64,000 bases of DNA from Yoonia rosea (GTDB taxonomy: Bacteria > Pseudomonadota > Alphaproteobacteria > Rhodobacterales > Rhodobacteraceae), in the NCBI RefSeq assembly GCF_900156505.1, contig NZ_FTPR01000001.1:186001-250000 (forward strand), written 5' to 3'. How positions within the stretch are numbered: position 1 is the stretch's first letter; every line of letters begins with the position of its first letter. Made by a program: the position numbers and the translations under genes. The notes beneath the pieces were generated by a model. The model worked only from the letters and a program-made list of their open reading frames with translations, searched no databases and was not told where the DNA came from. Positions 1 to 64,000 of this stretch are shown here, one piece after another.

Positions 1-759
1 AATGTGATTGTCTCGCCGCTGAATACACGTCTCAGCAATGACACCGGTGCGATCGTTTCGACGATTGAACACCTTATGGCGGCACTTGCCGGTTGCGGTG
101 TGCATAACGTGCTGATCGACATTGATGGACCAGAAGTGCCAATCCTTGACGGCAGCGCGGCCAGCTTTGTGCGCGGGATCGTGGCGGCGGGTCTGGTGCG
201 CTTGTCAGCACCATTAAAGGCGATTGAGATTCTACGTGACGTCGAAGTGAGTGATGGTGAGGCATGCGCAAAGCTGTCGCCCTCCACCACGCTGCAGATC
301 GATTTTGAAATTGCCTTTGCCGATGCCGCGATTGGCCGTCAACACAAGACATTGAATATGGCCAATGGGGCTTTTGTCCGCGAACTTTGCGATAGCCGGA
401 CATTCTGCCGCGCGGCTGATGTTGATGCCATGCGCGCAAATGGGCTTGCCTTGGGCGGCACCTACGAAAATGCGGTGGTTGTTGATGGCGACAAGGTACT
501 GACTCCCGGTGGTCTGCGCCACGCCGATGAGGCTGTGCGCCACAAGATGCTTGATGCCTTGGGCGATCTCTACACCGCGGGTGCGCCGATCCTTGGGCGC
601 TACACAGGTGCGCGTGCAGGTCATGCGATGACGAACAAGCTGTTGCATGCCTTGTTTGAGCAACCCGACGCATGGCGTTTTGTGACCTGTGATGTGCAGA
701 TCGCGGCCCGTTTGCCAGGCGTGGGCGTCAGTTTGGCTGATCTGGACGCAGTCGCCTAA
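1..759 (+). CDS. lpxC: UDP-3-O-acyl-N-acetylglucosamine deacetylase, 5' truncated by window edge
   Basis: LpxC is the zinc-dependent deacetylase that commits precursor to lipid A synthesis in the cytoplasm. The reading frame is open from base 1, so the N-terminal part lies outside the window and 252 codons remain. Visible family landmarks are STIEHLMAAL near the beginning (a histidine metal ligand), DGPEVPILDGSA, and the late HKMLD stretch (His and Asp metal ligands) followed by GHAMTNKLLHAL. It precedes bamD by about 140 bases, an order common in alphaproteobacteria. Identity is secure; the real start cannot be seen. Confidence 0.96.
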   Translation, partial: NVIVSPLNTRLSNDTGAIVSTIEHLMAALAGCGVHNVLIDIDGPEVPILDGSAASFVRGIVAAGLVRLSAPLKAIEILRDVEVSDGEACAKLSPSTTLQIDFEIAFADAAIGRQHKTLNMANGAFVRELCDSRTFCRAADVDAMRANGLALGGTYENAVVVDGDKVLTPGGLRHADEAVRHKMLDALGDLYTAGAPILGRYTGARAGHAMTNKLLHALFEQPDAWRFVTCDVQIAARLPGVGVSLADLDAVA

Positions 760-898
760 ATCCTACCCCGCACCGACAGTTGATCACCAGTGCTGTCAAA
801 AGGCATTTTGCACCCGATTTTTCTATGTTAGACCAAGGCGAAACGACGCGGGGCTACTCCGCAGGTCAAGCAGCCATTGTGTGAGTGAGGACGCGAAA

Positions 899-1747
899 AT
901 GTCAGTCAAGAAGGGCACCGCCAGCCGTTGGGTGTTTCGCGTTGGCGCCGCCGTCAGCTTGGCCGTTTTGGTGGCCTGTAGCACCGAAACAAGCGGTGAA
1001 CCGCTGGATAGCCTCAGCGCACAAGAGATTTTTGAACGCGGTGAGCGGCAGATCGAGAACGGCAATCCGGATAATGCAGCCTTTACATTTGGCGAAATTG
1101 AACGGCTTTACCCCTATTCGGAATTCGCAGAGCGTGCGCTGATCATGCAGGCCTTTGCCTATCATCGCGATGAAGACTACCCGAACAGCCGCGCCTCGGC
1201 GCAGCGCTATCTGGATTTCTATCCCGCCGAAGAAGATGCCGCCTATGCGGCCTATCTTTTGGCACTCTCATATTATGATCAGATTGATGAAGTCGGTCGC
1301 GATCAGGGTCTGACCTTTCAGGCCTTGCAGTCCCTGCGCCGCGTGATCGAGCAGTATCCAGACAGTGAGTACGCACGCACATCAGTGCTCAAGTTCGATC
1401 TTGCTTTCGATCACCTTGCCGCCAAAGAGATGGAGATCGGGCGTTTCTACCTCAAGCGTGGCCACTATGTTGCTGCCGCCAACCGGTTCCGTACGGTGGT
1501 TGAGGATTTCCAGACCACAACCCACACGCCTGAGGCGCTGCACCGTCTGGTGGAAAGCTACCTGTCTTTGGGCCTCGTCGAAGAGGCACAAACCGCTGGT
1601 GCGATTCTGGGCTATAACTACCAATCTAGCGAATGGTACGAATCCAGTTTTGCTTTGCTCACAGGCAGGGGTCTGGCTGCTGAGGCTGCGGGCGACAACT
1701 GGCTGGCCTCGATTTACCGGCAGGTGTTGCTTGGTGAGTGGTTGTAA
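899..1747 (+). CDS. bamD: Outer membrane assembly lipoprotein BamD
   Basis: BamD is the essential lipoprotein of the BAM complex that inserts beta-barrel proteins into the outer membrane. The chosen ATG gives a 282-residue protein with a basic N-terminus, a hydrophobic stretch and a lipobox LVAC ending at Cys27; the frame is open further upstream, but only this start yields a lipoprotein signal. The rest is helical TPR-like sequence typical of BamD (for example GERQIENGNPDNAAFTF followed by RYLDFYPAEEDA). Length fits the family. It sits between lpxC and recN. Confidence 0.95.
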   Translation: MSVKKGTASRWVFRVGAAVSLAVLVACSTETSGEPLDSLSAQEIFERGERQIENGNPDNAAFTFGEIERLYPYSEFAERALIMQAFAYHRDEDYPNSRASAQRYLDFYPAEEDAAYAAYLLALSYYDQIDEVGRDQGLTFQALQSLRRVIEQYPDSEYARTSVLKFDLAFDHLAAKEMEIGRFYLKRGHYVAAANRFRTVVEDFQTTTHTPEALHRLVESYLSLGLVEEAQTAGAILGYNYQSSEWYESSFALLTGRGLAAEAAGDNWLASIYRQVLLGEWL

Positions 1748-1752
1748 TCATC

Positions 1753-1768
1753 GCGGGGACATCCCCGC
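1753..1768. terminator. GC hairpin after bamD
   Basis: GCGGGGA and TCCCCGC form a short perfect inverted repeat directly between the bamD stop and the recN start. There is no T-run, so it may be an attenuating or mRNA-end structure and not a true intrinsic terminator. Confidence 0.35.
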
Positions 1769-1783
1769 CCTTTGGGCTCTGAC

Positions 1784-3436
1784 ATGCTCCGCGGATTAGA
1801 CATCAGGGACATGCTGATCATTGACCGGTTGGAACTTGCGTTTCAGCCGGGCTTGAACGTGCTGACTGGTGAAACCGGTGCGGGGAAATCCATCTTGCTT
1901 GATGCTTTGGGCTTTGTGTTGGGCTGGCGTGGCCGTGCCGAATTGGTCAGGCAGGGGGCAGACCAGGGCGAGGTGACAGCATGGTTTGATCTACCCGCAG
2001 GTCATGCGGCGCATGCCGTGCTGGAGCAGGCAGGGATTGCGGCAGAAGACGAGCTGATCTTGCGCCGGATCAACACACGTGACGGCCGCAAGACAGCATG
2101 GGTGAACGACCGCCGCGTGAGTGGCGAGGTCCTGCGCAATCTTTCCGAGACGTTGGTTGAATTGCACGGACAGCACGATGACCGCGGCTTGCTGAACCCG
2201 CGCGGTCACCGCCAGATGCTCGACAGTTACGCGGACCTTGGCGCTTTTCTGGACACAACGCGAGACAGCTGGCGCGCGCTTTCTGCTGCACTGCGCAGGC
2301 TGGAAGCCACAGAAGCAAAAATCGCCGAGGCGCGTGCGGAAGAGGATTTCCTGCGCCATGCTGTGGCAGAGCTGGATGCCTTGGCCCCAGAGGCCGGTGA
2401 GGAAGCAACGCTTGATGTCCAGCGCCGCCTGATGCAGGCCGCAGAAAAGATTCGCACCGATATTGCAAAGGCGGCCGAGGCGCTGGGACTGCAAGGCGCC
2501 GAAGGCCTGGTTGGTGATGCGTCGCGCTGGTTGCAAGGTGTGGCAGGCGATGCCGAGGGGCGGCTGGATGCGCCGCTTGAGGCGCTTGAGCGCGTTATGA
2601 TCGGATTGGATGAGGCGCAGCGGCAAGTATCGGATTGTCTGGACGCCTTGTCTTTCAACACCTCTGAATTGGAAGAGGTGGAGGAGCGCCTCTTTGCCAT
2701 CCGGGGTCTTGCGCGCAAGCATGGTGTTCTGCCTGATGACCTAAGTGATTTTGCAGATGAATTGCGCGGCCGTTTGGCGGTCTTGGATGATGGCGCGCGT
2801 GATCTTGCGGCGCAGAAGGCTGCGGTGAGCGCGGCAAGGGCGGCCTATGATGATGCGGCACAGACGCTACGCACCAAACGCCGGACAGCTGCCGAGAAGC
2901 TTGATGCCGCAATGGCCAAGGAGTTGGCACCGCTCAAGATGGAACGGGCGGTTTTCGCCACATTGATGACAGACGCAGAGCAACCCGGCCCCGATGGGAT
3001 CGACACAGTGGCCTTTACGGTTGCCACCAACCCCGGTGCGCCGGCCGGCCCGTTGAACAAGATTGCCTCGGGCGGTGAGCTGAGCCGTTTCCTTTTGGCC
3101 TTGAAGGTATGCCTGACACAGGACGCCAATGGGCTGACGATGATCTTTGATGAAATTGATCGCGGTGTGGGTGGTGCAACCGCTGATGCCGTCGGGCGAC
3201 GCTTGGCAGAGCTTGCGGCAGACGGGCAGGTGCTCGTGGTGACACACTCACCCCAGGTGGCCGCCCTTGGTGGGCATCACTGGCGTGTTGAAAAGCAACA
3301 GACCGCTGATATGACCCGCTCGACGGTTGTGCCTTTGGACGCAGATGCAAGGGTGGATGAAATTGCCAGAATGTTGTCAGGCGACAAGGTAACAGAGGCG
3401 GCAAAGGACGCTGCACGCGCGCTGATTAATACCTGA
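1784..3436 (+). CDS. recN: DNA repair protein RecN
   Basis: RecN is an SMC-like ATPase acting in recombinational repair of double-strand breaks. The 550-residue protein has a Walker A motif GETGAGKS near residue 32, a long helical coiled-coil centre, the ABC signature ASGGELSR, and a Walker B region MIFDEIDRGVGG followed by the switch THSPQVAA. The start at the ATG encoding MLRGLDIRDM matches the family N-terminus; a TTG four codons upstream is also in frame. It follows bamD by 36 bases and is probably cotranscribed with it. Confidence 0.97.
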   Translation: MLRGLDIRDMLIIDRLELAFQPGLNVLTGETGAGKSILLDALGFVLGWRGRAELVRQGADQGEVTAWFDLPAGHAAHAVLEQAGIAAEDELILRRINTRDGRKTAWVNDRRVSGEVLRNLSETLVELHGQHDDRGLLNPRGHRQMLDSYADLGAFLDTTRDSWRALSAALRRLEATEAKIAEARAEEDFLRHAVAELDALAPEAGEEATLDVQRRLMQAAEKIRTDIAKAAEALGLQGAEGLVGDASRWLQGVAGDAEGRLDAPLEALERVMIGLDEAQRQVSDCLDALSFNTSELEEVEERLFAIRGLARKHGVLPDDLSDFADELRGRLAVLDDGARDLAAQKAAVSAARAAYDDAAQTLRTKRRTAAEKLDAAMAKELAPLKMERAVFATLMTDAEQPGPDGIDTVAFTVATNPGAPAGPLNKIASGGELSRFLLALKVCLTQDANGLTMIFDEIDRGVGGATADAVGRRLAELAADGQVLVVTHSPQVAALGGHHWRVEKQQTADMTRSTVVPLDADARVDEIARMLSGDKVTEAAKDAARALINT

Positions 3437-3445
3437 AAATGAAAT

Positions 3446-3469
3446 GGGCGCCGCAATCAAGCGACGCCC
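3446..3469. terminator. Hairpin downstream of recN, possibly bidirectional
   Basis: GGGCG-C-CGC pairs with GCG-A-CGCCC around a six-base loop (AATCAA), with one internal mismatch. It begins ten bases after the recN stop. On the + strand no T-run follows; on the - strand the hairpin is followed by ATTTCATTTTC, which is more terminator-like and would suit a minus-strand transcript from the spacer. Confidence 0.45.
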
Positions 3470-3690
3470 TGAACATTCACCGGTTACCATTCCCACTCGT
3501 ACTTGCACGTCTCGGCCACTCACCTCCGCGACATACATTGTTCATTTTCCGAGGACCTAAATCGGCCCTCAAATACCAAAAAGTGCTTTGCGATAGTTCT
3601 GAGCAAGCACTCTCTCACTCACCACAGTCCGAGGCCGAAACACACCTCTTGACATAAAGTTACCATACTGACACGCCTGAGCAACCTATC
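3446..3690 (-). ncRNA. Possible structured small RNA in the recN-ClC spacer
   Basis: The 646-base gap between recN and the ClC gene holds no convincing coding sequence. Its left part is rich in potential structure: a nine-pair stem with one bulge (AGTGCTTTGC at 3582-3591 against GCAAGCACT at 3603-3611), a second stem-loop near 3552-3571, two copies of CACTCACC (3517 and 3616), and the terminator-like hairpin at 3446-3469, which has its T-rich side on the minus strand. A TATACT hexamer lies at 3700-3695 on the minus strand without a clear -35. No known RNA family is recognised; this is inference from structure only. Confidence 0.22.
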
Positions 3691-3699
3691 CCAAAGTAT

Positions 3700-4082
3700 A
3701 TCAGCATTGCTGACCTAACTATCGAGGGTTGCAAATCTTATCTGCTGTCGCAGACACTACTTCTTCTGCTTCATTGCCAACATTGCATCAAAATAACTGA
3801 ATATTTATACTTGGCTGCTAGGCTGTGAACATTTCATGCTGTATTTCAGGAAGATGTAAGAAATAGTATTTTGGATGAACAATTCATCCACAGGTAGATT
3901 TTGTGCGGCATGTCAGCGCAATCTAACCGCTTAATGTTTTTCGCAAGATAGCGTTCATCGCTGCAATCTTGCAGTGCCAAATCCGGCAATCACTGCGAAT
4001 CGCGCCTGAATTTCTGCTTGGAAGCCCTTAGTGCATGACTTAGACCTGCAGGGGCGGCCATGTCACAAGGGCTGCAAGTTGC
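3700..4082. other. AT-rich intergenic spacer, nothing recognised
   Basis: The stretch upstream of the ClC gene is clearly AT-richer than the flanking genes and has no plausible reading frame with a ribosome-binding site. It presumably contains the ClC promoter, but no convincing -35/-10 pair was identified. Confidence 0.5.
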
Positions 4083-5807
4083 ATGTCCGCCAAAGCCACC
4101 GGCAAGAGAGCAAACTTGATGGGGAAGTCAGCCAGAGCGTTGCTAGAGCAAGGGATTGCTGGTGTTGCGACGACTTGCAGAGATGCCGCAGTGGTCATGA
4201 AGACCCACGGTCCCAACCAAATCCAGTTCTGGTTTATCGCACTCGCGATCGGAATTGCCGCAGGGTTTGCTGCTGTGCTGTTCCGGCTTGGAATCTATGC
4301 AATTCAAACCACCGCCTATGGGACCGATGACGTCTTGACGCTGCATTCGTTTGCCGCGGGGCTGGCATGGTATCAGGTCCTGCTTATTCCCATCTGCGGC
4401 GGCTTGATCGTTGGTCTGATCCTTGATCGTTTCACAGATGATGGCCGCGTCCGTTCGGTGGCTGATGTGATCGAGGGTGCCGCCTTGTCGGAAGGCCGCG
4501 TCGAAGTACGGCGGGGCCTTGCTTCTGCAGCGGCTTCCATGATTACCCTCTCAACGGGCGGCTCGTCCGGCCGAGAAGGTCCGGTGGTCCACCTTGCCGC
4601 GGTTATTTCGACAGCCGTGTGTCGCTGGATCAACGCCAACGGCATCACGGGGCGCGATCTTTTGGGCTGCGCTGTTGCGGCCGCAGTTTCGGCCAGCTTT
4701 AACGCGCCCATTGCAGGGGCGCTCTTTGCGCTGGAAGTTGTCTTGCGGCACTTTGCTGTGCATGCTTTCGCCCCCATTGTGATTGCCTCTGCCGCAGGGA
4801 CCGTCATCAACCGTCTGACTTTCGGAGATGTGACGGAATTTACGCTCTCGGGCCAGAACGCGCTGGCGTTTTATGTCGAACTGCCTGCCTTTCTGATTCT
4901 CGGGCTGGTCTGCGGGTTTGTTGCAGTGGCATTGATCAAGGCGATTTTCTGGGCCGAAGATCTTGGCACTTACCTGCAAAAGGAAACCGGCGTTCCCCGC
5001 TACCTGCGGCCCGCGATTGCGGGCGCACTTTTGGGCGGGCTTGCCATCTGGTGGCCGCACATCATTGGTGTTGGTTATGAGACGACCTCTTTGGCGCTGA
5101 CAGGCGAGTTGTTGTGGCATGAAGCAATCGTCTTTGCTGTGCTCAAGGTCGTAGCCGTGGCGATCACAATGGGGGGGCGCATGGGGGGCGGGGTGTTTTC
5201 ACCCTCACTCATGGTGGGCGCGCTGACCGGCCTTGCATTTGGTATTATCGCAACGGCGATCTTTCCCAATGTGTCTGGCAGCGGCACGCTCTATGCGCTT
5301 GCGGGTATGGGGGCCGTCGCCGCCGCTGTTCTCGGTGCGCCAATATCGACCACGTTGATCGTGTTCGAGCTGACAGGTGACTGGCAGACAGGTCTGGCTG
5401 TGATGGTCGCTGTCTCGCTCTCTTCGGCACTATCGTCGCGTTTGATCGACCGCTCTTTCTTTCTCACACAGCTTGAACGGCGCAACGTGCATCTGGCGGC
5501 AGGGCCGCAGGCCTATTTGCTCGCGACTTTCAAAGTGTCCTCAATCATGCGTGAAATGGATGCCACGAATGCGGCGGAAGAGGACGCTTGCTGGGATATG
5601 ATCCGCGATGGCGTCTATATTGATGGGAACGCGACGCTGGAACAGGCCATGCCCATGTTTGACGGCGGTGGGCACCGTTTTATCCCTGTGGTCACTTTGG
5701 GGGGCGAAGATGCCCCACCAGAGCTTTGGGGGGGTCTGTTCCATGTCGATGCTCTGCGCGCGATGAACCGTGCTTTGTCAGAGACAGCCGCCGAAGAACA
5801 CTCCTAG
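4083..5807 (+). CDS. ClC-family chloride channel or H+/Cl- exchanger
   Basis: This 574-residue polytopic inner-membrane protein carries the ClC signatures: GSSGREGP around residue 160 (the glutamate is the gating/proton residue of the family) and GGVFSP near residue 370, with about ten hydrophobic helices. The C-terminal 110 residues (from VSSIMREM) resemble a degenerate CBS-type cytosolic domain. The first ATG is preceded by AAGGGCTGCAAG; later in-frame ATGs also exist, so the N-terminus is uncertain by up to about 40 residues. Its TAG stop shares a CTAG with the stop of the convergent DUF427 gene. Confidence 0.92.
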   Translation: MSAKATGKRANLMGKSARALLEQGIAGVATTCRDAAVVMKTHGPNQIQFWFIALAIGIAAGFAAVLFRLGIYAIQTTAYGTDDVLTLHSFAAGLAWYQVLLIPICGGLIVGLILDRFTDDGRVRSVADVIEGAALSEGRVEVRRGLASAAASMITLSTGGSSGREGPVVHLAAVISTAVCRWINANGITGRDLLGCAVAAAVSASFNAPIAGALFALEVVLRHFAVHAFAPIVIASAAGTVINRLTFGDVTEFTLSGQNALAFYVELPAFLILGLVCGFVAVALIKAIFWAEDLGTYLQKETGVPRYLRPAIAGALLGGLAIWWPHIIGVGYETTSLALTGELLWHEAIVFAVLKVVAVAITMGGRMGGGVFSPSLMVGALTGLAFGIIATAIFPNVSGSGTLYALAGMGAVAAAVLGAPISTTLIVFELTGDWQTGLAVMVAVSLSSALSSRLIDRSFFLTQLERRNVHLAAGPQAYLLATFKVSSIMREMDATNAAEEDACWDMIRDGVYIDGNATLEQAMPMFDGGGHRFIPVVTLGGEDAPPELWGGLFHVDALRAMNRALSETAAEEHS

Positions 5808-6145
5808 ACCTGCTCGACTGCCACTTTGTCGGTATAGAAGGCCAGATGCTCTTTGATCTGGGCGACGGAATCTTTTGGATTTTCATACGACCACGCCGCA
5901 TTGGCGATTGGCCCGCTTTTCGCTTCTATCGTAAAGAAGCTGGCTTCACCCTTGTAGGGACAGGTCGAGTTCAGGTCTGTGCGCTCAAGAAATGCCATCG
6001 CAAGATCAGCGCGGGGGAAATAGATTACAGGCGGGTAATCCCCTTCGACAAGTTCAAGCGCATTGGTGCTTTCGCCAATTACAGCACCCGCTGCGCGCAC
6101 GACCCAAGTCCCCGTCGCGGGACGAATTTTGATATGATCAGCCAT
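5804..6145 (-). CDS. DUF427 domain protein
   Basis: A 113-residue protein with the DUF427 pattern: KIRPATGTWVVRAAG near the N-terminus, YFPRADLAM, TYPYKG-like CPYKGEASFF and AAWSYENP. The family is a small beta-rich fold of unknown biochemical role, found widely in proteobacteria and actinobacteria. It is convergent with the ClC gene, overlapping by four bases at the stop codons, and is followed upstream by the aminopeptidase gene on the same strand. Confidence 0.9.
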   Translation of the reverse strand: MADHIKIRPATGTWVVRAAGAVIGESTNALELVEGDYPPVIYFPRADLAMAFLERTDLNSTCPYKGEASFFTIEAKSGPIANAAWSYENPKDSVAQIKEHLAFYTDKVAVEQV

Positions 6146-6220
6146 GGTCGCTTCCTTTTCATTAGACGACCTGCCACGGGAACACCCAAGCAGGTTCAGT
6201 ATGCCTAGCAGTACGCTATC

Positions 6221-8005
6221 TCAGAGTGGCGCGCAGGCTTTTGCCAGCCAATCCTGGGTTTGTGTATCCAGTCGCGGCGCCAGAAGCGCAAATGTATCGC
6301 TATGATAACGATCAATCCAGTCCCGTTCTGCATGTGTCAGTAGGTCGGCGTCAATCAGACGCCTGTCGAACGGAACATAGGTCAGCGTTTCAAAAGACAA
6401 CATCTCGCGCGCGTCAGCACCGCTCAGGGCAGGGGCATCGACTGTGACGATCAGGTTTTCAATGCGGATCCCGAATGCGCCTTCACGATAATAACCCGGT
6501 TCATTGGACAGGATCATACCCGCCTTGAGCGCCACCTCAGACCGCCGCGAAATCCCCTGCGGGCCTTCGTGTACGCTCAGATAGCTGCCAACACCGTGGC
6601 CGGTGCCGTGGTCATAATCCATGCCCGCCATCCACAGTGGTGCGCGCGCCAGCGCATCAAGATGCTGCCCGCCTACGCCTTGGGGAAAGCGAATCCGGCT
6701 GATTGCGATCATGCCTTGCAGCACGCGGGTATAGCAGGCGCGTTGTTCTTCCGTCGGTGTGCCAATCGCGATTGTGCGCGTGATATCGGTTGTGCCGTCG
6801 ATATACTGGCCACCACTGTCTACCAGCAAAAGCTCACCGATCTGGACAGGCCGGTTCGTCTTCTCGCTGACGCGGTAGTGGACAATCGCCCCGTTCGGGC
6901 CAGACCCGCAGATCGTCTCGAAACTGATGTCGCGGAGTGCATTGGTCTGCGTGCGGAACCCTTCCAGCGCTTTGACCACATCAATCTCTGTCAGAGCGCC
7001 TTTCGGCGCCTCTGTATCGAGCCACGAAAGAAATTGCACCATCGCCACCGCGTCACGCGCGTGGGCGGCCTTTGAACCTGCAATCTCGGTCGGGTTCTTG
7101 CAGGCCTTTGGCAGGATGCAAGGGTCTTGGCCCTGCACGACGTCACAGCCTGCCTCTTTGAGGGTGGACGCTACGATGTCAGGGCAGGTCCGCGTGTCGA
7201 TCAGGACTTTGCCTTGAAGGCTGGTCAGTGCCGGTATGAAATCACCAAAGTCATGCACCGTCACATCCGGACCCAGATGGTCTGCAATCTCGGCGGTCTT
7301 GCCTGCACCGGCAAAAAGATCAACGCGGCCGCTTTGGTGAAGGATCGCAAAGGCCTGTGGCACGGGATTGCGGGCAATATCCGTGCCGCGGATGTTCAAA
7401 AGCCACGCGATGCTGTCGGGCAGTGTCAGCACCGCCGCAGTCTCTTTCAGTGCAGCCGAAAGGCGCGCGCGTTTTGCGTCATGGGCCTCACCCGCATGTT
7501 CCAGCGCGTGGGCTGTGAAAGGGGCTGATGGGGCGGCAGGTTGATCCGCCCAGATCGCATCGACCAGATTATCCGTGGTCACCAGTTCAAAACCGGAAAG
7601 CTTTTCCCGCAACCCCGCAATCTCGGAGACCGTGTGTAGCCATGGATCATAGGCCAGCTTTCCACCGTTCGGCCTTTGCGCGGGCAACCAGTCCGCCAAT
7701 TGCGTCTCAGGCCAATGGACAGGGGTGAAATCATCCGCGACCTGCGCACGGACCTGCACGCGGTAACGTCCGTCGATGAACACACCTGCCACGTCAGAGA
7801 GCACAGCACAAAACCCTGCCGATCCGGAAAAGCCTGTCAGCCACTCCAGACGCGCATCACGCGGGGCGACATATTCGCCCTGATGGGCATCGGCACGAGG
7901 GACGAGAAACACATCAACACCCCGTTGCGCCATCAAGGCGCGCAGAGATGCCAGCCGTGGTGGGCCTTGTTCAGGTGAAGATGACGCTTCAAAACTTTGA
8001 AACAT
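6221..8005 (-). CDS. Aminopeptidase P family protein (M24, Xaa-Pro)
   Basis: A 594-residue cytoplasmic metallopeptidase expected to release N-terminal residues linked to proline. Two creatinase-type N-terminal domains precede the M24 catalytic domain, which shows the dinuclear metal ligands in order: the aspartates in LLVDSGGQYIDGTTD, the histidine in GTGHGVG, and the glutamates in NEPGYYREG and IENL. Length matches the eukaryote-like long aminopeptidase P group. It lies upstream of the DUF427 gene and downstream of cobT, all on the minus strand. Confidence 0.94.
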   Translation of the reverse strand: MFQSFEASSSPEQGPPRLASLRALMAQRGVDVFLVPRADAHQGEYVAPRDARLEWLTGFSGSAGFCAVLSDVAGVFIDGRYRVQVRAQVADDFTPVHWPETQLADWLPAQRPNGGKLAYDPWLHTVSEIAGLREKLSGFELVTTDNLVDAIWADQPAAPSAPFTAHALEHAGEAHDAKRARLSAALKETAAVLTLPDSIAWLLNIRGTDIARNPVPQAFAILHQSGRVDLFAGAGKTAEIADHLGPDVTVHDFGDFIPALTSLQGKVLIDTRTCPDIVASTLKEAGCDVVQGQDPCILPKACKNPTEIAGSKAAHARDAVAMVQFLSWLDTEAPKGALTEIDVVKALEGFRTQTNALRDISFETICGSGPNGAIVHYRVSEKTNRPVQIGELLLVDSGGQYIDGTTDITRTIAIGTPTEEQRACYTRVLQGMIAISRIRFPQGVGGQHLDALARAPLWMAGMDYDHGTGHGVGSYLSVHEGPQGISRRSEVALKAGMILSNEPGYYREGAFGIRIENLIVTVDAPALSGADAREMLSFETLTYVPFDRRLIDADLLTHAERDWIDRYHSDTFALLAPRLDTQTQDWLAKACAPL

Positions 8006-8072
8006 TTCAAAAATCCCACTTTTCTTTGTGTTTGTGCTCTGCGCTGGGGGCCTAAGACGTTCCGATCACACC

Positions 8073-9950
8073 CTAGCTGGCCCGACGCATCCCCATGACG
8101 CGGGCGCGTTTGCGCGGATCGCTGTCAAAGAGGCTTGCCAGCTGTTCGGTCATCGCCCCGGCCAGTTGTTCGACATCGGTGATCGTCACCGCACGTTCGT
8201 AATAGCGGGTCACGTCATGGCCGATCCCCACCGCGACAAGTTCGACCGCTTTGCGTTTCTCGACCATCGCGATGACGTCGCGCAGGTGTTTTTCAAGATA
8301 ATTGGCGGGGTTCACAGACAGGGTTGAATCGTCAACCGGCGCGCCATCTGAAATCACCATCAGGATTTTCCGCTGCTCTTGGCGGCCCGCGATACGGCGG
8401 TGCGCCCATTCCAGCGCCTCTCCGTCGATATTCTCTTTCAGCAGGCCCTCTTTCATCATCAGCCCAAGGTTGGGCCGTGTTCTGCGCCAAGGTGCATCTG
8501 CGGATTTATAGACGATATGGCGCAGGTCGTTCAGACGGCCTGGGGTGGCGACGCGCCCGTCGCCCAACCATTTTTCGCGGCTCTGTCCGCCTTTCCATGC
8601 TTTGGTGGTAAAGCCCAGGATCTCGACCTTCACGTCGCAGCGTTCCAAGGTGCGTGCCATCACATCAGCGCAGATCGCCGCGATCGAAATCGGACGCCCG
8701 CGCATGGACCCCGAGTTATCCAGCAAAAGGGTCACGACAGTGTCACGGAAATCGGTGTCTTTCTCGACCTTGAAGGACAATGGCGTCGTCGGTGATGCCA
8801 CGACACGGGCAAGGCGGCCTGCGTCCAGAATACCCTCTTCGCGGTCGAATTCCCAAGACCGGTTCTGCTGGGCCTGCAGGCGGCGTTGCAGCTTATTGGC
8901 CAAACGTGACACGGCACCTTTCAGCGGCTCAAGCTGCTGGTCAAGATACGCGCGCAGGCGTTCCAGCTCGACCGGTTCGGCCAAGTCCTCGGCGGCGATT
9001 TCCTCGTCAAACTCGGTTGTGAATACGCGGTAGTCAGGATCGGCATCGGACACAGGCTGTGGGGCAGGCGGTTCCAGCGGGGCCTCGCCCTCGGGCATCT
9101 CGGCCTCTTCGCCCATTTCGGCGTCGGCCTGATCATCCATGCTGACCTGCGCCTGACTTGCGTCCTGGCTGTCTTCTTGGCTCTGCTCGGGCGTGCCTTC
9201 GGCCTCTTCGCCTTCGCTGTCATCCTCGCCGGTGCTATCGGGTTCGTCCTGATCGTCGCTGCCATCTTCGGCTTCATCGTCCTGATCATCATCGAGGCTG
9301 TCAGGATCATCCCCCAACTGATCGCCATAGCCCATATCGCTGATCAGCTGGCGGGCAAATTTCGCGAATGCCTGCTGGTCATTCAGGGTCTCTTGGAGGT
9401 CTTCCAGTGTGTCGCCGCAGTGATCCTCGATAAACCCCTGCCAGAGCTCCATGACATTCTGCGCACCTTTAGGCAGGTCACGTCCCGTAGCAAGGTGGCG
9501 GATCAGATAACCGGCCGCGACCGCCAAAGGTGCGTCAGAGGCTTGGGTGATCTGCTCATAGCCCTTGCGCATCGCCTCATTGCCGATCTTGGCGTCAATA
9601 TTGCCTGCGGTGCCCGGCATATGCTGCGCACCGACGGCTTCGATGCGGGCCGTCTCCATCGCCTCATAGAGGTCTTGCGCCATCTGGCCCTGCGGCATGT
9701 AGCGTGCCGAAACCTTGGGGTCGTGGAATTTGTGCCGCAACGCATAGGCATCGGCGGTGCCGCGCGCCAAAAGCACCTCGTCCCGTGTCATGCGGCGCGA
9801 GACCTGCGGCAGGCGGATCGTGTCTGCTGTCTGGCCTGCGGGATCAACCGAATAGGTGACGGCCAGGTCAGGATCATCCGCCATGACTTTCGTCGCTTCG
9901 GCGAGCGCTTTCTTGAACGGGTCAGCAGGATTGTCAGATGGCTTTTGCAT
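8073..9950 (-). CDS. cobT: Aerobic cobaltochelatase subunit CobT
   Basis: CobT works with CobS (AAA+ ATPase) and CobN to insert cobalt into hydrogenobyrinate a,c-diamide in oxygen-dependent cobalamin synthesis. The 625-residue protein has the CobT N-terminal region, a very acidic Asp/Glu-rich linker around residues 210-300, and a C-terminal von Willebrand A domain with the MIDAS motif DNSGSMRG. cobS is on the same strand about 1.7 kb upstream, separated by three small genes, one of them on the opposite strand. No cobN is in the window. Confidence 0.97.
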
Positions 9951-10100
9951 AGCACCGATAAACCACCGGATGCCCGCAGGAGCAAGAGGGACGGCACATC
10001 TATCCTATTTTTGCACAGGGGCTGTGTCGTGGTGTGCCTATGCGGAACAGGGGGCGCCGCCTAAATCAAAATCACAACAATTCACCGTTTGGAGATTACC

Positions 10101-10685
10101 ATGACTGTAAAACCAAAAATTGCCCTCATTATCGGTTCCACACGCCAGACCCGTTTCGCCGATAAGCCCGCCGCCTGGATGCTCAAGCAAGCGCAGGCGC
10201 GCGATGATATGGAAGTCGAGCTTGTCGACCTGCGTGACTTTGACCTGCCGCTCTTTGATGAGCCGGCCAGCAACCTGTGGATGCCATCCAGCGATCAACG
10301 TGCTGTCAAATGGCAGGACAAGATCGGCGAATTCGACGGCTATATCTTTGTTGTCGCAGAATATAACCGCTCGATCACCGGCGCTTTGAAGAACGCGCTT
10401 GATCAGGCCTACAACGAATGGAACCGCAAGCCGATGTCCGCGATCGCCTATGGTTCAGTGGGTGGAACGCGTGCGCTTGAGCATCTGCGCAACATCGCAG
10501 TGGAACTGCAGATGGTGCCAACCCGCAATGCCGTTCACATTGGCGGCAGTGATTTCTTTGCCGTGCACCCGCTGGGCGCAAACGCCGAGATCGACACAAT
10601 CGCGGATCACCTGTCGGCGTCAGTGACTGCAACGCTGGATGATGTCGTCTGGTGGGCCAATGCCACGAAGGCCGCACGCGGCTAA
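10101..10685 (+). CDS. NADPH-dependent FMN reductase family protein
   Basis: A 194-residue flavodoxin-fold oxidoreductase. The N-terminal GSTRQTRFADKPA binds FMN phosphate in this family, and AEYNRSITGALKNALDQAYNEW with the following GSVGG complete the fold. The ATG at this position is set by a GGAG six bases upstream; an in-frame TTG four codons earlier lies before that site. It stands alone on the plus strand between cobT and an unknown gene; substrate is unknown. Confidence 0.92.
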   Translation: MTVKPKIALIIGSTRQTRFADKPAAWMLKQAQARDDMEVELVDLRDFDLPLFDEPASNLWMPSSDQRAVKWQDKIGEFDGYIFVVAEYNRSITGALKNALDQAYNEWNRKPMSAIAYGSVGGTRALEHLRNIAVELQMVPTRNAVHIGGSDFFAVHPLGANAEIDTIADHLSASVTATLDDVVWWANATKAARG

Positions 10686-10739
10686 ATGCTGTGGCGCAGA
10701 GTGGGTTATGTCCTGCCCTGCGCCGCGAAATTTGCCGGA

Positions 10740-11099
10740 CTACGCGACAGGATCAATTTCAAAAGTGATTTTCGCTTCGGGCGCAATCTCGAACGGATCT
10801 TCGGCCAGTTCGTGAAGGGTGACCAGTTCGGCAACACCGGGCAAAACAGCGCCTGTGTCATCGACCAAAGCAAGGCGCGGACGGTAGATTTTCCCACCGA
10901 TCTCGATTTCGCCTTCATCAAAAAGATAGGCCAATTCGGTCAAAATCCCTTCCACGTTCGCCTTTGCGATGTCTTCGGGCATGTTTTCGGCGAAGAGGGG
11001 TAGCAACACCTGTGCCATCAAGGCTGTTGTAGATTCAGCAAGGTCTTCATGGCTTGGTACATAATCTGCTGGCAGTTCTGCCCCGATTTTCATCTTCAT
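10740..11099 (-). CDS. Hypothetical acidic protein
   Basis: A 119-residue acidic protein without signal peptide or membrane segment and no family I recognise. It starts MKMKIGAEL and has a helical central part (ALMAQVLLPLFAENM) and a C-terminal half rich in beta-prone sequence. It is convergent with the FMN reductase (54 bases apart). Codon use resembles the neighbours, which supports it being a real gene. Confidence 0.7.
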   Translation of the reverse strand: MKMKIGAELPADYVPSHEDLAESTTALMAQVLLPLFAENMPEDIAKANVEGILTELAYLFDEGEIEIGGKIYRPRLALVDDTGAVLPGVAELVTLHELAEDPFEIAPEAKITFEIDPVA

Positions 11100-11193
11100 G
11101 ATTGGCTCCGGTCTGTTTCGTATCGCCCCACTATCATGCGTAGAAAAGACACTTCGTTATGACAAGTCTTTGTTTACAGCCTGCCCCAGCAAT

Positions 11194-11583
11194 CTAGCTG
11201 AGCAAAAGCCCCGTGCATTCCTGTTCAAAGCGGCCTGCTTGAGTGCGTGCCCATGCGGCATCGCGGGTGTCAGTGTTAAAGCTTGCGCGGCGCAAAAGGG
11301 CGGCTTGGGCCACCTTCGCCGAGATGCGCCATTGCAACACTTCGCCCCTGCGTTCTGCGGGCATGACTGCCTCGACCAGTTCAAGCACTGCGTCGCGGAG
11401 GTCTTCAGTGTGTTCTGATGCAGGGCCATCAAACATCCACTGATGTTCCATGACGGCCGACAAACGACCGGCGCAGGTGGCAAATGTTCTTAATTGTTCA
11501 TCAATATCAATGGATTGTGCGGACGTAGCAGAGGCGCTGGAGAGCGCCACCACAAGGGCCAGACGATGTGCAATAGTTTTCAT
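11194..11583 (-). CDS. Hypothetical secreted protein
   Basis: A 129-residue protein whose first 23 residues (MKTIAHRLALVVALSSASATSAQ) form a typical Sec signal peptide with an Ala-X-Ala-type cleavage region. The mature part is short, helical, and has two cysteines (in FATCAGRL and FEQECTG), which could form a disulfide in the periplasm. An ATG three codons upstream is also possible, but the chosen start gives the better signal. Function unknown; it lies downstream of cobS on the same strand. Confidence 0.7.
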   Translation of the reverse strand: MKTIAHRLALVVALSSASATSAQSIDIDEQLRTFATCAGRLSAVMEHQWMFDGPASEHTEDLRDAVLELVEAVMPAERRGEVLQWRISAKVAQAALLRRASFNTDTRDAAWARTQAGRFEQECTGLLLS

Positions 11584-11682
11584 ACCGCTCATACATAAAG
11601 CATGACGGTAAATTTAATGCCTATCAATCGGGCATTTTGAAAACAGTCTGTCCGCTACTTGCTGCCGGACGGACCGCGTTCT

Positions 11683-12669
11683 TTACCCGAGGCTCAGGCT
11701 CGCAGCACTTTCAGGCAGTTCTTCGTCGAAGCACCGCTGATAGAATTCGGCAACGGTCTGGCGCTCTAGCTCGTCACATTTGTTGAGGAACGACAAGCGG
11801 AAGGCGTAGCCCACATTCTGGAAAATGCGCGTATTCTCGGCCCAGGCCAGAACAGTCCGTGGTGACATGACGGTCGACAGGTCGCCGTTCATAAAGGCGG
11901 TCCGTGTCAGGTCTGCGACAGTCACCATCTGGCTGATCGTCTTGCGGCCCTTCTCTGTATTGAAGTGCGGTGACTTGGACAGGATGATCGCGGCCTCAGC
12001 GTCGTGGCTGAGATAGTTCAGCGTTGCGACAAGGGACCAGCGGTCCATCTGTGCTTGGTTGATCTGTTGGGTGCCGTGGTAAAGGCCGGTTGTGTCGCCC
12101 AGACCAACGGTGTTTGCCGTGGCGAAAAGGCGGAAATAGGGGTTGGGCGTGATGATCTCGTTCTGATCCATCAGTGTCAGCTTGCCGTCGGTTTCCAGAA
12201 CGCGCTGGATCACGAACATCACGTCGGCACGGCCCGCGTCATATTCATCAAACACGATTGCAACAGGGTTGCGCAGCGCCCATGGCAGGATGCCTTCGTG
12301 GAATTCCGTCACCTGCACGCCATCGCGCAGTTTGATCGCGTCCTTACCAATCAGGTCGATCCGGCTGATATGGCTATCAAGGTTCACGCGCACACAGGGC
12401 CAGTTCAGGCGTGCAGCCACCTGTTCGATATGCGTCGATTTACCTGTGCCGTGATAGCCCTGGATCATGACGCGGCGGTTATATCCAAAACCTGCAAGGA
12501 TTGCCAAAGTCGTATCGGGATCAAACTTATAGGTGCTGTCGACTTCAGGCACGCGGTCGGTCCGCTCGGCAAAGCCCTTGATGTGCATATCGCTGTCGAT
12601 GCCAAAGACTTCGCGGACCGAGATCTCTTCGGTGGGTTTTGCTTGCATGTCAGTCATACCATCCGCCAT
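11683..12669 (-). CDS. cobS: Aerobic cobaltochelatase subunit CobS
   Basis: CobS is the AAA+ ATPase that, with CobT, powers CobN-dependent cobalt insertion in aerobic cobalamin synthesis. The 328-residue sequence contains a Walker A motif GYHGTGKST, a Walker B IVFDEYD, the sensor-like FATANTVG stretch, and the CobS N-terminal region ([16 protein letters not shown]). The length is normal for the family. It is on the same strand as cobT but not contiguous with it. Confidence 0.97.
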
Positions 12670-13104
12670 TTCCGGTGCCTTTATCTTTCGTCAAATCCGT
12701 TGAAGACCGAGATGCAACATAACGCGCCCCGCTGCAAGGGAAAGGGCGCATTGGTCTGCTGGGAGGCGCAAGACTGGACAGATTGCGGGTTGGCTCTGCG
12801 TCCATGCCGAATCGCTTTGTGCTTGATTCGCGCCTCGGAGTGCGCGGCCGATTGTGTGGTTTGCGGGAGAGAGTAAATGAAACCTTAACGTCGGAGAGGC
12901 TAAATAGGAGTGATTGTTTCTAATATATATAACTAAAGTTCAAATTTGATAATATTGTTCTCAAATATGCGACTATTTCTGTTTTGTTCTTGAGATTTTG
13001 GCCGTTTTGTGGCAACTTTTTGCCTATAGATTATCCTCTGGTTGTGACAAATTGCACAGAACCAACCTTAAGTCCCTGTGTAAATGGTCGTTGTATAAAG
13101 AGTA
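12670..13104. other. Intergenic region between cobS and a membrane-protein gene
   Basis: The left part is GC-rich and contains an inverted repeat GCGCCC...GGGCGC at about 12723-12750. The right part, about 12900-13000, is strongly AT-rich with TATATATAACT-like sequence and probably holds the promoter of the downstream plus-strand gene. No reading frame or known RNA was recognised. Confidence 0.5.
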
Positions 13105-13659
13105 ATGGGGGTCAACGCGATGTTTACGCGTTTTACGGAAAAAGTGTATCTCACACGGGAACGGCGGCCATGTGCATTCGGTTGCATGTCAATTGTTGCA
13201 CTGACTGCACTTGTGACAGTTTTGGTCATGATGGGGCTTGAAGCCCCTTACACGCTTCAACTCACAGCATCGAACGCCACGTATTGGGTGGTTTGCGCGG
13301 GCGCGCTGAGTGGTGCAATTGCACTCTATTTTGCGCGTGGCTGGATGGGCGCGCTCGGCGCTCTGGGCTTTGCAAGGGCCATTGTCGGCAGCCTCGCGAT
13401 TGCGGTGATTGCTTCTATCGTGGCCGGGACGCTGATTGAACCTGCTGGCGGCACGGTCTACGCACCGATCTTGATGGTGTCAGCATTCATCGCGCAACCT
13501 TGGATCGCCGCGATCTGGTTTGCGGGGGTGCTTGGCGCGCATTATTTGATGGCGTCCGTACAAGACGATCTGGATTACGGTTACTCAGGGCGCACTGGTC
13601 GGCTTGCAACCGACGAGCTGAGCTCACTGTCACGTGTGAATTTGTATCGGCGCAGCTGA
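13105..13659 (+). CDS. Hypothetical inner membrane protein with four predicted helices
   Basis: A 184-residue protein with four hydrophobic stretches: about residues 28-45, 58-77, 90-110 and 120-148, and a polar C-terminal tail of about 35 residues. No known domain is recognised. The first ATG follows a weak AAAGAG; a second ATG five codons later (13120) is preceded by GGGGG, so either could be used. It ends in front of a strong bidirectional terminator and is not in an operon. Confidence 0.72.
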   Translation: MGVNAMFTRFTEKVYLTRERRPCAFGCMSIVALTALVTVLVMMGLEAPYTLQLTASNATYWVVCAGALSGAIALYFARGWMGALGALGFARAIVGSLAIAVIASIVAGTLIEPAGGTVYAPILMVSAFIAQPWIAAIWFAGVLGAHYLMASVQDDLDYGYSGRTGRLATDELSSLSRVNLYRRS

Positions 13660-13687
13660 TTTTCTGAATGATTGTGCAATAATGATG

Positions 13688-13709
13688 AAAGGCGCCTGCG
13701 GGCGCCTTT
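13688..13709. terminator. Bidirectional intrinsic terminator
   Basis: A perfect nine-pair stem AAAGGCGCC / GGCGCCTTT with a four-base TGCG loop sits between two convergent genes. The A and T ends of the stem supply a short T-run for each strand. The TAA stop of the DnaJ-domain gene lies inside its right edge. Confidence 0.85.
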
Positions 13710-14343
13710 AGTCTTTGTCGCGGAAGTTACGGCTGACCTTGATCTGATCCCACGCCCAGACAACCTCTGACAGTTGTTCTTCCTGGCTGCGGTCGCCGCC
13801 GTTCATGTCAGGGTGCAGAACCTTGATCAAAGCCTTATAGGCTTTGCGGATTTCCTGTTTCGACATGTTGTCCTTGGCGTCAAGAATCTCGATTGCGCGC
13901 CGCTCTGTCGGAGGCAGTTTGCGCCCGACAGCAGCACCACGGCCTGGATTGCGGGTCGCGTTCTCACCCAGCACTTGATGCGGGTCATCGACCCCCAAGC
14001 GCGCCCATGCGGCCTCTTCGACCGTGCGTTTGAAGGGCTTGGTCGGGCGATCCCACACGCGGTCACTGTCCATCTGCGCGGCCAGCTCGGCCTCGGATGT
14101 CGTGTCGAAAAAGTTCCACTTCAGATTGTACTCACGCACGTGCTGCTGACAGAACCAGAAGTAATCATCCAGAACATCGGGTGACTTCGGCGCGCGATAC
14201 TTGCCCGCCTCTTCACAGCCCTCATGATCACAAACCCGCGTTGATGTCTCGGACGCACCGGACATCCCACGCCGCCCGCGCGGGTTTTTTTTCTTCGAAC
14301 TCGACACGGACATGTCGAAACCAAAGGGATCATCTTTTTTCAT
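13708..14343 (-). CDS. DnaJ-domain protein with N-terminal Cys/His region
   Basis: A 211-residue J-domain protein expected to stimulate DnaK-type chaperones. The J domain is at the C-terminus (about residues 145-205) and keeps the HPD tripeptide in VLHPDMNGGD. The N-terminal half has a conserved-looking cysteine pattern (VCDHEGCEEAG, then FCQQHVREY) that could bind metal. The start at MKKDDPFGF is chosen because the frame upstream is unlike protein and overlaps the bolA promoter region. It is divergent from bolA. Confidence 0.88.
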   Translation of the reverse strand: MKKDDPFGFDMSVSSSKKKNPRGRRGMSGASETSTRVCDHEGCEEAGKYRAPKSPDVLDDYFWFCQQHVREYNLKWNFFDTTSEAELAAQMDSDRVWDRPTKPFKRTVEEAAWARLGVDDPHQVLGENATRNPGRGAAVGRKLPPTERRAIEILDAKDNMSKQEIRKAYKALIKVLHPDMNGGDRSQEEQLSEVVWAWDQIKVSRNFRDKD

Positions 14344-14421
14344 TCTCTGTCTTACCTTTTCGACTCGAAGAAGTAACATTAAACTCTGCAGCAAAAGATT
14401 GAAGAGGGCAGAGGAAAAATA

Positions 14422-14673
14422 ATGGCACTTGAAACAGAAATTCGCGCAGCGCTTGGCGGGCTTGCGCCCGAGCATCTTGACGTGATCAACGAAAGTGCCT
14501 TGCACAGCGGACATTCTGGCGATGACGGTTCAGGCGAAAGCCATTGGCGTATCGTGATCAAGGCCGCAAGTCTGGACAATATGTCGCGTATTGCACGCCA
14601 CCGCGCGATCCACAGCGCGCTGGGTCAGGATATTATCGGGCGCATCCACGCCCTTGCCATCGATATTCAGTAA
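14422..14673 (+). CDS. bolA: BolA family protein
   Basis: An 83-residue protein of the BolA fold. In bacteria these proteins partner monothiol glutaredoxins and influence morphology and stress responses. The sequence has the family helix-turn region ending in the RHRAIHSALG motif, with the invariant-type histidine after SRIARHR. An AGAGGAAAAATA stretch before the ATG acts as ribosome-binding site. It is divergent from the DnaJ-domain gene, and its stop abuts the stop of the convergent DUF4177 gene. Confidence 0.95.
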   Translation: MALETEIRAALGGLAPEHLDVINESALHSGHSGDDGSGESHWRIVIKAASLDNMSRIARHRAIHSALGQDIIGRIHALAIDIQ

Positions 14674-15042
14674 TTACTGGGCCGCAACATCGGGTGGGGG
14701 GGGCGATGGTTTCTCTGCCTCGGGCTTTGCCGGTGCAACGATTTTCTTCTGCACCGTTGGCTTAGGGGCCTGTGCGCTGACCGCTGGTGCAGGGCGCGGC
14801 GTTTTGGCGATCTCTTTTGTGCGACGAAACACAAGCATGTTTTGATAGACAGTCGTCTTGCTCATCAAACCCTCGCGTTGTTCGCTCGGAAGCGTGTCTG
14901 CGCGCAAGTATTCCCAGCCGTCGCGGGCAAGGTCGTTCATCGCGGTTTCCAGCGCCAGCGCAAACCGGTCTTCTGCGGATTTCACGCCTTTGGCTTTGAG
15001 CCCGCGCAGCGGAGCAGGAACGACTTTGTATTCATAGGTCAT
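14674..15042 (-). CDS. DUF4177 domain protein
   Basis: A 122-residue protein with an N-terminal DUF4177 domain (TYEYKVVPAP, then LNDLARDGWEYL-like NDLARDGWEYLRAD) and a proline/alanine/lysine-rich tail of about 40 residues. The family is small and cytoplasmic with no known function. The stop is directly adjacent to the bolA stop with no intergenic bases, leaving no room for a separate terminator. Confidence 0.87.
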   Translation of the reverse strand: MTYEYKVVPAPLRGLKAKGVKSAEDRFALALETAMNDLARDGWEYLRADTLPSEQREGLMSKTTVYQNMLVFRRTKEIAKTPRPAPAVSAQAPKPTVQKKIVAPAKPEAEKPSPPPPDVAAQ

Positions 15043-15118
15043 GGCAATACCCTTAATTTATCCTGACGGATGTACCAAAACTGGCAGAGACTGCCAACGC
15101 ATTCCGCGTTCCGGGGCA

Positions 15119-16630
15119 TTAAATGCCCAATTTCGCCGATACGATCTGGTTCACAGCCGCAGGGTTTGCCTTGCCGCCGGTTGCTTTCATGACTTGCCCC
15201 ACAAACCAGCCCACGAGTTTCGGGTTGGCCTGCGCTTTTTCCACCTGTGCGGGGTTGGCGGCGATAATCTCGTCCACCGCAGCCTCGATCGCACCTGTAT
15301 CGGTGACCTGTTTCATGCCTTCGGTTTCGACGATTTCGGCAGGGTTACGGCCCGTTGTGTAGCAGATTTCAAACACATCCTTGGCAATTTTGCCGCTGAT
15401 GTCGCCTGCCTTGATCAGACCAATCAGCTCGCCCAGTTGTGCGGCTGACACAGGGCTGTCCTCAATGCTGTGGTCTTCTTTTTTCAGACGTCCGAAAAGT
15501 TCGTTGATGACCCAGTTGGCGGCAAGTTTTCCGTCGCGCCCTTCTGCGACTTTTTCAAAATATTCTGCGTTTACCACTTCTGCGGTCAAAACCGACGCAT
15601 CATAGTCGGACAGGCCAAAGTCTTTGATAAAACGTGCTTTTTTCTGGTCGGGCAGCTCGGGCAGTGCGGCTTTGATGTCATCCACCCAAGCTTGCTCGAT
15701 CTCCAAAGGCAGCAAATCGGGATCAGGGAAGTAGCGGTAGTCATGCGCCTCTTCCTTGGACCGCATGGAGCGTGTCTCGTTCTTGTCGGGATCATAAAGG
15801 CGGGTTTCCTGGACCACCTCTTTGCCGTCCTCGATCAGTGCGATCTGGCGGCGGGCCTCATAATCAATCGCCATCTGGATAAAGCGCATCGAGTTCATGT
15901 TCTTGATCTCGCAGCGGGTGCCAAGGTGGCTGAAATCCTGCGTCGCCTGATATTTTTCGTAATCGCCGGGGCGGCAGACCGACACGTTGACGTCGGCGCG
16001 CAGGTTGCCGTTCTGCATGTTGCCGTCGCAGGTGCCCAGATAGCGCAGGATCTGGCGCAGTTTGAGCACATAGGCCGCAGCCTCTTCGGGGCCGCGAATA
16101 TCGGGGCGGCTGACAATCTCCATCAGCGCCACACCGGTGCGGTTGAGGTCCACAAAGGACATATGCGGGTCCATGTCGTGGATGGATTTACCTGCGTCCT
16201 GTTCAAGGTGGATACGCTCGATCCGTACCTTGCGCGCCTGACCGTTGCCCATTTCGACTAAGACTTCACCTTCACCGACAATCGGGTGGTAAAGCTGGGA
16301 AATCTGATAACCCTGCGGCAGGTCGGGATAGAAATAGTTCTTGCGGTCAAAGGCCGACACCAAATTGATCTGAGCGTTCAGCCCCAGACCTGTTTTCACC
16401 GCTTGTGCGACACAACCTTCGTTGATCACAGGCAACATGCCCGGCATGCCTGCATCAACGAATGCCACGTTGCTGTTGGGTTCTGCGCCGAATTGCGTGG
16501 ACGCGCCCGAGAAAAGCTTGGCTTTGGTCGCGACCTGCGCGTGCACCTCAAGGCCGATCACCAGTTCCCAATCGCTGGTGGCGCCAGCAATCACTTTGGG
16601 GGTCGGGGCTTCATAGGTGAGGTCGAGCAT
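15119..16630 (-). CDS. gatB: Asp-tRNA(Asn)/Glu-tRNA(Gln) amidotransferase subunit B
   Basis: GatB activates misacylated Glu-tRNA(Gln) or Asp-tRNA(Asn) within the GatCAB complex. The 503-residue protein has the family N-terminus [12 protein letters not shown], the catalytic cradle with [12 protein letters not shown] and YRYFPDPDL, and a C-terminal YqeY-like helical tail that binds tRNA. A separate YqeY paralogue is encoded at 54.0 kb. gatA and gatC are not in the window, so the operon is split here. Confidence 0.97.
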
Positions 16631-16703
16631 CAGGCGCTTCCTTTTACTTGGGATACGTTCATGTAAAAGAAGGCGGGGGCAGCTTCAAGAGAACATCATG
16701 GCT

Positions 16704-17573
16704 CTAGTCAAGTTGCGTGCGGCGTGCCCAAGCGCGCGATGTTGACACAAGGTTCACTGCAGGCGCGTGTTTGCCCCCCAAAGCCAGTGTTGCCCTGCGC
16801 AACATGGCGATCCCGTCTTCGGAATTGCGCGGGATCGCTGCGGAAGAGATCGGCTCGCCCACCGTGACCTGAAAGGGCTGCCGTGCTTTATTCAGGGTCT
16901 CGTGGAACAGGGTGATGTCGCGCATCGTCGGGTGTATTTTGTCAAACAAATAAAAGAGCGCAGAATTGCGGGCCTGAATGTTGACGGGGATCACGGGCAC
17001 ATCAAACTTGTGCGCCAGCATTGCAGCCGATGCCATCCACGGACGCTCATGCAGGCGCAGGCCGCGCCGTTTTGCCAGACGCCCCGAAGGAAAGATGATC
17101 CCAAGGCGGCCAGCGGCGGTGGCTTCGCGCACATAAGCCATCGTTGCGCGGGTTTTGGCATGGCTGCGGTGTTCTTTGCGCCATTCAACCGGCGCAATCA
17201 TCGCGTCCATCTGCGGAAAAACCCGCAGGATATCACGATTGGCAAAGAAATAGGCGTCAGGCCGCATTGCTGCGATCAAGCCATGCAGGATGATCCCGTC
17301 GGCGATTCCCGTGGGGTGGTTGGCAACAATGAGCGCAGGTCCATGGGTCGGAATATGCCCAAGGCCGCTGGCCGTGACCATTGTTGAGAGGCGCGCGGCC
17401 ATTTGATCCATGATCTCATTGGCGGGCGCATCTTGCAGAGATGTGGCGATTTCGACGGTTTTATCGTATCCCAGCAACCTGTGCAGGCATCGTCTGGCGA
17501 TACCTGTGCCAAGCCTATTGCTATACAGCCAAGGCGCGCGTTCAGCGATCAGCGGTTCAATCCGGTCTTCCAT
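16704..17573 (-). CDS. Lysophospholipid acyltransferase family protein
   Basis: A 289-residue acyltransferase of the PlsC/hemolysin-like group. It contains NHPTGIADG near residue 86, the catalytic His-Asp block, then FPSGRLAKR (block III) and VPVIPVNIQARNS (block IV). The family transfers acyl groups to lysophospholipids or related lyso-lipids at the inner membrane; the exact acceptor is not visible. The His-Asp spacing is one residue longer than in classical PlsC. It lies between gatB and pepN on the same strand. Confidence 0.85.
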   Translation of the reverse strand: MEDRIEPLIAERAPWLYSNRLGTGIARRCLHRLLGYDKTVEIATSLQDAPANEIMDQMAARLSTMVTASGLGHIPTHGPALIVANHPTGIADGIILHGLIAAMRPDAYFFANRDILRVFPQMDAMIAPVEWRKEHRSHAKTRATMAYVREATAAGRLGIIFPSGRLAKRRGLRLHERPWMASAAMLAHKFDVPVIPVNIQARNSALFYLFDKIHPTMRDITLFHETLNKARQPFQVTVGEPISSAAIPRNSEDGIAMLRRATLALGGKHAPAVNLVSTSRAWARRTQLD

Positions 17574-17674
17574 CTCTTATCCATGCGCTGCCTGAAGTGA
17601 CGTTGCTACGACAATTATGCGACGGCTTTGTAACGGCGGGGGCTTGCGTTTATGCGCAAGATCTTCGGCAGAAT

Positions 17675-20227
17675 TCAGCCTAACAGCCGTGTCACCATCT
17701 CGTGAGTGTCGCCGGACAGCCCCGATGTTCCGGCAATGCGTTCCAATGCCTCGCGGATTTTCGTCTGCCTCTCTGTATCATAGTGTTTCCATGTATCAAA
17801 GGCTGTGGTCATCCGTGCTGTTGTTTGCGGGTTCAGCGGATCAAGCTTGATCAGCCAATCGGCCAGCAGATCATACCCCGCGCCAGAGCGGTGATGAAAC
17901 CCCGCGGTATTCCCGCGCAACCCGCCAAAGACCGCACGAAAGCGGTTAGGGTTCTTGATATCAAAATCAGGATGCGCCGTCAGTTTCTCTGCCGTCGCCG
18001 CCGCTTGGTCCGCAGGGGCAAGGCTGACCTGCAGCGCAAACCATTTGTCCATGACAAGCCTGTCGTGACCCCACTGCGCCTCAAACGCGGCCAATTCATG
18101 CGCGCCCTTCGCAATTTGCAGCAATGCGCGCAACGCGCCCAGTTGCTGTGTCATATTGTCGGCACTGGCGAATTGTTGCGCCGCAGCTTTGCCGCCATCA
18201 AGTTTGCTTTGCAGCGCCAATACCGCATTACCCAAAGCGCGTTTGCCTGCGGGTTCCGCATCAGGCGTATATGGGCCATCCACGGACATATCGGCGTAAA
18301 TGCGGGGCAGGGTGTCTTGCAGATGTTGGGCGATGTGCAGCTTCAGCGTTTCATGTACATCGTTGATCACTGCGGGGTCGGGGGTGTGGCCTGCGTCAAA
18401 CAGTGCCTGAGCGGTGTCCTCTTCGCTGGGCAGGCGCAGGACCAGTGCGCGGAACGCAGGATCCAGTGTGTCATCGCGCAGCACAGCCGCAAGGCCGTCA
18501 AGGAAACCCGTGTCAGGTGTGGCGTTATCGCAGACCATACGCATGAGCAGGTCTTGCGCCAATGTGCGGCCCGCGTCCCAGCGGTTGAACGGATCGGTGT
18601 CGTGGGCCAGCAGGAAGGCGCGTTCGGCGTTTGTCTTGTCATGTTTAACAATCACAGGGGCCGAGAAATTCCGCAGAATGGACGCCGTCGGTTTGCTGGA
18701 CAGCCCCCCGAAGCTGAAGGTCTGTTCCGCTTGCGTCATTTCCAGAACAGTGGTCGGCACCACCTCGGCACCGTTTTCATTGAGCAGCCCCACAGCGATC
18801 GGCAGCACGAGCGGTTCTTTCGTTTCTTGACCGGGCGTTGGCGGCGTTTCCTGACGCAGATGCAGCTGATACGTGCCATCCGCGTAGCTTTCATGCACGG
18901 TCAGGCGCGGTGTGCCGGCCTGACTGTACCACCGTGCGAACTGGGATAGGTCGCGTCCGGTGACGTCTTCGAATACCCGCAGCCAGTCTTCGATGGTGGC
19001 GGCATCGCCATCGTGGCGGTCGAAATAAAGATCAAGCGCTTTGGCATAGTCTGCGTCACCCACCAGAAGCTTCAGCATGCCGATGACTTCCGCGCCTTTC
19101 TCGTAGACGGTGGCGGTGTAAAAATTGTTGATCTCGACAAAACTGTCCGGACGGACCGGATGCGCCAAGGGGCCGTTGTCTTCGCGGAACTGATGCGCGC
19201 GCAGGACCATGGCATCGTCAATCCGCGTGACCGCGTGACTGCGCATATCGCCGGTGAACTGCTGGTCGCGGAACACCGTCAGACCCTCTTTCAGGCAAAG
19301 CTGGAACCAGTCACGGCAGGTGATCCGGTTGCCTGTCCAATTGTGGAAATACTCATGGGCGATGATCGCCTCGATCCGCTCGAAATCCGCGTCGGTGGCG
19401 GTTTCGGGCGAGGCAAGCACGGCAGAGGCGTTGAAGATGTTCAGACCCTTGTTCTCCATCGCACCCATGTTGAAATCATCGACGGCGACGATGTTGAACA
19501 AATCAAGGTCGTATTCGCGGCCATAGATCTCTTCATCCCACGCCATGGATTTTTTCAGCGCGTCCATGCCAAAGGCGCGCTTGGCCTCATCACCACCAGG
19601 GCGGACCCAGATATTCAGATCGACCTTGCGCCCTGAACGGGTGGTGAATGTATCGGACAACGCCACAAGATCACCGGCAATAAGCGCAAAAAGATACGCA
19701 GGCTTGGGCCAAGGATCATGCCATTCGGCCCAACCCTCATCCTGTGCAACAGGGTTCCCGTTTGAGAGCAGTACCGGCAGATCGCCCTCGATCCGGACAG
19801 TGAATACAGCCATCACATCGGGGCGGTCGGGATAATAGGTAATCTTGCGAAAACCCTCTGCCTCGCATTGGGTGCAATACATGCCATTCGACATATAAAG
19901 CCCTTCAAGTGATGTGTTGGTACTTGGGCTGATCTCGACCTCGGCCTCAAACACGAATGGCGCGTCGGGTGCATCATAGCGCAGGCCCTCTGCGCTCAGA
20001 TCAGGTGTGATGGGTGCCCCGTCGATCATGGCACTGACAAAGCGCAGGTCCTGCCCATGCAGAAAGAATTCCTTGCTGGTGGCATCCGGGTTTGGCCGGA
20101 ATGCGATGCGCGAGATGACACGGGTGTCGGTCGCCCCCAGTTTGAACGTCAAATGGACACTGTCGACCAGATAGGCCGGCGGGGTGTAGTCGGACAGATA
20201 GATCGTCTGTGGGGCCGGGTTTTTCAT
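17675..20227 (-). CDS. pepN: Aminopeptidase N
   Basis: An 850-residue M1 zinc aminopeptidase, similar in length to the Escherichia coli enzyme. Diagnostic motifs are GAMENKG (substrate N-terminus recognition) and HEYFHNW with a downstream glutamate in LKEGLTVFRDQQF (zinc ligands and catalytic Glu). The C-terminal half is the helical DUF3458-type region of PepN. It is cytoplasmic, with no signal peptide. The gene is divergent from the small DUF2256 gene. Confidence 0.97.
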   Translation of the reverse strand: MKNPAPQTIYLSDYTPPAYLVDSVHLTFKLGATDTRVISRIAFRPNPDATSKEFFLHGQDLRFVSAMIDGAPITPDLSAEGLRYDAPDAPFVFEAEVEISPSTNTSLEGLYMSNGMYCTQCEAEGFRKITYYPDRPDVMAVFTVRIEGDLPVLLSNGNPVAQDEGWAEWHDPWPKPAYLFALIAGDLVALSDTFTTRSGRKVDLNIWVRPGGDEAKRAFGMDALKKSMAWDEEIYGREYDLDLFNIVAVDDFNMGAMENKGLNIFNASAVLASPETATDADFERIEAIIAHEYFHNWTGNRITCRDWFQLCLKEGLTVFRDQQFTGDMRSHAVTRIDDAMVLRAHQFREDNGPLAHPVRPDSFVEINNFYTATVYEKGAEVIGMLKLLVGDADYAKALDLYFDRHDGDAATIEDWLRVFEDVTGRDLSQFARWYSQAGTPRLTVHESYADGTYQLHLRQETPPTPGQETKEPLVLPIAVGLLNENGAEVVPTTVLEMTQAEQTFSFGGLSSKPTASILRNFSAPVIVKHDKTNAERAFLLAHDTDPFNRWDAGRTLAQDLLMRMVCDNATPDTGFLDGLAAVLRDDTLDPAFRALVLRLPSEEDTAQALFDAGHTPDPAVINDVHETLKLHIAQHLQDTLPRIYADMSVDGPYTPDAEPAGKRALGNAVLALQSKLDGGKAAAQQFASADNMTQQLGALRALLQIAKGAHELAAFEAQWGHDRLVMDKWFALQVSLAPADQAAATAEKLTAHPDFDIKNPNRFRAVFGGLRGNTAGFHHRSGAGYDLLADWLIKLDPLNPQTTARMTTAFDTWKHYDTERQTKIREALERIAGTSGLSGDTHEMVTRLLG

Positions 20228-20298
20228 GGTGGTATCCTTACTGGTTTGTCCAAAGCTAGGACGCCAAGTGCCGATGTTCCACCGCCAATCGGGTGCAA

Positions 20299-20304
20299 TA
20301 TAAT
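20299..20304 (+). promoter_or_regulatory. TATAAT -10-like hexamer before the DUF2256 gene
   Basis: A perfect TATAAT in an otherwise GC-rich 113-base divergent gap, 37 bases upstream of the ATG of the small zinc-ribbon gene. The -35 candidate at 17 bases distance is poor, so the promoter call rests on the -10 alone. Confidence 0.35.
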
Positions 20305-20340
20305 TTTTGATAAACCTTCCGCACGGTATATCTTTGCCTC

Positions 20341-20496
20341 ATGCCCAAGATGCGCCGCAAAGCTGACCTGCCCCAAAAAACCTGTGCCACCTGTGGCCGG
20401 CCTTTTGCATGGCGCAAGAAATGGGCCAAGGTGTGGGACGAGGTCCGCTATTGCTCGGATCGCTGCAAATCGGGGCGTTCGGTATCCGACCGCTAA
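20341..20496 (+). CDS. DUF2256 small zinc-ribbon protein
   Basis: A 51-residue protein with the DUF2256 pattern: [16 protein letters not shown], then [11 protein letters not shown]. The four cysteines (two CxxC/CxxxC pairs) suggest a structural zinc site. The family is tiny and widespread, often encoded near cryptochrome or photolyase genes; here the photolyase-like gene is 7 kb away. The TATAAT element upstream supports expression. Function is unknown. Confidence 0.9.
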
Positions 20497-20609
20497 TTGC
20501 ACAAGAGAAAACTTGCTACTCTTTGTTGCCTATCGGAAACTTTCGCACTAACTCGTGGCCCTAAGCATTTGTGTGCAGCCGTATGCAGATTTCTGAGGGG
20601 AGAATTGTC

Positions 20610-22757
20610 ATGACAGATCGTATCGAAAAGCACGGGCTCAAAGTGGCCGCCGAGCTTGCCGAATTTATCGACACGCGCGCGCTGGAAGGGACTGGCGTGA
20701 CGAGCGACCAGTTCTGGAAAGGATTTGCCGGATTGGTTGCCGAAATGACTCCGCGCAACCGTGCCGCCCTTGCCAGACGTGACGAGCTGCAAGAGACCAT
20801 CGACGCATGGCATGTGGCCCGTCGGGGTGTCCAACTGGATCGCGCGGAATACGAGGCGTTCCTGCAAGAGATCGGCTATCTGGTCCCCGAAGGCGATGAT
20901 TTCGCCATCGACACTGCGAACGTCGATCCCGAGATCGCCACGGTTCCCGGCCCCCAGCTTGTTGTGCCGATCACCAACGCGCGCTTTGCACTGAATGCAG
21001 CCAATGCCCGCTGGGGCAGCCTTTATGATGCGTTCTACGGTACCGATGCGATGGGCGTGCAGCCCCCCAAGGGCCCCTATGACCGTGGGCATGGTGCCCG
21101 CGTTGTGGCCCGTGCCCGTGTTTTCCTTGACGAGGCATTTCCGATTGTCGGCACCAGCCACGCTGATGTGTCGCGCTACTATGTCCATGACGGCGCGTTG
21201 CTGGTGGATGACCAGCCGCTGCGCGAGCCCGAGAAATTCGTAGGCTACCGTGGCAACCCCAAAGCACCGGATGCGGTTCTGCTACGCAACAACGGTCTGC
21301 ATGTAGAGCTGGTTTTTGACCGCGCCCACCCGATCGGCAGCCGCGACCAAGCCTTGCTTGCAGATGTGCGCATGGAAAGTGCGGTCTCGGCGATCATGGA
21401 TTGTGAAGACAGTGTGGCTTGCGTGGATGCCGAAGATAAGGTCGAAGCATACGCCAACTGGCTGGGTCTGATGCAGGGCAACCTGACGTCCGAATTCGAA
21501 AAGGGCGGCAAGACGATGACCCGCCGTCTGGCTGACGACATCACCTACACCGCCGCTGGCGGGGGCGAACTGACCCTGAAAGGCCGCGCGCTTTTGTGGA
21601 TCCGCAACGTGGGTCACCTGATGACGAACCCTGCGATCCTCGATGCCAACGGCGATGAGGTGTTCGAGGGTCTGATGGACGCGATGATCACTGTCATGAT
21701 CGCGATGCATGATTTGAAACGTGATGGCGGTAACTCGGCCCTCGGATCGGTCTATGTTGTGAAGCCCAAGATGCACGGCCCCGATGAAGTCGCGCTGACC
21801 TCTGATATCTTCAGCATGGTCGAAGACGCGCTGGGCCTGCCGCGTGATACGGTCAAGATCGGCATCATGGACGAAGAACGCCGTACAACGGTGAACCTGA
21901 AGGAATGTATCCGTGCAGCCAAATCACGGGTCGCCTTTATCAACACTGGTTTCCTTGATCGTACCGGCGACGAAATCCACACCTCAATGGAGGCGGGGCC
22001 GTTCAGCCGTAAGGACTTTATCAAGCGCAAACAGTGGATTGGCGCCTATGAGGACCAGAACGTGGATATCGGTCTGGAATGTAGTTTTTCGGGTAAAGCG
22101 CAGATCGGCAAAGGCATGTGGGCCATGCCCGATATGATGGCGGCGATGCTGGAACAAAAGATCGGCCACCCGCAATCCGGTGCGAACTGCGCGTGGGTGC
22201 CCAGCCCGACAGCGGCTACATTGCACGCGCTGCATTATCACAAGGTTGACGTGATGGCGGTGCAGGACAAACTGCGCAAAGGCGGACGTCGCGCCTATGT
22301 GTCCTCTATTCTGGATATTCCGCTGGCACAGTACCAACGCTGGACCGATGCGCAGAAGATCAAGGAAGTTGAGAACAACGCCCAAGGTATCCTGGGCTAT
22401 GTCGTGCGCTGGATTGATCAGGGCGTAGGCTGTTCCAAAGTGCCGGACATCAACAATGTCGGCCTGATGGAAGACCGCGCCACCTGCCGGATTTCCAGTC
22501 AGGCGCTGGCCAATTGGCTGCACCACGATGTTGTCAGCGAAGAACAGGTTATGGAGGCGATGCGCAAGATGGCGGCAGTTGTTGACGAACAAAACGCGGG
22601 TGATCCTGCCTATCGTCCGATGGCCCCGGACTTCAACGGGATTGCATTTCAGGCCGCCTGTGATCTGGTGTTCAAGGGCCGCGTCCAGCCGTCAGGCTAT
22701 ACCGAGCCTGTGCTGCACCAGCGCCGGTTAGAGCTCAAAGCGCAGCGCAATCACTAA
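20610..22757 (+). CDS. glcB: Malate synthase G
   Basis: Malate synthase G condenses glyoxylate with acetyl-CoA to malate, serving growth on glycolate, C2 compounds or as part of the glyoxylate shunt. The 715-residue length is normal for isoform G. Recognisable blocks are [46 protein letters not shown], and [20 protein letters not shown] near the C-terminus. The start is set by a GAGGGGAGA ribosome-binding site ten bases upstream; earlier in-frame ATGs lie before it. It is followed 21 bases later by a GlcG-like gene. Confidence 0.97.
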
Positions 22758-22778
22758 GCTCTGAAAGGGAGTCTCAAT

Positions 22779-23207
22779 ATGGCTGAAATCTCAGCAAACA
22801 AAGCCCGGACGATCATCCGCAAGGCCCTCGCCAAGGGTGACGAGATGGGGTTCAAACCGCTCTCTGTTGTGATCCTTGATGCCGGCGGGCATGTGAAAGC
22901 GTTCGAACGCGCTGATGGGGCCGCGCCTGGACGTTTCGGGATCGCGCATGGCAAGGCCTATGGATCGGTCATGCTTGGCATGGCAGGCACCGCGCAGATG
23001 GCACGCGCCGAGCAGCAGGCCTATTTCATGGCCGCTGTGAATGGTGTTTACGGCGGGCAGGTTGTGCCTGTGCCAGGTGGCGTTCTGGTCCGTGACAAAC
23101 GTGGTGCCGTCATCGGCGCTGTAGGTGTCACCGGCGATACCTCGGACAATGATGTGATTGCCGCAATGGCAGGGATCGAGGCCGCAGGCCTGATCGGCGA
23201 AGCCTGA
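22779..23207 (+). CDS. GlcG/HbpS-like heme-binding family protein
   Basis: A 142-residue protein of the GlcG/HbpS (DUF336) family. It shows LSVVILDAGGHVKAFERADGA, FGIAHGKAYGS and the conserved VVPVPGGVLVRD and GAVGVTGDTSDND blocks. Family members are small soluble oligomers, some binding heme; in Escherichia coli glcG sits in the glycolate operon with glcB, and the same pairing occurs here 21 bases after malate synthase G. No glycolate oxidase subunits are present. Role in the pathway is not established. Confidence 0.92.
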   Translation: MAEISANKARTIIRKALAKGDEMGFKPLSVVILDAGGHVKAFERADGAAPGRFGIAHGKAYGSVMLGMAGTAQMARAEQQAYFMAAVNGVYGGQVVPVPGGVLVRDKRGAVIGAVGVTGDTSDNDVIAAMAGIEAAGLIGEA

Positions 23208-23232
23208 TTTTCGTCAAAGTCCCGAAAATTTC

Positions 23233-23262
23233 GCATATGCTGCCGAAAAAAGCGGCATATGC
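23233..23262. terminator. Hairpin after the GlcG-like gene
   Basis: GCATATGC at 23233-23240 pairs with GCATATGC at 23255-23262, extended inward by a G-T wobble and two more pairs to an 11-pair stem; the loop contains six adenines. There is no downstream T-run. It may end the glcB-glcG transcript or act as an operator, since GCATATGC is itself palindromic. Confidence 0.4.
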
Positions 23263-23348
23263 GCTATAGTGGGCGTTTCGGCACTATGGACCATCTTTCA
23301 AACCCGCCACAGAGACGCTAGTTTCGCGGGGAACTGAAAGGGTACAAA

Positions 23349-24116
23349 ATGGCGCGTCCTGTTGTCGGCATTATCTCGAATTCACATCTGATCAATGACC
23401 AGTATCTGGTGCAGGGTGCGGGTGCGATGAACGTGCAGGCTTTGTCGCGTGTTTCGGGCGTCGTGCCGGTGATCATTCCGGTCGAACCTGATCTGGTCCA
23501 TATCGAGGAATTGATGACATCCTGTGACGGCTTCTTCTTTCCAGGCGGGCGCCCGAATGTGCACCCCGAAGAATACGGCGAAGAAGAAACCGAGGCACAC
23601 GGCACGTTCGAGCGGAACCGTGACCGTCTGACCCTGCCGCTGATCCGCGCTTGTGTGGCACGTGGCCAACCGGTCATGGGCGTCTGCCTTGGTTTTCAGG
23701 AAATGAATGTCGCGATGGGTGGTTCACTTTATCCTGAAATCCGCGATCTGCCCGGCCGGGATAACCACCGGATGCCCCCTGATGGGACTTTGGAGGAAAA
23801 GTTCGAGCTGCGCCACGAGGTCACGCTGACCGAAGGCGGGCCGTTTCACCGGCTGTTCGGCAGTCACAAAGTCATGACCAACACCTTGCACGGGCAGGGT
23901 ATCAAGGAACCGGGGCCACGCATCGTGATTGACGGCCACGCGCCCGATGGCACGCCCGAAGCGATTTATGTCAAAGATGCACCGGGGTTCACCATGTCGG
24001 TCCAGTGGCACCCAGAATGGAACGCCGCAGATGATCCGGTGTCGCGGCCGCTGTTTGAGGCCTTTGGCGATGCATGCCGCGCATGGGCATCCGGTGGGCT
24101 GCGCAAAGCAGGCTGA
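23349..24116 (+). CDS. Gamma-glutamyl-gamma-aminobutyrate hydrolase family protein (class I glutamine amidotransferase fold)
   Basis: A 255-residue PuuD-like protein. The nucleophile cysteine is in VMGVCLGFQEMNVA and the His-Glu pair is in SVQWHPEW, so the catalytic triad is intact. Such enzymes hydrolyse gamma-glutamyl amides, for instance gamma-glutamyl-GABA in putrescine catabolism; the substrate here is inferred from family only and no other Puu genes are nearby. GGGAACTGAAAGGG precedes the ATG. The following flavodoxin-like gene appears to have its own promoter. Confidence 0.9.
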   Translation: MARPVVGIISNSHLINDQYLVQGAGAMNVQALSRVSGVVPVIIPVEPDLVHIEELMTSCDGFFFPGGRPNVHPEEYGEEETEAHGTFERNRDRLTLPLIRACVARGQPVMGVCLGFQEMNVAMGGSLYPEIRDLPGRDNHRMPPDGTLEEKFELRHEVTLTEGGPFHRLFGSHKVMTNTLHGQGIKEPGPRIVIDGHAPDGTPEAIYVKDAPGFTMSVQWHPEWNAADDPVSRPLFEAFGDACRAWASGGLRKAG

Positions 24117-24158
24117 CTGATTTCGATCAATCTGGCGTCACGTGCTCTTTGCTATGGT
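24117..24158 (+). promoter_or_regulatory. FNR/FnrL-type class II promoter
   Basis: CTGATTTCGATCAA (24117-24130) matches the FNR consensus TTGAT-N4-ATCAA at nine of ten specified bases. A TATGGT hexamer (24153-24158) lies so that the FNR-box centre falls at about -41.5 relative to the implied start site near 24165, the classical activating position. The leader to the ATG of the flavodoxin-like gene would be about 19 bases and contains the AAGGAG site. The box begins immediately after the stop codon of the previous gene. Confidence 0.65.
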
Positions 24159-24183
24159 CCCACCAGCAGCAAGGAGCATCACA

Positions 24184-24714
24184 ATGAATATTCTGATCGC
24201 CTATGCCTCGACCGAGGGGCAGACCCGCAAGATCGCACGTTATGCCGCCGATTATCTGAACGGGCAGGGGCATACTGTCGAACTGTGCGGTGCCGCAGAC
24301 GCCAAAGATGCGGAACTTGCCCGTTTTGATGCGGTCTTGCTGGCGGGCTCAGTTCATGCGGGAAAATATCAAAAACCGCTCGTGGCCTTTGCCAAGAACA
24401 AAGCAAGTGATCTGGCGCATGTGCGATCCGCCTTCCTGTCGGTCTCATTGGCCGCTGCCGGTGATGACCCTGATGATTGGAAAGGACTGTCGGACTGCGT
24501 GACCCGCTTTGCGGAAAAGACAGGCTGGACACCCCCGACCGTGATGCATGTCGCGGGGGCGTTCCGTTTCTCGGAGTATGATTTTTTCAAATCATGGGCG
24601 ATGCGTTGGATTGCAGCGCAAAAGGACCACGAGGTGAAGCCGGGGCAGGACAAGGAATACACCGACTGGGCGGCCCTGAAAAAGACGCTCGACGGGTGGC
24701 TTGCAGGCGGGTAA
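24184..24714 (+). CDS. Flavodoxin-domain protein, HemG-like (protoporphyrinogen oxidase type)
   Basis: A 176-residue flavodoxin-fold protein. MNILIAYASTEGQTRKIA is the FMN-phosphate loop, LLAGSVHAGKYQKPLV follows, and the C-terminal FRFSEYDFFKSWAMRWIA stretch is typical of the menaquinone-linked protoporphyrinogen oxidase HemG group. If it is HemG-like it would oxidise protoporphyrinogen IX at the inner membrane under low oxygen, consistent with the FNR-type box upstream; this functional link is inference. AAGGAG seven bases before the ATG fixes the start. It is convergent with the molybdenum hydroxylase gene. Confidence 0.82.
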   Translation: MNILIAYASTEGQTRKIARYAADYLNGQGHTVELCGAADAKDAELARFDAVLLAGSVHAGKYQKPLVAFAKNKASDLAHVRSAFLSVSLAAAGDDPDDWKGLSDCVTRFAEKTGWTPPTVMHVAGAFRFSEYDFFKSWAMRWIAAQKDHEVKPGQDKEYTDWAALKKTLDGWLAGG

Positions 24715-24728
24715 GCCCCGCCCGCACC

Positions 24729-26963
24729 TTATAAAATCAAGTCAAAAGTCTTGATCAGCGGCAATTCACGCGCCCGCGTGCCCGTCAGATCGAACAAAGC
24801 GTTCCCCAAAGCAGGCATGGACGGCGGTGTGCCGGGTTCACCGGCCCCGCCCATGAAGGGATTGGTCTCCAGCAGGCGCACTTCGAATTCCGGCACCGTG
24901 TGCATCCGCATCGCGTCATAGTCATAGAAGTTGCCTTGCTCGACCATGCCATCCGCAAAGGTGATCTCTTCCTGCATCGCCGCAGAGAAACCGTAGATTG
25001 CCCCCGAGGTCATCTGCGCCTCAACGATACTTGGGTCCAGCACCGTGCCCAGATCGGCCGCGATCCAGCATTTGTTGATCCTGATGCCGCGCCCTGTGTC
25101 CTCGACCTCGACAACCTGCGCAACGGGCGTGCCGAACGAAAAGCTGAAGGCCACACCGCGCCCGATATTGGCAGGGGTCTGGCCGGTCCAGCCCGCCATC
25201 TCGCCCACTGCTTCGATCACGCCGGCAGACGGGGCGTGTTCGGCGCGCGCCAGATCAAGCCGGAATTGCAGGGGGTCTGTGCCAGCGGCATGGGCCATCT
25301 CGTCAATGAAGGTATCCAGCATAAAGCCGTTGATCGAGGCCCCCACCGAGCGCCAGAACCCGATTGGCACATCGATATTCGTCAGGTGACCGGCAATGCG
25401 GAAATGGGGGATTGCATAGGGTTGATCCGCCGCACCTTCCACATGCAACCGGTCAGGGCCGGGGGGCACCGCACCGGTCTGGCGCAGCGAAGAGCTGTGA
25501 AACACCGAAGGTGCGGCGACCTTGCCGTCAACCAGCACCGCCTTGCCATCCTGCACCACACCGCGGAACTGCGCGATGGCCGCGGGTCGGTAAAAATCGC
25601 GCCGCATGTCTTCCTCACGGCTCCAGATCATTCGGATCGGCGTGTCAGGCATGGCGGCGGCGATGCGCGCGGCAAGCACCGAGAAGTCCATCTCGCCACG
25701 GCGCCCGAAACCGCCACCCAGATAGGTTGTGTGCAGCGTCACCTGTTCCGGTGTCAGACCCACAGCCTTTGCACAGGCATCGCGGATCATCGTGGGTGCC
25801 TGATTGCCCGACCAGACCTCAAGCGCGTCGCCAGTAAAAAGGGCCGTGGCACTCATCGGCTCCATCGTTGCATGGGCCAGCCAGGGCACATAGTATTCTG
25901 CCGTAATTTCAGTGCCTTCCACGGCGCTTGTGACGTCGCCATCATCGCGCACCATGCTGTCGGCATCTTCATCGAGAGACGCCGCAATTGCAGCACGCAG
26001 CCCCTCGGTATCGACAGGGTAATTCGCAGGCGTCCATGTGATATCCACGGCCTCGGCCGCCTGCATCGCAAGCCAAGTATTGCTGGCAATCACCGCGATC
26101 CCGTCGCCCAGATCAATGATCGCCTCGACCCCGTCCATGTCGCGGGCGGCGCTGTCGTCATAGCTGTCCATGCCCGCACGCGTCGGGCTCATGCGGACGG
26201 TGGCGAATTTCATGCCATCCAATTGCGTGTCGGTGGCAAACTTAGCTGTTCCGGTAACTTTTCCAACCATGTCAAGGCGGGGCATGGATTTGCCCAGATA
26301 TTTCCATGTCGCAGGGTCACGCAATGCCACATCAGGGGGGGTGATACCCGCCAATGCCTCGGCCAGATCACCATAGGCGATGGTCGTGCCATCTGGGGCA
26401 ATCACGGTGCTGTTTTCGGTCCGCAGGTCGCTGGCAGGCACACCAAGCCGTTCCGCGGCTGCCAGTTTCAGCGCCTCGCGCGCCGACGCGCCCGCATGGC
26501 GCATCCGCTCGTAGAAATCCTTCATCGAGGTTGATCCGCCGGTCGCCTGCAGGTCGAGCAATTTGCCCACCTTGCCGATCTGTTCGCGCATCTCGTGCTT
26601 GAAGGGGGTGTCTTTATAATGCGCGCCGGGGATCGCCATGCCGAGGAAGACCGAGTTGTAATAGGCCTGAGCCGGCGGACCATGTAGCACGGTGATGTCT
26701 TCCCATGCGACGTCGAGTTCTTCAGCGGCGAGTGCGGCCAGCGTCGTCTGCACCCCTTGGCCCATTTCCGCGCGGGGCGCGATCAGGGTCACACCGTCGC
26801 GGGTGATCAGCACGAAAGGGTTCAGCGTCGCCTCTCCATCGCCTGCCACCAGCGGGTTCGGCGCGTCTTTGTTCATCTGGTAGATGCCAAAGGCCGCACC
26901 GCCCACGATCGCGGCAGAGCCGATCAGGAACGTGCGGCGGGCAATTGTCTTGAGACGACCCAT
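24729..26963 (-). CDS. Tat-exported molybdopterin-binding subunit, isoquinoline 1-oxidoreductase beta-like
   Basis: A 744-residue large subunit of the xanthine-oxidase superfamily, similar to IorB-type aldehyde or N-heterocycle dehydrogenases. The N-terminus has a twin-arginine signal (RRTFLIGSAAIVGGAAFG), so the complex should be exported folded to the periplasm. The Mo-cofactor regions include TYLGGGFGRRGEMD and GAGEPGTPPSMPALGNAL with the catalytic-glutamate region near its end. The start is right after the small subunit's stop (one base gap), with GGAG inside that gene's end. The substrate cannot be read from sequence. Confidence 0.9.
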   Translation of the reverse strand: MGRLKTIARRTFLIGSAAIVGGAAFGIYQMNKDAPNPLVAGDGEATLNPFVLITRDGVTLIAPRAEMGQGVQTTLAALAAEELDVAWEDITVLHGPPAQAYYNSVFLGMAIPGAHYKDTPFKHEMREQIGKVGKLLDLQATGGSTSMKDFYERMRHAGASAREALKLAAAERLGVPASDLRTENSTVIAPDGTTIAYGDLAEALAGITPPDVALRDPATWKYLGKSMPRLDMVGKVTGTAKFATDTQLDGMKFATVRMSPTRAGMDSYDDSAARDMDGVEAIIDLGDGIAVIASNTWLAMQAAEAVDITWTPANYPVDTEGLRAAIAASLDEDADSMVRDDGDVTSAVEGTEITAEYYVPWLAHATMEPMSATALFTGDALEVWSGNQAPTMIRDACAKAVGLTPEQVTLHTTYLGGGFGRRGEMDFSVLAARIAAAMPDTPIRMIWSREEDMRRDFYRPAAIAQFRGVVQDGKAVLVDGKVAAPSVFHSSSLRQTGAVPPGPDRLHVEGAADQPYAIPHFRIAGHLTNIDVPIGFWRSVGASINGFMLDTFIDEMAHAAGTDPLQFRLDLARAEHAPSAGVIEAVGEMAGWTGQTPANIGRGVAFSFSFGTPVAQVVEVEDTGRGIRINKCWIAADLGTVLDPSIVEAQMTSGAIYGFSAAMQEEITFADGMVEQGNFYDYDAMRMHTVPEFEVRLLETNPFMGGAGEPGTPPSMPALGNALFDLTGTRARELPLIKTFDLIL

Positions 26964-26964
26964 C

Positions 26965-27432
26965 TTAAGTCTCCTCTGACAGACGCTGGGCGGCATCTTT
27001 GATCGCCGCGCGAATACGAGGGTAGGTGCCGCAGCGGCACAGGTTTCCCTGCATCGCATCGTCAATGTCCTGATCGGTCGGGTCAGGCGTTTGCGCGAGA
27101 AGGGCCGCCGCGTTCATGATCTGGCCCGACTGGCAATAGCCGCATTGCGCCACCTGATGATCAACCCAGGCCTGCTGAATCGTGGCCATCGCGTCAGGGG
27201 TGCCAAGCCCTTCGATCGTTGTCACCTCACCCCAGACATCGGCCAAAGCCACCTGACATGAGCGGACCGCCTCCCCGTCAATATGCACGGTACAGGCCCC
27301 ACAGGCGGCCACGCCACAGCCGAATTTGGTACCTGTCAGCCCGATTTCATCGCGCAAGACCCATAACAAGGGCACATTTTCTGGCAGGTCCACGTCATGC
27401 GCGGTGCCGTTGATGGTGAGGCGAGTGGCCAT
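26965..27432 (-). CDS. (2Fe-2S) subunit of a molybdenum hydroxylase, isoquinoline 1-oxidoreductase alpha-like
   Basis: A 155-residue electron-transfer subunit with two 2Fe-2S motifs: the plant-ferredoxin type [11 protein letters not shown] and the C-terminal CGYCQSGQ plus CRCGTYPRI. It lacks its own signal peptide and is likely carried out by the Tat signal of the partner subunit, as known for IorA/IorB-type enzymes. It is the first gene of a two-gene operon with the molybdopterin subunit. No cytochrome or XdhC-type maturation gene is adjacent. Confidence 0.93.
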
Positions 27433-27513
27433 GATACTGCTCCAAATGTGAACTGGATAGTTTAGTTTAAGTCAGATATTTAACGCGTGCAATGGGCCGT
27501 GTCGTGACGTCAC

Positions 27514-28677
27514 TCACGTCACCCGCAGCCCCTTGATGTCACCCAGAAGGGTGGGAATCTTATCCTTGAAACGGAAAAACCCGTGCGTGGCATACGGCCA
27601 GGCAGCACTGTCATAAGGTCGGATGACTTGGCAGAGGCGGACATCTTTCAGCACGTCACGCGTCGGGCCGGTTGGAATGTATGAGGTGACGATTTGCTCG
27701 ATGTTATGCGCTGATGCCCATTCTGCAACAGTCTCGGGCGTGACCTGCGCGATTGGCCCCAGTTTGTCGGCATAGCGCGCTGCTGCATCTTTTTGTGCAT
27801 CAGCCACAAATGCCGTGACACGGTCGCTCACGGCCAGCGGGCTGCGCGTGGCGGTTGTTTGCACCATCGCCACTGCGCAGGGCTGAAAATGATGGGCTAG
27901 CCATCCCGGTGACAGGTCTTCTTCGGTGATCAAGAGCCCCGTGCGTAATGCGGGATCATAGCTATCCGACACCGGCACAGGCCCGCGTGGCGGCGCGGGT
28001 GGCCCTTCCAACGGTGCTGCAAAAGTCGCCAGACCCTTGGGATCAAACCGCCCTTCGGTGTATTTCGCGATGTTGTCGGGACGCGCCAGATAGGTCTTGC
28101 CAACAGTCTGCAACCCGCCGACCCAACGCCAAGACAGGGTGTTGGAGGCCGGATCGCCATCCAGTAGATGCCGCATGAAAAAATCCGCGCCCAAAGTCCA
28201 CGGCAGGCGCAAGGTGAAAATCCAGATCGAGGCAAACCACATCCGCGCGTGATTATGCAGATAGCCGGTGTCGGCCAACTGCCTTGCCCAGTGGTCAAAG
28301 CATTCAATGCCGGTCTCACCCTTGCAGGCGGCCTCCCAATCCTGCCGCAGGCCGCTTTCGGTCTGAATGCGGTTCAATGCGCCGTTCAGATCGGCGCGGT
28401 ACATGTCCCAGACGGCAGGGCGCAATTCAAGCCAGCCTTTCCAGTAGGTGCGCCAATAGACCTCTTGGATGAATTTTTCGGCCGCAGTGGCGCTATGGCG
28501 GGCCAGAACGGTCTTGAGCACATCTTCTTCGGTGATCATCCGGTGGCGAATATAGGGCGACAGGGCCGACACATGCGCCACATCATCATAATTGCGTTTG
28601 CCCGCATAATCACGGCCCGCCTTTGGGGCGAAGGCGTTGAGACGGGACAGAGCTGCGGCATAAGTTGGATCAAACAT
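27514..28677 (-). CDS. Photolyase/cryptochrome-family FAD-binding protein with N-terminal FAD domain
   Basis: A 387-residue protein. Residues about 1-215 are the FAD-binding domain of photolyases (FIQEVYWRTYWKGW, then NHARMWFASIW, DGDPASNTLSWRW, GKTYLARPDNI). The usual N-terminal alpha/beta antenna domain is absent there; instead the C-terminal 150 residues look Rossmann-like (TGLLITEEDL, AVAMVQTT, IEQIVTSYIPTGP) and end in WPYATHGFFRFKDKIP. It may be a DNA photolyase or light sensor; the activity is inferred from the FAD domain. It is divergent from trkH. Confidence 0.85.
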   Translation of the reverse strand: MFDPTYAAALSRLNAFAPKAGRDYAGKRNYDDVAHVSALSPYIRHRMITEEDVLKTVLARHSATAAEKFIQEVYWRTYWKGWLELRPAVWDMYRADLNGALNRIQTESGLRQDWEAACKGETGIECFDHWARQLADTGYLHNHARMWFASIWIFTLRLPWTLGADFFMRHLLDGDPASNTLSWRWVGGLQTVGKTYLARPDNIAKYTEGRFDPKGLATFAAPLEGPPAPPRGPVPVSDSYDPALRTGLLITEEDLSPGWLAHHFQPCAVAMVQTTATRSPLAVSDRVTAFVADAQKDAAARYADKLGPIAQVTPETVAEWASAHNIEQIVTSYIPTGPTRDVLKDVRLCQVIRPYDSAAWPYATHGFFRFKDKIPTLLGDIKGLRVT

Positions 28678-28781
28678 GCGGTGGAGCTAAGGCGTGTGCA
28701 CGGGCTTTCAAGCGACAGTCTGTCGCGAATATCGCTGTGGTGTTCTTGACACCGGCGAAAGGGCAGGACAACGCTGCCCGC

Positions 28782-30230
28782 ATGGTTGATTTACGCCCCG
28801 TGGGATATGTGATCGGTCTGCTGGTGGCATCGCTTGGCCTGACCATGCTGGTCCCATTGGCGATTGATCTAATGGCAGGCAACGGACATTGGTTTGTCTT
28901 CTTCGAAAGCGCGGTCATCACGATCGTGACCGGGGGCCTGATTGCGCTTGCCTGTGCAAATGGCGTGTCAGAAGGGCTAAGCCTGCGGCAAACCTTCCTG
29001 CTCACGTCGCTTGTCTGGCTTATGCTGCCTGTGTTCGGGGCGCTGCCCTTCATGCTTGGGGCGCCGGACGCAAATTTCACGGACGCCTTTTTTGAAGCGA
29101 TGTCCGGCCTGACCACAACGGGGGCTACCGTTTTTACGGGAATCGAGAATCTGCCTGACGGGATCAAGCTTTGGCGCGGTATCCTGCAATGGCTGGGTGG
29201 GGTCGGGATCATCGTGGTCGCGATGGTCTTTCTGCCCGAACTGCGTGTGGGTGGGATGCAAATTTTCCGGTCAGAAGCCTTTGATACAATGGGGAAAATC
29301 CTGCCCCGCGCTGGCCAGATCGCAAGCCGGATTTCGGTGATCTATATTATTCTGACCATCAGCTGCGCGCTGGCCTATTCTGTGACCGGCATGGTGCCCT
29401 TTGATGCCATCGTACATGCGATGACCACGGTCTCGACAGGGGGAATGGCGAATTCGGATGCCTCTTTCGGGCTTTACGGTGCGGGCGCGCACTATGTGGG
29501 GGCGGTCTTCATGGTGCTCGCGGCATTGCCGTTTGTGCGCTACGTTCAATTGATCGCCGGCACAGCACAGCCGCTTTGGCAAGATACGCAGATTCATACG
29601 TTTTTCTGGATTGTTCTTGTCACCGTTCTGCTGATGACGTCGTGGGTCTGGGGACGTGAAGGGGTTATGTCAGAGATCGCTTTTCGTGAGGCGCTATTTA
29701 ACATCACGTCAATCATTTCAGGGACCGGTTATTCCAGTGCCGATTATATGACATGGGGAACGTTCCCTGTCGTCCTGTTCTTCTTCATCGGCCTGATCGG
29801 GGGCTGTGCGGGCTCGACCTCTTGTTCTGTCAAAGTGTTCCGCTACCAGCTGGTTTTTGCCGCGATCAAAAGCCAGATCCGCCAAATCCATTCCCCACAT
29901 GGTATGTTCACCCCACGCTATGACGGACGCCCGATCAGTGAGGATGTGCTGAACTCGGTGATTGCGTTTCTGGTGGCATTTATTCTTGCTTTGGGGGGCA
30001 CTGCGGTGCTGCTGGGGCTGACTGGCCTCGACTTCATCACGTCGGTTTCGGGTGCTGCCGCAGCCATTGCCAATATTGGCCCGGGTCTCGGGACCGAGAT
30101 CGGACCGGCAGGCAACTATGCAAACATCAACGATACCGCGAAATGGATATTGGCGATTGCCATGTTTGTGGGGCGCTTGGAAATCATGGTCGTGTTGACG
30201 ATCCTGACGATCAAATTCTGGAGAAACTGA
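28782..30230 (+). CDS. TrkH family potassium uptake protein
   Basis: A 482-residue polytopic inner-membrane protein of the TrkH/KtrB family, the K+-translocating subunit. Selectivity-filter loops are visible as SGLTTTGATV, VSTGGMAN, SGTGYSSADY and NIGPGLGTEIG, one per repeated pore unit. No trkA is adjacent. The start ATG (MVDLRPVGYV) is chosen from homology. Its TGA stop overlaps the ATG of the ThDP-enzyme gene, suggesting cotranscription although the functions differ. Confidence 0.93.
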   Translation: MVDLRPVGYVIGLLVASLGLTMLVPLAIDLMAGNGHWFVFFESAVITIVTGGLIALACANGVSEGLSLRQTFLLTSLVWLMLPVFGALPFMLGAPDANFTDAFFEAMSGLTTTGATVFTGIENLPDGIKLWRGILQWLGGVGIIVVAMVFLPELRVGGMQIFRSEAFDTMGKILPRAGQIASRISVIYIILTISCALAYSVTGMVPFDAIVHAMTTVSTGGMANSDASFGLYGAGAHYVGAVFMVLAALPFVRYVQLIAGTAQPLWQDTQIHTFFWIVLVTVLLMTSWVWGREGVMSEIAFREALFNITSIISGTGYSSADYMTWGTFPVVLFFFIGLIGGCAGSTSCSVKVFRYQLVFAAIKSQIRQIHSPHGMFTPRYDGRPISEDVLNSVIAFLVAFILALGGTAVLLGLTGLDFITSVSGAAAAIANIGPGLGTEIGPAGNYANINDTAKWILAIAMFVGRLEIMVVLTILTIKFWRN

Positions 30231-31825
30231 TGACCACACGTCCGCTTGGCGCGCAAATCTCGCATATGCTGAAAGATCGCGGGGTGGATACCATTTTTGG
30301 CATTCCCGGTGTGCATAATCAGGAAATGTATCGCGGGATCGAAGAGGCGGGGATCACCCATGTGCTGGCGCGTCACGAACAGGGCGCTGGCTTTATGGCC
30401 GACGGTTATGCCCGTGCGACCGGCAAGGTGGGCGTGGCCTACGTGATTTCCGGGCCGGGGCTGTGCAACATCATGACACCGATGGGGCAGGCCTATTCCG
30501 ACAGCGTGCCGATGCTGGTGATCTCGTCTGTACTGGATGAGACAGAGGCCAAACGCGGGCAATTGCACCAGATGAAAGATCAGGAAGGGGCGGCAGCGAC
30601 CGTTTGCGACTGGTCGGTGACGGCGCGGTCGGCCGAGGCAAGCTATCAGTTGATCGACCGCGCACTGACCGAACTTTCGACCGGTGTGCTATCGCCCAAA
30701 CACATTCAGGTCCCGATTGCGCAGCTCGAAGCCAATGCCGCCCCTGCGCCTGAGCGTGCGGATGAGTGGCCCTACCGCCCCGAAGCGGCAGCCCTGCAGC
30801 GAATTTCCCTGATCGACCGACTGAATGCGTCCAAGCGCCCGCTTTTTATTTTTGGCGGTGGTGCGGCGTATGGGGTGGACCGCTGGATGCCACACTTCCA
30901 GCGTTTGAACGCGGCCTCTTTTACCACCTACGCCGGACGCGGGATCATCCCCGATGACAGCCCGCTGCACTTTGGCGCAACGCTTGCCCGCGCCGGAAGC
31001 GAGGCTGTGATTGCTTCGGCTGATCTTGTCGTCGCTGTCGGCACGCGGCTGAGCGAGGTTGATCTGTGGCGCGATCATCTGGGACACACTGCGCCGCTCG
31101 TCCGGATTGATCTGGACCCAGAGAGCCTTTCAGATCGCCACAATGCCGACACCCGCATTCTGGCCGATGCCAGCGCGCATCTGACCGAAAGCCTGATCCA
31201 GCTGGAAGGCGTCAAAAAGACCGGATGGACCGCAGAAGAAGTCAGATCCACCCGTGCCAGATGGCGGGCCGAGCTTGATGCCGAACGGCCCGGCATATTG
31301 CCTGTCGCGGATGCGCTCAAAGAAGCGGTCCCTGCCGACACCATGTTTTTTTCCGATATGACCCAATTCGCCTATGCCGCCAAAGAGGTCTACCCGATGG
31401 ACCGCCCCGGCCACTGGCACCACCCTTACGGTTTCGGCACGCTGGGCTATGCACTGCCTGCCGCGATTGGCGGCAAGATCGGGGTTGGCGACCAGCCGGT
31501 CATTGCCATTCTGGGCGACTATGGTTTCCAATATACCGTGCAGGAGCTGGCCGTGGCGGTTGAGTTGGAATTAACGCTGCCGATAATCATCTGGGACAAC
31601 GGCAAGTTAGGTGAGATCGAGGACAGCATGGTGCGCGCCCAGATCGCGCCAAACGCGGTCATTCAGCGCAATCCCAATTTCCTTAAACTCGCAGAGGCCT
31701 ACGGCGCCGCAGCAACCCAGCCTGCAAATCTGGACGCATTCAAGGTGGCCGTTCAGAGGGCCCTTGCAACCAAAGGCCCGACTGTCATTCGTGTGATGTC
31801 GGATATCGCGCTTACCAGCAGCTGA
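30230..31825 (+). CDS. Thiamine diphosphate-dependent enzyme, AruI-like 2-oxoacid decarboxylase candidate
   Basis: A 531-residue protein of the acetolactate-synthase/decarboxylase superfamily. The catalytic glutamate is in LARHEQGAGFMADGYARATG and the ThDP-binding motif runs from GDYGFQYTVQEL to the IWDNG asparagine. Central FAD/CoA-like domain is present. It resembles proteins annotated as 5-guanidino-2-oxopentanoate decarboxylase, but specificity is not certain from sequence alone. ATG overlaps the trkH stop (ATGA). Its 3' end overlaps the convergent S1-fold gene by 14 bases. Confidence 0.85.
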   Translation: MTTRPLGAQISHMLKDRGVDTIFGIPGVHNQEMYRGIEEAGITHVLARHEQGAGFMADGYARATGKVGVAYVISGPGLCNIMTPMGQAYSDSVPMLVISSVLDETEAKRGQLHQMKDQEGAAATVCDWSVTARSAEASYQLIDRALTELSTGVLSPKHIQVPIAQLEANAAPAPERADEWPYRPEAAALQRISLIDRLNASKRPLFIFGGGAAYGVDRWMPHFQRLNAASFTTYAGRGIIPDDSPLHFGATLARAGSEAVIASADLVVAVGTRLSEVDLWRDHLGHTAPLVRIDLDPESLSDRHNADTRILADASAHLTESLIQLEGVKKTGWTAEEVRSTRARWRAELDAERPGILPVADALKEAVPADTMFFSDMTQFAYAAKEVYPMDRPGHWHHPYGFGTLGYALPAAIGGKIGVGDQPVIAILGDYGFQYTVQELAVAVELELTLPIIIWDNGKLGEIEDSMVRAQIAPNAVIQRNPNFLKLAEAYGAAATQPANLDAFKVAVQRALATKGPTVIRVMSDIALTSS

Positions 31826-33539
31826 CCAAGACGGTGACATTCGCGGCTTTTTCGGTCAGTGCATGGGCTGACAGGGGAGGGCCAGCATCACCGCGCACAG
31901 GCGTGATGTTCAGTGTCTCAAGCGTCGCGATGATCATCTCGGCATCCAGCGCGAATTGCACATCTGCTGGCAAGGCCTGACCGCCATCTCCAGCGCGCGT
32001 CAGCAACATGCCCAGCACATTGCCGGCCTGATCCAGCACTGGCCCGCCCGCGTTGCTGGGCTGGGTGGCGACAGAGAGGCGTGAGATGCGGCTATCACCC
32101 GTCAAGTCACGGATATCTTCCAGCGTGCCAAAGGTCAGTGTGGGTGCATTCAGGGCGCCGTTGAAAGGATAGCCCGCCACTGCCACCGGATCTTTCAGGC
32201 GCGGTGTCCGCGGTTGGAAGGCTGCAACCTCGATAGGGGACAGGGCGGCAAGCGGGCGCAAGAGCGTGATCCCAAGAGCCGGGTCGGTGGCCAGAACTTC
32301 GGCATCCGTCTCGCGGTCAAAGGTAATCCGCGCGCAACTCTCTACCGCTTCGGGAGTGGTCAGGACGAGGCCATCGCGCGACACATAAAACCCGGACCGT
32401 GACAGTTTCGGCTGCCGCACCGAAAGCCCTGCAATCATGTCAATGGCCTGATCCTCACTGGCGGGCACAAGATTGGGATCAAGCGTGCCGTCCAGCCGTG
32501 CGAAACTGGCATTCATCAAATCCAGCACCCGCGCACGACGCCGGTCGTCACCTGCGGGCCAGACCAGCACAAAGCCCTTGATCTCGCCGTCCTGCAAGCT
32601 GGCTGTGGCGTAGGAATGGATACCGTCGCCGAGCCCTTCGATAGTAAAGCTATTGCCCTGTAAACTGCGCGGTCCCTCGGTCGGCATGATGTCAAGCACC
32701 TGCAAGACCTCGTAAAGCCCTCTCAGCCGTCCCGCATCACCCGTTTGCGAGATCATCAGCACCCGCGCAGCCGAGAGATCACCCTGACCGTCGTACTGGG
32801 CAAAGGGTGGCTGATACTCTGCGAAAGTGACCGCAGCAGTGGGAAGCTGCATTTGAATGCCTGCTGTCTCGTCTCGGACTAGCTGCATCTCCAGATCGGC
32901 GATCACAGCATTGTATTGCAACAATAACTGCGCACGCTGGCGGGCTGTTAAAACACCGGTCGGTTCTTGGTTGTAGGCAGTTTGCCAAGCGGCCATCGCG
33001 CTGCGCGTGCCGCGCCCGAAAGCGCCATCAATCGTTGAATTGTAAAAACCGGCCCACCGCAGCGCCAATTGCAGTTCTTCGCGTGCCTCGCGTGGCAAAG
33101 CCGCCTCGGATGCGCGGGCCTGGCCGAGTGTTTCTTCGGGTGCGGTCAGGTCCACCTGAGGCAGGGCAGGTAGCTCTGGCGCGCGGTCCGGTGCGGTTGA
33201 CACAGTGGATGCTTGCGCGCCGCCGATGGGCCAGAACTGCTGCTCGAAACGGCGTCCGTTCTGCAGGTAGCTGTCAGAGGGGATTTGTCCGCTGCTCAGC
33301 AAGCGGGACAACTCTGCGCGGGCAAGACTTTCGCTATAGGGCCCCAGCACAATGCCGTAAAATCCGCGTCCCAGATAATACCCCTCAACGTCGCTGAACC
33401 GCCGCGCGTAAAAGCGTGCGCGCTCGGTCGCTTCGGTCAGTGTCTGGCGCGCCTCGATCTGTACCCAATAGCGGTCCTGTGCCTGGGCCTGCATGGCAGA
33501 AACAAATAAAAGGAGCGCGACGACAAAAGCCCTGAACAT
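31812..33539 (-). CDS. Exported SPOR/peptidoglycan-binding protein with degenerate trypsin-like domain
   Basis: A 575-residue protein with a signal peptide (MFRAFVVALLLFVSAMQAQAQ). Then come a SPOR-like segment (RYWVQIEARQTL, YLGRGFYGIVLGPYS), a peptidoglycan-binding helical domain (LQLALRWAGFYNSTIDGAFGRGTR), and a C-terminal S1C-type chymotrypsin fold (GFYVSRDGLVLTT ... PSNAGGPVLDQAGNVLGML). The catalytic serine position is alanine (NAGGP) and no histidine is found in the usual place, so it is probably not a protease. It likely binds cell wall in the periplasm. It is divergent from glyQ. Confidence 0.85.
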   Translation of the reverse strand: MFRAFVVALLLFVSAMQAQAQDRYWVQIEARQTLTEATERARFYARRFSDVEGYYLGRGFYGIVLGPYSESLARAELSRLLSSGQIPSDSYLQNGRRFEQQFWPIGGAQASTVSTAPDRAPELPALPQVDLTAPEETLGQARASEAALPREAREELQLALRWAGFYNSTIDGAFGRGTRSAMAAWQTAYNQEPTGVLTARQRAQLLLQYNAVIADLEMQLVRDETAGIQMQLPTAAVTFAEYQPPFAQYDGQGDLSAARVLMISQTGDAGRLRGLYEVLQVLDIMPTEGPRSLQGNSFTIEGLGDGIHSYATASLQDGEIKGFVLVWPAGDDRRRARVLDLMNASFARLDGTLDPNLVPASEDQAIDMIAGLSVRQPKLSRSGFYVSRDGLVLTTPEAVESCARITFDRETDAEVLATDPALGITLLRPLAALSPIEVAAFQPRTPRLKDPVAVAGYPFNGALNAPTLTFGTLEDIRDLTGDSRISRLSVATQPSNAGGPVLDQAGNVLGMLLTRAGDGGQALPADVQFALDAEMIIATLETLNITPVRGDAGPPLSAHALTEKAANVTVLVSCW

Positions 33540-33716
33540 GAAAAACCTCGAAAGTGAAATAGTGTTTGGATTGTGGTGGCGGCCAACGCGTTGCAGCGCA
33601 AGCCAGACTTTGTGCAAACCGTGTGGCAAAGCACAAAAAAATCTGCAGGCGTTGCCCAATTGACCCTGTCGGCCCAGCACCCTATTGAGCGCACAACGCA
33701 CTTGAAGGGTCTTGAG

Positions 33717-34637
33717 ATGGCAGACAAACCACGCAGTTTTCAGGAAATCATCCTGCGGCTTCAGACATATTGGGCCAGCAAAGGCTGTGCGATCCTGCAA
33801 CCCTACGACATGGAAGTGGGGGCGGGCACATTCCACCCTGCCACAACCCTGCGCGCGCTGGGCAGCAAGCCTTGGGCAGCAGCCTATGTTCAGCCTTGCC
33901 GGCGGCCAACCGATGGACGCTATGGCGAGAACCCGAACCGTTTGCAGCACTATTACCAGTATCAGGTGCTGATGAAGCCATCGCCCCCCGACATGCAGGA
34001 CCTCTATCTAGGATCGCTCGAAGCGATCGGGATCGATGCATCCGCGCATGACATCCGCTTTGTCGAGGATGACTGGGAAAGCCCTACGTTGGGTGCATGG
34101 GGCCTCGGCTGGGAAGTCTGGTGTGACGGCATGGAAGTCAGCCAGTTCACTTACTTTCAGCAAGTCGGCGGACATGACTGCAAACCGGTCTCGGGTGAGT
34201 TGACCTACGGGTTGGAGCGTTTGGCGATCTATATCCTTGGCGTCGATCACGTGATGGAAATGCCCTTCAACGATCCACAAACGCCGATCCCGCTGACCTA
34301 TGGCGATATCTTCAAGCAGACCGAACAGGAATACTCGCGCTGGAACTTTGATATCGCGGACACCGCGGTACTGTTGCAGCATTTCGTTGATGCTGAGGCC
34401 GAGTGCCAGCGCATCCTTGATGCCCCCGCGACGGACCCCAAGACGGGGCACAAAATCATCATGGCGCACCCCGCCTATGACCAGTGCATCAAGGCAAGCC
34501 ATGTGTTTAACCTGCTTGACGCGCGGGGCGTGATTTCGGTCACCGAACGGCAGGCCTATATTGGACGGGTCCGGGCGCTGGCCAAGGCCTGCGCCGACGC
34601 CTTTGTGCAAACCGAAGCAGGCGGGGCGGCGGCGTGA
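33717..34637 (+). CDS. glyQ: Glycine--tRNA ligase alpha subunit
   Basis: The catalytic alpha subunit of the bacterial alpha2-beta2 glycyl-tRNA synthetase, 306 residues. Typical sequence: [33 protein letters not shown] in pieces, [15 protein letters not shown], and [16 protein letters not shown]. The ATG chosen gives MADKPRSFQ, the common N-terminus; an open frame upstream is non-coding. It heads a tightly packed operon with a small membrane protein and glyS, joined by a GTGA overlap. Confidence 0.97.
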
Positions 34638-35158
34638 TAGCGAGGGTTTTCATTGTGGGCATGCTTCTGGCGGCGGCTGTGCTTGGCGGTGTGCTCTACT
34701 ACCAGCAGGTCTATGCCTATTATGATGAGGTGCAGGCCGGTGATGACGCCGTGCGCCTGACCTCTGTCAGCACCGGTGAGGCCGAACCGATTGTCGTGCA
34801 GAACTTCCAGGGCATCGACGCAATCAGCAGCCCGCTGCGCTACCGGGCCTGCTTTGAAACGACGCTCAGCCAAGCCATGCTGACCGAAACGTTTGAAATC
34901 GTTGATAACGCCGAACCCCGCGTGGCACCTCGTTGGTTCGATTGTTTTGACGCAGCCCAGATCGGGGCAGACCTGCGCACCGATGCCATTGCCTTTATGG
35001 GTGTTGAAAACATCGTATACGGGATCGACCGGATCGTTGCCATTTACCCCGACGGGCGGGGTTATGCGTGGCACCAGATCAATGAATGTGGCGAAGTTGT
35101 TTTTGACGGCAACCGCCCCCCCGAAGACTGCCCCCCAATTCCAGAAAGCACCGAGTGA
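34634..35158 (+). CDS. Small membrane-anchored protein between glyQ and glyS
   Basis: A 174-residue protein with one N-terminal membrane helix ([21 protein letters not shown]) and a periplasm-facing domain that has cysteines in [19 protein letters not shown] and EDCPP, which could form disulfides. I think it belongs to a Rhodobacterales-restricted uncharacterised family (DUF6446-like), but this is from memory. The GTG start overlaps the glyQ stop and its stop overlaps the glyS ATG, so it is translationally coupled to both. Function unknown. Confidence 0.8.
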
Positions 35159-37482
35159 TGCCTGATCTTCTGATTGAACTCTTCTCCGAGGAAATCCCCG
35201 CGCGGATGCAAACCCGCGCCGCCGAGGACCTGCGCAAACTGGTGACCGACGGTCTGGTCGAGGCGGGGCTGACCTATGCGGGTGCTGCTGCCTTTTCGAC
35301 GCCGCGCCGCTTGGCGTTGTCGATTGAGGGGCTGACGGCCGAGAGCAAGGCAGTGCGCGAAGAGCGCAAGGGGCCCAAAGTGGGTGCGCCGGACCAAGCG
35401 ATTGAGGGGTTCTTGCGCGGGGCAGGTGTTGCGCGCGAAGACCTTGAAGTACGCGACGACAAAAAGGGTCAGGTCTATTTTGCGGTGATTGAAAAACCGG
35501 GGCGGATGGCGGCGGATATCATCGCTGAAGTGCTGGAACAGACAGTGCGCAATTTCCCTTGGCCCAAGTCGATGCGCTGGGGTGATGGCCCGTTGAAATG
35601 GGTGCGCCCGCTGCACTCCATCCTGTGTATCCTCAGCGATGAAGCAGGGGCAGAGGTCGTGCCGCTGGACGTTGACGGCATCACATCGGGCAACACGACG
35701 CGCGGCCACCGTTTCCTTGCGCCGGATATTTTTTCTGTCACGAGTTTCGATGATTACGAGGCGAAGTTGAAGCGCGCCAAAGTCGTCTTGCGTGCCGATG
35801 AACGGGCCGAGGCGATCTGGCATGACGCCACCCATCAGGCTTTTGCGTTGGGGCTTGAGGTGGTCGAAGACCGTGGTCTGCTGGCCGAGGTTGCGGGGCT
35901 GGTCGAATGGCCTGTGGTCCTGCTGGGCCGGATTGATGACGCCTTCCTTGGTCTGCCGCCCGAGGTGCTGCAAACCTCGATGAAAGAGCACCAGAAATTC
36001 TTTTCCGTGCGCAACCCCAAGACGGGCCGGATCGAGCGTTTCGTGACCGTCGCGAACATGGAAACCGCCGATCAGGGCGCGACTATTCTGGCGGGCAACC
36101 AAAAGGTGCTGTCGGCGCGTCTGGCGGATGCGAAATTCTTCTGGGAAAACGACCTGCGTGTCGCCAAGGCTGGCATGCAGCCGTGGCTGGACAGCCTGTC
36201 CAACGTCACCTTCCACAACAAACTGGGCAGCCAGAAAGACCGCATTGACCGCATCGCGGCGCTGGCGCGCTGGATTGCGCCAAGCATGGGTGCTGATCCT
36301 GCACTGGCAGAGCAGGCGGCACGCGTCGCCAAGGCCGATCTGTCGTCCGAAATGGTTTATGAATTCCCTGAACTGCAGGGGCTGATGGGGCGGTATTATG
36401 CGGCCGAGGCAGGCCTGCCAGCCGAGGTTGCTGCGGCCTGCGAAGAACACTACTCCCCTCTGGGGCCTTCGGACGATGTGCCGACTGCGCCGGTATCCGT
36501 GGCCGTGGCACTGGCCGACAAGATCGACACGCTGACCGGGTTCTGGGCGATTGACGAGAAACCGACAGGGAGCAAAGACCCGTTTGCGCTGCGCAGAGCG
36601 GCGCTGGGGGTTATTCGGTTGATTTTGCAGAATAATCTGAAAATCGACCTGCCAACTTCGATCGGAAACGGTGTTATACGATGCCTCATTTCACAGATAG
36701 CGAGGACTATTGTATTCGGCTTAGACAAAAGCGACCCTAAGAAGGAGGGTTTCGTTTGGGAGCCGAAAGACCTGAGAGAGTTTTTGTCTAGTGGTGGGAA
36801 AGGATTTACAGCACTTTCGAAAGAGTTAAACGAATTCTTTGAAGGTTATGATGTTGCTATCCCAGTTAATGCGCCAATTCATGTTGAGGGCACAGTCATC
36901 GCCGAAAATTCATCAGGAATAGATGCTTACAGATTCTTTGGACCGGCTGATGTCGTGCCTGACCTCCTCTCGTTCTTCCACGACCGCCTCAAGGTTTTCC
37001 TCAAAGACAAAGGTATCCGTCACGATATCATCGACGCTTGCATCGTGATGCCGGGCAATGATGATCTGACGCTGCTGGTCAAACGGGCCGAGGCGTTGGC
37101 CGCAACCCTTGCCACCGATGACGGTGAAAACCTGATCCAGGGCTTCAAGCGTGCCAACAACATCCTGACACAGGCCGAGGAAAAGGACGGGGTGGAATAT
37201 TCCTATGGCGCGGACATCAAATTTGCCGAGGATGACGCCGAAAAGGCGCTTTTCGCGGCCCTTGATGCTGCAGATGCAAAAATCGCGCCCGCGATGAAGG
37301 CGGAGGATTTCAGCACCGCAATGACTGCTATGGCGGCACTGCGCGCGCCGATTGATGCTTTTTTCACCGATGTTCAAGTGAACGCCGACAGCGAAATCTT
37401 GCGCCGCAATCGCCTTAACCTTTTGTCCCGCATCAGGAATATCTGCCTCAGCGTCGCGGATTTGACGAAAATCGAAGGCTAG
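35158..37482 (+). CDS. glyS: Glycine--tRNA ligase beta subunit with an in-frame insertion
   Basis: The tRNA-binding beta subunit of glycyl-tRNA synthetase. At 774 residues it is longer than the usual 690 or so. N-terminal [18 protein letters not shown] and the central MKEHQKFFSVRN and FWENDL blocks are canonical, as is the C-terminal FFHDRLKVFLKDKGIRHDIIDA region. Between residues about 502 and 601 lies extra sequence with low GC and different codon use. The reading frame stays open through it, so the protein may remain functional with a bulging loop. ATG overlaps the upstream stop. Confidence 0.95.
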   Translation: MPDLLIELFSEEIPARMQTRAAEDLRKLVTDGLVEAGLTYAGAAAFSTPRRLALSIEGLTAESKAVREERKGPKVGAPDQAIEGFLRGAGVAREDLEVRDDKKGQVYFAVIEKPGRMAADIIAEVLEQTVRNFPWPKSMRWGDGPLKWVRPLHSILCILSDEAGAEVVPLDVDGITSGNTTRGHRFLAPDIFSVTSFDDYEAKLKRAKVVLRADERAEAIWHDATHQAFALGLEVVEDRGLLAEVAGLVEWPVVLLGRIDDAFLGLPPEVLQTSMKEHQKFFSVRNPKTGRIERFVTVANMETADQGATILAGNQKVLSARLADAKFFWENDLRVAKAGMQPWLDSLSNVTFHNKLGSQKDRIDRIAALARWIAPSMGADPALAEQAARVAKADLSSEMVYEFPELQGLMGRYYAAEAGLPAEVAAACEEHYSPLGPSDDVPTAPVSVAVALADKIDTLTGFWAIDEKPTGSKDPFALRRAALGVIRLILQNNLKIDLPTSIGNGVIRCLISQIARTIVFGLDKSDPKKEGFVWEPKDLREFLSSGGKGFTALSKELNEFFEGYDVAIPVNAPIHVEGTVIAENSSGIDAYRFFGPADVVPDLLSFFHDRLKVFLKDKGIRHDIIDACIVMPGNDDLTLLVKRAEALAATLATDDGENLIQGFKRANNILTQAEEKDGVEYSYGADIKFAEDDAEKALFAALDAADAKIAPAMKAEDFSTAMTAMAALRAPIDAFFTDVQVNADSEILRRNRLNLLSRIRNICLSVADLTKIEG
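36661..36960 (+). other. Low-GC in-frame insert inside glyS
   Basis: This 300-base segment is about 44% G+C by hand count, against clearly higher values on both sides, and uses codons such as AGA, TTA, TCT, AGT and GTA that are rare in neighbouring genes. It encodes about 100 residues (for example SDPKKEGFVWEPKDLREFLS) that interrupt the junction LGVIRLIL...LLSFFHDRL, which is continuous in typical GlyS. It keeps frame and has no stop. Exact borders are estimated. Confidence 0.7.
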
Positions 37483-37492
37483 ACACAAAATA

Positions 37493-37510
37493 TGTAAACT
37501 TATGTGTACA
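37493..37510. promoter_or_regulatory. Candidate operator upstream of the PPDK-like gene
   Basis: TGTAAACTTATGTGTACA is an imperfect inverted repeat (7-4-7, six of seven positions matching) in the 79-base gap between glyS and the next gene. It resembles a dimeric regulator site, but the regulator is unknown. Confidence 0.3.
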
Positions 37511-37561
37511 GCGCGCCAGATTTCCTTCTATGCTGCAACTGAACAATAGATCGGTGCCGCA

Positions 37562-40117
37562 GTGCAGCAACAGTCAACATATGGGCCATTGACGCTTATC
37601 ACGCCAACTGCGGCCATGAAGGCCTCGGTCCATGGCGGGCGTGCGAAATGCCTGCAACGGTTGGTGCGTCTGGATATGCCGGTGCCGGTGACGGTCGCGC
37701 TGTCGTTTGATGCGGTTCATGCTGCGGCGATCGGCAATCTGCCCAATATGGACACCTTGCTGACCCCGTTTGGCGATGCGCCGCTGCTGTCTGTGCGCCC
37801 GTCCAGTCAGGACCCCGATTGGGGTGGCCCCAGCGCGATCCTGAATGTCGGCATGAATGATGCCCGCCTTGCGGAACTGACACAGTGGATCGGGGCCGAA
37901 GCGGCGACGAAACTCTACCTGCGTTTTGTGCAGTCCTACGCGATCCATGTGGCGCGTCTTGATCCTGATGAATTCTACCTGCCCGATGTGGCCGATGCCG
38001 CCAGTCTGAAAACCATGCTCGACACATTCGAGTTTGAAACGGATGCACCGTTCCCGCAGGACCCCGCTGTGCAATTGGCCGAAGTGCTGCGGTCAATGGC
38101 GCGTGCATGGGACGGGACCACCGCGCGTTTGCTGCGGCAGGCCAAGGGGGCGCCGGCGAATGCGGGTCTCGGGCTCGTCGTGCAGGCGATGGCCTTGGGG
38201 ACAGGGCAGGGCGAATGTGGTCAGGGTGTGATGCAGTTTGTGGATTCCACATCCGGCGCGCCAAAGATTATTGGCCGCTACCTCAGCGCCAGCAGAAGCG
38301 ACGCCTATGATCTTGGCCCCGATGCCGAGGGCGCGCTTTATCTGACGCGTGACGCGCGCGGTCCGGCACTTGAGGATATCTGCCCCGATCAATACGCCCA
38401 GCTTGTTTCATACGGCGATATCTGCCGCCGCCGCCTGCGCGAAGAGATGGAAATCAAATTCACGCTGCAAGACGGTGTGCTGCAGATTTTGGATGCCGTG
38501 CGCGTCCAGCGCAGTTCACGCGCGTCGGTGCGGATCGCCGTGGCCTTGGCCGAAGATGGTGTGATTCCCCGCGAAGAGGCGATCATGCGCGTGCAGCCGT
38601 CAGCCCTGTCAGAGCTGTTACACAGGCAGGTTGATCCGGATGCAAAACGTGACGTGATCGTCGGCGGGATCGCTGCAAGCCCTGGTGCGGCTACGGGCCG
38701 GATAGTGCTGACCGCGCACGAGGCACAAGCCAGTGCCGCGCGCGGCGAGGCCTGCGTTCTGGTGCGGCGCGAAACCACGCCAGAGGACATTCGCGGCATG
38801 CACGCGGCCAGCGCCGTTTTGACAATGCGGGGCGGGGTCACCAGCCATGCCGCTGTGATCGGGCGGGGGATCGGTTTGCCCTGCGTTGTGGGGGCGTCTG
38901 ACCTGACGATCGACCGCAAGAATGGCGTGATTACGGCCCCCGACGGGCGGCGGTTCAAGGCGGGCGACATCATTACGGTGGATGGCAGCCGTGGTCAGGT
39001 TCTGGCCGGTGAGCCGCCAATGCTGGAGGCCGCCCTTGATGGCGCGTTCCAGACCTTGCTGGAATGGGCTGACGATTTCCGCGATATCGGGGTGCGCGCC
39101 AATGCCGACACGCCCGCCGATGCGCAAACCGCCCGCAACTTTGCCGCCGAGGGTATCGGGCTGTGCAGGACCGAGCATATGTTCTTTGAAGGCGACCGTC
39201 TTGGCGTCATGCGCGAGATGATCTTTGCCGAAGAGAGTGACGACCGCAAAGAGGTGCTCGACCGGCTTTTGCCGATGCAGCGCGCCGATTTTCAGGCCCT
39301 CTTCGAGATCATGGAAGGCAAGAACGTTTGCGTGCGCCTTTTCGATCCTCCGCTGCATGAATTCCTGCCCTCGGATAAAGCGGGCATGCGTGATCTGGCC
39401 GAACAGGTGGCCTTGCCGCTGCCGGATGTGATTGAGCGGATCGATGCGCTAGCAGAGTATAATCCGATGCTGGGGATGCGGGGCGTGCGTCTGGGAATCG
39501 CTATTCCCGAGATCTACGACATGCAGACCCGTGCCATTTTTGAAGCTTTGGTGGCTGTCGGGAAGAAAGGCATCTCGATCAACGTCGAGATCATGATCCC
39601 GCTTGTCAGTGCCATGCGCGAAGTCGAGCTGCAAAAGGCGCGGATCAACGGGGTGGCAAATGCTGTCAGGGCAAAAAGCAAAGCGAATTTCAGCTATCGG
39701 CTCGGCGTCATGGTTGAGACCCCGCGTGCGGCACTGCGCGCACAGGATATTGTCGAGCATGCCGAATTTTTATCCTTTGGTACCAATGACCTGACCCAGA
39801 TGACTTATGGTTTGTCGCGCGATGATGCGGGCCGCTTCATGTCGTCTTACGTGCAGCAGGGTGTTTATGTCGAAGACCCGTTCCATACGCTGGATATCGA
39901 AGGTGTGGGTGAATTGATTTCTATCGGCGCGGCGCGTGGCCGGTTGGGCCGCAGCGATGTTGTCTTGTCGCTTTGCGGTGAGCATGGGGGCGATCGCTCG
40001 GCTATTGCATTCTGTCGTGCCCAGCAGTTTGATTATATTTCCTGCTCTCCGTTCCGGGTGCCGGTGGCACGTCTTACAGCGGCGCAGCTTGCTTTAGCTG
40101 ATAAGGTGTCACTGTAA
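37562..40117 (+). CDS. PPDK-like PEP-utilising enzyme with divergent ATP-grasp part
   Basis: An 851-residue protein of the pyruvate, phosphate dikinase family. The phosphohistidine domain (GGVTSHAAVIGRGIGLPCVVGA) and the C-terminal PEP/pyruvate barrel with catalytic cysteine (SLCGEHGGD) are intact. The N-terminal ATP-grasp region is poorly conserved: the usual glutamine/arginine motif LQTR reads LDAV, and the MPGMMDT-type loop is missing. It may be a paralogue with changed chemistry; the true ppdK could be elsewhere. GTG start is inferred. It follows glyS. Confidence 0.8.
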   Translation: MQQQSTYGPLTLITPTAAMKASVHGGRAKCLQRLVRLDMPVPVTVALSFDAVHAAAIGNLPNMDTLLTPFGDAPLLSVRPSSQDPDWGGPSAILNVGMNDARLAELTQWIGAEAATKLYLRFVQSYAIHVARLDPDEFYLPDVADAASLKTMLDTFEFETDAPFPQDPAVQLAEVLRSMARAWDGTTARLLRQAKGAPANAGLGLVVQAMALGTGQGECGQGVMQFVDSTSGAPKIIGRYLSASRSDAYDLGPDAEGALYLTRDARGPALEDICPDQYAQLVSYGDICRRRLREEMEIKFTLQDGVLQILDAVRVQRSSRASVRIAVALAEDGVIPREEAIMRVQPSALSELLHRQVDPDAKRDVIVGGIAASPGAATGRIVLTAHEAQASAARGEACVLVRRETTPEDIRGMHAASAVLTMRGGVTSHAAVIGRGIGLPCVVGASDLTIDRKNGVITAPDGRRFKAGDIITVDGSRGQVLAGEPPMLEAALDGAFQTLLEWADDFRDIGVRANADTPADAQTARNFAAEGIGLCRTEHMFFEGDRLGVMREMIFAEESDDRKEVLDRLLPMQRADFQALFEIMEGKNVCVRLFDPPLHEFLPSDKAGMRDLAEQVALPLPDVIERIDALAEYNPMLGMRGVRLGIAIPEIYDMQTRAIFEALVAVGKKGISINVEIMIPLVSAMREVELQKARINGVANAVRAKSKANFSYRLGVMVETPRAALRAQDIVEHAEFLSFGTNDLTQMTYGLSRDDAGRFMSSYVQQGVYVEDPFHTLDIEGVGELISIGAARGRLGRSDVVLSLCGEHGGDRSAIAFCRAQQFDYISCSPFRVPVARLTAAQLALADKVSL

Positions 40118-40184
40118 TACAACGCTACATTTAGTGGTTATTTTTCAGTTAACGACTGTATTTTGTGGTATTGAGGTCGCACTC

Positions 40185-40305
40185 TCTGCGTAATCTTGCC
40201 GGTTTTTAAACAAGCCGGCCCGAGGGGTAGACCTAAGCCCCTCTTTCCCCTAAAGACGGCCCCGCTGGCGCGGAGCTAACCCGCGAAGTTTCCTGGGTGG
40301 GAAGA
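40185..40305 (+). promoter_or_regulatory. Structured 5' leader of the cell-wall hydrolase gene
   Basis: The 188-base gap before the hydrolase contains consecutive hairpins: GCCGG/CCGGC (40198-40219), GAGGGG/CCCCTC (40222-40243), and CGCGG/CCGCG with an AGCTAAC loop (40269-40285). Just before the start, TTCC (40289-40293 region) can pair with GGAA, which overlaps the ribosome-binding region GGGAAG. The arrangement suggests a regulated leader or riboswitch-like element. The AGCTAAC sequence recalls a conserved stretch of c-di-AMP riboswitches, but the fold differs and no known family is confidently matched. Confidence 0.35.
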
Positions 40306-40974
40306 ATGACTGTATTGAAGGCGATTATCGCCGCAAGTTTTGCGGCAATTATTTCTGTTGGGCCAACATCAGCCTTTGCAGATGAAGTGATGGCAAGCCG
40401 TTTGGAAGCCATCTTGGGTCAAGAACGTCAGGCTTTATCGGTCGTGCCTGACAGCCGTTTGAGCATGTTGACCAGTCTGCCGCCTGCACAAGAGCGTGGC
40501 GTCGAGACACAGACCGGATTGGTCTATGATCGTGATTATCTTGCCGAGTTGCCTGCCGCAGATGGCGGATCAGAATGGCAATGTCTGGCAGAAGCTCTCT
40601 ACTTCGAAGCACGTGGCGAATCTGTCCGCGGTATGTTTGCCGTTGGAGAAGTCATCATGAACCGCGTTGACAGCAGTGCCTATCCGGATTCGCTTTGCGC
40701 CGTGATTAATCAGGGTACAGGCCGCCGTTACGCTTGCCAATTTACCTACACCTGCGACGGCAAACCCGAAGTGATTGCCGAGCCCCGTTCATGGGAGCGT
40801 GTTGGTAAGGTTGCGCGCATGTTGATTGATGGTGCACCGCGCGCATTGACCGGCGGTGCGACACACTACCATACCAAAGCCGTCAGCCCGTCGTGGGCAC
40901 AGCGTTTTCCGCGCACGGCTTCTATCGGGTTCCACTACTTCTATCGCCAGCCTGTGCGCACGGCATCAATGTAA
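40306..40974 (+). CDS. SleB/CwlJ-type cell wall hydrolase
   Basis: A 222-residue protein with a signal peptide (about residues 1-25, ending GPTSAFA) and a C-terminal hydrolase_2 domain: CLAEALYFEARGES with the catalytic-type glutamate, VGEVIMNRV, QGTGRRYACQFTYTCDG and GATHYHT. Such enzymes cleave peptidoglycan in the periplasm. The ATG is preceded by GGGAAG at proper distance; a GTG three codons upstream is less likely. A long structured leader precedes it. Confidence 0.92.
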   Translation: MTVLKAIIAASFAAIISVGPTSAFADEVMASRLEAILGQERQALSVVPDSRLSMLTSLPPAQERGVETQTGLVYDRDYLAELPAADGGSEWQCLAEALYFEARGESVRGMFAVGEVIMNRVDSSAYPDSLCAVINQGTGRRYACQFTYTCDGKPEVIAEPRSWERVGKVARMLIDGAPRALTGGATHYHTKAVSPSWAQRFPRTASIGFHYFYRQPVRTASM

Positions 40975-41068
40975 GTCGCATGATTGCGGACGAGCGTCGC
41001 GCCTGACGCTTGCCGCACCGCGTCGGCCCTTGTATCCCACACGGGTAACTTGACGTGTTGGACGCCCC

Positions 41069-41989
41069 ATGACTGATGATATCCGCCTTGCCTTTGCCCA
41101 TCCAAGCGAGAGGGCAGAGGCCAGCAGCAGCATTCCTTATGATCGCATTTCACTCCGCGACTATGTGGTCGAGGTCGAGATTGGTGCGTTTCAACAAGAG
41201 CGCGGAACGTTGCAGCGCGTCCGGTTCAATGTTGTGGTTGAAGTCCTGCCGCTCAGCGGGCCTATTGATGACGATGTCGACCGTATCTTGTCCTACGACA
41301 AAGTCACCGAAGCGATCAGCAGCGAGCTGGAAGCAGAGCGGATCAATCTGCTTGAAACGCTCGCCGCGCGTGTGGCTGAACGTATCTTGCTTGAGCCGCA
41401 GGCAGAACGTGTCTTCGTGCGGATCGAGAAACTGGACCGTGGTCCGTTCTCGCTCGGGGTCGAGATTGTCCGTGCGCGCGATGGTACTGATTTAGGCGGC
41501 CAGACCCACGTGGCGGCCCCGCATCCGCGCATTGTCTATTTATCGAATGCCGCGATCGAAAGCCCGGAGATAGGCGACTGGATTGACCAGTTGGCGGTCA
41601 TGGATGCGCCGCTCATCCTTTGCGTCGGACCTGCTGACGTGGCCGCACCGCAGGCGGATAATGCACTTGCCCAACGCCGGATTGATCTGCTGGCGATCGA
41701 ACAAAATGCATGGAGTTTGGCCGCGCGCGACCGCCGCTGCATGGTTGTCAATTCGCGGACGGAACTGGATTGGGCGATGAAGAACGGCCAGATCTGTATC
41801 TGGGCACCCTCCAAGATCGTTCTCGATGCGGTTGACGGTCCCTCGGCCAGTCCGCGCGATGCTGTGGCCCTTGTGGCGTGGTTCGCGAAAGAAATGCAGG
41901 CCAAGGAATTGCTGGTCATCGGCCAGCCTGCGCCGCAAACGGATATTCCCGTGCGTGCTGTTCCAGAAGAGATATCTGACTTGTCATGA
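41069..41989 (+). CDS. folB: Dihydroneopterin aldolase with extra C-terminal domain
   Basis: FolB converts dihydroneopterin to hydroxymethyl-dihydropterin in folate synthesis. The N-terminal 130 residues are the FolB fold (ISLRDYVVEVEIGAFQQE, INLLETLAARVAERIL, VRIEKLDRGP). A further 170 residues (from about HPRIVYLSNAA) form an unrecognised alpha/beta domain with no obvious catalytic motif. The total length of 306 is more than double the usual 120. Its stop overlaps the folP start (ATGA), so it belongs to a folB-folP-glmM operon. Confidence 0.88.
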   Translation: MTDDIRLAFAHPSERAEASSSIPYDRISLRDYVVEVEIGAFQQERGTLQRVRFNVVVEVLPLSGPIDDDVDRILSYDKVTEAISSELEAERINLLETLAARVAERILLEPQAERVFVRIEKLDRGPFSLGVEIVRARDGTDLGGQTHVAAPHPRIVYLSNAAIESPEIGDWIDQLAVMDAPLILCVGPADVAAPQADNALAQRRIDLLAIEQNAWSLAARDRRCMVVNSRTELDWAMKNGQICIWAPSKIVLDAVDGPSASPRDAVALVAWFAKEMQAKELLVIGQPAPQTDIPVRAVPEEISDLS

Positions 41990-42999
41990 CCCAATATCAT
42001 CGCCCTATTGCGCGCTTTGGTGAAACGCCGACATCCCAAAGCTTTCCACTGGCGGGTGGTCTGTGCTGGTTTGATACTGTCGCGTTGCACACGCGCGGCG
42101 GCGGTGTCCGCTGCATTCCTGCGGGCGATGTGCCTGCAGAGGTGCTGGATCACTTGACGCGCGCGCGCTCGCCCGTTGCAGGTATGGACATGTCTGGCCC
42201 GCGGATCATGGGTATTTTGAATGTCACTCCGGATAGTTTTTCCGATGGCGGGCAATTCAATGCGCCCGACCTTGCACTGGCACATGCGCAGGCAATGCAA
42301 GAAGAGGGCGCCGAGATCATCGATGTGGGCGGTGAAAGCACACGTCCGGGCGCGGCCGAGGTGCAGATTGCCGAGGAAATCGCGCGGACAGCCCCTGTGA
42401 TTGCAGCCATTCGTGCGCAGAGCAATGTGCCGATCTCGATTGATACACGCAAATCCGATGTGGGATTGGCGGCAGTGGAGGCGGGTGCGACCCTGATCAA
42501 TGATGTGGCGGCCTTTACCTTTGATCCGAAATTGGCCGCGGTCGCAGCCGAAGCCAGAGTTCCGGTTTGTGTCATGCACGCCAAAGGGTCGCCCGAGACG
42601 ATGCAGAACGATCCCAGCTATGATGATGTGCTGCTCGATGTCTATGACTTCCTCAGTGCGCGGATTGATGCGGCCGTGGCCGCAGGCATTGCACGCGATC
42701 AAATCATTGTTGACCCCGGGATCGGGTTTGGCAAAACGCTCGAACACAACCTGACCCTCCTGCGCGGTATCGCGCTTTTCCACGCGCTTGGCTGTCCGGT
42801 ACTGCTGGGTGCCTCACGCAAGCGGTTCATCGGCACAATCGGTGGCGGCAAGGAGGCAACGGACCGCGTGAGCGGATCTGTGGCGGTCGCTCTTTTTGCC
42901 GCAAGGCAGGGCGTGCAAATCTTGCGGGTTCACGATATCTTCGCAACAAAGCAAGCATTAGACTTGGAATGGGCAATTGGCGGGGCAGCAATAACATGA
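41986..42999 (+). CDS. folP: Dihydropteroate synthase
   Basis: FolP joins hydroxymethyl-dihydropterin diphosphate to p-aminobenzoate in folate synthesis and is the target of sulfonamides. The 337-residue protein has a nonstandard N-terminal extension of about 65 residues before the TIM barrel. Signatures: [35 protein letters not shown] and LLGASRKRF. It overlaps both folB and glmM by four bases (ATGA), showing coupled translation. Confidence 0.96.
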
Positions 43000-44339
43000 C
43001 ACGGAAACTCTTTGGCACGGATGGTGTGCGCGGCAAGGCAAATACCTTTCCCATGACCGCAGAAATGGCGCTTAAGATTGGTGCCGCTGCCGGCCGCTAT
43101 TTCCGCAATGACGGGTCGAACGGGCACCGCGTTGTGATTGGCAAGGACACGCGGTTGTCGGGTTATATGTTTGAAAATGCATTGACCGCCGGTCTGACCA
43201 GCACGGGAATGAACGTACTTCTTTTGGGGCCTGTGCCGACACCGGCTGTTGGTCTTTTGACAACGTCGATGCGCGCTGATCTGGGCATTATGATTTCCGC
43301 AAGCCACAACCCGCATCATGACAACGGGATCAAATTCTTCGGTCCTGACGGTTTCAAGCTCTCGGATGAGGCTGAGGCCGAGATTGAAGCGATTATCAGC
43401 GGGTCGGTTGAGCCGGTGAAGGCGCAGAATATCGGACGCGCCAAGCGGATCGACGATGGCCGTTTCCGCTATGCCGAGCGGATCAAATCGACCTTTCCTT
43501 CAGGCATGCGGCTTGATGGTCTGAAGGTTGTGATTGACTGTGCGAATGGTGCCGCCTACCGCGTTGCCCCCGAGGTACTATGGGAGCTTGGCGCGACGGT
43601 TATTCCTGTGGGTGTTGATCCCAACGGGTACAATATCAACGAAGGCTGCGGTTCGACCAACACCGCGGCGGCGGCTGCGAAAGTGGTGTCTGAGGGCGCA
43701 CATGTCGGCATTTGTCTTGATGGCGATGCGGACCGTGTAATGATCCTGGATGAGAACGGCGAAGTTGCCGATGGTGACCAACTGATGGCGCTGATGGCAG
43801 GCCGCTGGGCGGATCAAGAGCGCCTGAACGGCGGGACACTGGTTGCAACCGTGATGTCCAATCTGGGGCTTGAGCGGTATCTGGATGGGCGCGGATTGCG
43901 CCTTGAACGCACCGCTGTCGGTGACCGCTATGTGGTTGAGGCGATGCGCGCGAATGGCTGGAACCTTGGCGGCGAACAATCTGGCCATATCGTAATGACC
44001 GATTACGCGACGACCGGTGATGGTCTTTTGGCAGGGCTGCAATTTCTGGCGGCCATGGTCGAGACAGGCAAGCCCGCCAGCGCGCTGACCAAGAGCTTTG
44101 AAACTGTGCCCCAAATGCTCAAGAACGTGCGCTACGCGGCAGGGCAGGACCCACTGGGCGCCGCGCTTGTGCAGAAGTCCATTGCGGATGCCGAGGCCAA
44201 GCTGCAGGGCAAGGGTCGGCTCTTGATCCGCAAGTCGGGCACAGAGCCGTTGATCCGTGTGATGGCGGAATGCGAAGATGATACGCTCTTGGCACAGGTC
44301 GTGGACGGTATCGTGGCCGAGGTCGAGGCTGCGGTCTAG
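42996..44339 (+). CDS. glmM: Phosphoglucosamine mutase
   Basis: GlmM interconverts glucosamine-6-phosphate and glucosamine-1-phosphate for peptidoglycan and lipopolysaccharide precursors. The 447-residue sequence contains FGTDGVRG near the N-terminus, the phosphoserine loop [13 protein letters not shown], the Mg-binding DGDADR, the sugar loop GGEQSGH and the phosphate loop [12 protein letters not shown]. The start [10 protein letters not shown] overlaps the folP stop. Its TAG stop shares a CTAG with the stop of the convergent transporter gene. Confidence 0.97.
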
Positions 44340-45235
44340 CGCAGCAAGAGCCTTTTGAGGTTGTTGCCCTGACTGACCACAAGACCCAGCATGATCAGCC
44401 CGAGAGCCACGAAGAAGCGCAGTGGCAGCACTTCGTTCAGAACCAACGCGCCAAAGATCATCGACCAAAGGGGCACCTGATAATTCACAAGCGTCATGAA
44501 AATTGCGCCCGCTGACCGGATCGTTGCAACGCGGATCAGCGCGGCCAATGCCGTTGGAATGAACCCCAACACAATAATCGCGATTGTCGGGCGTGCGTCG
44601 CCCATTGTGGGCACGCCCTCAAAGATGAGCATCGCGGGGATCAAAGCGACTGAGCCCACTGTCAGCAAAAGGGCAGCCATGGTGAGCGGGTCAATCGGCG
44701 GGCAGCGGCGTGTCATCACGCTGGACACCGCATAGGACATTGAGGCCGCGACACAGGCGATTTGTCCCAGTGGCTCCCACCCTGTCCCGATCCGCAGAAC
44801 CCCGGGGCCAATCAAGACAGCGGCCCCGATAAACCCCATGATGACGCCTAATGTACTGCGCAGGCTCATCCTTTCGTCGGTCAGAAAGTGGGCCAGTGGC
44901 AAAACAAATAGCGGTAGCGCCGCCATGGAAATACCGGCAAAAGCCGAAGGCACATACTGCTGGCCCCAACAGAGCAGCGCAAAGGGGACAGCGGTATTGA
45001 ACAGGCCGATGGCGATTAAATAGCGGATCATCACAGGGGTAAAAATCGGCAAGGAGCGGTTTAACAGTCGCATGAACACCAGCAATGTCACCGCGCCCAA
45101 CGTCGTGCGGGCGCAGGCGACTGTCAGCGGGCCATAGCCTTCCAGCGCGATAGCCACGACCATAAAGGTCGCGCCCCAGATCAGGCCAAGGGCTGCAATC
45201 GAAAGCCAGTTTGCCAGTGTCGGTTGATGTGTCAT
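44336..45235 (-). CDS. EamA/DMT family transporter
   Basis: A 299-residue integral membrane protein with about ten hydrophobic helices and two EamA repeats (for instance [18 protein letters not shown] in the first, [22 protein letters not shown] in the second). These drug/metabolite-type permeases export amino acids or other small molecules; the substrate is not apparent. Its start overlaps the end of the ABM-domain gene by four bases, so EamA, ABM and NIPSNAP genes form one operon. Confidence 0.9.
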
Positions 45236-45594
45236 TGGTCTTGTGGCCTCAGCCCGTGATGCAGCCTGCTGTCTTTGGGCGCTTCGATGCGATCATGCAA
45301 CCCGTAGTCCCGCGAAACCTCGGCGATGCGTAGGCGGTAGTCAAGGAATATGCCATGGCGGCCAGCGGATTGCGTGTTGCGGTGATGGCGCGTGTTGCGC
45401 CAGGTGGAGATGGCATTCTCATCTGTAAAAAACGACAGCGACAGAAGTTTTTGCGGGTCCGACAGGCTCTGAAACCGCTCAACCGAAATGAAACCGGGGT
45501 GGTCATCCAGCAGCGGACGCAGCTTGGCTGCGTGCGCGAGGTAAGTATCCATCTGGCCCGGTGCCGGGGTGACTTCGAAGATCACGGCAATCAC
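45232..45594 (-). CDS. Antibiotic biosynthesis monooxygenase (ABM) domain protein
   Basis: A 120-residue ferredoxin-like protein: MIAVIFEVTPAPGQMDTYLAHA, then PGFISVERFQSL and LSLSFFTDENAI. ABM proteins act as small cofactor-free monooxygenases or heme-degrading relatives; the reaction here is unknown. It overlaps the NIPSNAP gene upstream and the transporter gene downstream by four bases each, indicating translational coupling in a three-gene operon. Confidence 0.88.
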   Translation of the reverse strand: MIAVIFEVTPAPGQMDTYLAHAAKLRPLLDDHPGFISVERFQSLSDPQKLLSLSFFTDENAISTWRNTRHHRNTQSAGRHGIFLDYRLRIAEVSRDYGLHDRIEAPKDSRLHHGLRPQDQ

Positions 45595-45914
45595 GGGCGC
45601 ACCCCATGCGGGGCGGAGGCGAGCTTTAGAAAGGTACGGTCTTCGCTGCGGATGAATTCTTCTCGCATGGCGAATTCGTAATTTTCTTTGCCCAGCGGAT
45701 CAGCTGCCAGCCGCGCGCGGTAAGCCTCATATGCGGCGAGTGAGGGGATGTTGTAGATGCCATAGGCCAAGGTGGACGATCCTTCATGCGGCGCGAAATA
45801 GCCGATCAGATCAGCGCCACTGCGGGGAATGGCTTGCCCCCAGTTGCGCGCATAGGTTTCAAACTGGGCCTTCTTGGTCGGGTCAATGTCATAGCGAATG
45901 ATGCAGGTCAGCAT
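45591..45914 (-). CDS. NIPSNAP family protein
   Basis: A 107-residue ferredoxin-like protein of the NIPSNAP family, seen in MLTCIIRYDIDPTKKAQFETYARNW (split), GYFAPHEGSSTLAYGIYN and SLAAYEAYRARL. Function is uncertain in bacteria; it is often next to ArsR-type regulators, as here, where a frameshifted one reads divergently 79 bases away. It is the first gene of the NIPSNAP-ABM-EamA operon. Confidence 0.9.
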   Translation of the reverse strand: MLTCIIRYDIDPTKKAQFETYARNWGQAIPRSGADLIGYFAPHEGSSTLAYGIYNIPSLAAYEAYRARLAADPLGKENYEFAMREEFIRSEDRTFLKLASAPHGVRP

Positions 45915-45993
45915 GGTATCAGGTCCTTTCGTTTTGTGACTGCGCGATACTTAGCGGCTTGGCGGATAGGCATGCTTCGGCTACGATCGAAGT

Positions 45994-46673
45994 ATGAAAG
46001 AAGGTCCTGATATCGCCCGTATTGCCGCGCTGATTGGCGATCCTGCCCGCGCCAACATGCTGACGGCGCTCATGACCGGCAAAGCGCTGACCGCGACTGA
46101 ACTGGCGGCTGAGGCCGGTGTGACGCTGCAGACCGCCAGCGGACATCTGGCCAAGCTACTGGACGGGCAATTGGTGCAGGTGCGCAAACAGGGGCGACAC
46201 AAGTATTTCGCGCTGGCTCACGCAGATGTGGGGGCAGCGCTGGAGGCCTTGATGGGGCTGGCTGCGGGGCAGGGCGCGCTGCCACGCGGACCGGCCCGAA
46301 GGATGCGCAATTGCGGCAGGCGCGGGTCTGCTACAACCATCTGGCAGGGCAGAAGGGTGTGCAAATGTTTCAGAGCATGCTGGCGCGCGGTCTTTTGTGT
46401 GAAGACGGGGAGGCGCTCGGGTTGACAGCGCAGGGCGAGGTGTTTGTCGCCGGTTTTGGCGTGGATCTGCACGGGCTGTCCGCGGCGCGCGCACCACTTT
46501 GCCGGTCTTGCCTTGACTGGAGCGAGCGGCGCACGCATCTGGCCGGTTCTCTTGGCCGTGCAATGCTGTCGGAAATGGAAAAGCTGCGTTGGGTGCGCCG
46601 CGACAAGGACAGCCGGGCGCTGATTTTCAGCCCGCGCGGCACGCAGGCTTTCAAGGCGGCCTTTCCCGACTAA
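45994..46673 (+). pseudogene. Frameshifted ArsR-family (winged-helix) transcriptional regulator
   Basis: Two overlapping plus-strand frames together make one ArsR-type regulator. The first (from 45994) gives the helix-turn-helix part (DPARANMLTALMTG, LAAEAGVTLQTASGHLAKLL, HKYFALAHADVG). The second (from about 46290 to 46673) gives the C-terminal part (TGPKDAQLRQARVCYNHLAGQKGVQMF and FSPRGTQAFKAAF). The break lies near 46280-46295, a -1 shift consistent with one missing base. It faces the NIPSNAP operon, which it would likely regulate. Real loss, a sequencing error, or a programmed shift cannot be told apart. Confidence 0.8.
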
Positions 46674-46701
46674 AAAAGGGCACCCACGGATGTGGATGCC
46701 C
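46672..46701 (-). terminator. Intrinsic terminator of ilvC
   Basis: On the minus strand GGGCATCCAC and GTGGGTGCCC pair with one mismatch around a short loop, followed by six Ts. It lies just after the ilvC stop and its T-run overlaps the stop codon of the facing ArsR-type pseudogene. Confidence 0.85.
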
Positions 46702-46711
46702 TCTGAAAGCG

Positions 46712-46729
46712 GGTGGATCGAGATCCACC
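46712..46729. terminator. Second hairpin downstream of ilvC
   Basis: GGTGGATC and GATCCACC form an eight-pair stem with a two-base loop between the ilvC stop and its main terminator. It has no T-run and may protect the 3' end of the ilvC mRNA. Confidence 0.4.
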
Positions 46730-46740
46730 TTACATGTCGA

Positions 46741-48345
<1,605 letters not shown>

Positions 48346-48349
<4 letters not shown>

Positions 48350-48798
48350 CGCTGGATGATCTCGACCTTGCGATCCTGCGCGCGCTTTCGGCCAATGCGG
48401 ATCAATCCACGACACAACTGGGGCAGAAACTTGGGCTCAGCCAGCCTGCCACGTGGCGGCGGATCCGTCGCTTGGAAGAGGCCGGGGTAATCGCAGGGCG
48501 CAGGCTTGTGCTGGACGCCGAAAAACTGGGGTTCGGCGTGACGGTATTTCTGGGCGTCAAACTGGCCACCAAGGGGCGTGTGAGCCTTGAGGATTTTGAG
48601 CGCGCGGTGGGGGCCATTCCCGAAGTGCAGACAGTGGATCACGTGCTCGGGCTCTATGATTACCGTTTGCGCGTCGTGGCCCGCGATCTGGCCGATTTCG
48701 AACGTGTCCTGCGCCGCCGTATCATGACCATGCCGGGGGTCGGGAACGTCGAGGCCAATGTGCTTTTGTCAGAGGAACGCAGGCCGGGGCCGATTTAG
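48346..48798 (+). CDS. Second Lrp/AsnC family transcriptional regulator
   Basis: A 150-residue regulator of the same family as its upstream neighbour: MTLDDLDLAILRALSANADQS, HTH LGQKLGLSQPATWRRIRRL, then the RAM domain with VFLGVKLATKGR and DHVLGLYDYRLRV. The start overlaps the previous stop (ATGA), so both are translated together and could form heteromers. It precedes a class V aminotransferase gene by 66 bases. Confidence 0.92.
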
Positions 48799-48864
48799 GC
48801 AGGCGCTGCTTGCTTTGTACCGGTTCTGCACATAGCCATACGGATAAGCAGCAAGGAGATGGCA

Positions 48865-49992
48865 ATGGACAACGCAATTTCAGGGGTCGACCCGGACGGT
48901 TTGATGGAGTTTTCGGTGGTCTTTACCGACCGGTCACTCAACCACATGTCAAAGGTCTTTCAGGGCGTGATGACCGATATCTCGGACATGCTCTGCGAGG
49001 TCTACAATGCTGATAGCGTGGCCATTGTGCCGGGCGGCGGTACCTACGCAATGGAGGCCGTGGCGCGCCAGTTCGGCGCCGATGCCCATGCCTTTGTGGT
49101 CCGCAACGGATGGTTTTCCTATCGCTGGAGCCAGATCTTTGAAGCGGGCAAATTTACAGCCAAAACAACCGTCATGAAGGCACGCCAGGCAGGCAACGAC
49201 ACGCGCGCGCCATTTGCTCCGGCACCGATTGAAGATGTCACAGCTGCGATCAGGGATGCGCGACCCGATGTTGTCTTCGCGCCGCATGTGGAAACCTCTG
49301 CCGGAATCATCCTGCCGGACGACTATATCAAAGCCCTTGCCGATGCGGCCCATGACGTGGGTGCGCTCATGGTTCTGGATTGCATCGCTTCGGGGTGTGC
49401 GTGGGTGGATATGAAAGCGACCGGCGTTGATGTGCTGATCTCGGCACCGCAAAAGGGCTGGTCTTCGACACCCTCGGCCGGACTGGTCATGATGTCAGAA
49501 CGCGCCGTCGTGCGCCTTGCAGAAACAACATCAAATTCATTCACCGTGGACCTGAAAAAATGGCACAGCATCATGCAGGCCTACCTCAATGGTGGTCACG
49601 CTTATCACGCCACGATGCCGACCGATGGCTTGCGGGCTTTCCGTGATACAATGCTCGAAACCCGTGAATTCGGTTTTGACAAACTCAAAGAGGCGCAATG
49701 GGCCCTGGGCGATGCTGTGCGCAAGGTGCTGGCGGATAAAGGTATCAGATCGGTTGCTGCCGAAGGGTTCGGCGCACCGGGGGTTGTGGTCAGCTATACG
49801 GATGATCCGGCGATCCAGAACGGGTCGAAATTTGCCGCCGAAGGCATGCAAATCGCAGCCGGTGTGCCGCTGCAATGTGACGAGCCGGACGATTTCCGCA
49901 CCTTCCGTCTGGGTCTTTTCGGGCTGGACAAGCTTTATGATGTGGACGCCACGCTGGCGCGTCTGGTGCCTGTGCTGGACAAGGTGCTTTAG
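48865..49992 (+). CDS. Class V aminotransferase family protein
   Basis: A 375-residue PLP-dependent enzyme of the alanine-glyoxylate/serine-pyruvate aminotransferase group. The PLP lysine is in LISAPQKGWSSTPSAG and the phosphate-binding glycine loop is in VPGGGTYAMEAVARQF. The ATG at this position is six bases after AAGGAG; the ATG two codons earlier lies too close. The amino donor and acceptor are not determined by sequence. It is next to two Lrp-type regulators. Confidence 0.9.
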   Translation: MDNAISGVDPDGLMEFSVVFTDRSLNHMSKVFQGVMTDISDMLCEVYNADSVAIVPGGGTYAMEAVARQFGADAHAFVVRNGWFSYRWSQIFEAGKFTAKTTVMKARQAGNDTRAPFAPAPIEDVTAAIRDARPDVVFAPHVETSAGIILPDDYIKALADAAHDVGALMVLDCIASGCAWVDMKATGVDVLISAPQKGWSSTPSAGLVMMSERAVVRLAETTSNSFTVDLKKWHSIMQAYLNGGHAYHATMPTDGLRAFRDTMLETREFGFDKLKEAQWALGDAVRKVLADKGIRSVAAEGFGAPGVVVSYTDDPAIQNGSKFAAEGMQIAAGVPLQCDEPDDFRTFRLGLFGLDKLYDVDATLARLVPVLDKVL

Positions 49993-51179
49993 CGCGCACC
50001 GAGGCCCATCTGCATCAGAGTCTGCCGGACGGGCGCAACACCATACAGTGCCTCGATCCCTTTGGCGCGAAGCGACTGCAGCATCGGGCTTCCGGCAATT
50101 GATGCGCGGTTCAGCGCGTCAATGCCGGTGACGCGCAATTTGATGTCAGGGTGGCGTTTGCGCGCATAGGTATCAAGCATCGCAGGTGCGCCCAGTTTGT
50201 CGGGTGCCGCCGCCGCGAGATCAAGCAGGCAGGACAGGTCACGCAAAGACATGTTGAGGCCCTGTGCGCCAATCGGTGGCATCACATGCGCTGCTTCGGC
50301 GACCAACGCGGTGCGGGGCGCTGTCAGGTGATCCGCGATCTGGCTTATGATGGGCCAAAGTGTCCGCTTGCTGGCAAGCTTGAGTGGCCCGTAAAGATAA
50401 GCGGAGCGGTCGTTCGCAGCAGCCTCGAACGCCGTTTCGGGCAGTGCATGCAGACGGTTTGCCTCGGCGCCACCTTCCATCCACACTACAGCAGAGCAGG
50501 GCTTGCCATCATGATCTGGCAAGGGCACCAGCGTGAATGGCCCGCCGGAGCGGTGGATTTCTGTCGAGACATTGTCGTGCGGCGCATCATGGGTGACGGC
50601 AAAGGTCAGTGCCTTTTGCCCGTACCGCATTGTTTTCACGCCAATTCCTGCGCTTTCGCGTACGGCTGATCCGCGCCCGTCGGCCCCGATGACAAGTTTC
50701 GCGGAAAGCTGGCTGTTATCCGAGAGCGTCACCAGCGCTTCATGACTGCGCGCCACCATGCGGGCAAAGCCGACACCTGCGCGGAAATCGACATTCGGCA
50801 GCTCAGTCAGCCGCGCAACCATTTCGCGCCGCAAAAGCCAGTTCGGCAGGTTCCAACCGAAGGGTTGGTCGGAGATATCGGCGGCGTTGAAATCGCGGGT
50901 GACATGGGCGTCGGTCCCGATATCGACGATCCGCATGACCTGAAGCGGCGCAGCAAAGGGGGCGAGCCGCGTCCATAGTCCTGCGGCCTCGAGAAACTGC
51001 TGGGCGGGCTGCAAAAATGCGGTTGTTCGCAGATCGGACCCTTCCGCATCGCTTGTGGTCACGGGGGGCGTGGGGTCAACGATTGTCACGTCAAAGCCAG
51101 CCGTGCCAAAAGCCGCCGCTGCGGTCAGGCCTGCCACACCGCCACCACTGATCACGATATCTGTTGTTTTGCGTTCCAT
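49989..51179 (-). CDS. UbiH/UbiF-type FAD-dependent hydroxylase
   Basis: A 396-residue flavoprotein of the ubiquinone-biosynthesis hydroxylase family. Motifs: ISGGGVAGLTAAAAFGTAG (FAD ADP fold), VIGADGRGSAVRESAG (DG motif), and HVMPPIGAQGLNMSLRD (GD motif region). Likely hydroxylates the ring of a ubiquinone precursor; which position is uncertain. It ends in a four-base overlap with the convergent aminotransferase gene. Confidence 0.92.
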   Translation of the reverse strand: MERKTTDIVISGGGVAGLTAAAAFGTAGFDVTIVDPTPPVTTSDAEGSDLRTTAFLQPAQQFLEAAGLWTRLAPFAAPLQVMRIVDIGTDAHVTRDFNAADISDQPFGWNLPNWLLRREMVARLTELPNVDFRAGVGFARMVARSHEALVTLSDNSQLSAKLVIGADGRGSAVRESAGIGVKTMRYGQKALTFAVTHDAPHDNVSTEIHRSGGPFTLVPLPDHDGKPCSAVVWMEGGAEANRLHALPETAFEAAANDRSAYLYGPLKLASKRTLWPIISQIADHLTAPRTALVAEAAHVMPPIGAQGLNMSLRDLSCLLDLAAAAPDKLGAPAMLDTYARKRHPDIKLRVTGIDALNRASIAGSPMLQSLRAKGIEALYGVAPVRQTLMQMGLGAR

Positions 51180-51217
51180 GTGCCTGACATAGGCCGCTTG
51201 GCCGCGCCCTGAAAGGG

Positions 51218-51865
51218 CTAGCGCGTCAGCTGCGACAAGAAATCCGTCAGATGATCGGTGTGATGGTGGATATGGGGGGCTGGAAGGGGCGTTTCATGCA
51301 CATGCACCGTCCGCATGCCCAAGGCATGAGGCACCGCCAGATTGCGGGCTTCGTCCTCGAACATGGCGGATTTTGTCGGGGTCAGCCCGTCTTTTGCAAA
51401 CACACGCGAAAAGGCGTCCTGCCCCGGTTTCGCTTTAAAATCTGCGTGCTCGACGCCGTAGACAGCATCAAATTGACGTGTCAGGCCACGCGCGGCGAGA
51501 ACACGTTTGGCATGGTTTTCTGATCCGTTGGTAAAGACAATTTTCCGCCCCGGCAGTGCGGCAATCGCAGAGGCCAGCACCCCGTCTTCTTCGAGATGAG
51601 AAATGTCGATGTCATGCACATCAGCAAGAAAATGATGCGGATCAACATCGTGGTGTTCAATCAAGCCAAGCAAGGTTGAACCATAGTCGTTCCAGTATTG
51701 CTTGCACAGCTCCAGTGCACGCGCCTGATCGCGCCCCGTCAATCGTGCGACATAAGCCGCAAAACGCGCGTCCATCTGACCGAAAAGATCAGCGGACGGC
51801 GGATAAAGTGTATTGTCGAGATCGAAGACCCATGTGTCTACATGCTGAAAGTGCTTGGCTACCAT
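51218..51865 (-). CDS. HAD-family pyrimidine 5'-nucleotidase-like hydrolase
   Basis: A 215-residue haloacid dehalogenase-like phosphatase. HAD motif I is DLDNTLYP, motif II VFTNGS, motif III with KAKPGQDAF and motif IV SAMFEDEARN. The architecture matches YjjG/SDT1-type pyrimidine 5'-nucleotidases. A long open extension upstream of the ATG is not used because the family starts at this point and the extension overlaps the divergent GntR promoter. Confidence 0.9.
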   Translation of the reverse strand: MVAKHFQHVDTWVFDLDNTLYPPSADLFGQMDARFAAYVARLTGRDQARALELCKQYWNDYGSTLLGLIEHHDVDPHHFLADVHDIDISHLEEDGVLASAIAALPGRKIVFTNGSENHAKRVLAARGLTRQFDAVYGVEHADFKAKPGQDAFSRVFAKDGLTPTKSAMFEDEARNLAVPHALGMRTVHVHETPLPAPHIHHHTDHLTDFLSQLTR

Positions 51866-51966
51866 AGGCGCACAGTATGATGGTCCACAGCGCGCTTCAA
51901 TCGCTTTGGCTTGATTGCAGGGCGGGCAGGGGCATATGGTGAAACAGTTACGAAAGGTCCGACCCG

Positions 51967-52620
51967 ATGCAAGATACCCGCGCGTCTCAGAAAGACGCAT
52001 ACGCCCTGATCCTCGAAGCGATCGACAGCCACATCTACAAGCCGGGTGACCGCCTTGTGGAAAGCGAATTGGCCGAACGGTTTGGCGTATCGCGCACTCC
52101 GATCCGCGAAGCGCTGCAGCGGCTCGAGACGCAATCGCTGCTGACGCGGGACGGACGCTCGCTGATTGTGGCGTCGCTGGATCATTCGCAACTGTCCGAG
52201 CTTTATGTCGTGCGCGGTGAACTGGAGGGGCTTGCCGCCCGTCTTGCGGCCCGCCATGCGGCCCCGGAAGAGGTGAAGGTGCTGCGCGATATGCTCGAGG
52301 CCGATCAGAAACTGGTCGGTGATCCAAAGGCCATGAGCCGCGCGAACCGCCGCTTTCACAAGCAAATCCACCTTGCCTCGCATAACCGTTTTCTGGTGCA
52401 GCAACTGGATTTGGTGCATCGGTCCATGGCGCTATTGGCGACGACGTCTATTGCGGCTGAAGGGCGGGGGGCCGAGACGCTGCGCGAACATGCAGCCATC
52501 GTCAAAGCGATCGAGAATGGTGATGGCGATGCGGCCTATAAAGCGCTGCGTGACCATATTTCACAGGCCTTTGTCACGCGCCTGAAACTGGATGCAGAGG
52601 CGGTAGAAGCTGCAGAATAA
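51967..52620 (+). CDS. GntR family regulator with FCD domain
   Basis: A 217-residue FadR-type GntR regulator. The winged helix is in ESELAERFGVSRTPIREALQRLETQSLL, and the C-terminal all-helical FCD domain (LYVVRGELEGLAARLAARH, NRRFHKQIHLASHN, EHAAIVKAIENGD) probably binds a small organic acid through its metal-binding histidines. It is divergent from the HAD gene and convergent with carA. Target genes are not evident. Confidence 0.93.
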   Translation: MQDTRASQKDAYALILEAIDSHIYKPGDRLVESELAERFGVSRTPIREALQRLETQSLLTRDGRSLIVASLDHSQLSELYVVRGELEGLAARLAARHAAPEEVKVLRDMLEADQKLVGDPKAMSRANRRFHKQIHLASHNRFLVQQLDLVHRSMALLATTSIAAEGRGAETLREHAAIVKAIENGDGDAAYKALRDHISQAFVTRLKLDAEAVEAAE

Positions 52621-52727
52621 CCCCAAACTGCAGCCCGCACCGGGATAGTGCACGAAGCAAACCTAACACCGTCGACTCACATGACGTCTTCGTGCGAGCA
52701 ATTTGAACGAAATAAGTTAACCAGACG

Positions 52728-53864
52728 TTAAGCGCTCATCGCCTCGGCAAATCTTTCGAACAGGTAATAGCTGTCCTGCGGACCGGGGCTGGCCTCCGGG
52801 TGGTATTGGACGCTGAAAACCGGTCGGTTCGCGATGCGAATACCGCAGTTGCTTCCATCAAACAGCGACACATGCGTTTCCTCGACACCCGCAGGCAGCG
52901 TTTGGCTATCAACGGTAAAGCCGTGATTCATCGAAGTGATCTCGACCTTGCCGGTCTCCATGTCTTTGACCGGATGGTTGGCGCCGTGGTGGCCGTGGTT
53001 CATCTTGATCGTCTTTGCACCCACGGCGAGCGCCAGCATCTGGTGCCCGAGACAGATGCCAAAGACCGGCAGGTTGGCATCAAGCACACCCTTGATCATG
53101 GGGACGGCGTATACACCTGTTGCGGCAGGATCGCCGGGGCCGTTGGACAAAAACACGCCATCAGGGTTCAACGCCAATACGTCTTCGGCGGTTGCCGTCG
53201 CGGGCAACACGGTGACATCGCAGCCAGCGCTTGCCAGACAGCGCAGGATGTTGCGCTTGGCACCAAAATCAATCGCGACAACCTTATGCCTCGGCGCGGT
53301 TTGTGGCTTGTAGCCTTCGGGCCAGGCCCACCGCATCTCATTCCACTGATAGGACTGGGCACAGGTCACTTCCTTGGCGAGGTCCAGCCCTTCCAACCCC
53401 GGGAATTCGCGGGCTTTCTTCACCAGGGCAGCAATATCGAACTGTCCGTCCGGGTTATGGGCCAGTGCCACATGCGGCGCGCCTTGCTGGCGGATCGCCC
53501 GCGTCAGACGCCGTGTATCGACGCCGCCCATCCCGATCCGGTTGCGTTTGGTCAACCATGTGGTCAGCTCTTCGGTCGCACGCCAGTTCGAAGCCTGCGT
53601 CGGATCCCATTTGACGACCATGCCCGCTGCAACAGGATCAGCAGTTTCATCGTCTTCGGGGTTTACGCCCGTGTTACCGATGTGCGGGAAGGTAAATGTC
53701 ACAACCTGTCCTGCATAGGACGGGTCTGTCATGATTTCCTGATAGCCGGTCATGGCTGTGTTAAAGCAAAGCTCAGCCACGGTTTCGCCGGTGGCGCCAA
53801 AGCCCACTCCATAAAAGATCGTACCGTCCGCGAGTGCCAAACAGGCCGTTGGTTTCTGCGCCAT
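52728..53864 (-). CDS. carA: Carbamoyl-phosphate synthase small subunit
   Basis: CarA is the glutaminase subunit of carbamoyl-phosphate synthetase for arginine and pyrimidine synthesis. The 378-residue protein has the small-subunit N-terminal domain (LADGTIFYGVGFGATGE, ITDPSYAGQ-like MTDPSYAG) and the class I amidotransferase domain with nucleophile in FGICLGHQMLAL and histidine in VQYHPEASPGP. carB is not adjacent. It is divergent from the yqeY gene. Confidence 0.97.
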   Translation of the reverse strand: MAQKPTACLALADGTIFYGVGFGATGETVAELCFNTAMTGYQEIMTDPSYAGQVVTFTFPHIGNTGVNPEDDETADPVAAGMVVKWDPTQASNWRATEELTTWLTKRNRIGMGGVDTRRLTRAIRQQGAPHVALAHNPDGQFDIAALVKKAREFPGLEGLDLAKEVTCAQSYQWNEMRWAWPEGYKPQTAPRHKVVAIDFGAKRNILRCLASAGCDVTVLPATATAEDVLALNPDGVFLSNGPGDPAATGVYAVPMIKGVLDANLPVFGICLGHQMLALAVGAKTIKMNHGHHGANHPVKDMETGKVEITSMNHGFTVDSQTLPAGVEETHVSLFDGSNCGIRIANRPVFSVQYHPEASPGPQDSYYLFERFAEAMSA

Positions 53865-54038
53865 AATCGATCTCCCCAGATGTCAAATTGGTGCGGGTGT
53901 ACGCAGGCCGGCGGCGCGGGTCAAGGCCGGATTGCGCCCTTGCAAACAAGGGTGACGTTGCGCGCAGGGCGCTTGTCAGTCTGGCGGGTTCACACTATGT
54001 TAGCGGTTCGTTTGACGGCAGATGTACTGGACAGATTT

Positions 54039-54500
54039 ATGGATATGCGTGACAGGGTCTCAGCGGCCCTTAAAGATGCGATGCGCGCGAAAGAAGCAGA
54101 TCGCCTATCAACGCTGCGGCTGATCAATGCCGCAATCAAGGATAAAGACATCGCAGCCCGCGGCACAGGCGATGATGAAGGCGGGGTGTCGAACGAAGGC
54201 ATTCTGGCGATCTTGGGCCGGATGGTGAAGCAACGTCAGGAAAGCGCGCGCGCCTATGAAGAGGGTGGCCGGCTTGAGTTGGCGGAGAAGGAACTGTCAG
54301 AGATCAAGATCATCGAAGAATTCCTGCCCAAGCAACTGAGCGAAGACGAAGCCGCAGCAGCCGTTGACACAGCGATTTCCGAAGTGGGTGCAGAGAGCAT
54401 CCGCGACATGGGCAAGGTGATGGCCGCACTGAAGGCCAAGTACACAGGGCGTATGGATTTCGGCAAAGCCGGCCCGATGGTCAAAGACCGTTTGGGGTAA
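54039..54500 (+). CDS. GatB/YqeY domain protein
   Basis: A 153-residue protein homologous to the C-terminal tRNA-binding tail of GatB, encoded as a standalone YqeY. Typical sequence: STLRLINAAIKDKDIAAR, KQRQESARAYEEGGR, EIKIIEEFLPKQL and DMGKVMAALK. It could help tRNA-dependent amidation or act independently. Two in-frame ATGs (54039 and 54045) compete; neither has a strong ribosome-binding site. Its 3' end overlaps the convergent DUF2244 gene by 20 bases. Confidence 0.92.
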   Translation: MDMRDRVSAALKDAMRAKEADRLSTLRLINAAIKDKDIAARGTGDDEGGVSNEGILAILGRMVKQRQESARAYEEGGRLELAEKELSEIKIIEEFLPKQLSEDEAAAAVDTAISEVGAESIRDMGKVMAALKAKYTGRMDFGKAGPMVKDRLG

Positions 54501-54999
54501 CAGGCTCGCGCCCCGCGCGAAGCGCGACTTGCAACTCATCAAAAAGCACGAGGCGTTCTTCGGCATCGAGGAACGCACCGATCTCGACCTCGCGGTCACC
54601 GCCGCGCAGGGTGATATAGTTTTCAACCGGCCCGCCTTTGGGGTGTAAGTGCGCGGTGACCCAATAGCGGTTGGCCTCCCACTCCTGCACATCGCCTTTG
54701 GGATTATGCCGTGCCAGGTAGGCGCGGGCTTCATCCACGGTCAGTTCTTCCAACACCTCGCCACGCCGGTAGCTGACGTGAAGGGCGTACCACACCCCTG
54801 CGAGCATCATCCCAAAGAACGGCAGTAGCCCCCAAAGCACCGCTTGCCCCAGAAGTGTGAGCAGGGGGAGCGACACGAGCGCAGCGGTGCCGCCGATGAA
54901 CAAGACAAAGTCTTTGCGCAGCAGTGAGCGATAGGGCCAGAGGCTAAGCTGCCAACGGCGATCTTGGTGGGGTGGGGTCGGGGTCCATTCGTAGGGCAT
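54481..54999 (-). CDS. DUF2244 membrane protein
   Basis: A 172-residue protein of the DUF2244 family. An N-terminal cytoplasmic stretch (MPYEWTPTPPHQDRRWQLSLWPYRSL) is followed by two adjacent membrane helices (VLFIGGTAALVSLPLLTLL and LWGLLPFFGMMLAGVWYAL) and a C-terminal soluble domain (VTAHLHPKGGPVENYITLRGG). The family is common in alphaproteobacteria near respiratory genes; ctaD is about 1 kb away. Role unknown. Confidence 0.9.
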   Translation of the reverse strand: MPYEWTPTPPHQDRRWQLSLWPYRSLLRKDFVLFIGGTAALVSLPLLTLLGQAVLWGLLPFFGMMLAGVWYALHVSYRRGEVLEELTVDEARAYLARHNPKGDVQEWEANRYWVTAHLHPKGGPVENYITLRGGDREVEIGAFLDAEERLVLFDELQVALRAGREPVTPNGL

Positions 55000-55059
55000 G
55001 CGTAGTGGCTTAGGCTAGTTTGGTGTTCAGGTTCATTGTCCTGAATACCATATAGGCCC

Positions 55060-55869
55060 TTACTTCCTGAATGGGACCCTTTGGGGTGTATTCGAGAAAA
55101 CTTTCCAGAACGAATACTTTGATAACTGTGCATGCAACTGATTGAATGGTCGTTTCAGTTCGCGCAGGACCTTCTTGTATCCGAATTTCATCCGCGGTTT
55201 GCCTTGGGCGATAAGCGATATTTCTGCGTTGGCGGGAAGAAAGGCATTCTCTTGGTCCAGAGATTGTTGAATGCAAAGCGCTGGTATCAATTGAAGAAAG
55301 TCCCAGTTCAAAAAGGTCGCGTGGGTCCGATTGAACATCTGGACGTCAATCGGCGCAAGTGGTCTTGGCGTCTGATCCAGGAGGCTCTGGGCAGCACGGC
55401 GAGAGATAATGTAGCCCGCAGTTCCGCGAAGGTCCCCGCGCGATGTCATCAGCGTGAAATCGCGAAAACCAGTTTCTCGTTGATGGTCGAATATTCCACC
55501 GACGCTTGACGTATCAATCTTCACGCATTCGGCAGACTCTGGGATCCAGTCAGCTTGCCCAAGAAGTGTCGCGGCGTCCGACGAGAGTTGAATGTCGTCC
55601 TCGAACACAGCCGCATATGCGTCAGGTTGGTCTACGATCATTTGCCAGGTCTTGCGGTGGCTCAGAAAGCAGCCAATCTCTGGTCCGGTCAGTGTCCGGT
55701 GCCAGCGTTCTTCGGATGCAGTCAGGCGCCATTCTTCCAGGTCAGCATTTCGCCCATCGATCGCGCTGACCCGCGTCGCCTTGAGCGACAGGGAACGGAA
55801 CGTTGTTTCCATGTGTTCGCGTCGTGCAACTGAACGGTCTAGATTGATGAAGTAACATGGTAGAGGCAT
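55060..55869 (-). CDS. Glycosyltransferase family 25 (LPS-type)
   Basis: A 269-residue glycosyltransferase of family 25, which adds sugars to lipooligosaccharide or similar glycans. The N-terminus MPLPCYFINLDRSVARREHM and the middle GPEIGCFLSHRKTWQ and VFEDDIQLS (DxD-like EDD metal site) are diagnostic. An ATG five codons upstream is possible. Base composition is less GC-rich than neighbours, suggesting horizontal acquisition. It is isolated between DUF2244 and a bidirectional terminator. Confidence 0.88.
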   Translation of the reverse strand: MPLPCYFINLDRSVARREHMETTFRSLSLKATRVSAIDGRNADLEEWRLTASEERWHRTLTGPEIGCFLSHRKTWQMIVDQPDAYAAVFEDDIQLSSDAATLLGQADWIPESAECVKIDTSSVGGIFDHQRETGFRDFTLMTSRGDLRGTAGYIISRRAAQSLLDQTPRPLAPIDVQMFNRTHATFLNWDFLQLIPALCIQQSLDQENAFLPANAEISLIAQGKPRMKFGYKKVLRELKRPFNQLHAQLSKYSFWKVFSNTPQRVPFRK

Positions 55870-55918
55870 AGGGCCATTTCTCATATTTCATGTTCAAGCA
55901 AACACGGGAAAGTCAAAC

Positions 55919-55947
55919 AAAAGAGGGCCCCCAACGGGGCCCTCTTT
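55919..55947. terminator. Strong bidirectional terminator after ctaD
   Basis: AAAGAGGGCCCC and GGGGCCCTCTTT form a perfect twelve-pair stem with a four-base CAAC loop, followed on the minus strand by TTTTGTTTG. It ends the ctaD transcript and insulates the glycosyltransferase gene. Confidence 0.92.
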
Positions 55948-55964
55948 CTTGTCTATACTCTCGC

Positions 55965-57638
55965 TTAGTGCGCGTGCTGCTTGTCCCAGTCGGACTGCTT
56001 TGGCAGTGTCTCGAATGTGTGCTCTGGTGGTGGGCTTGGCAGTGTCCACTCCAGTGTGTCTGCATATTCGTTCCAAGGGTTGTTCTCGGTGACGCGCTTG
56101 CCCTTTGTCAGGGTCCAGACCATCACGCCGATGAAGAACAGGAAGGAGGCGAAAGACAGGAAGGCACCCCAGCTGGAGACATAGTTCCAGTAAGCGAAGG
56201 CTTCGGGGTAGTCGATGTAGCGGCGAGGCATGCCCTGACGGCCCAGGAAGTGCTGCGGGAAGAATGTCAGGTTTGCACCGATGAACATCGTCCAGAAGTG
56301 CAGCTTGCCGGCCCACTCAGGGTACATGCGGCCCGACATCTTTGGCAGGTAGAAGTAGATACCCGCGAAGATCGAGAAGACCGCACCAAGGCTCATCACA
56401 TAGTGGAAGTGTGCAACGACATAGTAAGTGTCGTGGTACACGCGGTCCACACCGGCCTGCGACAACACGATGCCGGTCACACCGCCCAAGGTGAACAGGA
56501 ACAAGAAGCCCATCGCCCAGAGCATAGGTGTCTTGAACTCAACCGAACCACCCCACATCGTGGCGATCCAGCTGAAGATCTTCACACCTGTCGGTACCGC
56601 GATGACCATCGTGGCCAGCATAAAGTAGGACTGCTGTGTCAGCGACATGCCCACGGTGTACATGTGGTGCGCCCAAACGACGAAGCCCAGAACACCAATC
56701 GCGACCATCGCATAAACCATCGGCAGGTAGCCGAAGATCGGCTTGCGGCTGAAGGTTGCAATGATGTGGCTGATGATACCAAAGCCGGGGATGATGATGA
56801 TGTAAACCTCGGGGTGACCGAAGAACCACAGGATGTGTTGGTACAGAACTGGGTCACCACCGCCTTCGGGCTGGAAGAAGGTCGTGCCAAAGTTACGGTC
56901 TGTCAGCAGCATCGTGATCGCGCCAGCCAGAACGGGCAGGGCGAGAAGGATCAGCCATGCGGTCACGAAGATCGACCATGCAAAGAGCGGCACCTTGTGC
57001 AGCGTCATGCCAGGTGCGCGCATGTTCAGGAAGGTCGTGATCATGTTGATCGCGCCAAGGATTGAGGATGCACCCGACAGGTGGACCGCAAAGATCGCAA
57101 GGTCCATCGACATGCCGGTTTCCGAGGTCGACAGCGGCGCATACATAACCCAACCAACGCCGGAACCGGCCTGACCGTTACCGCCTGGGGCCAGCATCGA
57201 CGCGATGCCAAGCGAGGCACCTGCGACAAACATCCAGTAGGACAGGTTATTCAGGCGGGGAAACGCCATGTCCGGCGCACCGATCTGCAACGGCATGAAG
57301 TAGTTACCGAAACCACCGAAAAGGGCCGGAATAACCACAAAAAACATCATCAGGACACCATGATAGGTGATCAAAACGTTCCAGAGGTGGCCATTTGGCG
57401 TACATTCACCGGCGGCTGCCGCTGTGAAACGTGCGCCTTCAAGGCACATGTACTGCACGCCGGGCTCCATCAGCTCCATGCGCATGTAGACGGTGAACGC
57501 CACCGAGACAAAGCCCAAGAAACCTGCGGTAAACAGGTACAAGATGCCGATATCTTTGTGGTTTGTGGACATAAACCAGCGGGTGAAGAAACCGCGCTCG
57601 TCTTCGTGTGCATCGCCGTGGATGGCTGCGTCTGCCAT
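55965..57638 (-). CDS. ctaD: Cytochrome c oxidase subunit I
   Basis: The heme a/heme a3-CuB catalytic subunit of aa3-type cytochrome c oxidase, reducing oxygen to water at the inner membrane. The 557-residue protein has twelve expected helices. [17 protein letters not shown] carries the cross-linked His-Tyr and CuB site, and the [13 protein letters not shown] region holds a heme and CuB-linked histidines. GAGGAGAGCC precedes the ATG. Subunits II and III are not adjacent, as is usual in Rhodobacterales for ctaD. Confidence 0.97.
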
Positions 57639-57850
57639 TTTGGCTCTCCTCGTATTGGCTACTTTTGATGTCGCCGAGTCGTTGCCCGACGCACATTTGC
57701 TCTGGTTCTAATGCGTTGATGCTTAAGGAGCAACAAAGGATGCGCCGATTTGGCTGGGTTAATTTGGCGCAGGCAAGTGGTGGAATTGATGTGTTGCGCT
57801 GACAGATGAAACAATGCCCGCTAGGGTAAAGCAGAAACAGGAGGTAACGC

Positions 57851-58984
57851 ATGGCAGACAAAACCCCGCCATTCACGATTGGCATCGAAGAGGAATACCT
57901 GCTGGTCGATCAGACGACATTTGCTTTGGCGCAAGCGCCAGACAGTCTGATTGCGGCCTGCAAGAAAGACCTTGAGGGGCAAGTGAGCCCCGAGTTCCTG
58001 CAATGCCAGATCGAAATCGGGACAGGGGTTTGTCAGACGATCGGTGAGGCGCGCCGCGATCTGGCGCATCTGCGCCGCACGGTGGCGCGCCATGCAGCCG
58101 ACTATGGGTTAGCGCCCATCGCCGCCTCTTGCCATCCGTTTGCAGACTGGAAAGAGCAGCACCACACCGACAAGGAACGTTATCATCAATTGCGCCGCGA
58201 CCTTGGCGGCGTCGCGCGGCGGATGCTGATTTGCGGGATGCATGTCCATGTGGGCATCCCTGATCAGGATATGCGCATCGATTTGGTCAATAAGCTCAAG
58301 TACTTTCTGCCGCACCTTCATGCGCTTTCCACCTCTTCGCCCTATTGGCAGGGCGAAGATACAGGCATGAAATCCTATCGTCTAACGGTGTTTGACAATC
58401 TGCCCCGCACCGGCCTGCCGCCCGCGATGGCCGACTGGGCCGAGTTTTCGTCAACGGTTGATACGTTGATTGACCTTGGGCTGATTGAGGACGCTTCAAA
58501 AATCTGGTGGGACCTGCGCCCATCGTCAAAATTTCCCACAATCGAATCCCGCATCTGCGACGTCGCTCCGCGGATGGAGGTGACGCTGACATTGGCGGCG
58601 TTGACGCAGTGCCTGACGCGCATGCTGTGGCGAAGGTCGCAGACGAGCGCGGGTTGGCCGGTGGTCCAGAATTTCATGATCGGCGAAAACCGATGGCGTG
58701 CGCAGCGTTACGGCACTTCGGAGGGCCTGATCGACTTTGGCCGCAAGGCGTTGATCCCGTTTGCGCAAGCCGTGGACGAGATTCTTGCGCTGATCGCAGA
58801 AGATGCTGTCGCCCTCGCGTGTGAGGCCGAAGTGAACGCCGCCCGTGACATCGTGGCCAATGGCACGAGCGCAGACCATCAGCGTAAGGTCTTTTCGGCG
58901 TCCAAGCAGGCAGGTGCGACTGACAAAGAGGCGCACGACGCTGTCGTCGCGTCTTTGATTGCGGATTTCGAAGCTGATTTATAG
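57851..58984 (+). CDS. Carboxylate-amine ligase, YbdK type
   Basis: A 377-residue ATP-dependent ligase of the glutamate-cysteine ligase 2 (YbdK) family: [13 protein letters not shown] near the N-terminus (Mg/ATP glutamates), CGMHVHVGI, and [16 protein letters not shown]. YbdK has weak glutamate-cysteine ligase activity in Escherichia coli; the physiological substrate is uncertain. AGGAGG before the ATG fixes the start. The gene is divergent from ctaD. Confidence 0.92.
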
Positions 58985-59018
58985 CGCAGGCGATGTGTCT
59001 GCGCTGCAATCAAAGCCG

Positions 59019-59333
59019 CTACAAAGCGATCCCGTATTCGATCACGGCCCATTTGAAAACGATAAGCCCGATTGAAAACACTGCGGCTGCCCTGACCCAC
59101 AAAAACAGGATCAACCATACACCGGCTGCGGTCAAAAGGTTCCAGTACAGATGGTCGTAATATGCACCAAAACCCAACGGTTCGATCAGGAAAGATATCT
59201 CGGAAATCGGCTCTAAGAAGATTCCGAAACTGCCGCTTAGTCCGATCGTCAAAAACACCGCACCCACAAACAACGAAATTGCTTGTGACAGTATAAAGTA
59301 CATTTTTTCGTAGATAGACCGCGACATCGTCAT
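59019..59333 (-). CDS. Hypothetical small membrane protein
   Basis: A 104-residue protein with three or four hydrophobic stretches (AISLFVGAVFLTIGLS, LYWNLLTAAGVWLILFLWV, AAAVFSIGLIVFKWA). No family is recognised. The ribosome-binding site is weak and the gene is less GC-rich than neighbours. It lies downstream of a second, shorter membrane peptide gene on the same strand. Confidence 0.6.
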   Translation of the reverse strand: MTMSRSIYEKMYFILSQAISLFVGAVFLTIGLSGSFGIFLEPISEISFLIEPLGFGAYYDHLYWNLLTAAGVWLILFLWVRAAAVFSIGLIVFKWAVIEYGIAL

Positions 59334-59467
59334 ACCAGTACATTCTTGGGGGGGCGCGAATGATATGTCGGTATCAGATGCGTTGACGGCCGTAAACGCT
59401 CGTCGAAGTGATTTTATTGCCTTTTGTAGAAATGTGCCTCGTTTCCAGAAGACCCGTTTTATCAGGC

Positions 59468-59578
59468 TTATTCGCTGATCTGCGCCAACTGACTTTTCTT
59501 GACTGCCGAAGGTCGCTGTGATGATGGACCAATCAATGCGACGACGACCAAAAGGACGATAAGAAACAATTCAAACAT
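59468..59578 (-). CDS. Candidate 36-residue membrane peptide
   Basis: A short frame too small for routine calling. It starts MFELFLIVLLVVVALIGP, a single membrane helix of about 17 residues, followed by a polar, basic tail (SSQRPSAVKKS). A GGAG lies eight bases before the ATG. It fits the pattern of small bitopic membrane peptides, but no homologue is known to me. Flanking DNA on both sides (59334-59467 and 59579-59866) shows nothing else. Confidence 0.45.
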   Translation of the reverse strand: MFELFLIVLLVVVALIGPSSQRPSAVKKSQLAQISE

Positions 59579-59866
59579 TTACCAAACTCCAACTATGTAA
59601 AAACCCACGATTTATCCGCGACGAATGTCCTGAGTCGTGTCTTAAATGGTTCATGCGCAAAAAAATACCTATCCTAAAGGCTAGAAATTTATAGCAAATC
59701 TGGCGTTTCGACCATATCCTTGCCTACTTGGTGACACAATCTAGTCGTTTGCCGCAAGAAAGCCAGAAAGCCCCTGCTGCATCGGCGATAAAGTGTATTG
59801 GCACTCACGCGGGTCTGCAGTGTTAAGGTCGAAATGCCGTTGCGTCACTGGCACTGAAGAAGCGGG

Positions 59867-60517
59867 CTATTGGCGAAATTGACTGTTGAAGGTCTGCCGC
59901 AGCGCCACGTCCACATCGTCCATCGTGACCGGAAGCCCCAAGTCAACGAGCGATGTAACGCCGTGATCACGAATCCCGCAGGGAACGATACCCTCAAAGT
60001 GGCTCAGGTCCGGTTCTACATTGATCGACATCCCGTGAAGCGACACCCATTTGCGCAGGCGGATACCAAGGGCTGCGATTTTGTCTTCTGCACATGAGCC
60101 GTCGGCGTTTCGCGGTTTTTCAGGTCGTTCCACCCAGACACCGACGCGTCCTTCACGGATTTCGCCTTTGATGTTGAAAGTCTCGAGTGTCGCGATCACC
60201 CATGCTTCAAGATCTTTGACAAACCGGCGCACGTCATGCCCGCGTTTGCCGACATCGAGCATCACATAAACCACCCGCTGCCCCGGGCCGTGGTATGTGT
60301 ATTCTCCGCCGCGCCGCGCCTCATGAACAGGAAAACGGTCTGGATCGACCAGATCATCAGGTTTTGCCGAGGTGCCCGAGGTGTAAAGCGGGGGATGTTC
60401 AAGCAGCCAGATACACTCATCCGCGGTGCCCTCAATAATGCCCGCAACACGGGTTTCCATAAAGGACAGCGCCTCTTGGTAATCGGTCAGGCCGTCTGTT
60501 GTGATCCATTCCACCAT
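59867..60517 (-). CDS. lipB: Octanoyltransferase LipB
   Basis: LipB transfers octanoate from acyl carrier protein to lipoyl domains, the first step of protein lipoylation. The 216-residue protein has [28 protein letters not shown] (the family signature with its GGxxTxHGPGQ), the lysine in [10 protein letters not shown], and the catalytic cysteine in [17 protein letters not shown] is chosen as the start because upstream codons are not conserved-looking. tRNA-Leu follows on the other strand. Confidence 0.96.
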
Positions 60518-60624
60518 ACACGTCAGGTAACGTCGGCATGTTGCGTTGAAAAGGGGGTGTTTTCCCTCTTGGCATCGCAAAACGCCTCGTCTATGAGTGC
60601 CGCACTTACCAAGCTAGTGGTCTT

Positions 60625-60711
60625 GCGGTCGTGGCGGAATTGGTAGACGCGCAGCGTTGAGGTCGCTGTGAGGTAACACTCGTGGGGGTTCGAGTCCCCC
60701 CGACCGCACCA
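60625..60711 (+). tRNA. tRNA-Leu (anticodon GAG)
   Basis: The 87-base sequence folds as a type II tRNA. Acceptor stem GCGGTCG pairs with CGACCGC, with discriminator A and encoded CCA. The anticodon stem CAGCG/CGCTG holds the loop TTGAGGT, giving anticodon GAG for CUC/CUU leucine codons. A 15-base variable arm and a GGGGG/CCCCC T stem with TTCGAGT loop complete it. Confidence 0.98.
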
Positions 60712-61088
60712 GAACTTTGCAAAATTCCATATATACTTGATTAGTCGGCGCTAGCCGGCCACCTGCGACACGCATTGCAGCACACAATCGAGACAAAAGG
60801 GCTCTCACAAGCATAATCAATCACATCATCCGGCTTGCGACTGGTGTTCTCAGATTCCGTCGAAGTCCCCCAGGGTCAGGACTCATAACCCGCTGATGGC
60901 GGTTGCGGCGAGGGCAATTGCCGAGATGCCGCGTTGTCGAACGCGCCTCATCCATGAACATACTGCATGTCGCAGAAACCTTCGTTCTGATGTCAGACAC
61001 AGAGTTAAGAAATAGCTACTTCGGTGTTGACGATTCGTCTCTTGGTTGTTTTATCAGTACGCATAATTCTTCACAGATTGGTTCTGCT
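60712..61088. other. AT-rich, degenerate junction after tRNA-Leu
   Basis: The region between the tRNA and the Sel1-repeat gene has no reading frame with recognisable protein. It contains a block around 60863-60890 (GGGTCAGGACTCATAACCC) resembling the end of a mobile element, and becomes AT-rich towards 61135. It may be a scar of past integration at the tRNA. No integrase or full direct repeat of the tRNA 3' end was found. Confidence 0.4.
61027..61055 (+). promoter_or_regulatory. Candidate promoter of the Sel1/two-partner-secretion operon
   Basis: TTGACG at 61027-61032 and TTTATC at 61050-61055 are spaced by 17 bases, 34 bases before the ATG of the Sel1-repeat gene. The -35 is good, the -10 weak. 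It lies in AT-rich DNA. Confidence 0.35.
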
Positions 61089-61895
61089 ATGCGTTGTTTT
61101 CATTATACTTTATTAGCTTTTGTTCCCTTTTTATGGACAATCCCCGCTGCTGCCGATGTCGCGCAGGGTGTTGAGCTTTTGGACGCAGGAGATGTATCCG
61201 GTGCGGCCACAGAATTTGCTGCCGCTTATGAAGCAGGCGACAGCGAAGGCGCGTTTTATCTGGGCCGCTTGTTTGAATTGGGGCTGGGTACCGAGCAAGA
61301 CGAGATGCGCGCGGCCAACTTGTATGCTGCCGCCGCCGAGGGTGGATCGATAAAAGCGCAGGTCCGACTTGGCCTCATGTATCACGAGGGGCGCGTCTTG
61401 CTTAGGGATTATGAAGAAGGCACCCGGCTTCTTTGCGAAGCTGCCGATGCGGGCGATGCCGATGGTCAGTTGAACTGTGGTTTGGCATATCGCGCCGGTC
61501 GCGGAGTAGGGCCTGATGATGCGCGGGCCCTGTCATATTGGCAGCGCGCCGCCGATCAGGGCAACATTCTGGCGATGAACGTGCTGGGTCAGACCGCACT
61601 TGCAAGTGGCAACGTTGAGCAGGCAGCCGTGTATTTGAAGCAATCTGCTGATCTCGGGAATGCAGGCGGCATGTTTGAATACGCCAAGCTGTTGATGATC
61701 GGGGCGTCCCCTGATCCGGTTACGGCCTATTCCTATGCCAACTTGGCGGTTGTGCGTGGTCTGGCGGATGCGGGCGTGCTGCGGGACGAAATCGAAGCAC
61801 AACTCACTGCTGAACAGGTCGCGGCTGGTCAGGCCATGGCGCGCGCGTGGACCGAGGCGCGGATCCTCGCAGAGGGCGCTGAGCAAGAGAATTGA
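61089..61895 (+). CDS. Exported Sel1-repeat protein
   Basis: A 268-residue protein with a signal peptide (MRCFHYTLLAFVPFLWTIPAAA) and about five Sel1/TPR-like repeats (for example LGRLFELGLGTEQDEMRAANLYAAAAEGG and YRAGRGVGPDDARALSYWQRAADQG, each split here at residue limits). Sel1 repeats mediate protein-protein contacts. The first 20-plus codons are AT-rich unlike the rest. Its stop overlaps the TTG start of tpsB, so it is probably part of the two-partner secretion operon. The role there is inference. Confidence 0.87.
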   Translation: MRCFHYTLLAFVPFLWTIPAAADVAQGVELLDAGDVSGAATEFAAAYEAGDSEGAFYLGRLFELGLGTEQDEMRAANLYAAAAEGGSIKAQVRLGLMYHEGRVLLRDYEEGTRLLCEAADAGDADGQLNCGLAYRAGRGVGPDDARALSYWQRAADQGNILAMNVLGQTALASGNVEQAAVYLKQSADLGNAGGMFEYAKLLMIGASPDPVTAYSYANLAVVRGLADAGVLRDEIEAQLTAEQVAAGQAMARAWTEARILAEGAEQEN

Positions 61896-63562
61896 TCGAG
61901 GCTTTGGTTCACCGTTCCCGCTTTACCGCACTGAGTGGCGCATTCGGGTTGCTAGCCGGTGTCGCTCAGGCGCAGGTTAATTGTATTCCGATTGATACGA
62001 TTGAGGTGACGGGCGTCACATTGTTGCGTGCTGCCGAGACCGACGCGGCCCTTGCCCCCTTTCGCGGGCAGTGTCTGGACATAGACGGGATCAATGGCGC
62101 GCTCGAGGCGATTACATTCCTCTATGTTGACAAGGGCTATGTTACCGCACGCGCCTATCTGCCCGAGCAAAACATTGCGGATCGGTCGCTGGATATCACG
62201 GTGGTTGAGGGTGAATTGTCAGCTGTTACCTTTAATGGTGAGACCCGCCCCCTCTGGGAAGCGATTGTGTTTCCAGACCTGAGCGGTAAAGCGGCCAACC
62301 TGCGCGAGATCGAGCAAGGATTGGAGATTATCCGCGCGATGCCATCTTACAACGCGACGATGGAGATCAGCGCGGGTGCGGAAGAAGGCCAGTCTGTGCT
62401 TGAGGTGACAGCAGTGGCCGAGCGGCCCTGGACCGCGCGGATCGGGGCCAACAACGGCGGAACACCGGATAATGGCGAATATGTCGGCACCATTGATCTG
62501 ACCTATGATCATCTGCTGGGGCTGAATGAGACATGGTCGCTCAACCTGTCGCGCGGGTCTGAGGAATACCCGTTTTCGCCAGACACAGGCGGCGCCGGAA
62601 CCGAAGCCATCGGTGGGTCGCTCCGCTTGCCTTACGGGCGGTGGGCGCTGACGGGAAACTATCGGTATTCCAGCTATGAAACCGACACTTTGGGCCCGAT
62701 TACCGCGATTGGCACCGATGGCTGGACAACGACGGCGGACATCGGCCTGAGCCGTGTCATGCACCGCAATCAGACCAGCAAAACAACTCTGTCCGGCAAC
62801 GTCGAATACCGCGACAACGTGAACCGCATTGCAGAAATTGAGATCAACGCCTCAAGCCGGACACTGGCCAGCGCGCGCCTTGATCTTGAACATGAACGCA
62901 GCGTCTGGGGCGGCAGCCTGACAACGCGGCTCGGATATGAGCAGGGGCTTTCGGCCTTTGGCGCCGAAGAAAAGGGCGATCCGTTTTCCTCGGCGAACCC
63001 GCAGTTTTCATTGAGTGATTTCGAAATCAGCTATTTCCGGCCGTGGCAGCCAGAGATTGGCACTCTGAGCCTGACATCCGCATTGCGCGGCCAATTCAGT
63101 GACGATGACCTTTATGGGGCCTATCGTTTTGGTCTGGGTGGCCAATCATCCGTGCGCGGCGTCAAAAGCTGGACGAATGAGGGCGAACCTGCACGGCCCG
63201 ACCCGGATGGTGGGCCCGATTTGGAACCGGTAGATGCCGTGAATGTCGGACTGTTCACAGGCAATACGGGTGTCGTGTGGCGCAACGATATGGCTTGGTC
63301 GCCTCAACTGGAACTCCCCAGCCAATTGGGGCGCTTTCAGGTCTATGGTGCGCTGGACGCCGGTGTTGTGGATTTTGATCGCTCGGGCGCGGGCAAGGCC
63401 TTGTCAGGGGGCGCCATTGGTATGCGGACCGTGGGCGGTCTTTATTCGTTTGATGTGGCATGGCAACGGTTGATCGCGATTGACGAGGAAACAACCTCGG
63501 CGCTTTCGCCCGTTCTCGACCCTGATGGTATTTTCATTGTTTCTCTTTCAGCCCGATTTTAA
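61892..63562 (+). CDS. TpsB-type outer membrane transporter (ShlB/FhaC/HecB family)
   Basis: A 556-residue Omp85-superfamily protein that exports a TpsA exoprotein across the outer membrane. A signal peptide (FTALSGAFGLLAGVAQAQ) is followed by POTRA domains (DTIEVTGVTLL, YVTARAYLPEQN, VVEGELSAV) and a C-terminal beta-barrel ending in a terminal aromatic (SLSARF). The start is a TTG overlapping the Sel1 stop (TTGA); no ATG is available. The substrate TpsA starts 13 bases after its stop. Confidence 0.93.
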   Translation: MIEALVHRSRFTALSGAFGLLAGVAQAQVNCIPIDTIEVTGVTLLRAAETDAALAPFRGQCLDIDGINGALEAITFLYVDKGYVTARAYLPEQNIADRSLDITVVEGELSAVTFNGETRPLWEAIVFPDLSGKAANLREIEQGLEIIRAMPSYNATMEISAGAEEGQSVLEVTAVAERPWTARIGANNGGTPDNGEYVGTIDLTYDHLLGLNETWSLNLSRGSEEYPFSPDTGGAGTEAIGGSLRLPYGRWALTGNYRYSSYETDTLGPITAIGTDGWTTTADIGLSRVMHRNQTSKTTLSGNVEYRDNVNRIAEIEINASSRTLASARLDLEHERSVWGGSLTTRLGYEQGLSAFGAEEKGDPFSSANPQFSLSDFEISYFRPWQPEIGTLSLTSALRGQFSDDDLYGAYRFGLGGQSSVRGVKSWTNEGEPARPDPDGGPDLEPVDAVNVGLFTGNTGVVWRNDMAWSPQLELPSQLGRFQVYGALDAGVVDFDRSGAGKALSGGAIGMRTVGGLYSFDVAWQRLIAIDEETTSALSPVLDPDGIFIVSLSARF

Positions 63563-63574
63563 GGTGATGATAAT

Positions 63575-64000
63575 ATGGCACGCACATTGAAGACATATGC
63601 AAAGAACGCGGTTTCTGTGCTGTGCATGACTTTGATCAGCACACAGCCGTTGCTGGCACAGTCGATCGTTGCTGATGGCAACGGCCCGCTCGTCATTCAG
63701 GCGCCAAATGGTACGCCGATGGTTATGATCGCAACGCCTGGTGCGAACGGGCTGTCGCACAATACCTATACCGAATTTGGCGTTGGGCCTGGCGGTGCGA
63801 TCCTGAACAACGCCGACAGCAACACGATCCTGACAGATCTTGCAGGACAAGTGCAGGGTAACAGTAATCTTTCCGGCGGTGCGGCAAGCATCATCCTCAA
63901 TGAGGTCACATCGACAAACCCGTCAGTTCTGAACGGGTTTTTAGAAGTTGCCGGCCAACAGGCTGATGTCATCGTTGCCAACCCCAACGGGATCACCTGC
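63575..64000 (+). CDS. TpsA exoprotein, filamentous-hemagglutinin type (3' truncated by window edge)
   Basis: The frame runs to the window end; 142 residues are visible. A signal peptide (about residues 1-29, ending QPLLAQ) is followed by the TPS secretion domain, with the diagnostic N-P-N-G-I motif in VIVANPNGITC and SHNTYTEFGVGPGGAILNN earlier. TpsA proteins are large beta-helical adhesins, hemolysins or CdiA-type contact-dependent inhibition toxins; which one cannot be said without the C-terminus. It follows its TpsB partner directly. Confidence 0.93.
   Translation, partial: MARTLKTYAKNAVSVLCMTLISTQPLLAQSIVADGNGPLVIQAPNGTPMVMIATPGANGLSHNTYTEFGVGPGGAILNNADSNTILTDLAGQVQGNSNLSGGAASIILNEVTSTNPSVLNGFLEVAGQQADVIVANPNGITC

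Follow-up and report, generated by a model that had tools for sequence, protein, structure and literature searches.

The core enzymes of translation would normally be counted with the slowest-changing proteins, passed on by vertical inheritance. The window analyzed here, a stretch of 64,000 nucleotides from Yoonia rosea, raises the question of how such an enzyme comes to hold DNA of foreign appearance: within glyS, a first-pass annotation had noted about 100 codons of low G+C that separate conserved blocks without breaking the frame, and had proposed either a selfish in-frame insertion element or an acquired domain. Comparison across the family shows that the site itself is hypervariable, a larger finding than the single insert. 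We posit, with somewhat more confidence than doubt, that the best explanation overall is a horizontally exchanged pool of GlyS-dedicated domains, perhaps kept diverse by a translation-targeting antagonist.

The glyS gene and the position of its insert

The gene encodes the β subunit of a bacterial (αβ)2 glycyl-tRNA synthetase: Pfam searches detected tRNA_synt_2f (PF02092) and the DALR_1 anticodon-binding domain, and the protein is collinear with Escherichia coli GlyS. A single frame runs uninterrupted by stops across its whole length, insert included (Table 1). By names read from the sequences, glyQ and a small gene lie upstream and a pyruvate-phosphate-dikinase-like gene downstream; the start of glyS and the stop codon of the gene before it overlap, which suggests translational coupling of the two genes. 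The window yielded a single tRNA gene, a tRNA-Leu(gag).

Table 1. Features of the glyS locus and its surroundings, in window positions
Feature	Position	Strand	Remarks
Start/stop overlap	35155-35160		GTG/ATG start of glyS; overlap with the preceding gene's stop codon
glyS, glycyl-tRNA synthetase β subunit with in-frame insert	35158..37482	+	~774 aa; listed frame 35155-37482, ATG at 35158
KDPFALRR codons	36574..36597	+	aligned with E. coli K475-R482, beside G473 and D474; acceptor-stem-binding segment just before the insert
Left edge	36613..36633	+	codons IRL-ILQN (IRL-VLEN in most relatives); the identical block of both transfer pairs begins here
Hypervariable block	36622..36969	+	GlyS residues 489-604 counted from the ATG, 116 codons; from ILQN (VLEN in most relatives) to DLL
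Unrelated core of insert	~36640..36960	+	no homologue in the collections searched
Right edge, CTCCTCTCGTTCTTCCACGACCGCCT (LLSFFHDRL)	36964..36989	+	low synonymous diversity only where inserts are swapped; one match per genome
tRNA-Leu(gag)	60625-60711		

G+C is 0.44 in the hypervariable block, 0.63 upstream of it and 0.55 downstream, and GC3 is 0.43 versus 0.71 in the glyS flanks, a value never attained when flank codons were resampled 100,000 times. The low G+C, intact frame, conserved borders and foreign codon use first reported for this stretch are therefore borne out; the span then given, 36661-36960, falls inside the block, whose alignable edges lie farther out. In alignment, 12 residues of E. 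coli GlyS (PDB 7yse) correspond to ~93 in the window protein, with collinear conserved blocks on either side. An excerpt of PMC9908026 describes E. coli G473, D474, D476, R482 and R531 as contacting the tRNA acceptor stem or the discriminator base. The insert begins ~20 residues past the position of R482 and ends ~14 before that of R531, which by alignment would place the exchange site between two acceptor-stem contacts in the HD domain. Placement is by alignment only because AlphaFold gave a poor model of the window protein (pLDDT 63; 31-60 in the insert; 40 close relatives in the input).

A hypervariable site between conserved flanks

GlyS was matched in 92 of 99 genomes, and in most genus members the alignment broke at the same position. 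The segment between the anchors ranges from 19 to 141 aa among the 120 proteins listed, and relatives' inserts at this site differ widely in length and are mostly unrelated; the expectation under which the first-pass annotation would have been wrong, one segment of like composition in most Rhodobacterales GlyS proteins, is not what these proteins display. The genus set, probably Yoonia/Loktanella to judge by the names of the nearest proteins, supplied 54 loci from 56 genomes (G021 was dropped for its split glyS and G029 left out), which hold 48 insert types, with four loops of 20-27 aa each counted as a type of its own. Altogether 202 distinct inserts were collected. Single linkage at E = 1e-3 sorted the 187 of at least 35 aa into 26 clusters and 80 singletons, hence 106 homology groups. 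Unrelated modules thus occupy one site between conserved flanks. All six locus pairs whose flank DNA is more than 90% identical carry unrelated inserts; an insert family is common to 1 of 15 pairs at flank DNA identity ≥0.88 and to 8 of 52 at 0.84-0.86, and about a third of 80 pairs with 97-99% flank identity have similar inserts, a list that contains near-duplicates and nonindependent pairs. Three source records named Yoonia maritima, with flank proteins 97-99% identical, contain three unrelated inserts. When 450 kb of this genome, about an eighth of it, was compared with 1.2 Mb of another (G045; frames of 200-2000 aa), glyS was the only one of 290 orthologue-like protein pairs with an interior block below 30% identity over at least 40 aa.

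Removal of the split locus and duplicates reduced 142 glyS loci to 131, and 125 were measured: GC3 lies below that of the host gene in 80 of the 81 noncanonical loci (0.47 versus 0.71, mean drop 0.24), and its dependence on the host is small (slope 0.23, p 0.08). The codon-position pattern of 74 noncanonical inserts is that of coding DNA, and their low GC3 could in part reflect weak codon selection. The canonical type, the largest cluster (44 of the 131 loci), was built on a segment with the motif HGVFGAA; the mean column identity over 38 aligned members is 58%, conserved anchors included. Its GC3, 0.67 versus 0.77 in the host, tracks the host (slope 0.90) and is lower in 33 of 44 loci, by 0.10 on average. 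On the flank tree the canonical/other state changes at least 24 times, fewer than in label shuffles (mean 36.9, minimum 30), so the state is partly inherited. AlphaFold predicts the canonical insert to be helical (pLDDT 75), with no PDB fold match to the model at E ≤0.001; a sequence search matched nothing but the conserved left edge of GlyRS. One member of this cluster, which contains chimeras, joins a first half resembling the L019 insert to a canonical HGVFGAA second half, as judged by eye (L073:5471-5752), and this suggests recombination inside inserts.

In G021 (locus L023) a break near the insert divides the glyS frame into parts of 602 and 203 codons, through frameshift, decay or assembly error. 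This split gene is the one point that speaks for an assembly or annotation artefact; scores of distinct genomes repeat the pattern, as do protein collections of several origins, and we consider an artefact hardly worth entertaining.

Movement of segments between species, and replacement in other families

Two pairs of loci are recent cassette transfers. Between L122 and L135 the inserts share 0.99 of their nucleotides (dS 0.00) and the upstream flanks 0.90 (dS 0.38); between L018 and L134 the values are 0.98 (dS 0.06) and 0.88 (dS 0.56). The borders are sharp: identity starts at the left edge and stops ~50 and ~10 bases past the insert, respectively. These are the only clean pairs, both inside the genus and neither with the window's own insert. 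The transfer of modules is also apparent in insert families that span genera and contradict the flank tree (fasttree). For each of 12 pairs of insert-mates, we counted how many of the 129 rows lie nearer on that tree than the mate: 105, 43, 113, 10, 8, 113, 113, 2, 13, 2, 88 and 106. The counts are large in most pairs, but only 2 in each of the recent transfers and 8 in L015/L017. The other recurring families are older: within those for which inserts of different species or genera were compared, amino acid identity is 24-71%, leaving aside the two recent transfers. A profile of the L015/L017/L100 family matched one of 394 genomes, in the GlyS of another genus and nowhere else (48% amino acid identity to L015; insert GC3 0.49 versus 0.73), so that this family, traced through 394 genomes, was not seen outside GlyS; the corresponding profile for L027/L084 matched none of the 394 genomes beyond those already known to carry that family. 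Against L004 and L005, L001 shows a patch of ~0.7 identity ~60-150 codons upstream, with ~0.9 elsewhere, indicating that some exchanges took more than the segment.

These comparisons bear on whether a single ancestral insert diverged by descent, so fast that its relatives became unalignable. The low identity within recurring families, 24-71%, is what such divergence would produce. Yet unrelated inserts of different lengths lie between flanks that are 98-99% identical as protein or 92-93% as DNA, and near-identical inserts lie between more diverged flanks; these pairs refute fast divergence as the main process, making it very improbable as the explanation, although it may act inside each family.

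Replacement extends beyond the Rhodobacteraceae. Among alphaproteobacterial families, five were represented by more than one genome; three of these show it, Rhodobacteraceae most strongly. In the f10 family (L144-L173), 27 of 30 loci were readable, with segments of 23-122 aa, many of them unrelated by eye and low in GC3; the site is hypervariable there without a conserved right edge. In f37 (L288-L304), 16 of 17 GlyS loci were readable and 11 hold 39-45 aa, whereas the replaced inserts, among them L292 (80 aa), L297 and L300, are lower in GC3. Elsewhere the segment is kept: 20 of 24 genomes of the G098 genus were matched, 19 loci were readable, and all 19 retain an alignable 34-aa segment whose GC3 follows the host (0.38 to 0.76), L182 excepted; in the G090 genus, three genomes keep 39 aa. 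We are highly confident that segments are exchanged at a fixed glyS site in Rhodobacteraceae and, to a varying degree, in at least two other alphaproteobacterial families.

For the window insert itself, no relative was found in the collections searched. Only two of 56 genus genomes matched it, its own and one (G052) through 26 conserved edge residues (E = 0.003). Among 394 evenly sampled family genomes, representing 393 genera, only its own GlyS matched (one genus), so that no other copy was found in its own genome or in the 393 others. A region search of 5.8 billion proteins returned, among 76 candidates, the window protein alone, and no short protein in that collection shared three words with the insert, both searches depending on shared 5-residue words. 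Phages, plasmids and IMG/VR held no match to it, to four other inserts (one search each) or to the edges, and it matched nothing in Pfam or NCBIfam. Scans of 84 inserts against Pfam, PHROGs, PADLOC and NCBIfam gave 37, 19, 18 and 27 families at E ≤0.1, more than the ~8 expected by chance per library; the matches are weak and scattered, each family matching one insert among the matches listed, with best E values of 0.0034, 0.0074, 0.00064 (second best 0.00091) and 0.00068, respectively, and none of the 84 inserts convincingly matched a toxin or immunity family in these libraries. Several inserts look coiled-coil-like by eye. Because the window insert has no relative, its import has to be deduced from its composition and the behavior of the site: it is most likely one allele of the pool, acquired by replacement. 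The earlier idea of an acquired domain is thus supported for the site, where unrelated low-G+C coding segments are exchanged, and more indirectly for this insert.

Proposed exchange at short edges and the alternatives

Where inserts are swapped, the right edge ranks lowest or second lowest in the gene for synonymous diversity. Synonymous diversity over LLSFFHDR, relative to the gene background, is 0.45 in 52 noncanonical genus loci (a level reached by one of 550 other windows, at the gene start) and 0.55 in 33 noncanonical loci of other genera (none of 399), but an ordinary 0.93 in 42 canonical loci (109 of 390). Mean mismatches to the 24-base right edge rise from 1.30 in 54 genus loci to 2.39 in the 33 noncanonical and 4.10 in the 42 canonical loci; the last two differ at p 0.0014, by a statistic that ignores relatedness, and of three control sites, one shows the reverse and the other two show no difference. 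The left edge is not significantly low (ratios 0.83 and 1.14), neither edge stands out in f10 although the site varies, and the edges likewise do not stand out in the f41 control genus. With up to three mismatches, the right-edge motif occurs once in 24 of 25 genus genomes and is absent from the remaining one and from all 16 genomes of other families searched. Our interpretation is that crossovers fall in the right edge, with another DNA-level signal as the alternative. One insert (L021:1279-1530) contains an FHDRL motif like the right edge, in DNA unlike it. Conversion from silent cassettes, as in antigenic variation, was rejected: no silent donor copy bearing the right edge was found in the 25 genus genomes, a test that covers donors with that edge.

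A selfish in-frame element, homing or resembling the Rickettsia palindromic elements, which inserts into genes and keeps the frame, would account for an insert that is in frame, low in G+C and patchy. The site, however, holds unrelated segments rather than one element, and the window insert is single copy, its sole match in its own genome being glyS. It has an unremarkable RNA fold (z -0.07) and no inverted repeat of 11 or more, and the mean longest matches over 141 loci, duplicates included, are 5.50 direct and 5.62 inverted versus 5.41 in shuffled sequence, leaving no target-site duplication, terminal repeat or palindrome that would mark a transposed element. An intein is rejected as well: Pfam and NCBIfam detect no splicing domain in the window insert, which is presumably too small for one. 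The selfish origin first proposed is accordingly highly improbable. Harder to dismiss, if unlikely, is a permissive loop undergoing neutral turnover, which tolerates almost any in-frame segment that arrives by recombination and drift, the insert being merely harmless. Lengths from 19 to 141 aa, four genus loci with no more than a loop of 20-27 aa, the weak, scattered domain matches of the 84 inserts and an f41 genus that manages with a 34-aa segment all fit such tolerance. Yet permissive loops should be common, and among 290 proteins only one behaves in this way; families of inserts turn up in more than one genus; the inserts bear a coding signature; and even species that share at least 90% of their flank DNA have undergone replacement. 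Nor does neutrality sit well with dN/dS. Of the canonical pairs, five have values of 0.05-0.10 and a sixth 0.52, while two gave no computable value; the five noncanonical pairs that could be computed have 0.09-0.52, three of them with saturated dS.

We therefore return to the exchanged pool of GlyS-dedicated domains. We posit that imported DNA recombines homologously through the short conserved edges, above all the right one, so that unrelated coding segments of ~20-140 codons, drawn from a pool that would be dedicated to GlyS, replace each other at the fixed site. The segment could form a variable surface near the tRNA that a phage or toxin product directed against GlyRS or Gly-tRNA would have to cope with; a new allele would then be favored and the pool would stay diverse. 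Such antagonist-driven diversification is plausible, if somewhat short of an even prospect. Searches of phages, plasmids and IMG/VR revealed no link of the site to phages or toxins, and the PADLOC and PHROGs matches are weak and single. Toxin AtaT2, which acetylates Gly-tRNA-Gly according to an excerpt of PMC7470980, offers a precedent for attack on the Gly-tRNA step, unconnected here to the glyS site. More tentatively still, the site may be an immune-like locus of allelic diversity in an essential translation enzyme, with more than 100 GlyS-dedicated domains that species swap at short conserved edges while an arms race against attackers of GlyRS or Gly-tRNA maintains their diversity.

Relation to known systems

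Whole-segment change between sister species points to an unrecognized antagonist or regulator of glycyl-tRNA synthesis. The inserts constitute a naturally occurring library of compatible insertions, and the site makes glyS ill suited as a marker gene in Rhodobacteraceae. No paper on variation at this site was found in the open literature among the matches listed, judged by title and abstract start.

Several known systems share parts of this behavior. In the HsdS subunits of type I restriction systems, unrelated target-recognition domains are swapped by recombination between conserved blocks, and the glyS site likewise holds unrelated domains at a fixed place between such blocks; HsdS, however, is a defense protein, whereas the carrier here is a housekeeping tRNA synthetase. 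Polymorphic toxin cassettes such as CdiA-CT have a sharp conserved border followed by unrelated modules, as at the glyS site, but the glyS insert is internal rather than C-terminal and has no convincing toxin or immunity family match; the two recent transfers carried hardly anything besides the segment, so that no linked partner gene came with it. Rickettsia palindromic elements are, like the glyS insert, in-frame additions, yet they are repeats added to many genes, whereas glyS offers one site with unrelated inserts and no palindrome. Lineage-specific insertions in aminoacyl-tRNA synthetases are typically kept within their lineage, whereas the content of the glyS insert differs between sister species. 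The lineage-specific Ins3 of human GlyRS, as described in an excerpt of PMC8464048, is an extra domain in a synthetase near the tRNA, and in this respect resembles the glyS insert.
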